DNA of 64,000 bases from Stropharia rugosoannulata (taxonomy: Eukaryota > Basidiomycota > Agaricomycetes > Agaricales > Strophariaceae), in assembly GCA_028532985.1 (NCBI GenBank), contig JANCIK010000003.1, positions 1,994,001 to 2,058,000 of the forward strand, written 5' to 3'. Both the position numbers and the translations under genes were made by a program. Positions within the stretch are counted from its first letter, which is position 1; every line of letters starts with the position of its first letter. Shown here piece by piece: positions 1 to 64,000 of this stretch. The notes below the pieces were generated by a model that searched no databases, was not told the origin of the DNA, and saw nothing but the letters and a program-made list of their open reading frames with translations.

Positions 1-2273
1 ATATCGCCAGACCCGACGATTATAATTCCGCCTTCACAGGACTCTGATCAGCAACAAGGAGTTCTAGATCGACTCAAGAAGACTGTGGAAGGGCTGGGGG
101 CTCGTACCAGTAAGCCTGCAAGTAAGAGCGTCGGAGGCGATGCAGCAACTGCTCTTGCAGAAGCAAGAGCAGCCGCTGAAGCGAAGGTGGCTGAAAGAGA
201 TCGCAAGGAGGAGGAGATGACTATGGCCATGGGTAAACCCTCTGTCGCAGACCCCAAAGTAGGAGAAGAACAAACCAGCAAGCGAAGTTCCACCGACGTT
301 CGACCAAACGAAGGTCGGTTAAGTATATCTGACTTGTTCCCTTCTGGCAGCCGAATGAAGGAAAAACACAGAGCGCCTGAAAAGCCATTCCATTTTGCGC
401 CCAGTTTTGTGCCTACATCCGCGAAGAAAGGAAAAGATAACACGTCGATACGTGAAAGGACATCTACCACCCCGCTACATTCACCTCCTCGATCAATAAA
501 ACAAAATCAAGCGTTGCCTCCTGCCCCTGTTTTCAACAAACCCCCACCAGTCTTTGTGCCACCACCGCCAGTTGTTTCCGCTCCAATATCTACAGCAACA
601 GTGCCCTCTGTTTTCACTGCCCCCGTTCTAACTAAATATACAATAGCGCCACCCATGACTCTTCAGCTCCCTCCTCAGCCTGACTCACCATCTTCGAGAT
701 CTAAAGGGAAAAATATTAGTGCACAGTCTACTCTGGAAAGCGTGGTATCTAGTAATTTATTCGACCGCGACGATACATCCACTTGGCCGCCTAATACTCA
801 GGATACTGAATACACACAACCCGGTGATACTCAAATTTGCGACGAGGATGACAGTTGGCCTATCGATGAGAAGTTGGCAGCTGGGGTCCATTGGACTTAT
901 GGCGCAACGAAAGATGACAGCTTGACGTGGAGTACATTACCTTCTGAAAGTCAGAGAGGAGATACCGGGCCTTTGACAAATGACTCCCCTACTCGTGCAA
1001 AGCCAAAGAAAGCTACCTCACCGGACTCAAATATGGATGTTGATACAAAGCATGACATGGATGTCCAAACAATCGACGAGAACCGCGACGTTGAACTTGA
1101 AGACATCATAATGGACTATCCTCAGTCGACTGTCTCTTTGGTTGAGGTAAGTGATCTTATCATTTCGGTTCTTCGTTGTTTAAAGTCTTGCATTAGCCTC
1201 AAATACCCAGGAGTCAAAGCCAGTTGTCCATGGCCTCTTCGGAGTCGGCTCAGTCCCAGTCAGGCTTCTTAGGTCAAGCATCTAAACTATTGAGCAGCGC
1301 ACTGGGCGCCGCAAAGAAGAAGCAACCTGAGGTTAAGAAAGTGCTCCAAATGGCTGCTTCCGCCGCCAAAAGGGTAAATTCTTTCTACATGTATGTACTG
1401 GAGTTCTCAATATTATTGATTGCAGCAACAAGAAGAAGCTGATAAGAAGGCAGCCCGCCTGAAAGAGATGGAAAATCGCCGTCAACAGGCTCTTCAACGC
1501 AAGGCAGAAGAAGAAAGAGCCAAAGCATTGGAGGAAGAGCGCAAGCTTAAGGAAGAAAGCGAGCGCCGCAAGAAAGAGCGAGATGACCTGACAGATAAGC
1601 GCTCTATCAAAGCTTCGGGTAGTAAAAGAGTATGTCTGTCAAGTTGGTGTGCGTTACTTGGTTCTAATTTGAATCACAGGAGGAAGACTTCGGCAAGAAA
1701 GGGAAGGAACCTGAGAAGAAGCAAGAAATCAAGAAACCCTTGATTGGCAAAGCGCATCTGAAAGGTGTACTTAAAAAGCCCAGTACGAGTACAGTCACGC
1801 AACCTATGGCCGAACCCTCGTCGTCCTTACACAAAGGAAAAGGAGTTGCACAGCATCCGCCGATAGAAGACGACGTTGGTCAACCTTCCCAATTTCTTCA
1901 ATCTCAGATGGCGGCTCGCGCCAAAGCTCAAATCCAGGCATCCAAGCAAGTAGAGCCTCCTGTACCGAGCGAAAGCATTGAACTGCCGGACATCAATAGC
2001 GAGTACTCGGATTCAGAGGATGAAGACCGTCCACGGACGTTTGACCCCCCCGATTGGGCACAATCACCCGAGCTTCGCCAGGCCCTGGAGATGCAAAGCA
2101 CGATCAATCCCGACGATATCTTCGGTGCAGTGCGTCCTCTCAAAATGGAGGAAATATTCAAGACAAAGACCAGTCGGTTCCGCCCGCGATCAAGCTCAGC
2201 AAACTGGACAGGGACAGACAGGCTTACCGTTCAGGAAGAAAAAGATTATGCACGTCGCATGGGCTTTAAGTAG
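1..2273 (+). CDS. INCENP: INCENP/Sli15-like inner centromere protein, 3' part (5' end outside window)
   Basis: Scaffold of the chromosomal passenger complex, which binds and activates Aurora kinase at inner centromeres and the spindle midzone. The reading frame is open to base 1, so the N-terminus is missing. Exons as read: <1-1146, 1224-1373, 1426-1629, 1680-2273. The first visible exon is a low-complexity Ser/Pro-rich linker. The third encodes a highly charged Glu/Lys/Arg helix (positions 1450-1610), as in the INCENP single alpha-helix. The C-terminus carries the Aurora-binding IN-box: PDWAQSPELRQAL, then INPDDIFG, and RFRPRSSSANW close to the stop. The IN-box is the diagnostic evidence; the rest is too divergent to identify alone. 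Downstream, DCP2 follows in the same direction after 549 bp. Confidence 0.87.
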
Positions 2274-2822
2274 TGGACGCCTTCAGTTTGTTTTAGAGGG
2301 TTTTGCATTTGTTCTGCATTGTGTTTTGCACTTGTACTACTCATTATATCATATTTATCACACCTGTATAATTGTCATATCTACGATACCACTCTGCCAA
2401 ATCGTATTTTCATTGGACTGACCATTCTTTCAGGGTAAACAATGCTAGTGGCTTTCACCATTGTTTAACATTTGTAACATTTTGTATCAGTATGCCTGTC
2501 TGTATCCAGTCTACAGTGTGCATTGCGATGTAACTTATGAGTGTTCAAACGCTCAACAACAAGAGTCTTCTTGAAGATTCCCAATGGCCCAGGGGAAGAG
2601 CTGCAGACAATTAGGAGGGTTGTTTGCGACGCGATTGGCCAGGGTCTGTGGCTTGAAGTGACTGATTACGTCAGTCTTGTCAGTGGACACTGGGCCGGTT
2701 AGTCCAGATATGAATTTCAACCTCTCTCTACCACCGTGACCACATTCAAGCAAGCGTGTTTTCGCAGTCAACCACTCAAACCATCCTTCCTATTGACAAC
2801 TTCGACCATCTTTTCATACGGC
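2274..2822. other. Intergenic: INCENP 3' UTR and DCP2 promoter
   Basis: 549 bp between two tandem genes. AT-rich 3' UTR-like sequence (2280-2500) is followed by the DCP2 upstream region. I see no gene, repeat or RNA here. Confidence 0.6.
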
Positions 2823-5344
2823 ATGGCCTCTTCTTCCTCGTCATCGCCAGAAATTTCACCGTCAGGACCTGTTGCCCGTTCCTTTTCCTACAAAGATGCA
2901 ACTAAAGAAGAAGTTCTTGAAGATCTGTCGAGGTACGTCGACTCTCATGCGCGATCTGCTATACATACTTACCGTTCGTGCCTCATTCTATCTAGCCGAT
3001 TCATTCTTAACCTCCCAGATGAAGAACTCACATCTCTTGAGCGACTATGTTTTCAGGTCGAGCAAGCGTGCGTCTTAAGTTATACATTACCTTCAACGTA
3101 TTAAATCTCCTTTAGTCACTGGTTCTACGAAGATTTTATCAGAGAACAAAATAACAAACTTCCCTCATTACCCTTAAAGAAGTTCTCCGAAATGTTGTTC
3201 CGCGCTTGTCCACTTCTGAACAAATGGAGCGATTCTCACGAGCAGGCGTTTAACGATTTCATGCAATACAAAACCCGAGTGCCTGTATGTGGAGCGATAA
3301 TGCTGAATGCAGCCATGGATAAGGTAACTTTGCGTTCTTTCCTTCTAGCTACTGCTCGCTGATAACTACTTGAAGTGTGTTCTTGTCAAAGGGTGGAAAG
3401 CATCATCAGGGTGGGGATTTCCCAAGGGAAAGATAAATCAAACAGAGCCAGAAGTAGATTGCGCAGTGAGAGAAGTGAGGTTTTTTTTTTTACAACTTTA
3501 TGTTGCCTTTCACTTATTTTTGCAGGTCCTGGAAGAAACAGGTTACAACTTGGCAGACCAAATAGATCCCAAAAATGTTCTTAATTTCTCAATCAGAGAG
3601 CAAAAAATATTTCTATATATTGTACCCGGAGTCCCAGAAGACTTTCCTTTCGAGACAAAGACTCGTAAAGAAATCAGTGTATGGCGACTTGTTAATAAAA
3701 TGGAAAGTGTTTACTCATAACCAGTCATGACAGAAAATCCAATGGTTCAACTTAGCAGATCTGCCTACGTGGAAGAAAAATAAGTCCACGCCGGGAAGGT
3801 TTTATCTAATCTCGCCATTCATTTCGTAAGATTCTGTTTGTTGTTTGGGAGGTATATTATTTATGACTGCATATAGCGGATTGAAGGCGTTCATCAACCA
3901 GAACAGGCCGCGCAATAACCCACGGAAAAATGGAAAGCAAAGAAAAGTTCATCCCGAGACATCACAACAGTCATCGGAGACGCACTACCAGAAAGTCGAT
4001 GCGCAAGCTGAAACTACGCAGTCGCAACCATCCACATCTCTTGATAGCGTGCTGGACCCTCATATGTCACGTCTACTCTCTTCTTTAACGCTGTCGGCCA
4101 CGTCTCAAACTAATAACACTCAGAATACACCTCGCGACATCAATGGCCAGCCTGTTAATGCACTACCTCCGTCACCCCGACATTCCAACACATCTGGCGA
4201 CTCTCCTGTTGTGCCGCACTTTTCTGAACAATCGGATTGGTCATCCTCTTTTCCCGCTAATTTCAACTTGCAGCCTATAGAACTGCCGAAGGTGAAGTCA
4301 GATACATCCATGACGCATGAATCTTCTGCGTCAGTGGCTGCATCACAAGTCAAAGTCAATGGGTCTCTTAAAAATATAGAGCCAATTTTCTCTATTCCGA
4401 GTCATTCGAATACGTCCCCGAATGCATGTGCGGCTTCTCTCTCCGCCCCTTTTGTTAACGTTGCTCCTTCAGCGACACCCTCCAGCCAGCCGGTGGCATC
4501 CCCCACTTCGCCGACCTCCCGACGAGCTGCTTCAACAGCTGATATCTCTCCTTACCTGTCTCGAGCAAGCGCAGTTCCAACTTCGGCTAAGCGATTACAG
4601 CAGTTATCCTTACTTGAATCTGTGGCGAATGAATCAGAAAAGTTAGCCCCGATTCTTGCTGCTCGAGCCGCTATGGTTAGTCGAGGTCCAAACGTTCCTC
4701 AGCTTGCTCCTCAACCTCCACCCGATTCAAATGCGGCGCCTGGCCATCTTAGGGATGCTGGAATCATGTACTCCTCCATACAACCATCTCCTGCCAGTGC
4801 CGCTGGATTCCACGGACAACCGCAGGGTCATCTTGGGCCAGGCTTCCATGACCCATTTCAAGTTCGTGCAAGGACTAGTCAGGCCTTCCATCGTCCTACG
4901 ATGCACAACGCAACGGGCAGTGTCAGTATGAACCAGAGTCAACTTCTTGCAACAATCAATGCTCCCCGTTTTCCTCTTCAGGGCCCTGGTTCTCAGGCCC
5001 CTCAGTATATGCACAACCAGATGCGACTACAGCAACATAATAACCCATCTCAATATTATCCACCTCAAGCTAATCTTCAATATCCTGTTGCCCAACCATT
5101 TATCAATGGATCAAATGCATTCTCTAACAATATATTACCCCCACCACCTCCACAGCCTTCAGTACCTCTTAATGGTTTTCTGCCCTATGTGAACGGTGTT
5201 CCCAATGGAAACCCAAGCATGAATCTGAACGCCAGCATGGGCCCAGCTGCCGGCCCCATTAATCCCACTACTGTATCATTATTATCGATTCTCAATGGCA
5301 GACCAAGCCAGCAGATAAATCCTTCTGCGCAGCTTCATCGATGA
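2823..5344 (+). CDS. DCP2: mRNA-decapping enzyme Dcp2 (Nudix hydrolase)
   Basis: Hydrolyses the m7G cap of mRNA to commit it to 5'-3' decay, acting with Dcp1 in cytoplasmic P-bodies. Exons: 2823-2932, 2996-3067, 3116-3323, 3376-3474, 3526-3678, 3734-3825, 3877-5344 (733 aa). The alpha-helical Dcp1-binding domain comes first (RFILNLPDEEL, then HWFYEDFIRE). The Nudix domain follows, with its box running from GFPKGKINQ to REVLEETG across the exon 4/5 junction; the Glu residues of REVLEE are the metal ligands in this family. After IQWFNLADLPTWKK and GLKAFINQNRPR (Box B region), about 480 residues of Ser/Pro/Gln/Asn-rich, presumably disordered tail follow, typical of fungal Dcp2. The start is the first ATG before the conserved domain. 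Confidence 0.93.
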
Positions 5345-6329
5345 TGGTCTATGTGCTTCTATCCGTTTTCGTTATCTACTGTTCCTCTGGTGACACGTTA
5401 CCAGTGCCCTTCTTTAGTTCCTATATAATCGACTTCTTGCACTCTGGGTCACTCTTTCTCATCGCCTACGCCACGGAGCCGGAGGACAACAAATATAACT
5501 AATTTGATACTTCCTCTGGTTCTCCTGATGTAAATTACCTTTACACTCCACTCTTTGACACTCCTCTTTTGCAACCGTCGATATTTGGCATTGATATGCG
5601 TGTTTTGTATTAGTTTACATTGTATTGTTACATTCTGTGGACCTGTGGGTAGGAATCAAAGTTGTTTGGTCTTTTGAAATGAAATTTATGTTTGTATTGC
5701 GGTCCTTAGTATGGTTTTGTGAGGCCAACAGAGGGCAGGGATCCCAATTGTATAGAAGCAAGACACCTAAAAGATACCCGAGGTTATACTTTGTACTTAT
5801 GGGGACGTACCGATACGTATGTCATGCGTGTTTCAAGTTGATAGGGGGCCAGGCATTTTCAAGGTTGCAGCAGCGCCCACCACCTAAGCGCATGGTGAAG
5901 ACCTACTTATTGGTTTGCTATTGGTGTTACTACGTTGAAGGACTTGGAACAAATAGACGGACCCCAGATTGCTCATGCGGCTTGAAAAAAATGAATGTGC
6001 GTCAGTCATTAGCAACGTCCTGCAACGTCTGAATTGAAACCTCACATGAAAAACACAAGTATGTACTTTATGGACATCAGCCAGCTTATAGGAACTTGTA
6101 TTATAGTAGGCTTCCCCGATGTTAAATACACGAGCACTATATCCTTTGGTGTCAACATCCGGTGAGACGCGGGCGCCAATGACACCGCGCCATGCGCTCA
6201 CCATATGTCAAATTTGGCAGATGGTCAGCCCAACATAAGATATGTATGTTCGATACATATGCCTCAGCAAAGAAAAATATGAACCCAGCTTAATGTAAGA
6301 ATACGACAGTTCCGCCGCCTATGTACATA
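5345..6329. other. Intergenic: DCP2 3' UTR and flank of a transposon
   Basis: About 985 bp with stop codons in all frames apart from one 135-codon open frame at 5625-6032 that lacks coding character. It ends at the TA target site of the Tc1/mariner element. No gene is supported. Confidence 0.5.
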
Positions 6330-6358
6330 CTCGTGGTCACAAAAAGTAACGGTCACAT
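6330..6358 (+). repeat. Left terminal inverted repeat of the Tc1/mariner element
   Basis: 29 bp, exactly the reverse complement of 6933-6961. TA precedes it at 6328-6329. Confidence 0.95.
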
Positions 6359-6602
6359 GATTTCATCATTACGTTTTCACTCGGATTCACGACGCACAAT
6401 CCACTTCATATCTCTACAACTACATACTCCTATACTACAAAATGTCCTCTGTAATTACTATACATACTGAGCATGATACTCCCAAAAAGAACCAATTAAT
6501 CAGACGTGTTTTGGTCAACTAAACAGCAAAACCCGCAGCTGAAGCAACAAACATTCCAATTGTAACTGCAAGGAAGATTATTGCAAAGTAAACTCAACTT
6601 AA

Positions 6603-6803
6603 ATGCCAATTCAGCCAGTTTGGCATGACCTCAAGGCTATTTTTTTCTCTCAACCTTCGGTAAACTCAGTTAATGCACTCAAACACACAGTCCAAGCCAC
6701 ATGGGAAGAATTACCAATCAAAAAGATCAACAAGTACATTCTACAAATGCCTCAGCGTGTGCAGGCTGTTTTGGAGGCAAAAAATAGTCATACACAATTT
6801 TAA
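6603..6803 (+). pseudogene. Tc1/mariner transposase C-terminal remnant
   Basis: A 66-codon open frame with the end of a Tc1-type DDE transposase: MPIQPVWHDLK, a spacer, then MPQRVQAVLEAKNSHTQF. In intact relatives the first block reads ...DLNPIE.VW.DLK, where the Glu of PIE is the third catalytic acid. Here it is Gln and a TAA lies immediately upstream, so the fragment is catalytically dead and truncated. The first two catalytic Asp residues are not present in the element. Confidence 0.85.
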
Positions 6804-6932
6804 TTTTTGTTCTCTGTAGAGATTAAATTAATCTATTTAATTACAAGTTTTTGTGGCTCAAAATTGATGTTAAAATGAAATATACTTGTAAAATGTCGCA
6901 AGTAGGAGGAGGTCAACCCGTGGAAAAATGGT

Positions 6933-6961
6933 ATGTGACCGTTACTTTTTGTGACCACGAG
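6933..6961 (-). repeat. Right terminal inverted repeat of the Tc1/mariner element
   Basis: 29 bp mirror of 6330-6358, followed by TA at 6962-6963. Confidence 0.95.
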
Positions 6962-7113
6962 TAGTTTGCGAGGAATGAGTCCTAGACACCGTGTGTCTAA
7001 TCTTCGACAATTACGAATTTGCAGGTCTAGACCAACTTGGGCGAAAGAGAATGAATTGGTGAAACGGAAACATCATGAGCATGCATGACGTGCAGCAGCG
7101 AGCAGAGTAATAC

Positions 7114-7857
7114 TTCGATTGGTAGAGCCCGATACACCCCCATATAGGCTAGACTTGGGAAATATCTTAAAAATAGATACTAAAATATATGTACTTGTCA
7201 CTTCGGTCACGCAAAGAAAACAAAAGATGGCAGCCAGATGGTATTTCATTTATTTCACTCTGTATGACAGGATAAAAGGCAATACAGGTAACACTGAGTT
7301 TGTGTTGAGTACACATCATTCCAACGTTGTATATAGCCCATATTGATAGGACTGCCAGGCCTGTTGTGTAATGTAATAGATGTGCAGTAGATATTTAATG
7401 ACTGGGAAGCAACGGAGAGTTTTTCTCAAGGTGCGCTTTAGGTGTCTATAAGCCAACTAGTTAATAAAACTCAAAAGATCACAAAAACAGCTCTCAAAAG
7501 CTTTAAGTATATAATGCCGTGCTCCTGCCGGCGGCACCCGGCAGCTGGACAATTTCCAACTGAAAACTCTTGTTTCAACCCGCTGCATCCCATACCGCAG
7601 ACCAACAAACTATTGCATAGTGACTTCTTTGCTCTTGCTAAGATTTGATATGTACGTGTGGTAGGTTATTGTGTAAACAAGCTACAAGCTACCGTACATA
7701 TTTCCAGGGTGCCGATTCGGCATCTACTTCGGATGTGAAAAGCAACGGCGGCAAGGGACATAAAAATAAACCCTATCATATGTGACAACAACATGCTGGC
7801 CAGCAGCTTAGTGGACATGAGAAAGGATGAGTAAGCGATCGGGCTCTACCAATCGAA
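7114..7857. mobile_element. MITE-like element with 20-bp TIRs and a 6-bp duplicated flank
   Basis: The ends are a perfect 20-bp inverted repeat, ttcgattggtagagcccgat at 7114-7133 and its reverse complement at 7838-7857. The hexamer taatac lies directly outside each end (7108-7113 and 7858-7863), as a target-site duplication would. The 744-bp interior is AT-rich at both ends and has no recognisable transposase; the 68-codon frame at 7442-7648 resembles nothing I know. The TIRs are unrelated to the neighbouring Tc1/mariner element. The superfamily is unresolved: a 6-bp duplication does not fit TA, TTAA or 8-bp families. Confidence 0.75.
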
Positions 7858-8243
7858 TAATACCTCCAGCGAGCATGATTCCGAGCTTGACACCGGGGAA
7901 AGATGGTTTATGTGGAACCGATGTTGAGCGTCGCGGGAACTGAACTTTAAGATGCGAATTCATTCACAGGCTGGTGGTTGCCAGTGGGGTCGCCGGCAAG
8001 CCCTGGGCGTCGGGGATCAAGAGGCCCCTGAGAGTGCGACTGGCAGCGCGCGTTCGGAGCCGATGGCTGGTGGAGAGCCAGCAGGAGGCCGGCGGGCGGG
8101 CTTCGGGCGGGGGCCGGCAGACAGCCTGGTTCGTCTCTGTCACGAACCGGTGGGAGCTTGTGACGCCTTGTAATACATACCAGAAAAATCTTATCGCACC
8201 CGGGCCAAACACTCCTCTCCTTCGTCCTCCTTTCTCCTCAAAC
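7858..8243 (+). other. Upstream region of the PRPP synthetase gene
   Basis: 386 bp from the MITE edge to the next start codon. It includes a strongly G+C-rich stretch at about 8030-8130, then a pyrimidine-rich 5' UTR-like leader. No separate gene is supported. Confidence 0.5.
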
Positions 8244-9532
8244 ATGTTGAACGGCAGCGGGATCAAAGTCTTCTCGGGTGCGCATTCTCTGCAGAGCCTG
8301 TTTGCTCAGTCTAACAGCCCTCTAGGAACCAGCCATCCTGAACTAGCCGAGATCATTGCACGACGGTACCTCTCTTCTCTCTCTCATCCCCCATGGTTCT
8401 CAGTCTGGAATGCGATTGACCCCATGCTGCAGCATTGGCCTGCCCCTCTCGAAAGCCGAAATCACCCGCAGCGGCATTGGCGAGACCAACGTCAGGATCG
8501 CAGAGTCGGTCCGTGAGGACGATGTCTATATCATCAACACTGGTTGTGGTGCAGTCAATACAGCTCTGATGGAGCTCTGCATCATGATCCATGCCTGCAA
8601 AATTGCGAGCGCTAAGCGCATTACAGCGGTCATCCCTCTCTTCCCTTACGCACGCCAGGATAAAAAGGACAAGAGCCGAGCGCCTATTACTGCTAAACTT
8701 GTCGCCAACATGATCCAGAAGGCGGGTTGCGACCATGTTATTGTAGGTGGCCCCCAGCAACGGGACTATAGGCTGCTTAATGATTTAAAAAATAGACTAT
8801 GGACCTCCACGCCTCTCAGATTCAGGGTTTCTTTGATGTCCCAGTTGACAAGTGAGTGAACACACTTGCTTCTGGACCGGAATTTTTTTTATTAACGGCC
8901 GCGTCTAGTGTAAGAACCTTGCTGTGCTGATCATGATGCCCGCTGAAGAGCAATGCTTGCAGCTTTACGCAGAGCCCTCTGCGATTTTGTACATCCGGAC
9001 ACACTTCAAGGTGGATGAGGTGGTAATCGTGTCGCCCGATGCGGGTGGCGCTAAACGGTAAGCGATGCCGTGCGGAGCAGGACCAAGCCACTAACTATTC
9101 GGCAGAGCGACATCTATTGCTGACCGGCTCGGCGTGGACTTTGCGCTGTTCCATAAAGAACGAAAGAAGGCTAACGAGGTGTCGCGGATGGTGCTAGTGG
9201 GGAACGTGAAGGACAAGATAGCGATCCTGGTGGACGACATGGCGGATACGTGCGGGACGCTCTGCCTGGCAGCGTCGCACCTGACGGAGGCGGGGGCGAC
9301 GCGGGTGTTCGGGTTTGTGACGCACGGGATCCTGAGCGGGAACGCGCTGGAGACGATCAACGCGAGCAGCCTGGAGAAGCTGATTGTGACGAACACGCTG
9401 CCGCAGCACGGGAACCAGGCGAGGTGCCGGAAGCTGGAGGTGATTGACATAGGCAAGGTGCTGGGGGAGGTGATTCGGCGGAGCCATTACGGGGAGAGTG
9501 TGTCCAAGCTGTTCCACGAGGTTCCGTATTAG
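8244..9532 (+). CDS. PRS: Ribose-phosphate diphosphokinase (PRPP synthetase)
   Basis: Makes 5-phosphoribosyl-1-diphosphate from ribose-5-phosphate and ATP for nucleotide, His and Trp synthesis; cytosolic. Exons as modelled: 8244-8365, 8433-8742, 8796-8851, 8909 (one base), 8963-9057, 9106-9532 (1011 nt, 336 aa, near the family's about 320). Family motifs: IKVFSGAHS at the N-terminus, [32 protein letters not shown] and the PRPP-binding loop [10 protein letters not shown]. The acceptor at 8431-8432 gives [13 protein letters not shown]; the nearer AG at 8402-8403 shifts the frame. Without the one-base exon the junction 8851/8963 breaks the frame; with it the protein reads ...VPVDNLYAEPS, the family sequence. 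The kinase gene follows after 192 bp. Confidence 0.93.
8909..8909 (+). other. Predicted single-nucleotide exon in the PRS gene
   Basis: The base t at 8909 is preceded by ctag (acceptor ending 8908) and followed by gtaaga (donor from 8910). Intron 8852-8908 is 57 nt, with donor gtgagt and branch-like attaac. Intron 8910-8962 is 53 nt, with donor gtaaga, branch-like gctgat and acceptor gcag. Both lengths are normal for this genome. Joining aa (end of 8851), t and cttta gives Asn-Leu-Tyr in the right frame. Confidence 0.75.
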
Positions 9533-9724
9533 GTAGCATAGCTGATGTACGAAAGTCACGGATGATCGCGAACTGGTTGGCCAGATCTGTCCGGCCGATT
9601 GGCCTGTCCGCATTGGGAATGAAGCGACTCCCGAACTGCTTCTCCTCCAGCATCTCTTCTTTTTTCCGTCCCCAGCCCTCCCTATCGTATGTCCATGTCC
9701 TCTTGATCTCCCCCAGCCCGGACA

Positions 9725-12700
9725 ATGCAAGGTGACCCCATCCTCCTGCCCCGCCCTCACCCACTGACCCCCTGCAGATGGCCATGGCCAGCCCATACCA
9801 CCCCGTCGCGCCCCCAACACCGTCACCGTCGTCGGCATACCCAGCGTCGCTATCCACAACAACAAGCTCGTCGTCGGCGATGCATCCACTAGTACGTCCC
9901 TCTCCCATCCTGCCCTGTCTCCTGCCAACCGTCCCCAGCCTCGACGCGCTCCTACACCCCAATCAAGGTCCTCGGAAATGGCTCATTCGGCACTGTCTGG
10001 CTCTGCGACTGGCATGGCGTGCTCCCGCCGGGCACCCCGCTCTCGCCCATGCAGTGTGGCGCAACCGCACGCCCTCAGTATGCCGGGAAGCGCCTGGTAG
10101 CCGTGAAGCTCATGAAGCGGCGGTGGGAGGGCGGTTGGGACGAGTGTAAGAAGAACAAGGAGCTCGAGGTGCGCCGCTATGTCTCTCTGACCGTCTATTG
10201 TTTCCCTAACCACCCCCAAGTCTCTGCGTGCAATCCCGTTTCATCCTAATATTATTCCCCTATACGACTTCTTCGTCCTGCCCGACAGTAAAGAGCTCTA
10301 TTTTGTGTTCGAGTCCATGGAGGGCAATCTCTATCATCTCATCAAAACTCGCAAGGGTCGTCCGCTTGCCGGCGGCCTTGTCGCCTCCATTTTTCACCAA
10401 ATCACACTCGGGCTCGATCACATACACACCCATGGTTATTTTCATCGGGACATGAAGCCAGAAAACGTGCTGGTGACCACGACAGGCCTATTCGACTACA
10501 CGTCCGTGTCACCCGTCGCGCCTCCAAATGCAGCGAAGGAGAAAGATGTCGTCGCTATCATCAAGCTCGCGGATTTTGGGTTGGCCAGGGAGACGAACAG
10601 CGCCCCGCCATATACCGAGTATGTCTCGACGCGGTGGTATCGAGCGCCTGAAGTACTGCTGTTCAGCCGCGATTACTCAAATCCTGTCGATATGTGGGCA
10701 TTTGGCACTATAATGGCAGAGCTTGTCAATCTGAAACCCCTCTTTCCGGGGCAAGATCAGTGGGATCAAATTGGCAAAATATGTGACATCCTCGGCGATC
10801 CGTCAGATGGTTATGGTTTTGACAGTAACGGGATACAAATTGGAGGAGGTCCTTGGGTCAAAGGCAACAACCTGGCAGCCTCCAAAGGTTTCCAGTTTGC
10901 CAAGGTAAGTGTCTCCACTCTGAATACATGCATATATGCTAAGCGGCGCACCCAGGTGGCGCCTAAGCACTTGTACTCCCTGTTCGAAGACTTTGTCCCA
11001 GTGTCGCTAATTGATTGCATTCGAGATCTCTTGAGGTACGACCCCGAAAAACGGCTGACAAGTCGTCAATGTCTCGTGCATCCCTACCTCCTAGAGACTC
11101 TACCCCGCAATAATATCCCATTCCCGCCTGGATTGCCATTGGCATTCTCTCCAGTATTTACATCAACCGCTGCTTCGTACGTCAATGGATCACATTCAAA
11201 TCCATCTTTGGTGTCCCCACCCCATGTCGTCCCAACATCCCATTCCCATTCTGCACAAAACTTGCACCACCCACAGCATCATTCCAATACTCATACATCA
11301 CAGCATATACCTTACCCTATTCCTGCGCCCCACTCCCATTTCATCCCTCCCGCCAACCCCATTATTGCGCATAATGATTACCGACAACCTAACGGAACCT
11401 GGTCTGATTCGCAGGGTGATTATCTCATGGATGGTGTTCTCCCGCACGATCAATCACATTCATCTCAACATATCATCGGTCAAAACAGTGAAGGGCAAGG
11501 TTCTCCCATGGCTCAAGACCCGCCGCGCATACCAGAATCAGTGCCGGAAAGTGCTAACACCAAGTCTGGAAGCAAAATTGGGGCGGCTTTGCATTCCAAA
11601 AAGAAAAATGGACGTTGGGCATTGTTTGGGGGTGGAGATAAGTCGCACCATACAACTCTTCCGCCCGTGGATGAATCCAGTCCCGCACTCATTTTCCCAT
11701 CAAGGAAACGCACGCAGTCCTCGAGTACTGACAGATCTTTACGAGACTCTTCGCCTGTCCGCGAAGCGGCTCAAGATTCACGTGATGCCAAGAAAGCGTC
11801 TAGCCTCAATAAGAAGGAGGCTCAACGCCTGCACCGTGAGGCCGAACTTGAGAAACGCAAGTTGGCTGAGAGGAGTCAACGTGAAATGGCTAGGGCAGTC
11901 ATGGACAAGCGACAACGCATTTTGCAGAACAAGGTCGGCGACGATATCACATGGGCACCCAGTCCAGAACAACGGTTGGACGTCATGGAATCGAAGGGGA
12001 AGAATCCCTCATCAGGACCTGTGCGACGTGACCAGAGTAATGGAATTGCGAGCTCAAAGACGCACACCATAGGTGCTGCTGCAAACCACTTTATGATGCC
12101 ACCGGACTCACACCTGTCTCCGCTGGATCGAGAGCGCGAGTGGAGAGGTCCCTCGGAACGGATCGCCAAAGTTCGGCGCCGAGAATACGACGATGACCAT
12201 TCCATGTCATCCTCAGACGTGCATAGCATTAGTCGAATGTCTTCGATATCATTCGCCACGGTGGACAGTGATCCTGGCCCATCGCGATTGCGCAACCGGC
12301 CCAGCTTGTACACCATGAGCAGAATGACTTCTCGGTCATCATTGCGTACTTCGTTCGATGACTTCCCTCCCTCGGCCCGCTCTTCCAATTCTTTCTCGCT
12401 AGAGAGCCAATTAGCGCACGACTTCCGTACGCAAGCATCTGTCGGTTCGCATTTGTCCGGCAGTTTGTCCCCTCCACCATTGCAAATGCTTTCCCTCTCC
12501 CCCACCCTCTCTCCCTCACTTTCTCCTTCACCTCCCTGGATACAAGTACAGCACCAGAAAGAGGATTATTTATCACATACTCAGTCTTCCCCTTACATAT
12601 CCGCTTCGCCCGGATATCATCACACTAAACATCAGGGTTCGCATAGTCCGTCGGATTTCAACGGTCAACTTCCACCTCCTAGTCCTTATGGTGTTCCACT

Positions 12701-12988
12701 AAGCTCGTATGGTTACCCACCAAGTTCCGGACATACGCCGAAATCGGCCAAGTCTGTCATGAATCCTATGTTCAAAGTGGTGAGTGAATAAGATCTTGTT
12801 TAGGTGACTTAGACCCTTATAAATCCGTCCAGCCTCCATTACCGCCACCACCGCTACCGCCACCTCCAAATGGCGACCGAACACCGTCGCCCAATATACT
12901 TCCACCGTTTTCAGAAATGGAGGCAGTCGCAGGAGGTGAACTTCCGCCCTTGTCACCCATGATCTTCACCACACCAGAAGACTCTTGA
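9725..12988 (+). CDS. Ime2/Crk1-like CMGC protein kinase (RCK/MAK family)
   Basis: A Ser/Thr kinase of the MAK/ICK/Ime2 group, which in fungi controls meiosis, mating or morphogenesis. Exons: 9725-9731, 9778-9891, 9939-10168, 10221-10904, 10956-12779, 12833-12988 (1004 aa). Motifs in order: GNGSFGTVW P-loop; VAVKLM with the ATP-site Lys; HRDMKPEN catalytic loop; DFGLARE; activation loop YTEYVSTRWYRAPE, a TEY dual-phosphorylation site as in MAPKs. Some 25 extra residues lie between the P-loop and VAVK. The roughly 600-residue tail is Ser/Pro/His-rich with a charged helix. The last exon (52 codons) is needed: reading through the donor at 12780 adds only VSE and a stop, whereas splicing adds a proline-rich tail ending MIFTTPEDS. 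The exact orthologue is inferred, not proven. Confidence 0.88.
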
Positions 12989-13474
12989 TTTTCTGCCATA
13001 CACTCTTTTGGGTTATTTGTTTTTATGTTACTTCCTGCGCTTCGTTGTCTGATCTCACTGCCTACCATCACTGTCTCCATTCGTTTAAAGTTAAAGGGTA
13101 CCCTCATTCGTTTGTTCCATCATACCCAGGAGGTTGTATCAACGGCATACACATAATGAACCATTGGCTCTATCCCTGTCGTCACATTTCTCATAATTCG
13201 ACATTCTTCTGCATTATCTTACATTCGCCCAGCTGCATTACTCAGAGCCGGATGCTATTTCCTTAGTAGACAGTCAACTTGTATTTTTATGCTCTTCAGC
13301 TTGTACTAACAGGCTGCGGAGACCTGGAAAAATTAAACCAGATGGGTTTCACTCCTCCAGTTCAATTCAAAGATGAATTATAAGACGCTGGGTCAATTGA
13401 ATGGCTTCGGAACTTCAATACACACGTCGAGAGCATGTATTCTATTTGTTTCACATGAAAGTAGTAATAGTGTA
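12989..13474. other. Convergent 3' region between the kinase and NDUFS6
   Basis: 486 bp holding the two facing 3' UTRs. An open frame at 12985-13266 has no recognisable similarity and starts inside the kinase's last codons. No gene is supported. Confidence 0.5.
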
Positions 13475-14193
13475 TCAATGGTGGTGATGAGGATCCTGCT
13501 CGAACCGTATACCACTGTCAACCGAACCGAATTAGTTGAAAGCCAAAGTCCCAAGTAGGAGACTACACACCAGTATCTATTAGCGTTAAGCACAGCAACG
13601 CAGGTGAATTATTTAGTCACTCGATCGGAAAACGCCAATAGAAGAGAAGATGTTACATACCCACAAGCACGAGGCCCAGGTTGATCCTGTCGGATAGGTG
13701 TAAATGAGCATACTATTATGCAAAATTTTTACGGTACGGCCAGTACATACCAGGTTGATGTAAACTTTGGGGTGTCCCAGCGGGCCTCCTCCTAATTTCC
13801 GAGCAGCGATGCGAGCGGTACACGTCAGAGAGCCAGCCCACCGTGCAGAGATGAAGAACAACACGTACCTCCGTCGCAGCTGGCTTTCCGGCCCTGGACG
13901 AGCCGTATGGGTTCCTGTGCAATAAGCTCCAAAGCGCTCAGAGGCGCGGGCTGGAGAGACATATCCGTCTGTTCGAAGCGGGGGCCATAGCCAGGGCCAG
14001 GGCGAGGCGCCTGGTTGGTCGACCAGGTAGTGGGATAGTTGGGGGCTTGTCGCAGAGTAACGGGCTCGTCCTTCTTGGAGATGATGGCTGCATCATTGGC
14101 CTTGAGGGCGGCAGCAGGGGTTGCGTTTGACGCAGATCGCGTGCTGGTCTTTAGTGCATTAGAAAGTATTGGGAGACCCCGACGGCCGAACAT
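13475..14193 (-). CDS. NDUFS6: NADH dehydrogenase Fe-S protein 6 (complex I 13-kDa zinc subunit)
   Basis: Accessory subunit of mitochondrial complex I that binds Zn2+ and is needed for late assembly of the N-module. Exons, 5' to 3' on the minus strand: 14193-13869, 13791-13751, 13686-13661, 13576-13571 (6 nt), 13514-13475 (145 aa). The N-terminus MFGRRGLPILSNALK is a plausible mitochondrial presequence. The zf-CHCC signature appears only after splicing all five exons: GRKASCDGGGGPLGHPK, then VYINLDQPGPRACGYCGIRF and the end EQDPHHHH. The zinc ligands are Cys-His-Cys-Cys. Without the 6-nt exon the final CxxC is destroyed. It lies head-to-tail downstream of HSP104, 279 bp away. Confidence 0.92.
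13571..13576 (-). other. 6-nt microexon in NDUFS6
   Basis: Reads atactg on the minus strand, preceded by acceptor taatag and followed by donor gtgtgt. With gg from exon 3 and t from exon 5 it encodes the Gly-Tyr-Cys of the conserved CGYCG zinc motif. The flanking introns are 84 nt (13577-13660) and 56 nt (13515-13570). Confidence 0.85.
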
Positions 14194-14472
14194 AGTGAGC
14201 AGTAACTGGTCAAGATCAATGCGCCGCCTCTCATTACAAGTCCGCTTCCTTTTTCGGCAACCGAGCCCGCTTCGTTCCGTTCTTGAACTCAACTCAAACC
14301 AACTTTGAAATTTCGTGGTGCAACGCCATAATAATAATTGTCGCACTAAGCTATGTAACTACAGTATTGCATTACTACTCTACATATTATGCAGTCCTTG
14401 GCCTATCTTACAGTTTTGATACAATCCAACCGATATCACCTAGCAAATACACTAATCGTTTTTTCCGAAGCC

Positions 14473-17400
14473 TTAGTCCATTTCTTCAATCTCAATTTCG
14501 TCATCAGAGTCGAGGTCATCGACGTCCATCGCGATTCCACTGCCTTCGTGATTGGGAATAATGTTGAGGCGGTTGTGGGGGCCGTCGAACTTCACGCGAA
14601 CCGTCTCCCCGTCAAGCACTTGTCCGGATAGGATGAGCACAGACAAGGGGTTGAGCAGTTCGCTTTGAATCGCGCGGTTCAATGGGCGGGCACCGTATGC
14701 GGTCGAGTAGCCTGCGGACATTAAGTAATTCTTGCTCTCTGCGTCAACATCAAGCTTGATCTTCCGGTCCGCAAGGCGATCGTTGACTTCTCCGAGGCGA
14801 ATGTCCACGATCTTGAGCATGTCTTTGTGAGACAACGCGCGCTGTGAAAATTACAGTTAGGCCAATGCTAAACTAATTCGAAAGAAAAAAGATGCTCACG
14901 AAAATGACAATGTCATCTATACGATTGATGAACTCAGGTGGGAAGTGCGCTTGAATAGCACCCATGACAAGCGACCTTGTCTGTGTGTTGATAGGCCCTT
15001 CGGGAACTTCGTTCAGGTAAGCAGCGCCCAAGTTGGAGGTCATCATCACGACGGTGTTGCGCATGTCCACTACACGTCCTTGCCCATCCGTCAATCGGCC
15101 GTCGTCGAGGACTTGTAGGAACAACGTTACAAACTCCCGACAAGCTTTCTCAATTTCGTCGATGAGAATGATGGAATAAGGCTTGCGGCGAATGTATTCA
15201 GTGAGTTGACCCCCAGCATCATGTCCAACGTATCCCGGTGGGGAACCGATCAGGCGGGATATTGAGTGTTTCTCCGAATACTCTGAACCGTCAATCCGGA
15301 TCATGGTGTCGGGAGAGTCAAACAATACTGTGGCAAGCTAAAATAGGATTCAAGTAAGTATCAAATTTACTACCCGTCATTCCAAATAGACTTACTGTCT
15401 TCGCCATGAGCGTTTTCCCTGTACCAGATGGACCTGCCATGAGGAAGCTGGCGATGGGTCGGTTCGGGTTCGAAAGTCCACTGCGAGACAGGCGGACCGC
15501 ATTGGCAACAGCCTTCACTGCATCCTTCTGCCCCACCACATGTTCGGACAGGACCTTCTCCAAACGCAACAGCTTCTCCTTTTCTGTCGTGACGAGCCGA
15601 GTTACCGGGATGTTGGTCCATTTTGCGACAATCTCAGCGATTTGGTCAGGAGTGACGGTGTCCGTGCCACCACCAGCTGCTGCGTCTTCGGCTGCCTTCT
15701 TGGCTTCCAACTTTTCGAGGCGAGTTTGCAGGTCGGGCATAGCATAATAGCGTATATCTGACGCCGTCGCCAAGTCGTACCTAACCGAAGGAGTCGATAA
15801 GGTATCCTTTCGCGAGAAAAGGGAGAACAGTGCTTACCGTCTCTCCGCCTCCTCGGCTTTAGCCTTCAACTCATCCATTCTCCTCCGTACTTGATTTATC
15901 TCTTCTCCGCGACTCTTCTCATTCTCGTAATTAGCCTTCAGTGGCTTTAGCTGGTCTTCGACCTCGGCGATGGCTTTACGAGCATTTTGAAGTCGTTCTT
16001 TGCTAGCGGCGTCCTTTTCGCGTTCGAGAGCGTGAATTTCGACTTCAAGCTCCAGCTTCTTCCGTTGCAGTTTATCGATGGCTTCTGGTTCGGTTTCCCG
16101 AGTGACGCGAACGCTAAAAACATGTAAGATGAGATGCGGCCAATACAACGTGTATAGAAGTGTAGGGCTTACCTGGCACAAGCTTCATCTACTAAGTCAA
16201 TGGCAGAATCAGGCAGCCGTCTCGAGGTCAGGTATCGATGCGCTAACGTCGCAGCAGTGATAAGAGCTCCATCCATGATGCGGACGCCATGATGAACTTC
16301 ATACTTCTCGCGAATACCACGCAGAATACTGATCGTCTCTGGAACGCTAGGCTCGTTTACGAGAACCTGAGCGAACCGACGCTCCAGAGCTGGGTCGCTT
16401 TCGATATATTTGCGGTATTCCGAAAGGGTGGTGGCGCCTATGCACCTCAGTTTCCCGCGGGCAAGAAGAGGCTTGAACAAGTTCCCAGCATCCATACCTC
16501 CTCCCTCCGCGCCTCGTCCAGCCATGATCAAATGAAGCTCGTCGATGAAGAGGATAATTCCCGGTCCACCCTCGTCTGCGGCCTTCTCTACCTCGTTCAA
16601 AACCGATTTGATGCGCTCCTCGTATTCGCCCTTGTACTTGGCACCAGCCATCAGGGCACCCATGTCCAATGACCACAGTCGGGCTATGAGACTCGCAGGA
16701 ACATCTCTGTTGACGATTCGTTGCGCGAGACCTTCAGCGATGGCAGTCTTACCGACACCCGGTTCACCGATGAGAACAGGATTGTTTTTTGTTCTGTTAA
16801 GCAGTGCGTTAGTGAGACGAATGTAACAAGTCATGCTATAAACATACCTTCGGCAAAGGATGCGGATAGCGCGTCGAATCTCATTGTCTCGGCCAATAAC
16901 CGGATCGATCTTTCCCTCCTCCGCTAGAGCAGTAAGGTCTACAGCGTACTTCTGCAGCGCGTCGAAACCTTGTTCTGCTGTCTTGGACTCTACCCGTCTG
17001 TTGCCTCGAATCTGTTCGATCGCAGTCTTTAGTGTCGCTTCAGTGAGGCTGTTCTCTTTTAATAGTGCTGATATCGATGGGTCTTGGATAAGGGCGAGAA
17101 GGACGTGATCCTGCGCGATGTAAGAATCGTGCATAGTCTTTTGCAAGTTATGAGCCTCGCGTAGGACCTTCATAGCCGCAGACGAGAAGGACGTTTCCTC
17201 AGGTGGAGGACTTTGTGTCGGTAAACGAACAATGAGCTTTTGTACTCCTCGTCGAATGTTCGCCTAAAGAAATACTTTAGTAAATTGGGTGGGTATTAAT
17301 TAATAATTTACTTACTGGATCGCCGCCAGCCCTCGAAACTACTGAAGAAAACAGTGGGGCACCACCACCGGGTGCAGCAGACGTTGATGCGTCAGTAGAA

Positions 17401-17581
17401 CCACCCTCATTCAACATAACGAAGGCAATATGCGCAGGATGAACTAGACAGAACAAGTCAGCTTTAGTCTAATGGGCATTGTGTACAACACACCTTGCGC
17501 ATTAGCGTAGTCCTTCGCTAGCTGAATAGCTTCAGCTAGGGTCTGTTGTGTTTTGTCCGTGAAATCCATATTCGAAGTCAT
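14473..17581 (-). CDS. HSP104: Hsp104/ClpB protein disaggregase
   Basis: Hexameric AAA+ chaperone that threads aggregated proteins through its pore, working with Hsp70/Hsp40; gives thermotolerance. Exons on the minus strand: 17581-17494, 17443-17316, 17263-16848, 16793-16173, 16113-15838, 15780-15396, 15337-14900, 14841-14473 (906 aa; yeast 908). An N-terminal Clp repeat domain comes first. NBD1 has Walker A GEPGVGKT, pore loop KYKGE and Walker [10 protein letters not shown] coiled-coil M-domain lies mostly in the fifth exon ([17 protein letters not shown]). NBD2 has Walker A GPSGTGKT, pore loop GYVG and Walker B ILIDEIEK. The acidic C-terminus [12 protein letters not shown] resembles the TPR-cochaperone-binding tail of fungal Hsp104. 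All key residues seen are intact. Confidence 0.96.
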
Positions 17582-17629
17582 GGTCGTAGATGTGTAAAAC
17601 TTGCGAAATGAATGAGCAGAACAGAGGCG

Positions 17630-17636
17630 TTATATA
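17630..17636 (-). promoter_or_regulatory. HSP104 TATA box
   Basis: tatataa on the minus strand, about 50 bp upstream of the HSP104 ATG and downstream of the STRE and HSE-like motifs. Confidence 0.55.
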
Positions 17637-17686
17637 GCAGGAGTTATTTATCTGACGGGTGTTAGGTAGAGAGTGTTCTAGTTTCA

Positions 17687-17691
17687 CCCCT
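17687..17691 (+). promoter_or_regulatory. STRE (CCCCT) upstream of HSP104
   Basis: The pentamer cccct, the stress-response element of yeast stress genes including HSP104, lies about 106 bp upstream of the ATG. A 5-bp motif is weak alone; position and neighbours raise its value. Confidence 0.4.
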
Positions 17692-17710
17692 CATTGTCTC
17701 GACTCCAGGA

Positions 17711-17718
17711 GAACTTTC
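17711..17718 (-). promoter_or_regulatory. Heat-shock-element-like GAAnnTTC upstream of HSP104
   Basis: gaactttc gives two perfectly spaced inverted nGAAn units, about 130 bp upstream of the ATG. A full HSE has three or more units and no clean third unit is visible, so this is at best a minimal or gapped site. Confidence 0.4.
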
Positions 17719-18122
17719 TGGTACTCACTCGTGATGTCATGCAAGTTCGGCCCGCTTCTAGCCACCCCACCTTTTCCGCGCCTAACCTCTTGAGTTTTTT
17801 TGGCTGTCCTTATTTGAAAAGCGGGATAACACAGCAGTTATTTAGAAGGGTGGTCCGTAGAAAATGGCACCGTAGCATCCATGGTAGAGAAAGATTTGAT
17901 ATAGGGCCAGAAAAGGACCGAAGCAAATCCGGAAGTTGACCGGCACGTGCCCCGCATCTGGGGTTGAATATTGAATCGTGCGTCTTAGTGACTACGTATG
18001 TAACCTCTACTTTCACTACCTTGGGCTCGGACTACACTAAACTCTACTCTCCACCGAGCGCAGCCCACCGTCAATGAGATTCTGTTAACTTCTCATTCCC
18101 GCAGCACTGTATCATATGTGAC

Positions 18123-20250
18123 ATGGTGAACGACCACATATCAATAGCCCTCGGCATTATCATCGGCCTGCTTGCCAGCTTTGTACAGTCCCTGGGGCTG
18201 ACAATTCAGCGCAAGAGCCATGTGCAGAATCAGTCCTTGCCAGAACATCGTCAACGTGTAGAGCACCGCAGACCGTATGTCTACTGCTTGCGCCGTTTTT
18301 TAGTCGCTGAACTTCGCCCGTAGACTGTGGCTACTTGGCTTTGCTATATTCATTTCGTCCAACATAATAGGGTCTTTCGTTCAAATCGCATCGCTCCCAG
18401 TCGTCATACTTGCGCCTCTGGGAGCTGTTTCGCTCCTTTGGAATGCGTTCTTTGCCCGCCTCCTCTTAGGAGACAAGTTCTCGCCATGGATGGTTTTGGG
18501 CACCATCCTAATCGCAGGCGGAGCGATTCTTATAGCCTTCTTTGGCATCGTCCCTGAACCGACTCGGTCTCTGGAAGACTTGCTGTTGCTTTTCAGACGA
18601 CCTGCCTTCATTGCCTATTTCTCGGTGCTTGGCTCTATAGTATTCATAAGTTTGGCTATTGTGAGTTATACCTTGTTAATCCGTTTCGTGTGCTCACAGT
18701 ATGCAAGACGCATATCGCAGAATACTCCCTCTCCCGAAAAATGGCAAAAGAATTTCCTGCTGTCGAGGATACCTCAGACTTCTCCCCTTCATCTATTACA
18801 ATATCTCTTCCAGCGAATGCTACAAATCTAACAACTAGTATTTCAGAAAATGTCAGCAATGCAACAACCACTACAGAACATACACCTCTACTTTATTCTA
18901 AATCCAAGAGCACATCAACAAAATCCAGCTCCTCTACTGATTTGCAACACGGCAGTGAAGCACTTTGCGCAGTCAACCGAATCCGTCTGCTTTTAGCCAT
19001 TTCCTACGCCTCATTCTCAGGTATAATATCGGGAATGTGCTTGCTGTTTGCGAAGAGCGGCGTCGAACTGCTGGTGCTCACATTTGGCGGTGATAACCAA
19101 TTTCGAAGATGGGAAACGTGGATGCTTGTCCTGGGGTTGATCGTGTTCGCACTACTTCAGCTGTGGTACCTCCATAAGGCCCTTGTGCTGGCAGATCCGA
19201 CATTAGTCTGTCCTTGTGAGTATATTTTTAGCTCGTATCACATTATACGCCTCATATCTGTTGACAGCCGCCTTCTGCTTCTATAACTTGTCATCGATTG
19301 TTAATGGATTGGTTTACTTTGACCAATTCTCTCTCATTCCACCATTCCACCTCGTACTTGTGAGTCTGGGTATTTTTGTCCTGCTGTGTGGTGTGTGGAT
19401 TGTCAGCATCCAGCCTGGCAGTGGTGGTGGCGTTGACGTTGGACCGTGGGCCGAAGAAGGAGTTAATTTACCGGGGGAAGACTTGGCGCTTTTCGCTAGC
19501 CCAGAAAATGAAGGTGCGGACAGATCATCGCAGTATGCATACGTGCGCGACCAAGATGCTGCACCGGTTTGTTCCAGTCCGCACATTGGACCCGTGCCAA
19601 TGGAACGCAGTACAGTCTCGGAATCAAACATTCCCGATATCGCAAAACCCGTCGGGTTGGGGATCGAGCTGGGACCCGAGCACGATGAAGAGAGGCTAAC
19701 ACAAAGTGCCATATTGCCCTCGAGCAAACGGCAACGGGCGTCAACAACATTATATACGTCTCCTCGCGTCCCCCACCACCGACGGCCGACGGCTGATCCG
19801 TCACCTCAGCTTGGCCATTCACGGACAGCGTCTTATCCTTATCCTCCTAATGCTCAGCTGCCACTGTCGCCTTCTGGTACCGGGTCGACGATAAGTACAG
19901 GGTTCCAGATTGGGCTATCGCCCCTCAGTCCAGGCTTTACGATCCTACCCCTGGAGCGGCGGCGGCGGCACAGTGGACTGCAGACGGGGACATCCATGGC
20001 GGACGTCGTGAACGAGGTGGTGGAGGGCATCCGCGAAGAGCGACGGGCGGTAAGCGAGGCGGGCACTAGTCAAGGGGCGACACGTGGGGTAGATGAGGAG
20101 CGAGACCCAAGCGCAAGCGACTCGCATGTGGAAGCGGAAAACGCGAATATATATAGAATACATCCGCGGGCGCGTGAGAATGGGCTGGTGGAGGACAGGC
20201 ATCGGGGCTGGCAGTGGCTGCAGGGGGTGTTTGGGAAGGGCAGGAGGTGA
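18123..20250 (+). CDS. NIPA-like magnesium transporter (DUF803)
   Basis: Multi-pass membrane protein of the DMT superfamily; NIPA proteins transport Mg2+ at the plasma membrane or endosomes. Exons: 18123-18274, 18324-18660, 18708-19215, 19268-20250 (659 aa). Family blocks include IALGIIIGLLASFVQSLG (TM1), LLGFAIFISSNIIGSF, PLGAVSLLWNAFFARLLLG and the second half YASFSGIISGMCLLFAKS and FALLQLWYLHKAL, then FCFYNLSSIVNGLVYFDQF. The acceptor at 18706-18707 keeps the frame; the AG at 18698-18699 does not. A hydrophilic insert of about 80 residues (about 18720-18970) splits the TM bundle, and a soluble Ser/Pro-rich C-tail of about 280 residues follows, both common in fungal members. The ion is inferred from the family. 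Confidence 0.86.
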
Positions 20251-20531
20251 GGGTGTATCTAGGATAGTGAATGTATAGTCTATATGGACAAACATATAAT
20301 CCGGGTGGTTGCCAGGCGGGCGCCTACGCTAGTGTGATGGGGATCAGGTGACCGCGATATAGGGGACGGGGAGCTGAGGATGTTTTAGTGGAGAAAAGAT
20401 GGAGGACTGGGTCATAAATAGAACGAATGCCTGTGCGCTCGCCGCCAGGGATGTTCATATCCCCCGTATTGTACACGTTCATTTAGCCTTTCTTTTCTTT
20501 CTTTCCTCCCCCCACACTCCTTTGCCCAACA

Positions 20532-23500
20532 ATGTCTGCCTCCCGCCGCCCAGCCCACTCCGCCCCGTCCCCACCCACAGGCCCCATCCCCGCAGACCGC
20601 GTCGTCAGGTCGCGTTTCTCTGACCAGTCCTTCGACAATGCCAAGAAGCCGCGCGCCGTCATTCCACGGCCCCCCACAAAACCAGAGTCCAAAAGGGACA
20701 CGGCCGCATCGCAAAACCCGATCATCAGCATAACGCTTCAAAATAACTCGCTTGCTTCTGCCACAACCACCACCCCGCCCGCGCCTGACAACGAAAACGA
20801 CGCCGACGCCGCCCTTGCAGATGAACTAGACTACATCACGGTTACAACCCCCGCCAGCTCTAGTCCCAACGCCCTTGCCCACTCCCGCCACGACAAAGCC
20901 TCGCGAATCCTGGGCATCCGCCACCGCAGAAGCATGGAGCCCATCCCCGCCTCCGCCCGCACCTCAATCGTCTCCAGTCGCTCTTTGCGCGACGTCCCCG
21001 CAGCCGTATCCCATGTCCCCACCCTGCCCTTGACCTCTCTCTACGTCGTCTCTGGCCTGCCCAAATCCCCGCATACTTGGACTCTCGCGGATCCCGATTC
21101 AGTTCTGGGTCTGCATCACAGCGAAAGCGCCGTCAACCGCTGGTGGAGGCCCGAGGTCCTTGGGAGCACCGTCAGCCCGGGCGCTGGGGGAGGGGGAAAG
21201 AAGAAAAAGCGGGGCGGGAAGAACGAAGAGGTCATTAAAGGCGCAGGTGCTTTGAGCAAACAAGAGGTTGGAAAAATGTTGTCCAAGGCGCTCAAAGTGA
21301 GTTTTGATTTTCAATACGCACAGGGGCCCTGCTAAGCTGTTTTCAAGCTCTCATTCACTCGTGAAGTCGAGGTGATTGCGTCGACGCTCCAGCCAGCGTC
21401 GACGATTCATACTTTTACTTTCAACCTCCCCGCTCCCAGCACGCCGCTTGCTCCAACTCCTTCAGGCGATCTCCTCCGCGCATCCGTTCTCTCAGGTGGA
21501 GACCACCGCTCATCTGCAGCCACCTTTGCCTACCCATACAGCGACGACCCCTTCGCGCGCCCTTCCTCAGCTTATCTGGGCCCTCCCAGCTTGCTGGGTC
21601 ACAGTTCGCACGCTGCCCCTGCAGGCGTGGCGGCAGGCCCACGCGGAGATATGAACCCCTCGCTCGGCAGCACCGTCACTTATTACGGTGTCTGCCTCAC
21701 TGTGTGGTCCCATGCTGACGCCGAACGCAGCAGCGCCATCCGCCGCACACTGGAGGCGGGTAGATCGCGCAAGGAGTCTGCACAGTCCGCCGTCACCGCG
21801 CGCCTCAAGAATTTAAAGGCGGACGTGGGGTCGGCAAGCGACCAGGACCCGACCAGCCAAGCGCGCCGAACTGCCAAGCGCAACTCTCGCGGTCCCTGGG
21901 TGTCGGCAGACACCGAGACCGATGGCGAGACAGAGCCCGAGGGCGCGATGAGCGAAAGCGACTTCGAGGTGGCGAGCACCATCGGTCACGGTCCTGGCGA
22001 GAGCACGCTATTCTTGCCCGGAGATACTGTTTTCTGGCTTCCTTATGCTTTAAGTGAGTTCCATGTTAATTACACTATGGAAATACACTAAAGGGCATGT
22101 GTATTATTTTAAGCCCTTGTTTCCCGTCACCCAGTGTACGACCTGATGAGGGACTATCTCACTCTCTCATGGGCTCGTTTTTCTAAAGACGTACAATCAC
22201 ATTCGCTTCAGATTTCGAAAATTCTCGCTCACCCAGCTCCGCGTGCGGGAGACCTGATCAAACTTGACGCCAGCCCCAAGAGCGATGGCAGTGACTCGAA
22301 TCTTGAAGTCATAGCTCGCTTTCCTGGAGGCCTTGACTTTGGCCGCGGTTTGGTCGACATCAACTTTACTATGTGGCCTTTATTCAAATGTCTTAATATC
22401 GATAATATTCTCACTATATGCGAGGTATGATTCACACTCATTAACGCATTCATTTTTTTTTCTTAATTCCTTTTTCCAGATTGCCCTTGCCCCTACCGGA
22501 AGAGTTATTTTCTTTTCACGATACCCCGCAATGCTTGGAGTAATATCCTTTACGTCGTTACTGCATTGAAACATACTCTAATATATTTTGCAGATTGCTG
22601 TTTCTACTATTAAATATCTAGTTGAACTCAGAGGCTGGAATGGGATCGCCTTGCCCGCGGTACATTCTCGCGACGCCAAAATTTACATTGACGATCCTGG
22701 CCCGTGGATCATGGGTCTCGCTACCGAAGCGAGATACAGCGTCCGACCCGCGCCCGAAGTCTGCGTCTGCGATCTGTAAGTTTTCTCTAGTCGACTTTGA
22801 TGTATTACCCATCTAATCGTTCTGCAGCGATATCAATTATCTGTGCGTTATATTAAGACCTGGTCGTGAGGCAGTAGACTAACCAGACCTGACAGGAGCT
22901 GTCCATCTCCTCCTCCCAATGTCATTTCTGTCAAACAGCAGCGGGAAAAGTACCGACAGCGGCTGCTAGCTGCCTTCGAGTCGCACTATCACCCGGATCA
23001 CTCCATTCCTAGGTTAGTGTCGTCGAACTACATCTTTTTTTTTACTTCTATGTTTACTGTTATCAAGTGAATTCAAGGAAGCTTTCCCTGCTGGCCGATT
23101 CCGCCCTGTATGCAAGATTCAAGCAAAACGTGGCGCGTCTTCTGCCGCTGTGGCTGATCAAATTAAGCCGCCAGACTGGTGGCATTCGACGCGGATTATT
23201 CAAGCTTTCGACGTTGTCCTTGCTGATAAAGTAAAACCCCCATAACCAGTGGTTATTGCATCCACGCTAATCAATTCTAATTTTATTTACTAGGTCAAGA
23301 AGCCTTCTTTGTTGAAAAGGATCAGTATGTTTGGTGCACCCAAACGACCTCCTCAGTTGACGGCAGCTGAACAACTCATTCAACATTCTATTCGCAAACG
23401 CGCAACCGCATTTGTGGATGCTCGAGACGATCTGGAGACTAAGATTGGTCGCCTTTCCCGCCGGCTCAACTTCTTGATGACAGAATCTGATTTGTGGCGA

Positions 23501-24943
23501 GACAAGTTCGTTACCTTCGAGCAATACGCCGAGAAGCTGAGTGCCGAGGCCAACCAACTCCGCACAAAGATCAACAAGGAGCAGCGCGAGACGAAACGTC
23601 TCTCCGGTCTTGTCACCCTTACGGCAGTCGAGAAAGCGAAGCTCCAGAATCGTGCGTTACTGAGATTGTCTATCTATTACCATTTCTTTTTTGCTTACAC
23701 TGGACCTACAGAATTGCACGACACGGAAAATGCGCATAAGCAGGCCATGCTCGAACTCGCCGAGATGAAGGAGATGATGGACAGAATGGAGGAAGAGCGT
23801 GCTGAGATGGTTGCGGAGGTTGAGGCGCAGATTGAAAGAGCTCTCACCTCCATGGCCGTTGATCTGGACGAGTCAGACTATACCAGCTCTCGGCCTGTCA
23901 GCCGTCTTTCGAATATCTCTGGTACTCGCTCGAGAAGGGCAAGCGACGCAGCCAAGTCTAGGCATCTCAGGTCATTTGGCACTGAGTCGACGCTTGCAGA
24001 GTCGTACGGGGAGGGCGTCGACGCCGCAGATGGTGAAGGCCTCAGTCACTCCGAAAAGTCTATCCGGCACACAAATACGATCGTCGAAGATGAGGAAGAA
24101 GAGGCTGCCGCCCCGAAGAAGAAGCGGTTCTCTTCTTCCGACATGGATGGACCGCAGGACGGTATGGTAGCCGTCGACGAAGGCATCAGCCAAAAAAGTG
24201 ACAAAATAGCACAGAAGGTACTCGAAATTCAGCAGAAAGTGAGCCTACCACCTGCCCTTCTTTCGAAGCTCGCTAAACGCATCCTCCAGCTCGAGTCCGC
24301 TATGGTGTCGGAGCGTCGCGTCCCGAAGTATCGCACGCGCTCGGCGTACGACAGCGGCGACGAAGATATCTCCGAGGTGGACTCGACGAAGTCGCGCCAT
24401 TCTCGCACCCGCCGCGGGTATCCCAAACATAACTCCAAGCCAGGATCTCGGCCGCGAACCAGAAGCGGGACGACTTCGTCTACCCAAACCAGCACACCGA
24501 CCAGCAAAAGAGATCTCAGCGACACTCCCGGCGCATCCCATGCCCAAAAATCATTAAAGTCGCTCGAATCTGACACCCGCACACCTACCCGCTCATCCTT
24601 CCTAGACGTCAGTGGAGACGATGCAAGTACTCCTGAGCTGGTTGCGTCGCCTGTCACTACCGAGACGCCTTCCGAAGAAGTGGCTACCCCTACAACTACC
24701 GCAAATAAGCCGGCCGTGCAAATGGGATTAACAGACGATTCTGACACTGATTTCCAAAGTGCTTACTCGACAAGCCCCCGGCAAAGTTATGGAAGCTTTG
24801 AGGAGAAACATACTTCCGGAGGTGTTACTACAGAAGAGCCTATGGATGGTAATATTGAGGATCGCCTTTCTGCCCCTCCCAGGATGAGGAGAGAACGCGT
24901 ATCCAGCACATCAACAGCTATTCCCGCAACACGGAGTGATTAA
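20532..24943 (+). CDS. DENN (AEX-3) domain protein, putative Rab GEF
   Basis: DENN-domain proteins exchange GDP for GTP on Rab GTPases. Exons: 20532-21296, 21348-22053, 22114-22424, 22480-22539, 22594-22775, 22828-22842 (15 nt), 22896-23012, 23068-23230, 23294-23651, 23712-24943 (1302 aa). An upstream uDENN part includes YGVCLTVWSHADAERSSA. The central DENN part includes RFPGGLDFGRGLVDINF, LFKCLNIDNILTICEIALAP and KYLVELRGWNGIALPA; the dDENN-like part has IRKRATAFVDARDDLETKIG. A coiled coil (about residues 780-900) precedes a Ser/Thr-rich tail of about 380 residues. The acceptor at 22112-22113 rather than the later AG restores TLVSRHPVYDLMRDY. The 60-nt intron at 23652-23711 is in frame without a stop, so retention would be tolerated. 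The Rab substrate is unknown. Confidence 0.8.
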
Positions 24944-25071
24944 TTTCTTGTTTTCTATACCAAACTGCTTCCAAGTTCTTTATCTAAATATGAGCGCGGT
25001 TAGGATTTACATACTATTTATTTGTTCTAATTATTGAATACATTGGTTGCTATTACAAAGTCTTAGATGTG

Positions 25072-28000
25072 TCAGTCCATCCTCCTACGAGAATTAAATG
25101 TTTTGACCACTGTAGCAACTTGATTGAAGAACCATGATTGTGTGACTTTATCAGTTATGAAAACAAATTTGTCATGTTCCCTTCCATTCTTATGAGCAAA
25201 TCTGATACCAGTGTCCTCTACTGTTACACCTTGGATCTGTGTGAAGGGAAGTTCCCAGTCGAGCCGGAGTTTTCTTGACCAAAATGAAAGGACTCGGGTC
25301 GCCGTCAAAAGAACAACATTGTCACCACCAGGGGAATCTTGTGTTTAGTATGTTTAGTGAGGTGACACTTGTATTTTATGTGTTGTACTCACCGACATGG
25401 GCAACGTAAAATTCTTTCCTGTAGGCACCATTATTGAGGTCTTTTAACCAGGCTTGACCAATGGCTTCGCGAGTGGAATAAGGCTGAAATCAAGATAGAT
25501 GATTATTTTGGGGCATGAGTAATGGGAAAGAAAAAGCGACTAACACGAAGGACTGCGTCTGCCGAGACAAGGCGCGGCTAATTTCAATGAAACATGAGTT
25601 GAACATGAGCGTACAAAGATACGTCAAAGATTGAAAACTAACTAATCGGATGCGATCCCGCTGCGGATTGTCGAAAACAGTAGTAGTATTGCGTATCCCT
25701 TGATTATGTGTTCAACATTCGATCACTAAGATAAGAAATATCCTCACCTTCTGATACATTCGAAGCAAGGTCAAAAACCCCGACTACAGGTTTAGTGACA
25801 GCTCTAGATATTAAGTGGCCAATCAATAAGACTCCTTTGGGAAATAGGGAGGGTCCACATACCCAACTAAGCCCTTTCCAACACCTTTGAAAAATCCAAA
25901 TGCACCTTCTGATTCTGCACCTTCGATTGGCTTCATCTGTACAAACCCTATTCAACGCATTTGAAGACAGTAACGGCAGATCTTCTTACGAATACTCCTT
26001 CTACTGCACTGGACACGCTACTGGCAAATGCCTCTCCCCCTGCCGTGACCCCATATCTTGATAGAGATCAGTAAAGGACAATAATAACTAGGAAGTTCAA
26101 ATATATACATAGCATGCCGTGGCCTGTTACGGCGTTGAGTCATTCTCCTCTTTGCTTGGTACTCGGAGTCAAAGGTTGCAGCAGATAAACCTGAAAAAGC
26201 ATTTAGTCCTTGTGTTATGTTTCAGTTGATCAAAATTTTCCAAACCTTTCCCGACACTGCTAGTGAACTTGGTTACACTGTCACTCACTCCAAAGACCGT
26301 CTTCTTAACAAAGCTTGCAGCTCCCTGAGTTACACACAGTCAGAGCGATTAACTCTCAATCATCAGACTTGCCTACCTTTGCTATTCCAATACCTAGCTC
26401 TTTATTGCCGTGGACGACAACACCTTGAAAAGGCTCATAAAATATGTCTGCCACGCCGGAGCTAACATTGGTAAAAAGTCCCACAGGATTACCAATGAAA
26501 TCTGCAGAGCCAAGGACCCGATAAAGCTGACGCAGAATATCCTGTCGATAGTGATATGCAATTCGACTTTGAAGTTCAGATAGCGTTAGCCGCATATCCT
26601 TGATTGCAAGGGCGTTCATCTCCAAAGGGGCATCGTTGATATTCCCGACAGTCATGGTCAATGCATTAACCACCACTGCCAAAGGATTTCTGATACTCAA
26701 TCTGTTTTTATTGTCACTACATTGTTTATTTTAGTAAAATTTTTATAACTTACTTTTCATCGCTATTGACTCTCTCCGTTCGCATGAAAGACAAAGCAAG
26801 CTTTATGGGTTGAAGTTCAAGAACTTCGAAGTACAGCTCCTGCCCAGCTTGATTTATAGAAGGCTCGGGGATGTCATGCGGATGCGCAATCAACACACTA
26901 TGAAGGTAAGAAAATTGTGGGACATCAGGCTCAATTAACTTACTCTGTAGAACCATCTTCCCAGGATGCACCCCGGATCTGTGTTAGATCGTAAATTGCA
27001 AATAGGAGATCTTCGTCGACTTCAATTGTTAATGCTTGCAGTAAAATTGAACAATATTTGATAAAAAGTACACCGTGTTCTGTTTCTACGATGAGCCATC
27101 TCAAGATAATAATAATACGGTAAAAGCTCACCTTGATCTTTCAGCCAGATTACTGACACTTGTACTGTAGGTAGTGCTGCAACAGTAGTTTGTTCTTTGG
27201 TAAGCGGAGTTGGCTGTAATATGACTGGGAAAATAGCTTCATGCAACTGGTTATCGACCTGTAATGTCCCAATTGCAACATTCACGGACTGGGCCACCCT
27301 GCTATCTGCGTACTCGATTTTAATACCAGCCATCGTCGTATATAAGACTTCCACCATTCGTTTGTTAATCAACGATATGCCGATGCCTGCTATGTCAATA
27401 AGGACTGTTATGTTGGGTGGGATTTCCTCTGGAACTGCCTCAAACCCGTCTATATTGCTTGATATGGTATCTTGTCTCGACACGGACAAGGATCCAGATC
27501 TCTGTGGTCGTGGTCTGTAAAGGCTGAGATCCACGTTATAGTTGGTGATACGCAAGATTTGTTTTTGACCAGCAGCACGGACATCCAAAGAGACCGCTCT
27601 GTTCCTTTGCTGATACTGAAAATGTCATCACTTTAGCGATTGCAGCGAACTCTAATTTAAATAGATTTCTTACACTAAATTTGAAAGGGACCAAATTGCC
27701 TATTTCCAGGATATCAATCACTCTGCGTGATTTCCCTATGGACATGACGAGTTTTTTATCCCGTGCGCCAGGATAATCCCAAGCGTAACCCAGTGATGAA
27801 TGAGGCTGTAGATTATAAATGGCTGCTTTATCACGATTTTGCAGATCACGGTCCTCGTCCTAACAGTATCAAAACAGTATTAGAGATTGTTGAGAGATTG
27901 CGCCATAATTACCTCTTGGAAGATGTCAATCGCATAATCACTATCGTTCTCAACGACAAATGGCCAATCTCCTTCTGCCATACAAAGAAATACGAAGATA

Positions 28001-31000
28001 GTCGAACTCTCAACTCGGATGTCAGCCCGTACTAGGTCATAATGTTTAGTGGCACCAGAGCGTGGAAGCCGAAAGTGAACAGATCCGATGTCCTCGATAT
28101 TGATAGGGGGTGACCTGAAATTAAAATAAATTGTATACTGTAGTGGGAAAACGAGTAACAAACCAAATAGCATTTAGTCCTGGATACGCGACGGTCAGAA
28201 GTTTCTCATTTCCTGAGCGGAAAAGTGGAAATATGGAATATTGATTAGGGGGGATTAAAGAGCGTTCCTTGGGAGCGGCTCCATGCTCGCGGAGTGCTAT
28301 CGTTTCGGAAAGGTTGTTCTTGATCAAGAATCGCGGAGTAATCATGATAACTTTAGTCGCTTTGTATTTTCCAACTCCTTCGCTCCATGAAAGGCCGAGA
28401 TGGAGTTCATGGCCTTTCTGGTCTTGTGAGGCGACTACCAACTCGGTTTCTGCAACGGGGGCTTCGAAGGATATCGGCTAATTATAAATATGTGAGTAGT
28501 GTAAGAAGTGCTATGCCAGGAATTGCTACCTTTGACCATGTTGAGTTCCCTACTTTGAATATAAATTCGTGACCCTGTTTTTGTGAGTGGGATACCACTA
28601 ATAACGTAGTAAGAATTTGAATAAGTAGTCCAAATCTTTCAGCTCACAAAATGGAATAGTTGTAGAGGTTGCCTCTTTCGAAAAATAAATAAATAAGGTG
28701 GTGGCAGAGTACTCAGTGATAGAAACGCACCAACAGAGGTGTTACCGGCACAGTCTTTTGAGCCAGTCCTTGTTGCTTTCGTAGACCTCATTAAGAATGG
28801 CATGTTGGTTTTGTTGACGACGATATAGGGACTAAAAATTTGAACTTTAAAAGCTCCGCCTGACTCCGGGTGACGACTTGTAGGGCGAAGTATCAAACAT
28901 TATAAGATCATGTTTATGGATGATGGTCGCACTTACACATAATTAAGCTTGAGGTCCAAGGTCCTGTCTTGCTGGTCACGCAAAGTGAGCTCATACTCAA
29001 TATCAAAATCCGAGTGTCCATCTGTACTGATGATTGTAAATTCACTAGGCTTAAAGACTAGGAAATATTGTTAATGGGCAGTGATATATAAAGAAATACT
29101 CAGCTAACCTGTGTCTTGTACGTTTATGTTCAGTAGTATGAAATGACCGAGTTCCACCGAGTGAATTGGCATAATTCCACCTTTGCGAAGATAGCTTTTC
29201 CAGTTTTGATTGGTGTTTTTGTCATATATGCGATATTCGAGATTGTACGGAAGTAGATTTTCTAACTCAAGAGGAGCCCTCAGTCTCAAGTTAATCTTAG
29301 GGTATTTACTATATAACATTGAATTAATGCTGATGAAATGATGTAACGGCAGGTATAACTTACGATGAAGAAGTATCTGAGCTATCGGTCTGGACCCATG
29401 CTTGCAGCCGGAAGGCAGCTTCTTTTGGATCTGCATGGGGACACTTGATACTAAAACTTTTTCTGGAAATCAAGTCGTCCCAACGTATAGGAGGAGACCA
29501 TTTATATCCGAATCCCTCTTTGAAAATGTGTCAAGCGATGGCGATGAACATGTCCTAAAGAACTCACGATCTGGCTGAATCCGAATCCTGTGTTTCATGA
29601 CAGCTTCAATTGGAAGAGCAAACTCTTGTCCAGGCACAATCTTTTCTAGGGAGTAGACTGGATGTCCTAAATCATCAACAAGCATCACTTCCAGTGGATA
29701 TAGCGTTAGGTTTTCTACTTTGTAAGTAGAACGAATGGTAACAATTTTCGTATTGTCGATGACTTTGATTTCGCAGAGTAGCCTGTCCGGATATTTTTGA
29801 ATTCGTGGGCGCAGTGAAAAGACATACTCTCCTTCACGGTCGACAGGCACACCACGTAATTGTTCCCAAGACCCCTCTGGGAACTGTATCCCAATGTTAT
29901 GCTGCCCTGAAGAAACATGCTGTAGTCGCAATGAGGTTATGCGCATTACAATTCATGAGGAAATTACCTCTCGCATGGTCTTCCAGTCATCGAATCTCCA
30001 ATCAACAACCTGGTTCTGTAGAACCTTGACTGCTTCGGTGTCTTTTCGTTGAGACACGCTGTCTAGGTCAGACCATATCAAGATTGGTGCTCCTGTCTGG
30101 TTACGTATACGGTATGGAGCATACGATCCCCGGGCTTTCTGAAGGACGGCTTTCCCTTCTCGGTTCCAAGTGTTCAGGGTAGTAAGAGCAAGCTCCATGA
30201 AAGTGGTACTGATGTTGAGATCCAGGCGGTCTGTCGCTGTTAATGTTAAGTCCATTCCTCCTGTAGGGCTTTCCTTCATCATCTATGACAATATTGATAT
30301 ATATACATCAGCATTAGCAGAAAGTATTTACATACCTCTATTTTAGAGGACCATGGATCAATTACTAATGAAGTCAAATATCAAGAATCAGACAACGATT
30401 GACGAGATAAGAGCGAGTCATACGCGGCTCCCAGTGTGAGTTGGTCAAGTTCCAGTATGTTATGACCGTAGTAATTGTTAGAGTTGAGCGTAGCTTGTGT
30501 TCCCATTCAGATAAGTAAAATGTAAGTAGTAATCAGCTTACCTGTGCAGACCAGTCTTTAGCACCGATGATAAAGGGTTTGATTCTGAAATGAAGCATTG
30601 GCTGTTCATGTAGGTCCCCAATAAGTATGAGCCTGATTCCATCTAAAGAAGCTTTGAGCTAGTTTTTGAAGAGTTAATCCATATCTTCATGTAGGTATGT
30701 ATTGATTTACCTGTTCCTTTGACATTAAAACGGTCGCTTTAGCGTCAGATTGGGACTGTGTTCTTTCATTGGCAGATGTTGATGGAAGCATCAGTGTTCG
30801 GTGTGTGGAACGCGCAGAATGTATGTCTGTTGTGTTTTGTTGCTCCACGGATGCCTGGGATTGTCCATATCTTTCTACGGCCTTGTTGATGATAGAAGTT
30901 ATCAATATAATATCACGGTATGATGCACGAAAGATGACGGGCTTGGCGGAAATTTCTATGCTGGTCGTTTGATGTGACGAGGAGGTTCGACTGTCAAGAG

Positions 31001-34000
31001 AGAACGTAAGGTCGACATCATCCAAGAAGCGTACGCGTTCAGTAGATTTCCCCATCTTCGTGAGCGACATCCCTAAACGGTCTATTGTAAGAGCAAAAAT
31101 TCCCTAAGATAGTGTAAGCATCGTTAATCACAAGTAACGAACGACATACCTGTTGTGAAAAAAGAATTTTGTTTATATACAATTGAATTGCCTGGGATTC
31201 AGCGTCTTCGTCATTTTCAAGCACGCTGATGGAGACATCATGTAAATCAACTCTGAAATTGATGCCACCTTGTTGCTTTCCTCGAGACAAATCCGCAGTG
31301 GCTGATCCATCACTCGATTCTGTATGGTTTGTATCGGTAAATGCACTCGTGAAAAATTCGAGTAAAGATATAACCGGATCGACTGCAAAAATAACTTGCG
31401 GAGAATCAACCGTCAAAATGGCTAATGACGGCCCTTGGTCGTTCGCCATCGTGTACAATAGCATGAATTGATTGCGATGGTGCTGAGCGGCAGGGATTAG
31501 CTCCCGGAACCTAGTGTGACCTGGTCGAGTATTGCTCATTGTGAAAGAGCGCAATATTAGTTGAGCTTCGCCAGCACCGTTTGATAGAAGTTTGAAACGC
31601 ATAGTGTTATCGTTCAGAGCGAAGCGGACGATTCCATGGTCCTTTAGCTGGGGCTCGGATGTACTATGTAGATCATATAAGTGCAGTTTGACAGTTTTCA
31701 CTGATAAGACCAAATCTATAGCGGTCCAAATCCGCGGAGATATCGAGCGCAATTCTGGCTTGAGGTGGATGTCCATTGGTGGTGTATTCCGTACTGCAGC
31801 GGGCGTATTGCTTATAGCATGGTCAGTCTCGGGTACACCCAAGAAAACACGAGGTATCGATTCTGCAAGCCTGATTAATAGACAATACTGGACTTGAGTT
31901 AAGTGCAGTTTTATGTCCGATATCTTGACTGCGATCTGGTAGTAAAAAGCCTTAGTAATTCAGTAACATCAGGATAGGTGCCGCATAAGCTTACTTGAGA
32001 ATCTGGAAGATCGGTATCCTGCATTCGATTTATACCGCTGGTCTGAACTATATCTGCGACGATGTCTATGTCATCAATCATTTTGAGTGTGGAAGGTTCA
32101 CCACTGTGGAAAAGCGTTGATACAAGCTGTATTCCGCGTAGACTAGCTGATATACGGTTGACAAACATTTCTGAAGTGTTGCGGGCATCAATTTGTCCGA
32201 GGCGAAGGATAAGAGTGTCGAGTGAAGAAGCCGGATCGGAGGGGAATATTACTATAGGCGTTTTGATAGATATATCGAACTTCATCCTTTCGATTTCAGA
32301 TGCACGCTGCACAGCAACCTGTGTCGCAGCATCATACAAGCCTTTAAGTTTCGCTAATTTAGAAATGAAAAGATATAAGTCATGTAGAGGTTGCTCGATG
32401 AAGTGGAATTTTATCGATGCTGCATCCAATTGAATCAATGATTTGACTCCAGTGTAATTCTCTTCTTCGGGGTCGAATGTTTGGTAGGTAAAGGACGCAA
32501 AGTTCTTCCCTTCTATAGACATTAATTGTCCGAAGTCACCCATGACAGTGTACTTTTGATTGTCATTCACCAACGTCAAATTCCCGAGATGTCCTGAGAC
32601 TCTGAGAGTCCTAGGTCTAACCAACACAGATATATCTGCAGTCGAGAGCGATAGCGTAGCCAACTTCACCGAGTCGTTGCTTATATTAACTGTGCATGTC
32701 ATTCGATAAGGTAGATTAACACTCATGTAAATTGATTACGCACCTTGAACACCCTCTAATTTTACTAACACTCGTATTTTACCCTCTGGTTCTGTTGCAG
32801 TGTCTAACCTCTCGATGTTGCCTGTGACTTGTTGGCCGATGTTCGACTGAGTGTTAAAGTCCGATGGAACAAATGTTGACATTATGAAATCATATAAGGC
32901 AACAACAGGTTCGGGAGCGGCATGGAAGACGAGCGTTGTCATTTTGACATCGACGTTTTGGTCAATTCCTTCGTATGCCGAAAAGAAATCCGGTGAGTCC
33001 TTCTGTACTCTTGAATAAGAGATCTTTAGCAGCTCCTGACCACTTAAAACGCCGCGTTCTTGAGTTGATATGAAGCACAAATCTGACTCCCCAGGCTGTA
33101 CTACATTCATCGCAATCGAGCTGCCAAATTGTTAATGATCCACCCTTGCGAAGTAGAGTGTATAGACCTACTGTAGCTTAACATCAACATGCATATCATA
33201 TTTCGCCAAGGAAAAAGACAAGGAAAATCCGTCAAGATGTAGATCTCCCAACTTCTTTTCAGAACCGTCAGGCGTGGATTTCGAAAGTACTGCACAGAGC
33301 CTGTCAACTTTGAAATCCAACTCGAAGATATGCTGGCGAAGTTCTGGTGGCTATCATATGTATCAGAATTCTGCCTTTTTAGGATAAAGAATAACATGTC
33401 TTACGGCCACAGTGCCATCTTCCGCTTCAAAAAATTGTTCTTCTTGCGTGTGCGGAGCGTTATCGTCTATTGCATTGTCGGCGTCAATATCATCCTCATC
33501 AATGTTGTATTCAAGACCATGTTGGCCAAATAGCTTGTTTGGAAGTTGGAATGATGTGGGAGGATTTGAAGTGGAAACTAATGTTCTTGAGCTGTCTTGA
33601 GAGTCAAAACGGGGAATGCAAACATCGACGAGACGCATGAGGGCCTTGTATTTGCTGTCTGATACATTGACCTGCAGTGAGGGTAAACTTCCAGAGACTT
33701 TGACTTGGGCCAAATTAACTGCACTGGGCACAATTGATTTATCAATTTGTAGATCGAAACTAATTCTCTCCAGCACATGGAGCACTCCATTGACGTCGGC
33801 AGAGAGGGCTGCCCGACAAACTTCCAGATTATCGCCAATTATGAACTAGTTCTGCGTCAGTATATTATAAAGCCGTGAACTATATAACAGACCTGGGCAT
33901 CCTTCAGGTGGAGCAGTAATTTGTCATACATGAGTGATTCAAGATTCTTGAAGTCGGCGTCGGTGTACTTCGCATTTCGTTTCTGATGAATTGTCATAAT

Positions 34001-36778
34001 AGCCTCCTTCGGAACTAAGTGGCTTTCAATCGCAATATGACCGGCGTCAACGATGAGGTGTTTGCAGTCATTGGTCGTCACGCTAATGCAATACCCATTT
34101 AATCTCTTGAGTAGATTAAAATAGGAAGGCTTGCTTACTCTTCAGGTATAATTATGATTGGTGCATTGAGATCCATTTGAATATCAATGGTCTTATGCGT
34201 CTGAAGGGCATACTCCAAGCCGGCTCGGGTCTCCCTGCGTAAGCCTTCCAAAGTTTGACTAGCAGCGCTCTATTACTCATGAGTGCCGGAAAACATATAA
34301 GTAGAAGGTTTAAACACACCAACAACGCTTCCACCGATTCCAATTGGCTTTCAGGAGGCTTGAAAAATCGATACACTGCCTCTACGTACCCTTTGTGATA
34401 AATGATTTCCATGTGGCGCATACGGACAGTTAAAGCACTATCTGCACGGTTGTCAAGCGGGTTACTTTCGAACTTTACAAAGAAGAAAGGATTCGTATTG
34501 TCCATTAAGTCAATGGACACGTCCCCTTGCTCGATATCCGTTTTGACATGGACAATTTGAGGATACAACGAATTTGTCGTTGTCCCATCAAATACCCGGA
34601 AGCCATCGAGGGATATAGATGCCTCAAGATTGTCGGGGCGCTGGATAACATTAGCTTGAAACACATCAAAGACCACAGACATGACTTGTTTGTTCGTCGT
34701 ATGCGGATCACTCTTCAACGTGAAAGAGCCCTTGTCTAATTTGGCTGCAATTCTCATTTTCAAAGATTCGCGCGGGATTTGCAATGCATTCACTACTGCT
34801 GCCTTTTCGTCGTAGTCGAGCACGTCATATAATTGCTTCCGTTGTTCTTCCGTCATCTCGCCGTTGAAACTTGCATCGTCCTGTTCTGCTTGTGAATTTG
34901 ATGTGCCCCAAAGCCAGCCAACCCATCCCTGCTTTTGAGGTTGTTGCTGCTTCCTCTCTGCTTCGATTTTTTTACGCAAAGCAAGATCCTTTTTTAATTT
35001 AGATCGTGCGATGGACCGGTAGAAACGAATGTCTTCGTAGGAAAGCTTGCGCTCCAGGTCTTCGTACATTTGTAGATCCTATGATTAGACGGCATTTTAA
35101 AAAGAGAGATATCATTTGAGAAATCTTGTGACGAACCTTTCCAGTTAAAGGATTGGCCAGCTTTCTCTGGAAAAGCGAAACATAAACCTTCCGATCATCC
35201 CTTCTTTGAGCAAAGTATTGCCACGTCCATTTCTTGTTTCTTTGGCGTATTCCTTCAACGATAGCAGTCGCCGCGAACTGTAATCGGGCCCTTGCAACAT
35301 TTGAAGAGAAGGCGTCATCCGATGGACGATATTGCGCATACTTGAGAAAAAGATTGAGTAAAAGGTAGAATTTGTACATTCATTTTCCAAACACACCTGA
35401 TGCTTCCGTAGATAGACATGATACATATCAATAAGAGAAATGACATCCCGGTACTGATGATCGTCAAGAATAACACCGATCTCTTCAAATAGCAGATGGA
35501 TGTCAAACTGTGGCGTGTTCTTGTCAATTTTGTGGTTTACGATTACCTGCAAAGATTACGCCTGATTGGAATAAATCTTGAGAAGGAGAACAGGTACTCA
35601 CTCGACCTTCCCCGGAAACGGGCTTGAGGACGTATTGGTGTTGTATATCATCTTTACTATGCGAGATCTACCAAGGGTATCAACGTCTGTCGTTTAGAAA
35701 CGCCACTTTTAAGTTACCATAGAAGAAAATATTCTGATTGATTCTGCGGTGGGTAGACCGGCAATGCTAGGGGAGTCTGTGTCAAAATATAGGGCTAACG
35801 ACTGCAGTTGGGCCAACTAAAAAATAGAATAAAAAGATCAGTAGCTATCTGACAATGCCAAAACGATAGCGCCTACTTTATGTATTGCTCCAGCAGTACT
35901 TTCGATGAAAGCAGGCTCCCACTGATCATTGACCGAAACAGCCGTAAATCCAGCTAATGTTATACCAGCAGCGAAAGGATGCTAAGCCAGTAAACTTTCG
36001 TCAAACCAATCGTTCATTTACATATAATTTTGAACTTTACCCCTGGCACGCTCATGTTATCTTCGTATCTGATATGTATATTTTTGATCGTCACTTGAAC
36101 GTTGTTAATAACCTTCGTTATGAGCGACTGCACAAGGCCCTGGTTTTGGGCTGACGAGCTGTCTTGAATGTTCAATAAATTTAGTAAATAAATTGTGAAT
36201 GGCGATATGCGATTTTTGATTACCTGAATCTGTTGCCACATCCTGTACGTGCAAAAGCTCAGCGTTTTCTAGGCGCTCCATTTTTGCTGCTTGTGCTCGG
36301 GCGTTATCTTCCTGTGCGTCCGTATTCGAAGGCGGGGAGGGTACTACAAGGAGGTATATGTCTTCGATCATAATTTCGACGGGCTGGTTTCCCAAGTTCA
36401 TCCAATGAAGTGACAGCGTGAATTTCCCCAAGTTGCCTAAACATATCTCATGAGCTAAGAGAACCGCGTAAGAAGATAGAATCTAGCCTTCCAACACATC
36501 AACAGGTAGCTGGAACTTGTCTAATGCACTCTTCTTCAGTTTTACATTGAGTAGCGTCAATTGCCCTAACTTCAGTAGGTAAACCTTGCGCCAATATATA
36601 TGTGCTCTGACTAACCTTGAGCTATTCCATAGTTGACTTGATTCAAATCGAGATTTTCAACATATGGTGCGAGGATACGATTAAAAATCTGGAGAGATAA
36701 ATATGTACAAGTGCGTCGAAATAACTAGGTACTACTCACAACATTTAGAACCTCCTTCCCGGGATCGAGCCACCACAT
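25072..36778 (-). CDS. VPS13: VPS13 bridge-like lipid-transfer protein
   Basis: A very long rod with a hydrophobic groove that carries bulk phospholipid between organelles at contact sites. The gene spans 11.7 kb with some thirty short introns; the product is about 3,000-3,200 aa (not counted exactly; yeast 3,144). It starts at 36778 with [12 protein letters not shown] (36778-36740). The second exon is 36688-36616 ([19 protein letters not shown]) and the third ends at 36488 ([15 protein letters not shown]). Together these form the chorein N-terminus, followed by the extended chorein region, e.g. [17 protein letters not shown]. The middle (about 31900-27000) encodes the repetitive groove and the VAB/SHR-BD adaptor-binding region. 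Near the 3' end lies [12 protein letters not shown] (about 25860-25895), then a PH-like C-terminus ending FNSRRRMD. No frame break was noticed, but not every junction was checked. Confidence 0.92.
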
Positions 36779-37544
36779 AGTGCCAGAGCCCGAAGGATAA
36801 CGTCACAGAAGCTACGGCTTCGACTGACAAACTTAAAAGGCGGTTGATAAGTAACGGCCATAAAATGGGTATAATCACTATCACTTGCCGCAGACCGATG
36901 CAATATGTTGGCAATATGTATAAAGTTTGGTGGCAAAGTAGCGATGTATGTAAAATGGAAGCTTCTAAGGCGTAAACGTAGCTGCTGTAGAAGAGCTCTG
37001 GTAAGAAGACGGGTTAATAATTGAAGCAGAGACTGTACAGGAACAAGCAAAGAACAAGCGTACTGTCACTGGATCTTGGTCCCCAATCGACGTCATGTTA
37101 TGTAATCCGAATTACAGATTTTGGCACAAACAGTATATCGAACTCACACTGCACAGGATCTTGGTTGGATCTTGGCCTCTGGTTGAGAGGAAGAAAGGGA
37201 TAGGAGGGAAGAGACAAAAATTCATAGTCAATTCATGGTCAAGCAGATTGCCTAACTTATAAGGAAACCATACAGCGTCCTCTGACATATAGTAGTATAC
37301 AAGTTTGATATAAGTATACTTGCATTCAAAAGGATTACATTCCCTGATATATCACAGGTAGTATCCAGCTTGTTCATCTAATCCAATCATGACAGGGCGG
37401 TATAAGGTACACCATTTCTACATAGTATACGGTACACCAATTTTACATAGTATACACGTAGGCTGTTTGTTACAGTGTCACCGGCTTCACGGCCTAAGCT
37501 CTTCAGGCGTAACCTGACTTGAAGTACAACTGCATGTCAAATCT
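36779..37544. other. Intergenic: VPS13 promoter and 3' flank of the coiled-coil gene
   Basis: 766 bp upstream of VPS13 and downstream of the next minus-strand gene. It contains a short 25-bp tandem duplication (37406-37455) and several gtatac-containing AT-rich stretches. No gene is supported. Confidence 0.5.
37406..37455 (+). repeat. 25-bp tandem duplication
   Basis: Two adjacent 25-bp units (37406-37430, 37431-37455) begin ggtacacca and end tacatagtatac, differing at a few central positions. It lies in the 3' flank of the coiled-coil gene. Confidence 0.8.
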
Positions 37545-39931
37545 TCACTCGTCATTTGCACTCATTCCGGCGCTCCAAACTGTGCTTCCGCTACTTCCCC
37601 CAGCCGACTTGCGACTCCGTCTATTTTTCCTAAGAGCGATCTCAGTGAATCCACTGCCAGAACCCCTAGCAAGTTCTTCACTTAAATCACGTTCACGGGC
37701 ATCTAGAGCAGCCAACGAACTTTCTGCCTCTGCATGCTCTAAAGCTTCTTCGGTTAACCCGGAATGAGATCGTATGTTTTGACCGAAAGATGACGCTGCA
37801 GAGTTTACCGAAGACTCATCCGTTACATTGTTGTCATTGGCGGCTTTGTTACCAAAGAAAGAAAAGCGCCGATTGCTCTTCACGGGCGGTATTGTAGTTC
37901 CCTTTGGCACCACCCGTTCGATAGACGGAGGTACTGGAGAAATCGTAGGTGATTGAACAGGCTGGATACCCATCAATTTCATGGTTGCATGCAAGCGTTC
38001 CCTTTCTTTCTTGTCTTCGTCATCTTCGAAATTGTCTAGTTTGCGAGCACCTGTTACGGGAACTGCTCCCGGCGTTAAGGTAAGAGGCCGAAGACTAGGG
38101 GACGGTTCTGGTCGCCGTTCATTACTATTAAACAAAGAAAACGAAGTCCAGTCGAAAGATAGGGACCGCCGCTTTGTCTTTGCGTCAGACTTTGGAGGAG
38201 CAGGCGAAACCAGCTTCGTTTCAGTGTTCGGATTGGAGGAGGAGCGGCCCATGCTGAAAGATTGGGGTCTGGGCTTGCTGTGAGCAGAAGAAACTGGGTT
38301 CAAATTGGTAGGGAAGGGTGTCGCCACAGGTATCGGTGGCTCCTTCTCATAATCAGCAGCCAAAACATGTTCAAATCCCTCTTGAGCGATGATACGATCG
38401 ATAATTTTGGAGGCATACAAAGATAATGCCTTATTCGCGTCTTTCAACGACTTCACTTCAGTACGCAAGGCGTCGATGTCATCCAAGCCGCCGCTTTCGG
38501 AGGGACGCATCTTTGAACCATCCTTCTTACCACGTTTGCCTTTACTGGGAGTGGTGAGGCGGTTTTCGTCTGATGAGTTACTGGCCACTATGTCTTTGTT
38601 TTCTGCGCGGCCTAATTCGGCTGCAAGATCAAGGCCTGGGCCAGTAATAGGAAGATCAGCCAACGACTCTCCTTTGCGAGATGAATTAGTTCGTCTGCGT
38701 TCATGGCGACTAGTTATACGTGTTGTTTGGGAATCCAGTGCTTCTTCTTCTATAAGTCCTGATAACTCCTCATCTAAATTGACATCGGCAGGTTCTTCTT
38801 CAACTATATCCAGCAAACTGCGGCCGTGACTATGGACACTACTCGCGTCCGTACTCTCTTGGTCGTCTTCATCAGTACCACTAGCGCCTCCAACCTGTTT
38901 CATGAGATCATATTGTCCACTGAGAGTCTTCTCCCTTAGAAGAATCATGTAACTTTCGTTTTCTTCCTGTAATTCTTGGTTAACTCTCTTGAGGTCAACA
39001 AGTTGTGTTTGTAAGAGGATTAAAGTGCTTTGAAGAGAGGAATACGAAGTAGAAAGCGTTGACAATTCCAACCTTAGAGATGTCATTTCTGCGGGTTCGT
39101 TGTCTGGATCATTGTAGTCCTGTCCACCCCTACTTCTGCTGAAGCTGTCAGAAAGTTGAGATTTGGATACGTCTTGTTCAACGTCTGTCTCCGTATCTGA
39201 TTCAGTTTCAATTACGACAGGCTCGTGTCGTTTTCGACTTTGAGAAAGTGACTGTATACGGGATTTAAGATGCTGTTCGTTATCATAGAAAGCCTGCCGC
39301 TCAGCTTCGAACGTGGTTGTCTAAGATAATGGTGGAATATGTACTCATCAATTGAGCATTATCATGCGACTTGAATATCATAACTCACCTGTTCGTTATA
39401 CCTGCGTAGTACGTCGCGCTTTTCCCTCTCCAATTCACGAACTTGCTCTCTCAGTTTTTCGGAAACATCTATCCGCTGTGCGAGTTCCATTTCCCAACGG
39501 GATTGCTCTGCGTATAGTTCACTGAGACGAGATTCAGTATTCGACAAAGCTGTAGAAAGGTTGTTGTTTTCCGTGGCATAGGTCGAAATCAGCTGCTCTT
39601 TGTCCTGAAGTTGAACAAGAAGCTAGTGAAGCGATGAGTGAAAAACCTCGTTGCAACCAAAATAATGGCCACCCACTTGTTCCTTTTGATCTGTTTCTTG
39701 CTTCAGCGAAACAACGAGGCTTTCATGTACTTCTCCATTTGCAACTGGTGTGGGTGATGCACTTTTCGTTGCATGAGGGCGGCGATTAGCTGTGCTAAGT
39801 GTTGAAACGCGAGGTGAAGCAGCCGAACGCGCTGTGGCTCCTCTCGCCAATTGTGGTGATGGAGCAGGGGAGGAGGCAGACGATAACCGTCTGGAAGATG
39901 AGGGCGGATTCGCTTTTGAACTTGTTGCCAT
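37545..39931 (-). CDS. Fungal coiled-coil protein of unknown function
   Basis: I do not recognise a named family. Exons on the minus strand: 39931-39677, 39622-39389, 39320-37545 (754 aa). The Ser/Ala/Pro-rich N-terminus (about 70 residues) is followed by a long coiled coil (ESRLSELYAEQSRWEMELAQ and onward to RRYNEQ, then LSTLSTSYSSLQSTLILLQ). A conserved-looking block SLYASKIIDRIIAQEGFEHV (near 38400) resembles a segment of fungal proteins often labelled as M-protein-repeat or myosin-tail-like. The tail is Ser/Pro/Lys-rich and low in structure. It shares a 345-bp divergent promoter with the XRCC2-like gene. A cytoskeletal or trafficking scaffold is possible, but the sequence does not show it. 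Confidence 0.8.
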
Positions 39932-40276
39932 GGTGGAAACGTGGAGGTGTACTCGTCGTGACGGTCGTGATTAAATGTAACGAGGCGGTTCGTAAGTCGT
40001 GAAATAGTTCGTCTAGAATGAGAGTATCGTCGCACAAGGAGGCAAGGAACGTCCTAAAAGACCCAAGAAAATGCAGTGATGTTGTACAATCTAAAGCGAT
40101 GAAGTGTAAGTCCAACGAAGCTATTCAGTAGTTACACTAGGAAGCATTCCCGGTATTGATGTATGTAGATGGCAACAAGCAAGCACATACTGAGATCACA
40201 CATTTTTTGATGTACTAGTACTTGTGATCTGCTCAACTCCTTGTTGATCAACATTTCGGGCTTACTCAAACTACCT
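39932..40276. other. Divergent promoter between the coiled-coil gene and XRCC2-like gene
   Basis: 345 bp between start codons on opposite strands. I see no repeat or RNA gene. Confidence 0.5.
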
Positions 40277-41373
40277 ATGGACATAGACAGATTATCCGGC
40301 CGTTTTCTTTGTGATATACAGTCGGAGCCTCTGCAACAGGTTAGCGAATTCTTGCCACTATTTTTGAACAGAGAATCAACAAGGTTTATCCAGTTCCTTA
40401 CTTCGTGCCATCAGGACGGTATGTCCCTATACATACCTTGCATGTCATTTCCTTTATGCCCCTGACTTGTTTAGCCTACCCTTCGCCTCATTTTGGGATC
40501 CCAAGTCTGGACTCATACATCAACAACAACAACAAAAGCCTCACTCTCCTACAGTCCAAGAGGTACCCATGTTTTATCGAGATAAAGGGGCCTTCCGGTT
40601 CCGGCAAAACACACCTACTTTATTTTCTTCTCGCGTCTTGTATCATACCTAGGGACCTTACTGTTGCGTCGAAAAGGGCTGCTTTTGTCTTGGACATGGA
40701 CGGTACTTTCTGTGTCACCCGTTTTCGTCAAATCCTCTTTGGCCAGTTACGGGAAAATAGTACTTTGTCACCATCATCAATTTTACCGCTCGTTCAGAAG
40801 CACCTCGAGTGTGTGCATTTATTCAGACCAGCTTCAACAAGCCAGCTGGAAACCACCTTACGCTCCTTGCCCAAGTATTACGCAAAACATTTTCCTTACC
40901 ATGAGTTGAGCTTGGTAGCCATACACTCCGTTAACGCGTATTTGTGGCTGGATCGATATAGAGCGGAACAAACGAGGTCGTCTATTTCATCCGATCATAA
41001 AACTGTTAGATGCCGCAGCATCATGTCCATCCTACAAAGCTTGTTCCAGTCCTATAATACAGTGCTTGTGACGACGTATTGGGCATTGTCAGGACCAACA
41101 GATAATGTAACACTCTCCGGTAAACCTATGAACAGTATTTATCAGTCAAGTTCGTCAACGGAGGATCATGGGCCGAGCGTCCAACAGAACGAACAAAATC
41201 AGAACTCGTTTTGCCAACATCAAATTTTTTTAATGCCCACAAGAGTAACGGCAAATGGTGGAGAAGAACACAAAGAGATAGAAGCTCGTGTACAGTCTTT
41301 GAACCGCTCCGATTATGTTTCATTTGGGTTCCGCATAACCCAGAAAGGACTAGACATAAAACCAGGACTTTAG
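40277..41373 (+). CDS. XRCC2: XRCC2-like RecA/Rad51 paralogue
   Basis: Rad51 paralogues assist Rad51 filament assembly in homologous recombination, in the nucleus. Exons: 40277-40418, 40475-41373 (346 aa). Walker A is intact: IEIKGPSGSGKTHLLYFLLA. The following strand AAFVLDMDGTFCVTRFRQIL matches the XRCC2 D-x-D-x-x-F pattern. The Walker B position reads LVAIHSVNAYLWLDRYR, where XRCC2 relatives have ILDSLSAFYWIDR: the Asp is His (cac at 40924-40926), one base from gac. The C-terminus FGFRITQKGLDIKPGL ends the RecA fold. The gene is convergent with the SLC35F-like gene, 84 bp apart. Assignment to XRCC2 rather than another paralogue rests on the YLWLDRY block and length. Confidence 0.77.
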
Positions 41374-41457
41374 GAAAGCAACACAGCAAGGGAAACAAAG
41401 GGTATAACAGACGGTTATGTCTTCTAGTTGTATACGAACCGAGAGTTTAAGTTACAT

Positions 41458-43091
41458 TTACAGGTCTTGTTCTGTGATTACAAGCGATGGAGGATTGTCC
41501 GGCTCCTTTGAATCTTCATATCCAACGGCGACAAAGCTGATGAGGACGAGCATAGCACCGGCAATAACAACTAGTCCAGTTGGCCTTTGTTTTAAGAAAT
41601 CTCCTGCAACTGCAACTGGAATTGTCAAGCTCAGGCCGATTGTAACAACAAGGGGTGTGGTCTTGAGCATGGCTAAAACATATAGATAATCGCTTGATAG
41701 AGTTATCGCCATCTAATAAATGAGTATATTAGTGATTGCCTGACAGTCGCTGGGGTAGACTGGACATACATTGATGAGGATCGCAGATATCGCATTCCTA
41801 GTGGATGGCCATTCAAAAACCTCTACTCCTGTGAAGTGAAGGACGAAACCAATTGGCCAGCATGCAAGGATATTAAACAGGCCCACGAAGCCAAAAAATA
41901 GATGCATATCGATCCTAGACTCCGATTTGATGCGGACCTTGAGGAGGATGACATACATCGCGTAGAAGAGGGCAGATATTAAGGCCAAAATGTCTCCTAA
42001 TGTTGCGCGAGAATTACTCATTTGAAGTTGCTGTCCTAGACCATGAGAAGCCAAACCCGCCACTTGTTTCTTAGTGGAATCTGATAGCGACACAAGAATG
42101 ACGCCCACAAAACTGCCATAGGTCATCATAGAATTCACATAAAGAGGCAAAGACCTAGTACCTCATGCAAACAGCGCCAATTTTAATGAGGCTCAGATGT
42201 TCAACATTGAAGAGACGACCAATAGCGAGAGTAAAGAACCCTGATTCGCAAGTTAATGATATTCATAATTGATTCGCGGCGAAGCCTTACCACTCATACT
42301 AGAGAGAATGGTGGTACTGGCCACACTAGTGTAGCCTAAGGACGCATTGACAGACCAGTTTGCAATGAACCATATTAGACAAAAGGTGAACGCAAGTTCT
42401 GCCGTTTGCTTTTCTGTTAGAGGAGACAATGTGGTGCATTCTCTTGAGTGTATAGGACGGACTGAAGTCTAGAATATCTCAGACCACTGCAACAAAGTCA
42501 GATGAGTAGTAGTATAGACAGACCTCGCTAATATCGATGTCAATATCTTCAGCGGCTATGGATTCATAGTCATGACCGCTTTGATTATGTGAGTTCAACT
42601 TACATTTTGAAATTAAGCCATGAATAGGACATACCCGTTTGATACGCCGTGTTTTAAGTGGTTTTCTCCCTGGGCCCACTTCCGTCGAATAAGATAGGGT
42701 ATAAGATATAGAGCGAATGAACTAGTATTCATGTATGTCACTCTAGAAATATCAGTGTTCTCTCAGGGTGCTTTGACTTGGATTTGTCTGATAGTTTACG
42801 AACAGAAATGCTTTATCGTATCCTCCTTCATATAAATCCTGGGAATCGAGGTTAAAAGAGTGGGAACAATAGCAAAGGAATGAAACTTACTTGTGTTAAG
42901 AAATTGGATGAGGTCCATAATATGACTACGAGGAGAAGCAGAACAATCCCAATTTTGTAATCTTCATTGCGTCCGGTGCTTGCTGGGGCATTCTGTCGTT
43001 GCAAACTCGTTTCAGGCACTTGTGAAGGGAATGTGTCCATCTCAACGCCTTCTTGAAGGGTTCGGTCGAGTTGTGAGCCTGCTACACACAT
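41458..43091 (-). CDS. SLC35F5-like DMT-superfamily membrane transporter
   Basis: Ten-TM drug/metabolite transporter family member; fungal relatives are often vacuolar and the substrate is unknown. Exons on the minus strand: 43091-42891, 42838-42804, 42742-42635, 42578-42524, 42468-42291, 42240-42162, 42112-41770, 41712-41458 (417 aa, frame checked through all junctions). TM1 is IGIVLLLLVVILWTSSNF, then DLYEGGYDKAFLVTYMNTSS, LAFTFCLIWFIANWS, GFFTLAIGRLF, GVILVSLSD, ALFYAMYVILLK, SSDYLYVLAMLKTTPLVVT and a last helix before VGYEDSKEPD. The donor gttcgt after 42804 (not gtaaac) is required to read FLVTYMN. It shares a 412-bp divergent promoter with the PPR gene. Confidence 0.85.
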
Positions 43092-43503
43092 TAAATTTAG
43101 ACAAGACGAAGGACGCCAAAGGGAGGTTCATACGGAAGCGCGACGTGAGTGACGTTAAAAGAGCATGGTGCCGATTGTGGTCACTATAAGTTGGTTAGGA
43201 TGATGTGATCGTCGGTTACCATTCACCAATCAGCGGCCGATTCTCAGCCCTAATAGGCTTTACTTATATCCGTGGGAACTTCACAGTGGTCCTGCGCGCT
43301 ACGGGTGCTAATTAAATTACTTATTTCTTTGCTACGGTATTCGCGCTGCAGTCCGGCCTGCTCTATGATTCTTCAATCGTGAACCCATTCGTTAAGGTAT
43401 GCTTATTTTTTGATCTACTCTCCGGTCATGTCTGATCCATTTTCCTCTTGATTGAAAAGGCTCCCAACCACTGACGGCGCGACGCGAGGCGCTCCGACTG
43501 TCC
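43092..43503. other. Divergent promoter between the SLC35F-like and PPR genes
   Basis: 412 bp. A possible 5' UTR intron for the PPR gene lies at about 43397-43459 (donor gtatgc, acceptor aaag). The apparent upstream ATG at 43368 is followed after four codons by a stop. Confidence 0.45.
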
Positions 43504-45861
43504 ATGCTTCAAGGCGTCGCATTCAGCTCGAAACGTCATCCCTGCAGGACTCCCTTGAAAATAAGACGTTTAAGGACACAAACATCTTCCTTCTCTGAAC
43601 TGCGTCGTGCTACGGGCGTCTCATCCACGACGCAGTTGCCTGTCGAATCACTCGAGGGCGAACCTTCAAATACAAGGCTGCGGCTTTTCGTGGAACACCT
43701 ACTCCACCAGAACCCTTCCAGATACCTTTATGAATCAATTAGAGACTCTGGATACTCCCTTTATTATGCAGACTCCGGTACACTAATCAAGTTAGTCTTC
43801 GCCTTCGCCAGATCTCCCAATCCTTCGCGATGCTCCCCTATGCTCGATCTCGCTAATAACCTTGGTTGCACCCTTGGACACTCAGTTTATGAAGCAATAT
43901 GCGGTTATGCATGGCATAAGAGGCACTGGGACCGTATTCTGGCGATTACCGAGTCCGCGAAGAGGCACCATGGCACTCTCACAACCAAGTTGCTGAACTG
44001 GCGGGCAACCGCTCTCATGGAGACTAAGGAATACGGTCTCCTTGGAGGAATCTTTCAGGAATTTAGAGACTCAGGCTGTCTTCCTGACCAAAGCACATAC
44101 CACATTGTAATGACGGGTTGCATACGGAACTACGATCTCGAGGGTTTTAAAATCGCGTTCCACGAAATGAAGGCCGCAAATTTTAGTCCTAATGAAGAGA
44201 CTTGCACCATAATATCCAAATCTTACTGGCAATTTGGCGCAGACTCAGAAGTACGAGAAAACGCGATCGACAACATACCCAAGCTCAGTGGACCAAAAAG
44301 GATGCTTGTTTTCAATAATTTGCTCCATTTTTCATTATCGCAGGGCGACACCACTACTGTCTCGCGATTGCTATCTATGCTGGACACTGCTAATCTCAAC
44401 TTTCTGACGTCTTTCTTGCCGTCTTACAAATATACTCCTGACTCTTCTGAACAGCCTCAGTCAGACACCACTTTAGTTCGACCAGATTCTGATACGTATG
44501 CCATCTTTATGAGCCACTTAAACCGAGAAGACAGGCCTAGTGAAGCAATCAGTCTATGGGAAATGGCAGCGGAAAAACATCTATATGGCACTGACAACGT
44601 CATAGCAGCACTTATCTATTCATGCTTCCTTCTTGGTCGTGGTGATACCGCCTTGCAGACCGTTACCACTCTTTCAGTCGAATCAAGCAAGATAACAAGT
44701 GGCAATGCTCTCCAGAGGTTGATGGAGTCTACAGATGTGGAGGGTCCCCTAAAGGTCAATCTCAATCGCCCTGGCGGAACGCTTACCATTCGACTCTGCA
44801 ACGTTCTCCTCAAATCACTTCTAAGACGCCAAGGGCTCGCTTCTGTTGTTCCTATGTTTATCATTATGCAGGCAAACAAGCTTGAGCCAAATGAACGCAC
44901 TCTAGAGGTGATACTTAGCTATCTGAATCAATACGAGGAGCCTCGCCCACGCACCCTATTTCAAATAGCCCGTAATTTCTCCTCTCAGGTTAACGTGTCC
45001 CCGAGACACATGCATCACGTTATCAGCCGTATTCTTCGAGACGAAAAACGGCTATTCATCGATTCTGCCTGGAGACTTTCCGCCAACAGTTCTCGAACTG
45101 TAAGGGAGCGTCGACAGCGAGTGTATTATATGCAGGACTCCGAAAACTTCGACCCACTAGGCGGCTTAGGATTTGGCTATAAGCTATCTTATCGAACACT
45201 GGCTCAACCAGTCCTAGAATCACTAACTAGACGAGATTTTAAACTTGACCCTGCCATCGTATCTCAACGAATGCGACGGGATGCTGTTGTAAATCTTGAC
45301 ACCGACTCTGCCATAAATGTTTTCCGTGCTATGCTTGCTCGTGGTTTGCGGCCAACAGCCCATCATTATACCGCTCTCATGGAAGGTTACGCTCTATCTG
45401 GTGATGTGTCTTCTGCGTACCAGATGATGGAAGCGGCGAAAAAGATCGACGTAAAGCCTAACCTTGTTATGTATAATATTCTTATTGCCGCCTACGCAAA
45501 GCACCGAGACTCATCATCGGCTATGAAAGTCTTCAATCAATTGATATCTGCTGGACTCCGACCTGACAGAGCATCCATTGATGCTCTGGCCAGCGCATTT
45601 TATGCTAGTGATGGAGAAGACGCTGCAAGACAGGTGTTGATGAGAGTCTGGTTCTGGGTAGGACCATTTCCACAAGAACTACACAATGCCAACCTTACCA
45701 CATTGCTCGACCATTTCCGCGCTCTTGATCCGAAATCTCCTCCGCGACAAGTCCGCGTTCGGAAGTCCAGGCGTACAAATCTTTATAAAGAGATTGGAAA
45801 AATAGTTCAAAAGCATAAGAAATATTTTAAACAACATCAAGGGCAAAAGATGGTATCGTAA
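43504..45861 (+). CDS. Pentatricopeptide-repeat (PPR) protein, probably mitochondrial
   Basis: PPR proteins bind organellar RNA and control its processing, stability or translation. Single 785-codon exon, unusual here because nearly all neighbours have several introns. The N-terminus (MLQGVAFSSKRHPCRTPLKI RRLR) is basic and lacks acidic residues, as in a mitochondrial presequence. PPR-type helix pairs are visible at about residues 190-265 (STYHIVMTGCIRNYDLEG, then SPNEETCTIISKSYW) and most clearly at 615-700 (TAHHYTALMEGYALSGDVSS, KPNLVMYNILIAAYAK, RPDRASIDALASAFYAS). The C-terminus is Lys-rich (KIVQKHKKYFKQHQGQKM). The target RNA cannot be read from the sequence. It is convergent with hapX, 104 bp apart. 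Confidence 0.86.
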   Translation: MLQGVAFSSKRHPCRTPLKIRRLRTQTSSFSELRRATGVSSTTQLPVESLEGEPSNTRLRLFVEHLLHQNPSRYLYESIRDSGYSLYYADSGTLIKLVFAFARSPNPSRCSPMLDLANNLGCTLGHSVYEAICGYAWHKRHWDRILAITESAKRHHGTLTTKLLNWRATALMETKEYGLLGGIFQEFRDSGCLPDQSTYHIVMTGCIRNYDLEGFKIAFHEMKAANFSPNEETCTIISKSYWQFGADSEVRENAIDNIPKLSGPKRMLVFNNLLHFSLSQGDTTTVSRLLSMLDTANLNFLTSFLPSYKYTPDSSEQPQSDTTLVRPDSDTYAIFMSHLNREDRPSEAISLWEMAAEKHLYGTDNVIAALIYSCFLLGRGDTALQTVTTLSVESSKITSGNALQRLMESTDVEGPLKVNLNRPGGTLTIRLCNVLLKSLLRRQGLASVVPMFIIMQANKLEPNERTLEVILSYLNQYEEPRPRTLFQIARNFSSQVNVSPRHMHHVISRILRDEKRLFIDSAWRLSANSSRTVRERRQRVYYMQDSENFDPLGGLGFGYKLSYRTLAQPVLESLTRRDFKLDPAIVSQRMRRDAVVNLDTDSAINVFRAMLARGLRPTAHHYTALMEGYALSGDVSSAYQMMEAAKKIDVKPNLVMYNILIAAYAKHRDSSSAMKVFNQLISAGLRPDRASIDALASAFYASDGEDAARQVLMRVWFWVGPFPQELHNANLTTLLDHFRALDPKSPPRQVRVRKSRRTNLYKEIGKIVQKHKKYFKQHQGQKMVS

Positions 45862-45965
45862 AATAAACAAAAAGTATTCAAGACTCGCCTTACAGTGTAT
45901 AAGTAGTACATACAACCTATTGTAGATATCTGAAAAACATGTACTTGTAACAGTTCTTTGCATAA

Positions 45966-47716
45966 TTACTGCGAAAACTTTGCATCCAATAATCGTAGAG
46001 CTTCTTGGACCCCTTCAGCATGAACATGTCGTAATCTTCTCCGTCCGCACTCAAGCAAAACTTCTTGGGGGACCAACTGAGGGCGGGGAGATCCTATCCT
46101 TGCTTGCGTGAGACTGTGACTATCAACATATCGGCCAGGTGTATCTTCTGAAAGTGATGCTTGCGGTATAATCTGAACATGTGGGCCCATGCACGAGGAA
46201 CGACTTGCTACAACCTCCGCGAGAAGAGTAAGGTCTGCAAATTCAACATTTGGATGAGCTTTTAGCTTTCTCCAAGCATCATTTGTTGCAATATACTCTG
46301 AGGAACTGCGTAACGCAGTTCCTGACGTGGTACTGCTAGACGGAAACTTAGCGGCAGGACAATTGCCGCATGATCCGCCGCCACAGCAACCGGTAGATTC
46401 GATAGTCCGTGAAGGACAATTTGAGCAAATCTCCGGACCACTATTTCTTATTGCTGAACAGAAAGCTTTCCCGAATGCGTCGTCGCCGCATGCCGGGCAG
46501 TCGGACGGATCACCAGAGCAAGCAGCATTTGTATTAGACTCTCCCAATACAGCCGTGATAGGGAAGACTGAGTTTGACGACACGGCACCAGGACGGCGTC
46601 GAAGTGGCACAGGTGGTTGATAAGCAGGTAAATTATCAAGAATTGAGGCGCGTGGTATTTCTTCAGAGATAGTATTTTCGGTCCTACTTGAAATATTAAT
46701 CTGGACTGATTGATCAGAGAAGTTGTCCGTCTTGATTTCATTGGAGTCGGCAGCCCTTTCGACGACATCATGAACAGATATTTCGCGGCAAAGACAGATG
46801 GACCCGCCATCACAAAAGCCGCAACCAAGGGAAGGAAACGGGCCTAAAACGTCACCCGTCTTGACCTCAGATGAGATACTGCCGAAAGTTTCAAAAGTTG
46901 AATGATTGATAGAGTCCGAGTCGTTATAATCGACGGAGAACTGGGTGTCAGTGTGGCCGCTGGCCTCTGGACTTGATACCATGGAAGCAGGGGAAGGAAG
47001 GTGTGTATCCGGAGAGATAGAATGGTGATTCGGTACTTGTGGTTCTGTCCGCAATTTCTTCTTCGATTGGGGAGACTGGTAAGAGGTAGCTAAAGAGGGA
47101 TCATCTCTCCAGCGCTTTTTCTTTGCCTGTGGCTCGAGTGAGGTGGCAGTAGCTTGGTGGCTAGCCTGCGCTTCAGCTAATTTTTCTTGCAGAATTGAAT
47201 TTTCTTTCCGCAGTTTTTCATTCTCTTCCTTGAGGCGCTTAGCAATGTTCTGTAAAGCGACATTTCGCTCTATCTCTCCCTGTTCGTATAATTGAATGCG
47301 AGCCTGTAACTCAGAAAGTTGTGATTGCTTCCTTTCCCTGAAAGCCCGTTGAGCAGCCCTTGTAGAATAAGTAACGTAATGTTGAATTAAGCATTTGTAG
47401 AATCTCTTGCAATAAATGATGGAAGTATGTACCTATTCTGGATGCGGCGACCTTTCACGTCAAGCTAAAATCGCTTGAGCAGCTCTTCGCATCAGAAGTA
47501 TCAAAGATTGAAACGTACCTCTGATTCATCCTTAGAGGCGACCGGTATGTCTTTCTTTGGTTTACGGCCTGGTTTAGGCTTAGGCTGAATAACCCATTCC
47601 TTAGAGGCTGATATATTCGGTGGGTAAGACTATATACGCGGGCGATTGTGTATAAAAGCAAGCTTGCCTGTGGCCCATAGCGTCGATGAAGACGACGGCA
47701 TATTCATGCTACTCAT
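45966..47716 (-). CDS. hapX: HapX-type bZIP iron-response regulator
   Basis: HapX binds the CCAAT-binding complex and represses iron-using genes, or activates iron uptake, according to iron status; nuclear. Exons on the minus strand: 47716-47668, 47607-47519, 47464-47433, 47358-45966 (520 aa). Order: the Hap4-like CBC-binding motif SKEWVIQPKPKPGRKPKK (about residue 18), the bZIP basic region GRRIQNRAAQRAFRERK, a leucine-zipper coiled coil, then the iron-sensing Cys clusters CGFCDGGSICLC, CPACGDDAFGKAFC with CSNC, and CCGGGSCGNC. The first intron (47608-47667) must be GC-AG: unspliced, the frame meets TAG at 47632-47630; spliced, the sequence reads LWATASKEW. A GATA motif lies 68 bp upstream of the ATG. 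Confidence 0.93.
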
Positions 47717-48161
47717 GGGATGTAATGAATCCCGCAGATTCGACTCCCCAATGAGCGGGAATGGTGAGAGGGGAGATCTCTTGTCTGATAAGATTTCGTG
47801 GCTTTTCGGACTCTCGGAGCTTACAAAGCTTTCCCACAAGCATAAGTACATGTAGATCTTTTGCGTAAGTAATAACAGCATACATAAGTAAGTCGTGCAA
47901 GTTTATGTAGTTGAATTGGATACCTGGCATCAATGCCCAGAGCAATATGTAGATGTGGCTCGACATTTCCCCTTGTAACAATTTCATTGACAGTACATAC
48001 CCAATATTATGTACTTTACCAAAAGACTAATAACCAGGTCCGAAGGCAAACTGGAAGGAGTCAATGTGTAAGAAATGGGCTGACCAACGCTAAGTACATA
48101 TTTTGGAGAGGGCTAGGGCAACCGTAACACTACACGATGGTATAAGCTATATAGCAGACGA
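47717..48161. other. Intergenic: hapX promoter and eIF3b 3' flank
   Basis: 445 bp between two minus-strand genes. It holds the GATA site listed separately and an ATTGG (CCAAT-box complement) near 47914. No gene is supported. Confidence 0.5.
47784..47791 (+). promoter_or_regulatory. GATA-type site TCTGATAA upstream of hapX
   Basis: tctgataa matches the core of the ATCWGATAA site bound by fungal iron-repressing GATA factors (SreA/Urbs1/Cir1 class), except that the first base is g. It lies 68 bp from the ATG, so it may be in the promoter or 5' UTR. In other fungi these factors repress hapX when iron is plentiful. Function here is inferred. Confidence 0.4.
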
Positions 48162-50757
48162 CTACTCGATAATGACCTCCTCAATTTGCTCGATGACTTC
48201 ATCGATCCAAACTTCGATTTCTTCCTGGTCATCTGCCTTGCCTTCCAACTTTTGTAACCGCTCATCTCCCAACTCCTTCTTGCGCAGAGTTCGCCATGCA
48301 TTCCACTCATCCACCAATCTCCTGCGGTGAGCAATAAGCTCGGCACTTACATTACTCTCTTCAGCCGCATCTTCTTCATCAAACGCGCGACTATATTCCT
48401 TGAGATTCCTACGAATCTGCTTCTGTTTCTCTTTGGACAAGAGCGTAGGTGGACGCGGTCTCCAAATAAACTGCTTGAATCGGTCTTGGATCTGTTTAAC
48501 CAATTCTTGGCCGCGGAAATCCCAGATCGCGTAGCCGTTTTCAAGCTGCGAAGAGAGTAAGAAGATAATTTGTGCTAACAACAGGAGCACGACAAACCGT
48601 ATGCGTCCAAGCGCTGGCGCTTGTGGCGAGATATCTGCCGCTGGGATCCCATTCAACATCAGTGACTCCATAATGGTCAGCGACTCCTAGCAACTGTATT
48701 CCACTGCCCCAATCTGCCTGGGTATCCTTGCGGTCATCGGTGTTGAAATCCAGATCCCAAAACTCAAGCTCTGATTTGCTTGACGACCCGACAGTTGCAA
48801 GAACGACATGGCGGCCGCGAGGCGACCACCTAATGGCATTACTAGTACGAGATGGGAGGGTTCCTTTGGTAAATTTTAACTTTCGAAAAACACAAAAATT
48901 AGACAGATAAAACATACGAAGAAGTCTGAAGTCATTTTTCGAATGATCCAATTGGTAAAAGCTGACATCGGTCTTGATCGTTACACCGGGACCTTGATTG
49001 CCCAAATTTGGGTCGTTGCTTGATACGATGGCAAATCGTTCGCCCTTCGGTTCCCAGGAGAAATCCATGACTGTATCTGTTGAAGAGATAGTACGGCGAC
49101 GTCTTAGATACAACAAATATCGGGTTACCTTTCAATTCAACGACTTCAACGGGATAATCCTTTTCGCGCATACGGAAGATTTCCAGGTTGCAAAATATCG
49201 ACTTCTTCGTTTTTGTGTGTCGATCAACTTTGACACATAAGAAGTCGCCCTGATTTTGCCAGTGAAGTTTACACTACGATACAGGATTAGCATAGCACTT
49301 CATACATAGTAAATATTAGACTAACCTCAGTCACATTGAACAGGTTCTTCTGTCGAAGAATAGTACGACTTGGGAAAGAAAGAAGTGTAACACGAGCAGG
49401 CTGATTCATCACCTCGGGCGTCCAGTAAACGAGCATGTTTTCACGAGTTTTCTTAGAGGTCTTAGAGCCCGTTGAACTATCTTCACGGTCCTTGTCACCG
49501 AGAGGACACCATTCAAAGTCGACTACTCCCTCTATTTTCAAGCTTTTCTTGCCTTCAAGGTACATGCTTGGGACTTCATGTACGCTGATCATTTTTCCAG
49601 GGGTAAGTCGAGCAACGTATTTATCATCAGGACTCCATTTAAGGGCAGGCCATTGCATCTGTTTTTTGCCCGAGGGAGAATCCCCGTCGTTTTGCGTGGA
49701 GAAAGTTCTCAGTAGGTCACCAGATTTAATATCCCAAACTGCAATGTTATTGCCTTCGTCATCTGGAGAGAAATATTGTGGGCCTTGAATAGCTCCTTCA
49801 GGCACTACGATAGGTTCGTTGGACCAAGTGACTAGGTATTGTTCACAAGGCGAAAAATCGATCAGCTTGACCAAAGGATGTGCGAAACGTTGCTGTGGCT
49901 TCCAAGAAGAACCGCCCCAAAGTCGAACTCCTTGGCGATGGAGAGTAGCCACGAATGTGCCTAACGGGGACCAGGCGACGTACAAGAAATCTTTCCAATC
50001 CTACCAGATCAAATTTCAGTCAGTCAGTTTGGAGCAAGTACATGTATAAAACGTACCGGTTTATATGCAACTTCCGATTGTGAAGGTTTTCCATGCCAAT
50101 TAATCAATACCTCGTCACCTCTGTAAGTCACGTATTGATCGCGGCCTTGAGGATCGGCAAGCCATGCTCTCAGATGTTCCTGTTATAATGTTGAAATCGG
50201 CAATATAAGATACAGAGAGTGGATGAAGTACCCTCGGTGTGAACTCCTCTAGCTCTGCCTCAACGTAAGTTTCATCCAAGTCTGCATATCTCTCAATCTC
50301 TGTGAACCTGTTGATCTTGAATGTGTGCTTCGCATCGAATGGATGATTCTGCATAGACGCAAGAGCGAGCTCTGCATCTTCGTAATTTTTGAATTCAACG
50401 AACATAAAGCTTTATGATACAGATGAGAAGAACATAGGAAAGGCATCATTAAACCTACTCACCCCTTGCTTTTCTTTGCTGCGTTATCCCATGGCATGTA
50501 TATATCCTCCGGTTTAAGAGCAACTCCTTTCTTAGAGAATTCCTTGGAGACCTTGGCCCGTAGCCTCTCCAGTTTGGATTCGTCAATTATGGGGAGCCCG
50601 TCGACGACCAAAACATTGTCAAATCCGTCATCATATTGGACTTGATACCTATTATTACGAGTCAGATACTGGGGAGTGCCTGTGAGAAATAGCTGCACTT
50701 GGCCTCTATGTCAGAGTAGTCGATGTCCTGCCCGCTGAGATCGATAGTTTCAGGCAT
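48162..50757 (-). CDS. PRT1: Translation initiation factor eIF3 subunit b (Prt1)
   Basis: Core scaffold of eIF3, which loads the 43S complex on mRNA. Starts at 50757 with [20 protein letters not shown]. The N-terminal RRM has RNP2-like [11 protein letters not shown] and RNP1-like GFMFVEFKN, separated by an intron. The central beta-propeller has WD-like blades ([69 protein letters not shown]). The C-terminal helix ends [15 protein letters not shown] and binds eIF3i/g in the family. At the ...DFRLLR junction the first AG gives a frameshift; the acceptor giving a 54-nt intron yields [13 protein letters not shown]. All junctions I checked keep the frame. Confidence 0.95.
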
Positions 50758-51565
50758 ATTGGAGAAAGTAGGTAAAGCGGTTATATTTTCGCGAAAGAAA
50801 AGATGGTCGGAGTTTGAAGTTGCAGTTCAGTATTTACATCTGTTAGGGATGAACAGCCGAAGTAGTGGCAATATAGCATCCAGTTGTTCCGCGCACAAGT
50901 AAGTACGGTACGAAGAGTCCCACATATTCACGTTTACACAGAATATATAGTTTAAGGCATGGTCAAAGCAGGGACGAAGCGGTTTACATTGTTACCTTCG
51001 ACAAGTTGACACCAAATTGACACCAAACTGACAAACTCAAATTTCAAACTAGTTAAGACAAAGTTAAGAAGTCTTCGGAAATGGCCAAACGTTGGTCAAA
51101 TGGGCTATGTACTGGTCAAAATATATGTTATTCCTATGTATTACGTGCGCACCAGCTATAAATTCAGCTTGAACCTTGCATACTTACTTTCAAACCTAGC
51201 TGACGATCTATTTTCTTTGATATCAATCGAATCAAGCTATTAAATTTTAACCCGATGAAGCGTCTGGCAACTTCAACCTTCGATTAGGATGTCAAGCTCT
51301 CACAACATGTGGCCGGTTATAGAAGGACGCATGATCATAACTCTCAAATAACTCTCTAAAGGACTCACATGGTTTTGATCTATTTTTAGCCCGACGTATG
51401 TACATACTCTCTCGATACCATTGAATTGTAGCTGATGACCCCCCTAGATGCCCACGAACGTGCTTCCATTTAGTCGACCGTCTTCCGACTATATAATTGT
51501 CCTCGTCCACCTGGATTTCTCGCTTCCGCCTGACCGCATCTCCCCCGGACTCGGTTTGCGAACTC
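50758..51565. other. Divergent promoter between eIF3b and the Git1-like gene
   Basis: 808 bp, AT-rich. A short imperfect direct repeat of ttgacaccaaa occurs at about 51003-51030. The minus-strand open frame 51292-51567 (91 codons) overlaps the permease start and has no recognisable similarity, so it is not called. Confidence 0.5.
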
Positions 51566-54046
51566 ATGGTGCTCTCCTCAAACTCTGTGAATACTCAGGC
51601 GTCGGATGAGAAGAACCGGATTGAAACGACTGAAGCAGAACAGCTGAAGACCGCGGATCATAACAAGAAAATATCTCTGAGCTCGTACTTTACGATTGCA
51701 GCTGCCGCCTTTGGCCTTATTAGCGATGGGTGTGAGTGAGCAATTCATACCGTAATTCGAGTTTAATCATGATACGCCGTAGATCAAAATAATTTAATGA
51801 CTATGGCAAATGTTAGTAGCAGAGGCATGTCAATTTTACCCATCTGACTGGTTCAATTACAGGTGGTTTTCAAGACACTATATCCTAAGGAGTACACAGC
51901 GGACGTATCCACCAGAGTTTCTAACTCCCTTCTTGTCGGTAAGTCGGAAAACATTTACCCCATATTTGCTCTAATCCTGACTTCTAGGAGCGATTATTGG
52001 ACAAGTTGTTGTTGGTATAATATGTGACAGAATTGGCAGGAAAGCGGCGCTTATGTTGACGACGGCACTCATTGTTCTGGGAGCAACACTGGCGACTGCA
52101 GCTCACGGTGCCGGTGGAAGCGCTCAAGGACTATTTTGGTTCTTAACGTTTGCTAGGTACGGTCAGTCGATGCACTTGTACCATCTGCTACTCATAGACA
52201 CTCATTATGGCAGAGGCATCACCGGCATTGTGGGTGTGCGCATATATAAGGCAAACTTTTTCTAATGGAATATGATATGGTAGGGCGTTGGTGGAGAATA
52301 TCCAGCTGCCTCCACAAGCGCGTCAGAAGCTGCCAACGAAAAAATGATTAAACAACGTGGACCAGGTACGTTGCGATTATCTCCGCCTCTGGATTTCACC
52401 TAACTGTAAAATCCTAACAGTGTTCATCATGGTGACAAACTTTGTATTAAGTGTACGAGAACACCATCTGCTATTTTCTCATCACAGCCAACTTATTTGC
52501 GTCTGAAACAGTTTGGAGGACCACTAGCCGTGTCAGTGTTTTTAATCGTCCTATCTGCCGCAGGAGAGAAAAATTTGCAAACTGTATGGAGGGTCTGCTT
52601 TGGTGTTGGCATTGCTCTGCCTTTGACGGTTTTCTACTTCCGGGTGCGGATGTTAACGACTATGCTTTATCGTAACGGAGCTATAAAAAGTGATTTATCC
52701 CGATGACTTTATGGCTATCGTTCACTTACAGAGTATTCAGCGAGGGTTCCTTATAGTCTTGTCATCAGACGTTATTGGAAAGCTATGATTGGAACTTGTG
52801 GGGCTTGGTTTGTACATTCTTCACGATTCAAGTATAGTTAACTTTACTCATTTGTGCTGATTACAGGTTCTTATATGATTTTGTAAGATGATTATGTGTC
52901 ACTGCAGGATATAGTTAGTGACCAATCACCAAAGATCACATTCCCGAACGGCGTGTTCTCTGGAACAATTATTGCCAGTGTCATTCACGATGGCAATATC
53001 AAACGCACAGCCGAATTTCAGCTGCTTTTAGGTTCCATAGCACTACCGGGAGTCATTATTGGCGCCTTTTTATGCAATCCACTTGGCCGACGTAATACAG
53101 TGAGGGATAGCCTAATAGGCTTGTGCACTTCCAATGAGCAGTCACAGTACTAACCCTACCCAATGCAGATGATGTTAGGATTCAGTGGATATCTAGTATT
53201 TGGTACGCCTGCAGCTCCGAGCCATTTGTTGTTGCAACATTTTAACGTCATTTAGGGCTCATTATTGGTCTGTCGTACGATAAAATCACAAAAATTATTC
53301 CGCTTTTCGTAGTTTTGTGAGATTGAGACAATTTTCTTTACGAGTCCATTTACTGACGATTTCCTCAATAAGTTATGGTCTAATGCAATCTGCCGGAAAC
53401 TTGGTGAGATTCTTGCTCTTATATCCATTAAATACATTACATTCTAATTTTTGACTCAAGGGTCCTGGTGACATGTTGGGACTCGTGAGTGCAGAGTAAG
53501 TAGCCAAACATAGTCTTTTAAATCAGAACAGCTGACATAGCTTACTTGTGGACCGGCTTAAGGTCCTACCCCACGCCAATTAGGTACGTTGAATTTGACT
53601 GTAAGTACTTTTTTGCTCACATAAATGATTAGGGGGACATGCTATGGCCTATCAGCTGCGGTAGGGAAGGCTGGCGCAGCAATTGGCACCCAAGCCTTTA
53701 CTCCAATTCAAATTCATTTAGGCAAGAAGTAAGCTGCATCGTTTGGCATAGTATACGTTGTTGGAATGGCTGATTTCTTCCCGAAAGGTGGACATTCATA
53801 GTTGCTGGTCAGTGAAGCAATTCATGCCACGTAGTCTCAAAGTTAATGAGCGTTGAAGCAATATGTGGGGTCACCGGCATATTGGTTACTTATTTCTTTG
53901 TCCCGGATATGACAGGTGTGGACTTGGCGGATGAGGATCGTAAATTCATGGAATACTTGGAAGGGAATGGCTGGACTGGATCAGTCGGAGAAGATAATTC
54001 AGAAATCGACAGCTTACCTGGCAATGAAAAGCGAAATTCAGATTGA
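51566..54046 (+). CDS. Git1-like MFS transporter (glycerophosphodiester/phosphate family)
   Basis: 12-TM major facilitator permease. The closest remembered families are fungal Git1 glycerophosphoinositol permeases and related phosphate:H+ symporters. About 17 exons; each junction I traced keeps the frame. Order: cytosolic N-terminus, then YFTIAAAAFGLISDGYQNN (TM1), VVVGIICDRIGRKAAL (MFS loop 2-3 D-R-x-G-R-[RK] motif intact), GITGIGVGGEYPAASTSASE (TM4), a central loop KKYSARVPYSLVIRRYWKAM, WFLYDFITFPNGVFSG (TM7), CNPLGRRNTMMLG, NLGPGDMLGLVSAESYPTPIRGT and TM12 VTGILVTYFFVPDMTG, with tail DLADEDRKFMEYLEGNGW. Substrate assignment is inference. Confidence 0.85.
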
Positions 54047-54377
54047 CGACTCTGTACTTATTTTACTAGATCTTACTGCAAGCTTCGAGTCAGGTTATAC
54101 GCTAGTGTCATACATAGCATTTACCGCAAGTCCATATACATACAGTCCAATATGTATTATTGTTTATGCCATCTAGTTTAGTATACATGAAAGTTTTCAG
54201 CTGAGTTACAGTAAATTGGCAGTAAAGCTGCATGTCACGGTTGTAAAGAAGCTTTTGATTCTGTGACGGATCATAGACTCGTCGATCAAATAGCGGACCG
54301 ACTTTCTTGCCGAGGATTCACTGTTACAATTGGCGTTGCATTGACGCTCTGTCTCTTAACCTACTTCATACAGTATA
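54047..54377. other. Intergenic between the Git1-like and SLS1-like genes
   Basis: 331 bp between two plus-strand genes: 3' UTR then promoter. No further feature seen. Confidence 0.45.
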
Positions 54378-57021
54378 ATGTTTCTCTCGCGGTTTCGCCA
54401 TACAAGCCCTCGTTCTGCTCTCTATGCAAAGATCCAGTCTTTCAATGCCTGCCGGCATTATTCAACAAATTTGCTCTCCCGGGTTCATACTCATGTTGAG
54501 CAATCTAGTTCAGTTGTTGGAGCAAGTGCAGACGCTTCCAAAGTAGCATCTACAATAGAAGGGCTTCCAACGGTGTCATCGTCCTCTTTCTCGGTAAATT
54601 CTCTGAATCTTGTTCATATCCGGGCCAACGTTTCCTGAAGAATTAATCGTTCAATCAGCAGAACAACCTCCAGGAGAAAAAGAAACTTGCAAAACCCAAA
54701 GCATCGAAGAAAACACGGGCCAATTCTTTCCAAGTTCTTCCTCCACCTCCTCAAAAAATAGAAACATATTTGCATAAGCTCGAATCCGGACCAAAATCTT
54801 TAACCTTGGACGATGTAGAGAGGTTACGTCCAGACCTGGTCACCGACGCCTGGTCTTGCGATTACGAAAATGACTATAACACTAATGCAGACCACTTGCT
54901 TCGTTCGTTTAACTTGCCGCAATTGAAAAATATCCACGACTTATATTTCATTCCGAGTCTTCCTTCCTCACTCCAAAGGAAGAATGTCTATGTCGAAAGC
55001 ATACTCAGGCATTGGGGATGGAAACCAATATCAGAGGTCAAGGAAGATATTTCGGATAAGACAATGACAACAGAAATGAGTACGTCTTCAGTATAATATT
55101 TCTATGTTGAATGTTGACGTGCCTGAGTAGATTTCCCGCTTACTAAAGAAGAGGCTTTCCTTCTCATGGGAAAAGGTGCTTCTACATAGTGAAACAATTC
55201 AAAAATATACTGAAGAAGGTATATGTAGAGGGTGCCGAGCTACTGAATCTAGCAAAGCGATACAATGTGCATCTGTCGTTTACCGAACATCCTTTAACGC
55301 TCAGAGCGAAAGGTCTTCAAGGATCTCTCAAGCGTCTTCGTGGCTATATAGATAGTTTTAAAAAAGTGAGTAATCAGAACTCGGCCCAGCTTGCACTCGT
55401 TAAGTTCATTGGTCAAAAGGACATTGAAGTGGAAATAACATCTTTACCGCTCAATGGCACTCTGGCATTTGAAACGGCGAAACTAATATCTCGTCTCTCT
55501 GGAGCTCATCTAATTTCTGAAGATACTAAGGTCACATTGCCGATAATTACTCGTTTTGAATTCATCATCTCATGCTTTCTAGTTACGGATAACTTTCCAC
55601 AAAAGCCAACCACACACCTCATACGTTGCCAAGCGCCTCACAGCACAAGCAGTATATAAAGTATGTGACACCGTTTCCGAGCTCTGGCGCGACTCATGGC
55701 ATATGCTTAAGGAATCAACACAACCTATCGTTGTAGCCCAAGGGGTTTCTCTTGGTTCTGTGGCATCTGGCTCTGCCCAAAAATATTCTTTGTATCCGTT
55801 TACACCCAATCAGCAAATAACATGGCAGTTCTCCCCATTCAGTAGCTTCCGCCTTCGCCGAGTGGCTCATCCATTAGACATTTTGCATAGAAGCTCACTG
55901 GAAAACCACTCGGTTATACCTTTTCATTCTATGACGGAGTGAGTATTCTCTTGATATCGTTGCGTGTTTTATTAATTTTACAATGCGCAGGTTACGATCA
56001 CAACTTACATCACATGCATCAGATCCTTCGGTATTCAATGTTGAAATTAGCGCTTGGTCAGTAGTATACTAATCTTTTGAAGTATATCTTAATAATATTG
56101 GATAGTACGGGCCATTTTTTGTTTTTGACTCCTTCCAGACCACAGACATTCCAACCCTCAATTGCCGGGCAACGGAGTATTGACGATATTCAGGAGTGGA
56201 TTAAGCAATCCCCTGACACCACGAGTTTCAATAACAGGTTATTGGTTTATCGATAATTTATTCCTACTTTAACACTCACAACACATGCAGCATTCCACTC
56301 ATCGTGTCATCAACGCCGGCTTACAGGACTCAAAACTTACGGAAACTTGTTTATGTAGAGCGGTTAGAAGAAGGAAGCGGTCACAATTTGGCACAAGTTC
56401 TTCAGCTGGAACTCTTATCGAGCTCTACTTCTGCTGAGCCGGACGTAGGACTTGCTGCAAAATGTTATATCAGCACTGCATCTGGCGTCAACTGCATAAT
56501 TCCAGAACGGTAAGTCCTTGGACAAGTAAGCGTAAGCAGAAAGTGACATCATAGTCATCTAGGTTTACGGACCTGCAATTTTCGGCAACGAAAACGCAGC
56601 ATTTGCCTTTGGAAAATATCCCAAAGGAATTGTTGAACTGCATTACAGCCGGAGAATCAGAGTAAGTTATCTTGCTAAGATCATAATGAGGTCTAATAAT
56701 TCATCGAATTTTGTCTAGCAGGGAGATTGCACCACTGTTGTTGACGTTCGGCAGTAAATATACTTTGTGCTCTGACGAACGTATCTATCGGGAGTTCAAG
56801 ACGATTTCCCTCAACAACAAAGATATCAACTTCATCACTGAAACATCATCAGACATAGACATAGACTTGCAAAAGACTGTTTGCAAGGTAGGCCAGATCC
56901 GATCCGTCCATTTCTTTTCCTATCTGACAAGTCCAATAAGGTTACTTGTGACAACCATCAGTCTCAGGAAAGCTGGGACTCTTTTTTGGGCACCTGCAAC
57001 ATTATCTCCACTTTAACATAG
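54378..57021 (+). CDS. SLS1: SLS1-like mitochondrial inner-membrane-associated regulator
   Basis: Yeast Sls1 couples mitochondrial transcription to translation at the inner membrane. Begins MFLSRFRHTSPRSALYAKI, rich in Arg/Ser without acidic residues, a presequence. Exons traced: 54378-54593, 54659-55079, 55131-55175 (45 nt), 55229 onward, and a last exon from 56941. Family-like blocks: KKTRANSFQVLPPPPQKIE, then KEEAFLLMGKEGAELLNLAK and RYNVHLSFTEHPLTLRAKGL across two introns (KH-like GxxG region). The final intron (56888-56940) has the branch-like ctgac and joins ...QKTVCK to VTCDNHQSQESWDSFLG; reading through it also stays open and stops at 57016. It is convergent with SPB1. Assignment is from motif memory, so the function is moderately sure. 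Confidence 0.72.
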
Positions 57022-57179
57022 AGCAATAAAACTTGGATTTTGTAACTTATAGCTTATAGTAATAGAGTTTAGATGGTGCATTCGTAACCCAGGAGATAAA
57101 TCACAGGACCTATTCACTGTACTAATATCCGACATGCACATCAGCCTGCATAGTACACGTCTAACAAGTAATACAGCGA

Positions 57180-60100
57180 TCACTTCCGTTTCCGGTTTGC
57201 CTTTTCTTTGCGCTTCTTTGCACGGAGCTAATAAAAGTATTAGTCTGTTACTTAACCACTCAGAGAAAAGTCATACCTCTTTTTTCATGCGCGAGTCCAC
57301 CATGGTATAGCGGCCTTTGACACCCGTCGGCCTACCCTTCAAACCTTTATTGCTTCCTTTGGCCACAACCAACTTGACCTCTTTCTTCACTTTTTGACCA
57401 GATGATAAGCCTTTCCGCATCAACTTGTCTATCTGCGATGCCTTTTCCTTCTCTGACATATCAGTCATAGCGTTGACGCCCTCAGCTTTCTTCATGGCCT
57501 TCTCCAGACGCTGTGCAGCTTTAAACTTTTTGCGAGCTTTTGCTTCGGCCACTTTCTTTATGGGCCTAGCGTCGAGTGCACGCTGCTTGGCTTTTAGTGC
57601 AGCCATTGCCTCTTTTGTGATGGGAATGTTGAGTTTGTAGTTCTTGGCTTCGTCGTCAAGGAACCATGAAGGCAACCCTTCTTTTGAATTCAGCGAATAA
57701 CGATTAAACCCGTCGTTGATAAGCTGTGTTTTGCTTGTTTGACGATTGACCAGTTGCTGTGCAAGTGTCACAGCTTCGGCGGTTGTCAGACCGTATTCTG
57801 GAATACATGTTAGACGTTATTCTGACAAATATTAGGAAGATAAAAGTACTTTGGATGTTGGCTCTCGTCTGCTCATTTTGATCTTGATCATCGGCGTCCC
57901 ATATATCCATATCCATGCCATCTTCGTCTGGTGGAACGACTTCAATGTCATCCTCCTGGCCACTTTCGTCCGAAGAATCCTGGCCGACAGTAACAAATTA
58001 GCGATGGACTCATATAAATGTATCTATAGACAAGCACCTGATTTCCAGCATCGGTGTCGGAGCATATTGAAGTATTGGACGGGTCCAAGTCTTCCGGAGT
58101 ACTGATTTTTGAAAATACGTCTTGGGAAAACCAGATTTTCGCAGCAGCAGTGGTTGACTCGACAGAAGGTTGTTTAGATTGAGATTGAAGCCTCCGACGC
58201 TTGGTACTCTGATCAACACATTCAGCAGCCTGCCTCCTTTTCTGTGGGCGTTGGTCCCGTGTATCCTCAGGGTCCGATTCGTCTGACGAGTCGTCTGACG
58301 AATCACTCCGGTCATTCACTTTCGCTTCTTGGATGACATCCCAGCCTCCCTTTTCTTCTTCATCCGCATCACTATCCTCAGCCTGTATTCCTGTCCACTC
58401 TTCTCGCTCGGCATTCTTCCTTCTTGCCTCTTTGACTTTGAACTTGGCGTCACGCTCCCGTAGGCGCCCCTGGTAAGCATCATACAGGCCATCAAGTTCA
58501 TCCTCAAGCTGGTTCAATTTCTGCTCTCTTTCTTCTTCAGAATCCAGTGCCTCGTCCACATCATCGTTACCGAAAGCCTCATTTTCTTCATCGCTACTTT
58601 CCAGAAGAGTGTCGCCGTTGTCATCCATAGCGAAGGTCACTTTACTGGACTTTTTCGACAAATCTGCTCGCCCGAGGTCAAACATATCATCATGTCCCAA
58701 AGCTAGAGTCGGATCGGTTTGTTCCAGTCCAATATCTAGAGGTGCAGTCATCTGTAGCTGCATCCGTTGAATCGTTCGAGTTCTAATTTCATTAGCTTTT
58801 CGCCTTTCACGTTTCGTTCGGGCGGCAGCTTCAGCGTTGAGGCGTTCAAGCTGTAATGATGTCAAGTTACGTATAAAAGAATATAAGTGACACACCTCCT
58901 GGGCAATTTGGTGATCCTCGTCGACAATCTCGACGACTTCAGAAACCTCTATAGCATCCTCTGTATCTTTTGACTTCGAATCTAGTCCAAGCTGTAGAAT
59001 ATTAGAATCACAGTTAGACCAATAACGGACTTCGAAGAGATCGACATACTTCTTCACGGAGGCCAATTCTCCATTTTAATAGAGCCTTGAAATCACCCTT
59101 CCCAAGGACCTTCAAGTCATCACAGTTGGACTTGACGTCATCCGTAGTGATGTTAGAAGAAAGCCAGCTACAGCTCCAGTTTAAGTATTTATTCTGGAAA
59201 ATAATAATAAAGCTAGCCTTTTTTCCTCGACGGTTGTGAACTCTATTTTATTACCACTTCCTAGCACCGTAATCGGATTATCACCGTAGATAAAAGTAGA
59301 AGCAGGAATAGCTTTGAATAGAATGTAATCGCCGTCGGCGTAGCCGTCACGATGTCTGCGTTTCTTTTCGGGGTGGAAAACGTTCGATTCAGCATTACCA
59401 GCCGATATACCGAGTCCACCGGCAGCTGTTGATGCAAGATCCTTGAAGACGTGCTTTGGGTCCAAGAATTTAGGATCAATATGTTTAGGCGCTAAAAAGT
59501 CGCGGCAAACGACAAAAATTTCAGCCGATACATTTCTGCATGCTAGGTGGTAAGCAGGCTGTGAGGTTTATTGTAGATTTGACATACCTGGAAGAGGGCG
59601 GCTTTGTTGCTTCGACTTTGCCAAACAGTTGATTGAAAACCCAGATGAGATTGTTGTAATCCACACTTCGGAAGACTTTTGTCACGAATGTTCCACCTTT
59701 CGCCAAAAACTCAATCGCTAGTTTCAAGCTCATTAAAACAAGCTCGGATTGGCTGTATGCATCTTGAACCCAAGCTGTTCCAACATTAGGAGCGCCATCA
59801 TGCAGAACTACATCTGCTTTCCAATCTTTGAGCTCTCCTCGAATTAAATTTCGACATTGAGGAGTGGTGATATCAGAAGTGAAAGTAACAACGCGGGGTA
59901 TAGGCTTGATAGGGTCAAGATCAACACCTGTAACCACAGTTAAATGGGAACATAACCAGTCGAAAGTTCCACCCACCAACGATGATACTATTTGCCGGCA
60001 TGTATTTGCTCGCAACTTGCAGCCAACCTCCAGGAGCCGCACATAAATCAATAACACATCTTGCGGTTTCCAAGAAGGCATATTTTTTATTGAGTTGAAT

Positions 60101-60254
60101 GAGTTTGAAAGCTGAACGGGCACGATAGCCTTGCTCTCTGTCAAAGGCAATATATGTGAGTCTGTTTTGAACACCAGTAGTGAGAGTCGTACTTTGCGAG
60201 CTTGTAATATTTATCTAGACGTCCCTTCCCTGTCTTCTTCTGACCCTTTGCCAT
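57180..60254 (-). CDS. SPB1: Spb1-like 2'-O-ribose rRNA methyltransferase
   Basis: Nucleolar AdoMet-dependent enzyme that methylates the A-loop of 25S rRNA and is needed for 60S maturation. Starts at 60254 with [20 protein letters not shown]. The FtsJ domain has the AdoMet loop [15 protein letters not shown] and the KDKE tetrad: Lys in [10 protein letters not shown], Asp in [11 protein letters not shown], Lys in TFVTKVFRS and Glu in NVSAEIFVV (the last made by splicing after SSR). A DUF3381-type middle part follows ([16 protein letters not shown]), then a long acidic coiled stretch with [19 protein letters not shown], and the Spb1 C-terminal domain ([16 protein letters not shown]). A short last exon after the intron at 57222-57274 or so adds [15 protein letters not shown] and the stop at 57182-57180; without it the protein would end early. 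Confidence 0.94.
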
Positions 60255-60553
60255 ACCGAATGAAAATATCCAGCGTCCTTTGACGTTGGATTCAAGGTTG
60301 AGTTGCGATAAGTACTAAGCACTAAGTAGTGGTATTATTATCATTTTCATTTGAAAAGTTCTGGCTCTTAATGCACGTGGTCAAATGACATTATATAATC
60401 TCTGCTTATTGCTTAATTTAGTAATAGGCCTGCCGTTCTACCGTGGCGTAGTCTCCTTCACAGACCAAATAAACAGATGACAGTCGATCTGTAACCGTTC
60501 AGCATTTTGCCAGCATTCCAACCTTTGCAGAAATTACACCACCACGAGTCACA

Positions 60554-61250
60554 ATGGTGAAACAGAATCCCAGGATTACTCTTATAAGTATACTAATTAC
60601 ACATTTTTACTTGTATTCAAGGCCTACTTATTTAAATTGGGAGCGACTTTTGGTCAGTAACCAGTCACTATAACATGTACGCTCAACGAGCAGGTCCCAA
60701 ACACGCCAACGAATTTACTTCATAGTCTCCACTGGCATGGTAACCGGAGCATTTGGAGGTTTGCAAGGATAGTCTTTGTGACGGACTTCTTTGACATATA
60801 CATTTTGCAAGCACACGGCCTGCGAAAACGGGATGGAATAACTCCTGATAGTATCCATGCATGGGAGACGGCTTCCAGCTACGCTGTACGTACCAATATG
60901 CATATTTTTTACTTCTCTTTAATACATCATAATCAGGTCTACAATGGTCTTGCTTTGATGATGCTGTCTTTGCACCCCAGATTCTCTGCCCATCGTTTTG
61001 CTGGTCCGGCTATCGTTGGCGGAGGTCTGATTTTCTCTGGAAGTATCTGGTGCTTAGTTGCAGCAAGGGAACGGTAGGCCACTATTTCAGGAGGAACTAG
61101 GAGTCGGGTCTCTTATTATCAACGCTCAGATTAAGGATACTGGGACCTGTGACACCGCTTGGAGGAATGATCATGATTGCTGGGTAAGATCGATACCTAC
61201 GATATAATACCATTTCTGACCCAAGTAGATATATTTCGTTGCTTTTCTGA
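60554..61250 (+). CDS. DUF423/TMEM256-like small membrane protein
   Basis: Small multi-pass membrane protein of a widespread family of unknown function. Modelled exons: 60554-60556 (ATG only), 60622-60652, 60726-60758, 60812-60885, 60937-61073, 61130-61183, 61229-61250 (117 aa, frame consistent). The signature GAFGAHGLRKR is split by two introns (exons 3 and 4), followed by HAWETASSYAVYNGLALMML, then FAGPAIVGGGLIFSGSIW and LGPVTPLGGMIMIAG. Both ends are uncertain. An alternative first intron (donor at 60587) gives MVKQNPRITLI joined to a later acceptor but loses the LGA block. If the last intron is retained, the protein ends at a TAA just after MIMIAG (61185-61187). Confidence 0.75.
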
Positions 61251-61456
61251 GTAGCGTAGGACCATGTCATGTAGTACTTACATTTGACTTACATACCGTT
61301 GTACCCAAATTGTACCGTAGGTTGTGCGGACTCGGGGGGGAATAAAACACGTCCACGTGATGCACGCGTAGCGTGAAAACTCCGCTGCCTCGAGGCCATC
61401 AACGGTATACAAAACGGAAATGCCAGGAAGCCGGACGCTGCCTTTTGCCCTCACCC

Positions 61457-63309
61457 ATGCCTGCCACGACCTCCACCCTCGCATTTTTCGCTCCCGCCTC
61501 CGCATCCTTTCAACCAGCTCCTTATACACCATCTTCATCTCAATCTTCATCTTCCCGTCCCTCGCGCTCAAACCATCGCCCTCATGACTCTCTAACGATG
61601 CCCCCAGCAGGCATGGACCCACAGCCTACGGATCCAAATGTCCTCTTCATACATCCTCCGTTTGAAGCCTTCCCGGGCTTTCATCTACATCCAGATGGCC
61701 TCACTTATTCCTTGATGACCGAAAATCCGGAATGGTTTCTCGATGCGTACGATTTTATCTCAGAAGGTAACTCTAATCTAAAAGCAATTCCCTATCCGCC
61801 ACATCTGGAACCTCCAAGAGGTTGGTGCCCTGCTAAGAAGAAGGATCTCAAGGATAGAGGGTCCGAAGGTTGGCCCGAAGGAGAGGAACCTCGACTCCGT
61901 TGCACTTTCTGCAGGCGGACCTACGCAGGTGTAAACGCAAAGAGTATGTGGAGGAGACATGTATTTGAAAAGCATAAAATTGCTATGGCTAATCGACGGG
62001 ATGGTAATCCGGATCGGCCACGAGGTCGCGGTTCTGGCAGTGCGTACAGTAACCTCCCGCATTTTACTTCTAGTATTTACATACGATTACAGAAGAAAAT
62101 AAACAGCAGGCTCCTGTGAAGTTACGAGAAGAGGGTCACGACAGCCTCGTGAGCATTGTCGTCGCTCCTCAGACCCTGCCGCAGAACGTGGCGCACAAGT
62201 CTCGTTTCCGCCCCGGCAAGTCTGCAGATGTGCCTAAACGATGTCGCGAACGTGATCCCAAAAGCAAGATAGAGGACCCAAATTTACAGCCCAAAGAGGA
62301 CAGGCCTGTCCCATTACCTGCTGATGTGGAAAGTGAAGATAACAGCACGGCTCGGGCTGATTCACCACCTGCACTTCTGGTGCATTCTGAACTACCAGTG
62401 GACCCGTCTTACACATTTACACTATACCCCGACCGAATTGATGAACCTACCCTCCATGTCCCACATCCCGTTGTCCCCGAGTCTCCTTATAATCCAATGA
62501 AGACTCCATCTTTCCGTCACTCTCCACCTCCTCTCCCGTCCGACCAGCCATGGCGGTACCCGAGTCCGAGCCATCCACTACACTCGAGTACAAGAGATAT
62601 GTCTCTAACTCTTCTTACCCGTCCGCTACCTAGCCCGATAACCAAAGGCGTCCAGCTTCCTGAATCAAGTCCGTTAAAGCTACTGGTATTGCATTCATCA
62701 CCTGCATCTCAAACTACCCCCCGTCGTTCGTTGTATACTAGCTTTGAAACGCCGGGGAGCTCTACTGTCCTAGGTTTGAAGTCAATCAACAAGCCTTATC
62801 TTACTGAAGGGCGATCATCTTCGCCCTTGACTATGAAGCCCTTTTATGGTCATAATGCAATGGGCAGCTCTCCCATTTCCAGATCATCTGCAACTCCAAA
62901 ACATCGCCGGCAGTCGTCTGACCTTTCAGAAACATGGTTCTCGGATAATTCTCTAGATCACGGTTCTACTCCTTTGGCATCCACTACGAATGACCTTTTC
63001 TCTATCTATAACTCTTGGGTCGACGATTCGCAGGTGCCGCCAACCACTCCACGGCCCCGACCAGAACCTGATAGCCCTGTCCTTCGGTGTGGATCTGTGG
63101 ATTTGTCCTTTGGACTGTTGGAGCCGTTCTCTTACCCTGTGCATGATGTCCTGGATAAAGAGTTGGACGCGGATCTGGAGGAAATTCTTGAGACCCCTGC
63201 CGACAAGGAAAACCGCTCTGATTCGAAGAGGTCAGCTATCTTTGAGGAAGTTGATTCCGTTCTGGTTACACCACCATTGAAGAAGAGGAAGAAGTCACCA
63301 GACATCTAA
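61457..63309 (+). CDS. Basidiomycete protein with a C2H2-like zinc-finger motif
   Basis: Not a family I recognise. Exons 61457-62048 and 62093-63309 (602 aa). The first in-frame ATG gives MPATTSTLAFFAPASASF. A conserved-looking region FEAFPGFHLHPDGLTYSLMT leads to a candidate zinc-binding motif CTFCRRTYAG ... WRRHVFEKHK (about residues 148-173), spaced C-x2-C-x15-H-x4-H, longer than a classical C2H2 finger. The rest is Ser/Pro-rich and low complexity, ending with a basic KKRKKSPDI that could be a nuclear localisation signal. The donor at 62049 (gtaacc), not the nearby gtacag, keeps the frame. A transcription-factor role is possible but not shown. Confidence 0.75.
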
Positions 63310-64000
63310 CATTTTACCATCCCCCACCGCACTCGCTTTCGTCATGCTATTCTATCGCGTCGCTCTGTTCTTCTGTCTACTGTATGTGTCGTTTTAAATC
63401 TCGCTTCTTTTTGATGTTCTGTGTAGGTGTAGTGATAGCCTTTACTTCTGCTTTTGGGTCATTCCCTCTGACCATTCTTGTTTCTTTTTTGTTGGACTCT
63501 CTGTACATTTACCTCCGCCAGTCGGTTCTCCGTATTCTTTTCCCGTTATGACTCTGTAAGAATACTGTTTCAAAGTCTGAGTGCAAACAAGCCTAGCATT
63601 GTACCCAGCAAGCATCCAGGCTTGACTACTTGTTTTCAGATGATTTCTCTCTATATCACCTATTTATGTTATCAACTTGATCTACATACATCTTGTAACC
63701 AATGTATATCGGTTTCTTGCTATGCGGGCTGACCTAGTATGCTCTTTGCAAGGCGGAAGGCATTAAATGATTATCTCCAAAATCCTTATCGGCATGAGAC
63801 GGACACCACGCGTTATGCAGTGTATATCAGTGTTGTTCAATCCCGTGATGAATCCGCATGGCCTCGCCAAACACTGATCGTCCTGTTTCAACATCATTTC
63901 TTGTCGCTAACAAACCTGCTTCTCCTTGAATCCAATTTCTCTTTTTGTATCACTTTCTGGACGGCACGACTTTTCTTGATACCAATTCGCTCCCATACCT
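63310..64000. other. Right-edge intergenic sequence
   Basis: 691 bp after the zinc-finger gene: a pyrimidine-rich 3' UTR and intergenic sequence. No coding feature or repeat is supported; the pyrimidine-rich end could be the leader of a gene beyond the window. Confidence 0.4.

Follow-up and report, generated by a model that had tools for sequence, protein, structure and literature searches.

A gene encoding a PRPP synthetase in Stropharia rugosoannulata raises the question of how the reading frame is carried across a 111-nt gap that separates two of its coding segments. The gene lies in the window, i.e., the whole stretch of 64,000 nucleotides analysed here from a genome of 48 Mb in 20 contigs, and its coding sequence occupies positions 8244-9532 (+). 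When position 8851 is joined directly to 8963, the message is one base short, the product reads VDNFTQSPL..., and a stop appears at codon 168, confirming the frame shift reported in the initial annotation of this DNA. That annotation proposed that the gap comprises two complete introns of 57 and 53 nt, each with its own donor and acceptor, and that a single nucleotide is kept between them. Both the coordinates and the letters of this arrangement proved exact, and the gene model is as follows:

8244..8277 (+): exon 1, with the ATG at 8244; this start agrees with the start of the protein P0001
8326..8365 (+): exon 2 of the spliced model
8433..8742 (+): exon 3 of the spliced model
8796..8851 (+): exon 4, 56 nt, whose 3′ end (...GTT GAC AA) falls inside the Asn codon equivalent to N144 of human PRPS1
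8852..8908 (+): predicted intron A, 57 nt, GTGAGT...TCTAG; donor at the 81st and acceptor at the 23rd percentile of predicted introns
8892..8896 (+): branch-like TTAAC of intron A, 14 nt from the intron end; a common motif, and weak evidence
8909..8909 (+): predicted exon 5, the single nucleotide T, third base of AAT (Asn); called from the frame, the motif, the ab initio choice and the Asn of relatives
8910..8962 (+): predicted intron B, 53 nt, GTAAGA...TTGCAG; acceptor at the 34th percentile
8927..8931 (+): branch-like CTGAT of intron B, 33 nt from the intron end; weak evidence
8943..8947 (+): alternative branch-like CTGAA of intron B, 17 nt from the intron end
8963..9057 (+): exon 6, beginning CTT TAC GCA GAG CCC...
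9106..9532 (+): exon 7, stop codon TAG included

In order, the introns measure 48, 67, 53, 57, 53 and 48 nt, the fourth and fifth being those that flank T8909. The letters around the gap run ...gttgacaa(8851) / gtgagt...tctag / t(8909) / gtaaga...ttgcag / ctttacgc(8963), in which one base of a coding gene is bounded by AG and GT (TCTAG/T/GTAAGA). The claim that this base alone restores the frame and the conserved DNLYAEP was borne out: T8909 gives the codon AAT (Asn) in VDNLYAEP, the coding sequence amounts to 963 nt (960 coding plus the stop), and the 320-aa protein has its sole stop at codon 321, frame and motif being kept only upon inclusion. The flanking introns are complete and of usual size (57 and 53 nt, median 54), with sites within the range of the predicted set. 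The predicted spliced product at the junction is ...GTTGACAA T CTTTACGC, and the equivalence of its Asn codon to human N144 was counted along the alignment to 4lyg. It is considered almost certain, from these features and from the relatives described below, that T8909 is a constitutive exon of one nucleotide between two ordinary short U2-type introns, providing the wobble base of the VDNLYAEP Asn in a PRS3-type PRPP synthetase.

A single further PRS locus was found in the genome (L026, G000:C4:3306500-3309500). It carries FFDIPVDNLWSEP in one open frame without an intron at the Asn codon, and the intron pair is therefore not common to the paralog.

The same structure was selected, unprompted, by a gene finder self-trained on 264 kb of this genome, in which 56 genes and 450 introns were kept and no minimum exon length was imposed. 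It placed exons at 8796-8851, 8909-8909 and 8963-9057, and of the 396 internal exons predicted, T8909 alone was 1 nt long, while four were of at most 3 nt. The program merged the PRPP synthetase with its neighbours and read through intron 1, and its gene borders were left unused. Among these neighbours, a gene for a protein kinase (Pfam PF00069, E 8.3e-38) occupies about 9792-12988 (+) of the window and begins shortly past the PRPP synthetase stop. The gene finder also ignores stops in codons split by introns. A 2-nt exon that it proposed at 30336-30337 (-) creates such a split stop and was taken as an artefact; it belongs to a large multi-exon gene at 25704-36778 (-) of the window, in which a VPS13 N-terminal region was recognised (Pfam PF12624, E 1.6e-29).

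The gap had been described as about twice the usual intron length, and the predicted introns agree: their median was 54 nt, and 14/450 were at least 111 nt long in this self-trained 264-kb set, which includes the introns of this gene. An intron of 111 nt would thus be unusual, yet possible. As for the branch-like sites that had been pointed out, they are indeed present in both introns, but they carry little weight, as a YTRAY motif occurs 7-45 nt from the end in 245 of the 450 predicted introns.

All GT-AG and GC-AG joins of 20-230 nt that keep the frame were then enumerated for a single intron, and the donor needed by each of the 23 solutions ranks no higher than the 1.1 percentile. One rival of this kind is a 119-nt intron running from the upstream donor CCA/GTTGAC (8844) to 8963, by which Val-Asp-Asn would be deleted. 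It keeps the frame and yields a protein of 317 aa, but its donor stands at percentile 0.0, below every donor of the predicted set, and the residues it removes are kept in yeasts and in human PRPS1. When two introns were allowed, 21 solutions were obtained, with the 8909 model at the top (score 16.05). Ranks 2-5 kept the 1-nt exon and differed from it in the acceptors, and solutions lacking the T8909 exon reached at most 5.34. Three sites of the 8909 model are below the median, namely acceptor A (23rd percentile), acceptor B (34th) and donor B in its unspliced context (28th); no arrangement listed other than that with T8909 has both unexceptional donors and acceptors and the conserved motif unbroken.

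The arrangement goes beyond chance expectation. Of random 111-nt stretches of pooled intron interior, about 2.4% contained an AG-Y-GT with 45-70 nt on either side. An equally good donor in addition was seen in 0/200,000 draws, which were resampled from one pooled stretch and are not independent.

The strongest evidence comes from comparison, for which the residues that relatives carry at the junction, i.e., between FFDVP (or FFDIP) and LYAEP, were examined. Two protein searches, each taking the best 120 of about 8,000 matches, returned 173 distinct proteins, 82 of them NCBI-named and 91 anonymous and contig-derived, so that all counts apply to close relatives of the queries. The best-scoring match was from Pholiota conissans (Agaricales, Strophariaceae), with 94% identity over the 193-residue query, among the best 120 of about 8,000. 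Among the matches listed, the anonymous proteins read VDN in 90/91 cases and VDS in one, whereas 76/82 of the named records were anomalous at the Asn codon. The single VDS protein, P0018 (VDSLYAEP), is the only one of the 91 contig-derived proteins without Asn; its Ser may stem from a genuine AAY to AGY substitution or from an error in sequencing. The difference between named and anonymous proteins corresponds to a Fisher p of 6e-41, a value that ignores relatedness and shared pipelines and serves as a guide only; the named records are not independent, as they come from shared annotation pipelines and include some species twice.

By form, the 82 named records comprised VDN (6), VDK (30), VDKW (12), VDKY (5), VDKC (2), deletion of VDN (14) and other forms (13). 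The last were VDNVSD (twice) and, once each, VDNVCN, VDNVS, VDNVSAPSFHL, VDNLYYS, FGYS, RGYYS, VDNWSMLNIRPQ, VDKLLFQ, two long replacements of 24 and 22 residues, and VDKCYAEP of Rhodonia. The irregularity is confined to this point of the protein: relative to P0002, indels were observed at the junction in 45/82 named proteins and elsewhere, as a control, in 4/82, while the anonymous proteins had none at the junction (0/91) and seven of them had some elsewhere.

The discrepancy persists between nearly identical proteins. With the junction masked, the VDK model of Postia placenta is 100% identical to P0108 (113 contigs, VDN), and the same holds for the VDK model of Pleurotus ostreatus and P0065 (VDN), and for the RGYYS model of Leucocoprinus leucothites and P0037. 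An anonymous relative at least 95% identical outside the junction was available for 29 of the 76 anomalous records, and all 29 of these best matches read VDN. Moreover, records from one species disagree: two strains of Dichomitus squalens read VDK and VDKW, two records of Abortiporus biennis carry VDKY and a 22-residue replacement, and two of Rhodonia/Postia placenta (synonyms) carry VDK and VDKC.

The anonymous contigs would most simply be transcripts, judging from their shortness and their uninterrupted coding compared with the six introns of the gene described here. The longest contig was of at most 2,000 bases for 88/91 proteins, the remaining three measuring 2,297, 2,976 and 6,274; a contig of at most 2,000 bases was combined with 319-322 residues in 72/91, and 16/91 proteins were shorter than 318 aa.

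These comparisons bear on the single-intron rivals. The Val-Asp-Asn deletion predicted by the 119-nt intron does appear in 14/82 named records among the matches listed, but it was seen in 0/91 contig-derived proteins, including the closest listed relatives of the deleted models (93.8-98.4% identical), and this reading is considered highly improbable. A second possibility is one intron of 110 nt with a non-canonical boundary, in which G8852 or G8962 is kept and the codon becomes AAG (Lys). VDK without an inserted residue, found in 30/82 named records among the matches listed, would fit this structure; it requires, however, a TG donor or a CA acceptor next to the strong GTGAGT donor, Lys was read in none of the 91 contig-derived proteins listed, and the contig-derived proteins of Postia and Pleurotus, otherwise identical to the VDK models, have Asn. 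Such an intron has next to no chance of being real.

The reading of T8909 as an exon of its own offers an account of the anomalous records themselves. For a predictor unable to place a one-base exon, few ways out are left. In the window, the base that can be borrowed from either side is G, and AA plus G gives Lys (VDK); the +4 donor, the usual alternative of a GTNNGT site, leads to AAG TGA, a stop; and the -8 donor loses Val-Asp-Asn, leaving 317 aa. VDK and the VDN deletion, the predictable wrong fixes, are both common among the database models, and 13 of the 14 VDN-deleted models are of 317 aa. In general, use of a +4 donor leaves the frame intact and places one extra residue behind Lys, GTGAGT and GTAAGT donors excepted. 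In this way, VDKW, VDKY and VDKC would correspond to the donors GTGGGT, GTAYGT and GTGYGT directly after GACAA. VDNVSD, VDNVCN, VDNVS and VDNVSAPSFHL may contain T (or C) and, behind it, a donor of the form GTNAGN or GTNTGY read as codons, and the last codon of the FGYS, RGYYS and LYYS inserts could be AG-T; these two patterns would each fit an AG-Y-GT at this place. Most simply, the odd residues at the junction are artefacts of the gene models, and this pattern of failure suggests that AG-Y-GT may be conserved at the nucleotide level across the relatives.

A chimeric query was used to reach beyond Agaricomycetes and returned 35 new records, of which 34 read VDN: 14 named yeasts (14/14) and 20 anonymous proteins, the latter kept out of the 91 counted above. 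The remaining one, from Sphaerobolus (Geastrales), read VDK and raised the count to 77 anomalous records among 83 named ones from Agaricomycetes. The six named records with VDN are from Laccaria, Moniliophthora, Marasmius oreades, Taiwanofungus (two) and Somion; in these, the 1-nt exon may have been modelled correctly, or one intron may have been lost. They are listed as P0022, P0093, P0106, P0115, P0120 and P0155, and Laccaria and Moniliophthora also have lgn contigs.

The same counts weigh on a further explanation, a sequencing or assembly error by which a base is missing from exon 4 or 6 and the gap is a normal single intron (111 or 112 nt). A one-base indel would account for the frame in this assembly, and introns of at least 111 nt do occur (14/450 predicted). 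However, an error private to one assembly does not explain why 77/83 named Agaricomycete records are anomalous at the same codon, and it leaves the placement of AG-T-GTAAGA within the gap as a coincidence (about 2.4% for the loosest match). The initial annotation had named such an error as what could overturn its reading; it fares badly, and hardly any credence is given to it. The proposed 1-nt exon, in turn, gained support from its rank among the two-intron solutions, the unprompted choice of the gene finder and the VDN of the contig-derived relatives.

Asn in the contig-derived proteins, together with the failure of most genome-based models at the same codon, indicates that the extra base is very probably carried in the mRNA and that the one-base exon is probably widespread in the class Agaricomycetes. 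One anomalous record was checked for its taxonomy in each of Agaricales, Boletales, Polyporales, Russulales, Amylocorticiales, Jaapiales and Geastrales. As the Geastrales record belongs to Phallomycetidae, the data suggest that the one-base exon predates the split of that subclass. Among the chimeric-query matches there were no named Tremellomycetes, Pucciniomycotina or other lineages by which the origin could be dated. A search for fungal genomic copies of the gene gave 15 loci in genome contigs, all bacterial, and two loci in viral contigs, 43% identical.

With regard to mechanism, introns A and B would be recognised by intron definition and removed singly. The footprints of U2AF at acceptor A and of U1 at donor B overlap when the two sites are one base apart. 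Since a single base stands between the AG of intron A and the GT of intron B, U2AF and U1 would be unable to sit together, which implies removal one at a time. Intron A would probably leave first, having the stronger donor (81st vs. 28th percentile) and a T-rich stretch beside its branch-like site. Its removal would change the context of donor B from AGT/GTAAGA to AAT/GTAAGA, raising its score from the 28th to the 50th percentile. Whichever intron is gone, the single base would have become part of an exon of normal size, and the second step would be ordinary splicing.

Errors in this pathway would be exposed, as in-frame stops arise at codon 168 when T8909 is skipped, at codon 148 when intron A is kept, and at codon 154 when intron B is kept; the mis-spliced forms would be filtered, or could be used as a control. 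Because skipping and the retention of either intron all put a stop in frame, the one-base exon could have been kept across Agaricomycetes as a dose control, in which the share of inclusion sets the amount of PRPP synthetase, perhaps in response to nucleotide levels, and NMD removes the rest. This is a speculative and rather unlikely proposal.

Two known phenomena resemble the proposed stepwise removal. Stwintrons are known in fungi, as stated in the part of the literature available, and those of Ascomycota are likewise composed of two short U2 introns in one intervening sequence that is removed by consecutive reactions. According to such a reading, one intron would interrupt a splice site of its partner and the mRNA would retain none of the bases between the two, and adjacent short introns removed stepwise would look alike. 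Unlike the stwintrons of Ascomycota, which keep no base between their units, the PRPP synthetase keeps one coding base: if the full 111 nt are excised, the frame is lost and a stop arises at codon 168, and the Asn and intact frame of the relatives need one base to be retained. The nested structure is thus given a negligible probability, and the gap was not classed as a stwintron, a stwintron being an external intron with a splice element split by an internal one, both excised completely. Ratchet points are exons of length zero within long introns. Recursive splicing at these points shares with the present case the stepwise removal and an AG and a GT that almost touch; in a ratchet point, however, the acceptor abuts the donor and no base is kept, whereas here AG and GT are separated by one base that the codon needs, and both introns are short. 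The gap was not assigned to this class either.

Exons of one nucleotide have been published before. In Arabidopsis, a 1-nt exon of APC11 was tested with constructs, according to the part of the report available (PMC4674806), and the available part of a 2022 study describes, for APC11 and VPS55, 1-nt microexons that are conserved in land plants and missing from annotations (PMC8831610). As far as these sources go, the plant cases share with the PRPP synthetase the AG before and the GT after one base, the requirement of the frame, the absence from annotation, conservation over a large clade and a place in housekeeping genes; in the plant genes, reads map properly only after the exon is modelled. 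By the same partial accounts, the Arabidopsis APC11 exon differs in lying within an intron region of 422 nt, in another gene and kingdom, as opposed to two introns of 50-60 nt, and the plant exons have been tested with RNA (that of APC11 also with constructs), whereas the PRPP synthetase exon is predicted from sequence and comparison.

Closer in kingdom is the 1-nt exon of Fusarium CYP621A, described by its authors, in the part of the 2026 report available, as the second case to be found, and the first among fungal genes (PMC12940212). From what that part conveys, both cases are fungal, the base falls inside a conserved motif, database models are wrong there, and an intron of about double the median gave the clue (for CYP621A, 139 nt with a median of 56). 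The same source places CYP621A in Ascomycota, with G in a Gly codon, orthologs in Fusarium and Nectria, and a product that is a rarely expressed P450; the PRPP synthetase, by comparison, is a core enzyme in which the base is T (in the window) and belongs to an Asn codon, with an apparent spread throughout Agaricomycetes. In mitochondria, exons of one nucleotide flanked by group II introns have been described as well, as the accessible part of one report indicates (PMC12308204). No nuclear 1-nt exon of a basidiomycete was found in the open literature searched, which for fungi, mushrooms and microexons comprised the top 20 of 1,781 and the top 15 of 953 papers, and T8909 is possibly the first one in Basidiomycota. 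One-nucleotide exons as such are already on record in plants and Fusarium; what is new here is the PRPP synthetase case with its unusual breadth.

Few single-nucleotide exons have been reported, and this one sits in a core enzyme. It would also imply a silent annotation error across the class, most of the named records listed carrying a wrong, missing or invented residue at the Asn codon. The misannotated residue adjoins the allosteric ADP site of a textbook enzyme: in humans, N144 is next to D143, whose backbone contacts ADP in PRPS2, as given in the available part of a structural source (PMC10227994), and N144S is named among the PRPS1 changes in relapsed leukaemia in the portion available of another (PMC7403961). 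Agaricales, Boletales, Polyporales, Russulales, Amylocorticiales, Jaapiales and Geastrales, at the least, seem to share an exon of the T8909 type. The six named records with VDN provide natural tests of intron loss at a 1-nt exon. Many genomes and transcriptomes are thus available for asking how the spliceosome handles sites one base apart, in which order the two introns are removed, and for what reason such an exon would be selected.
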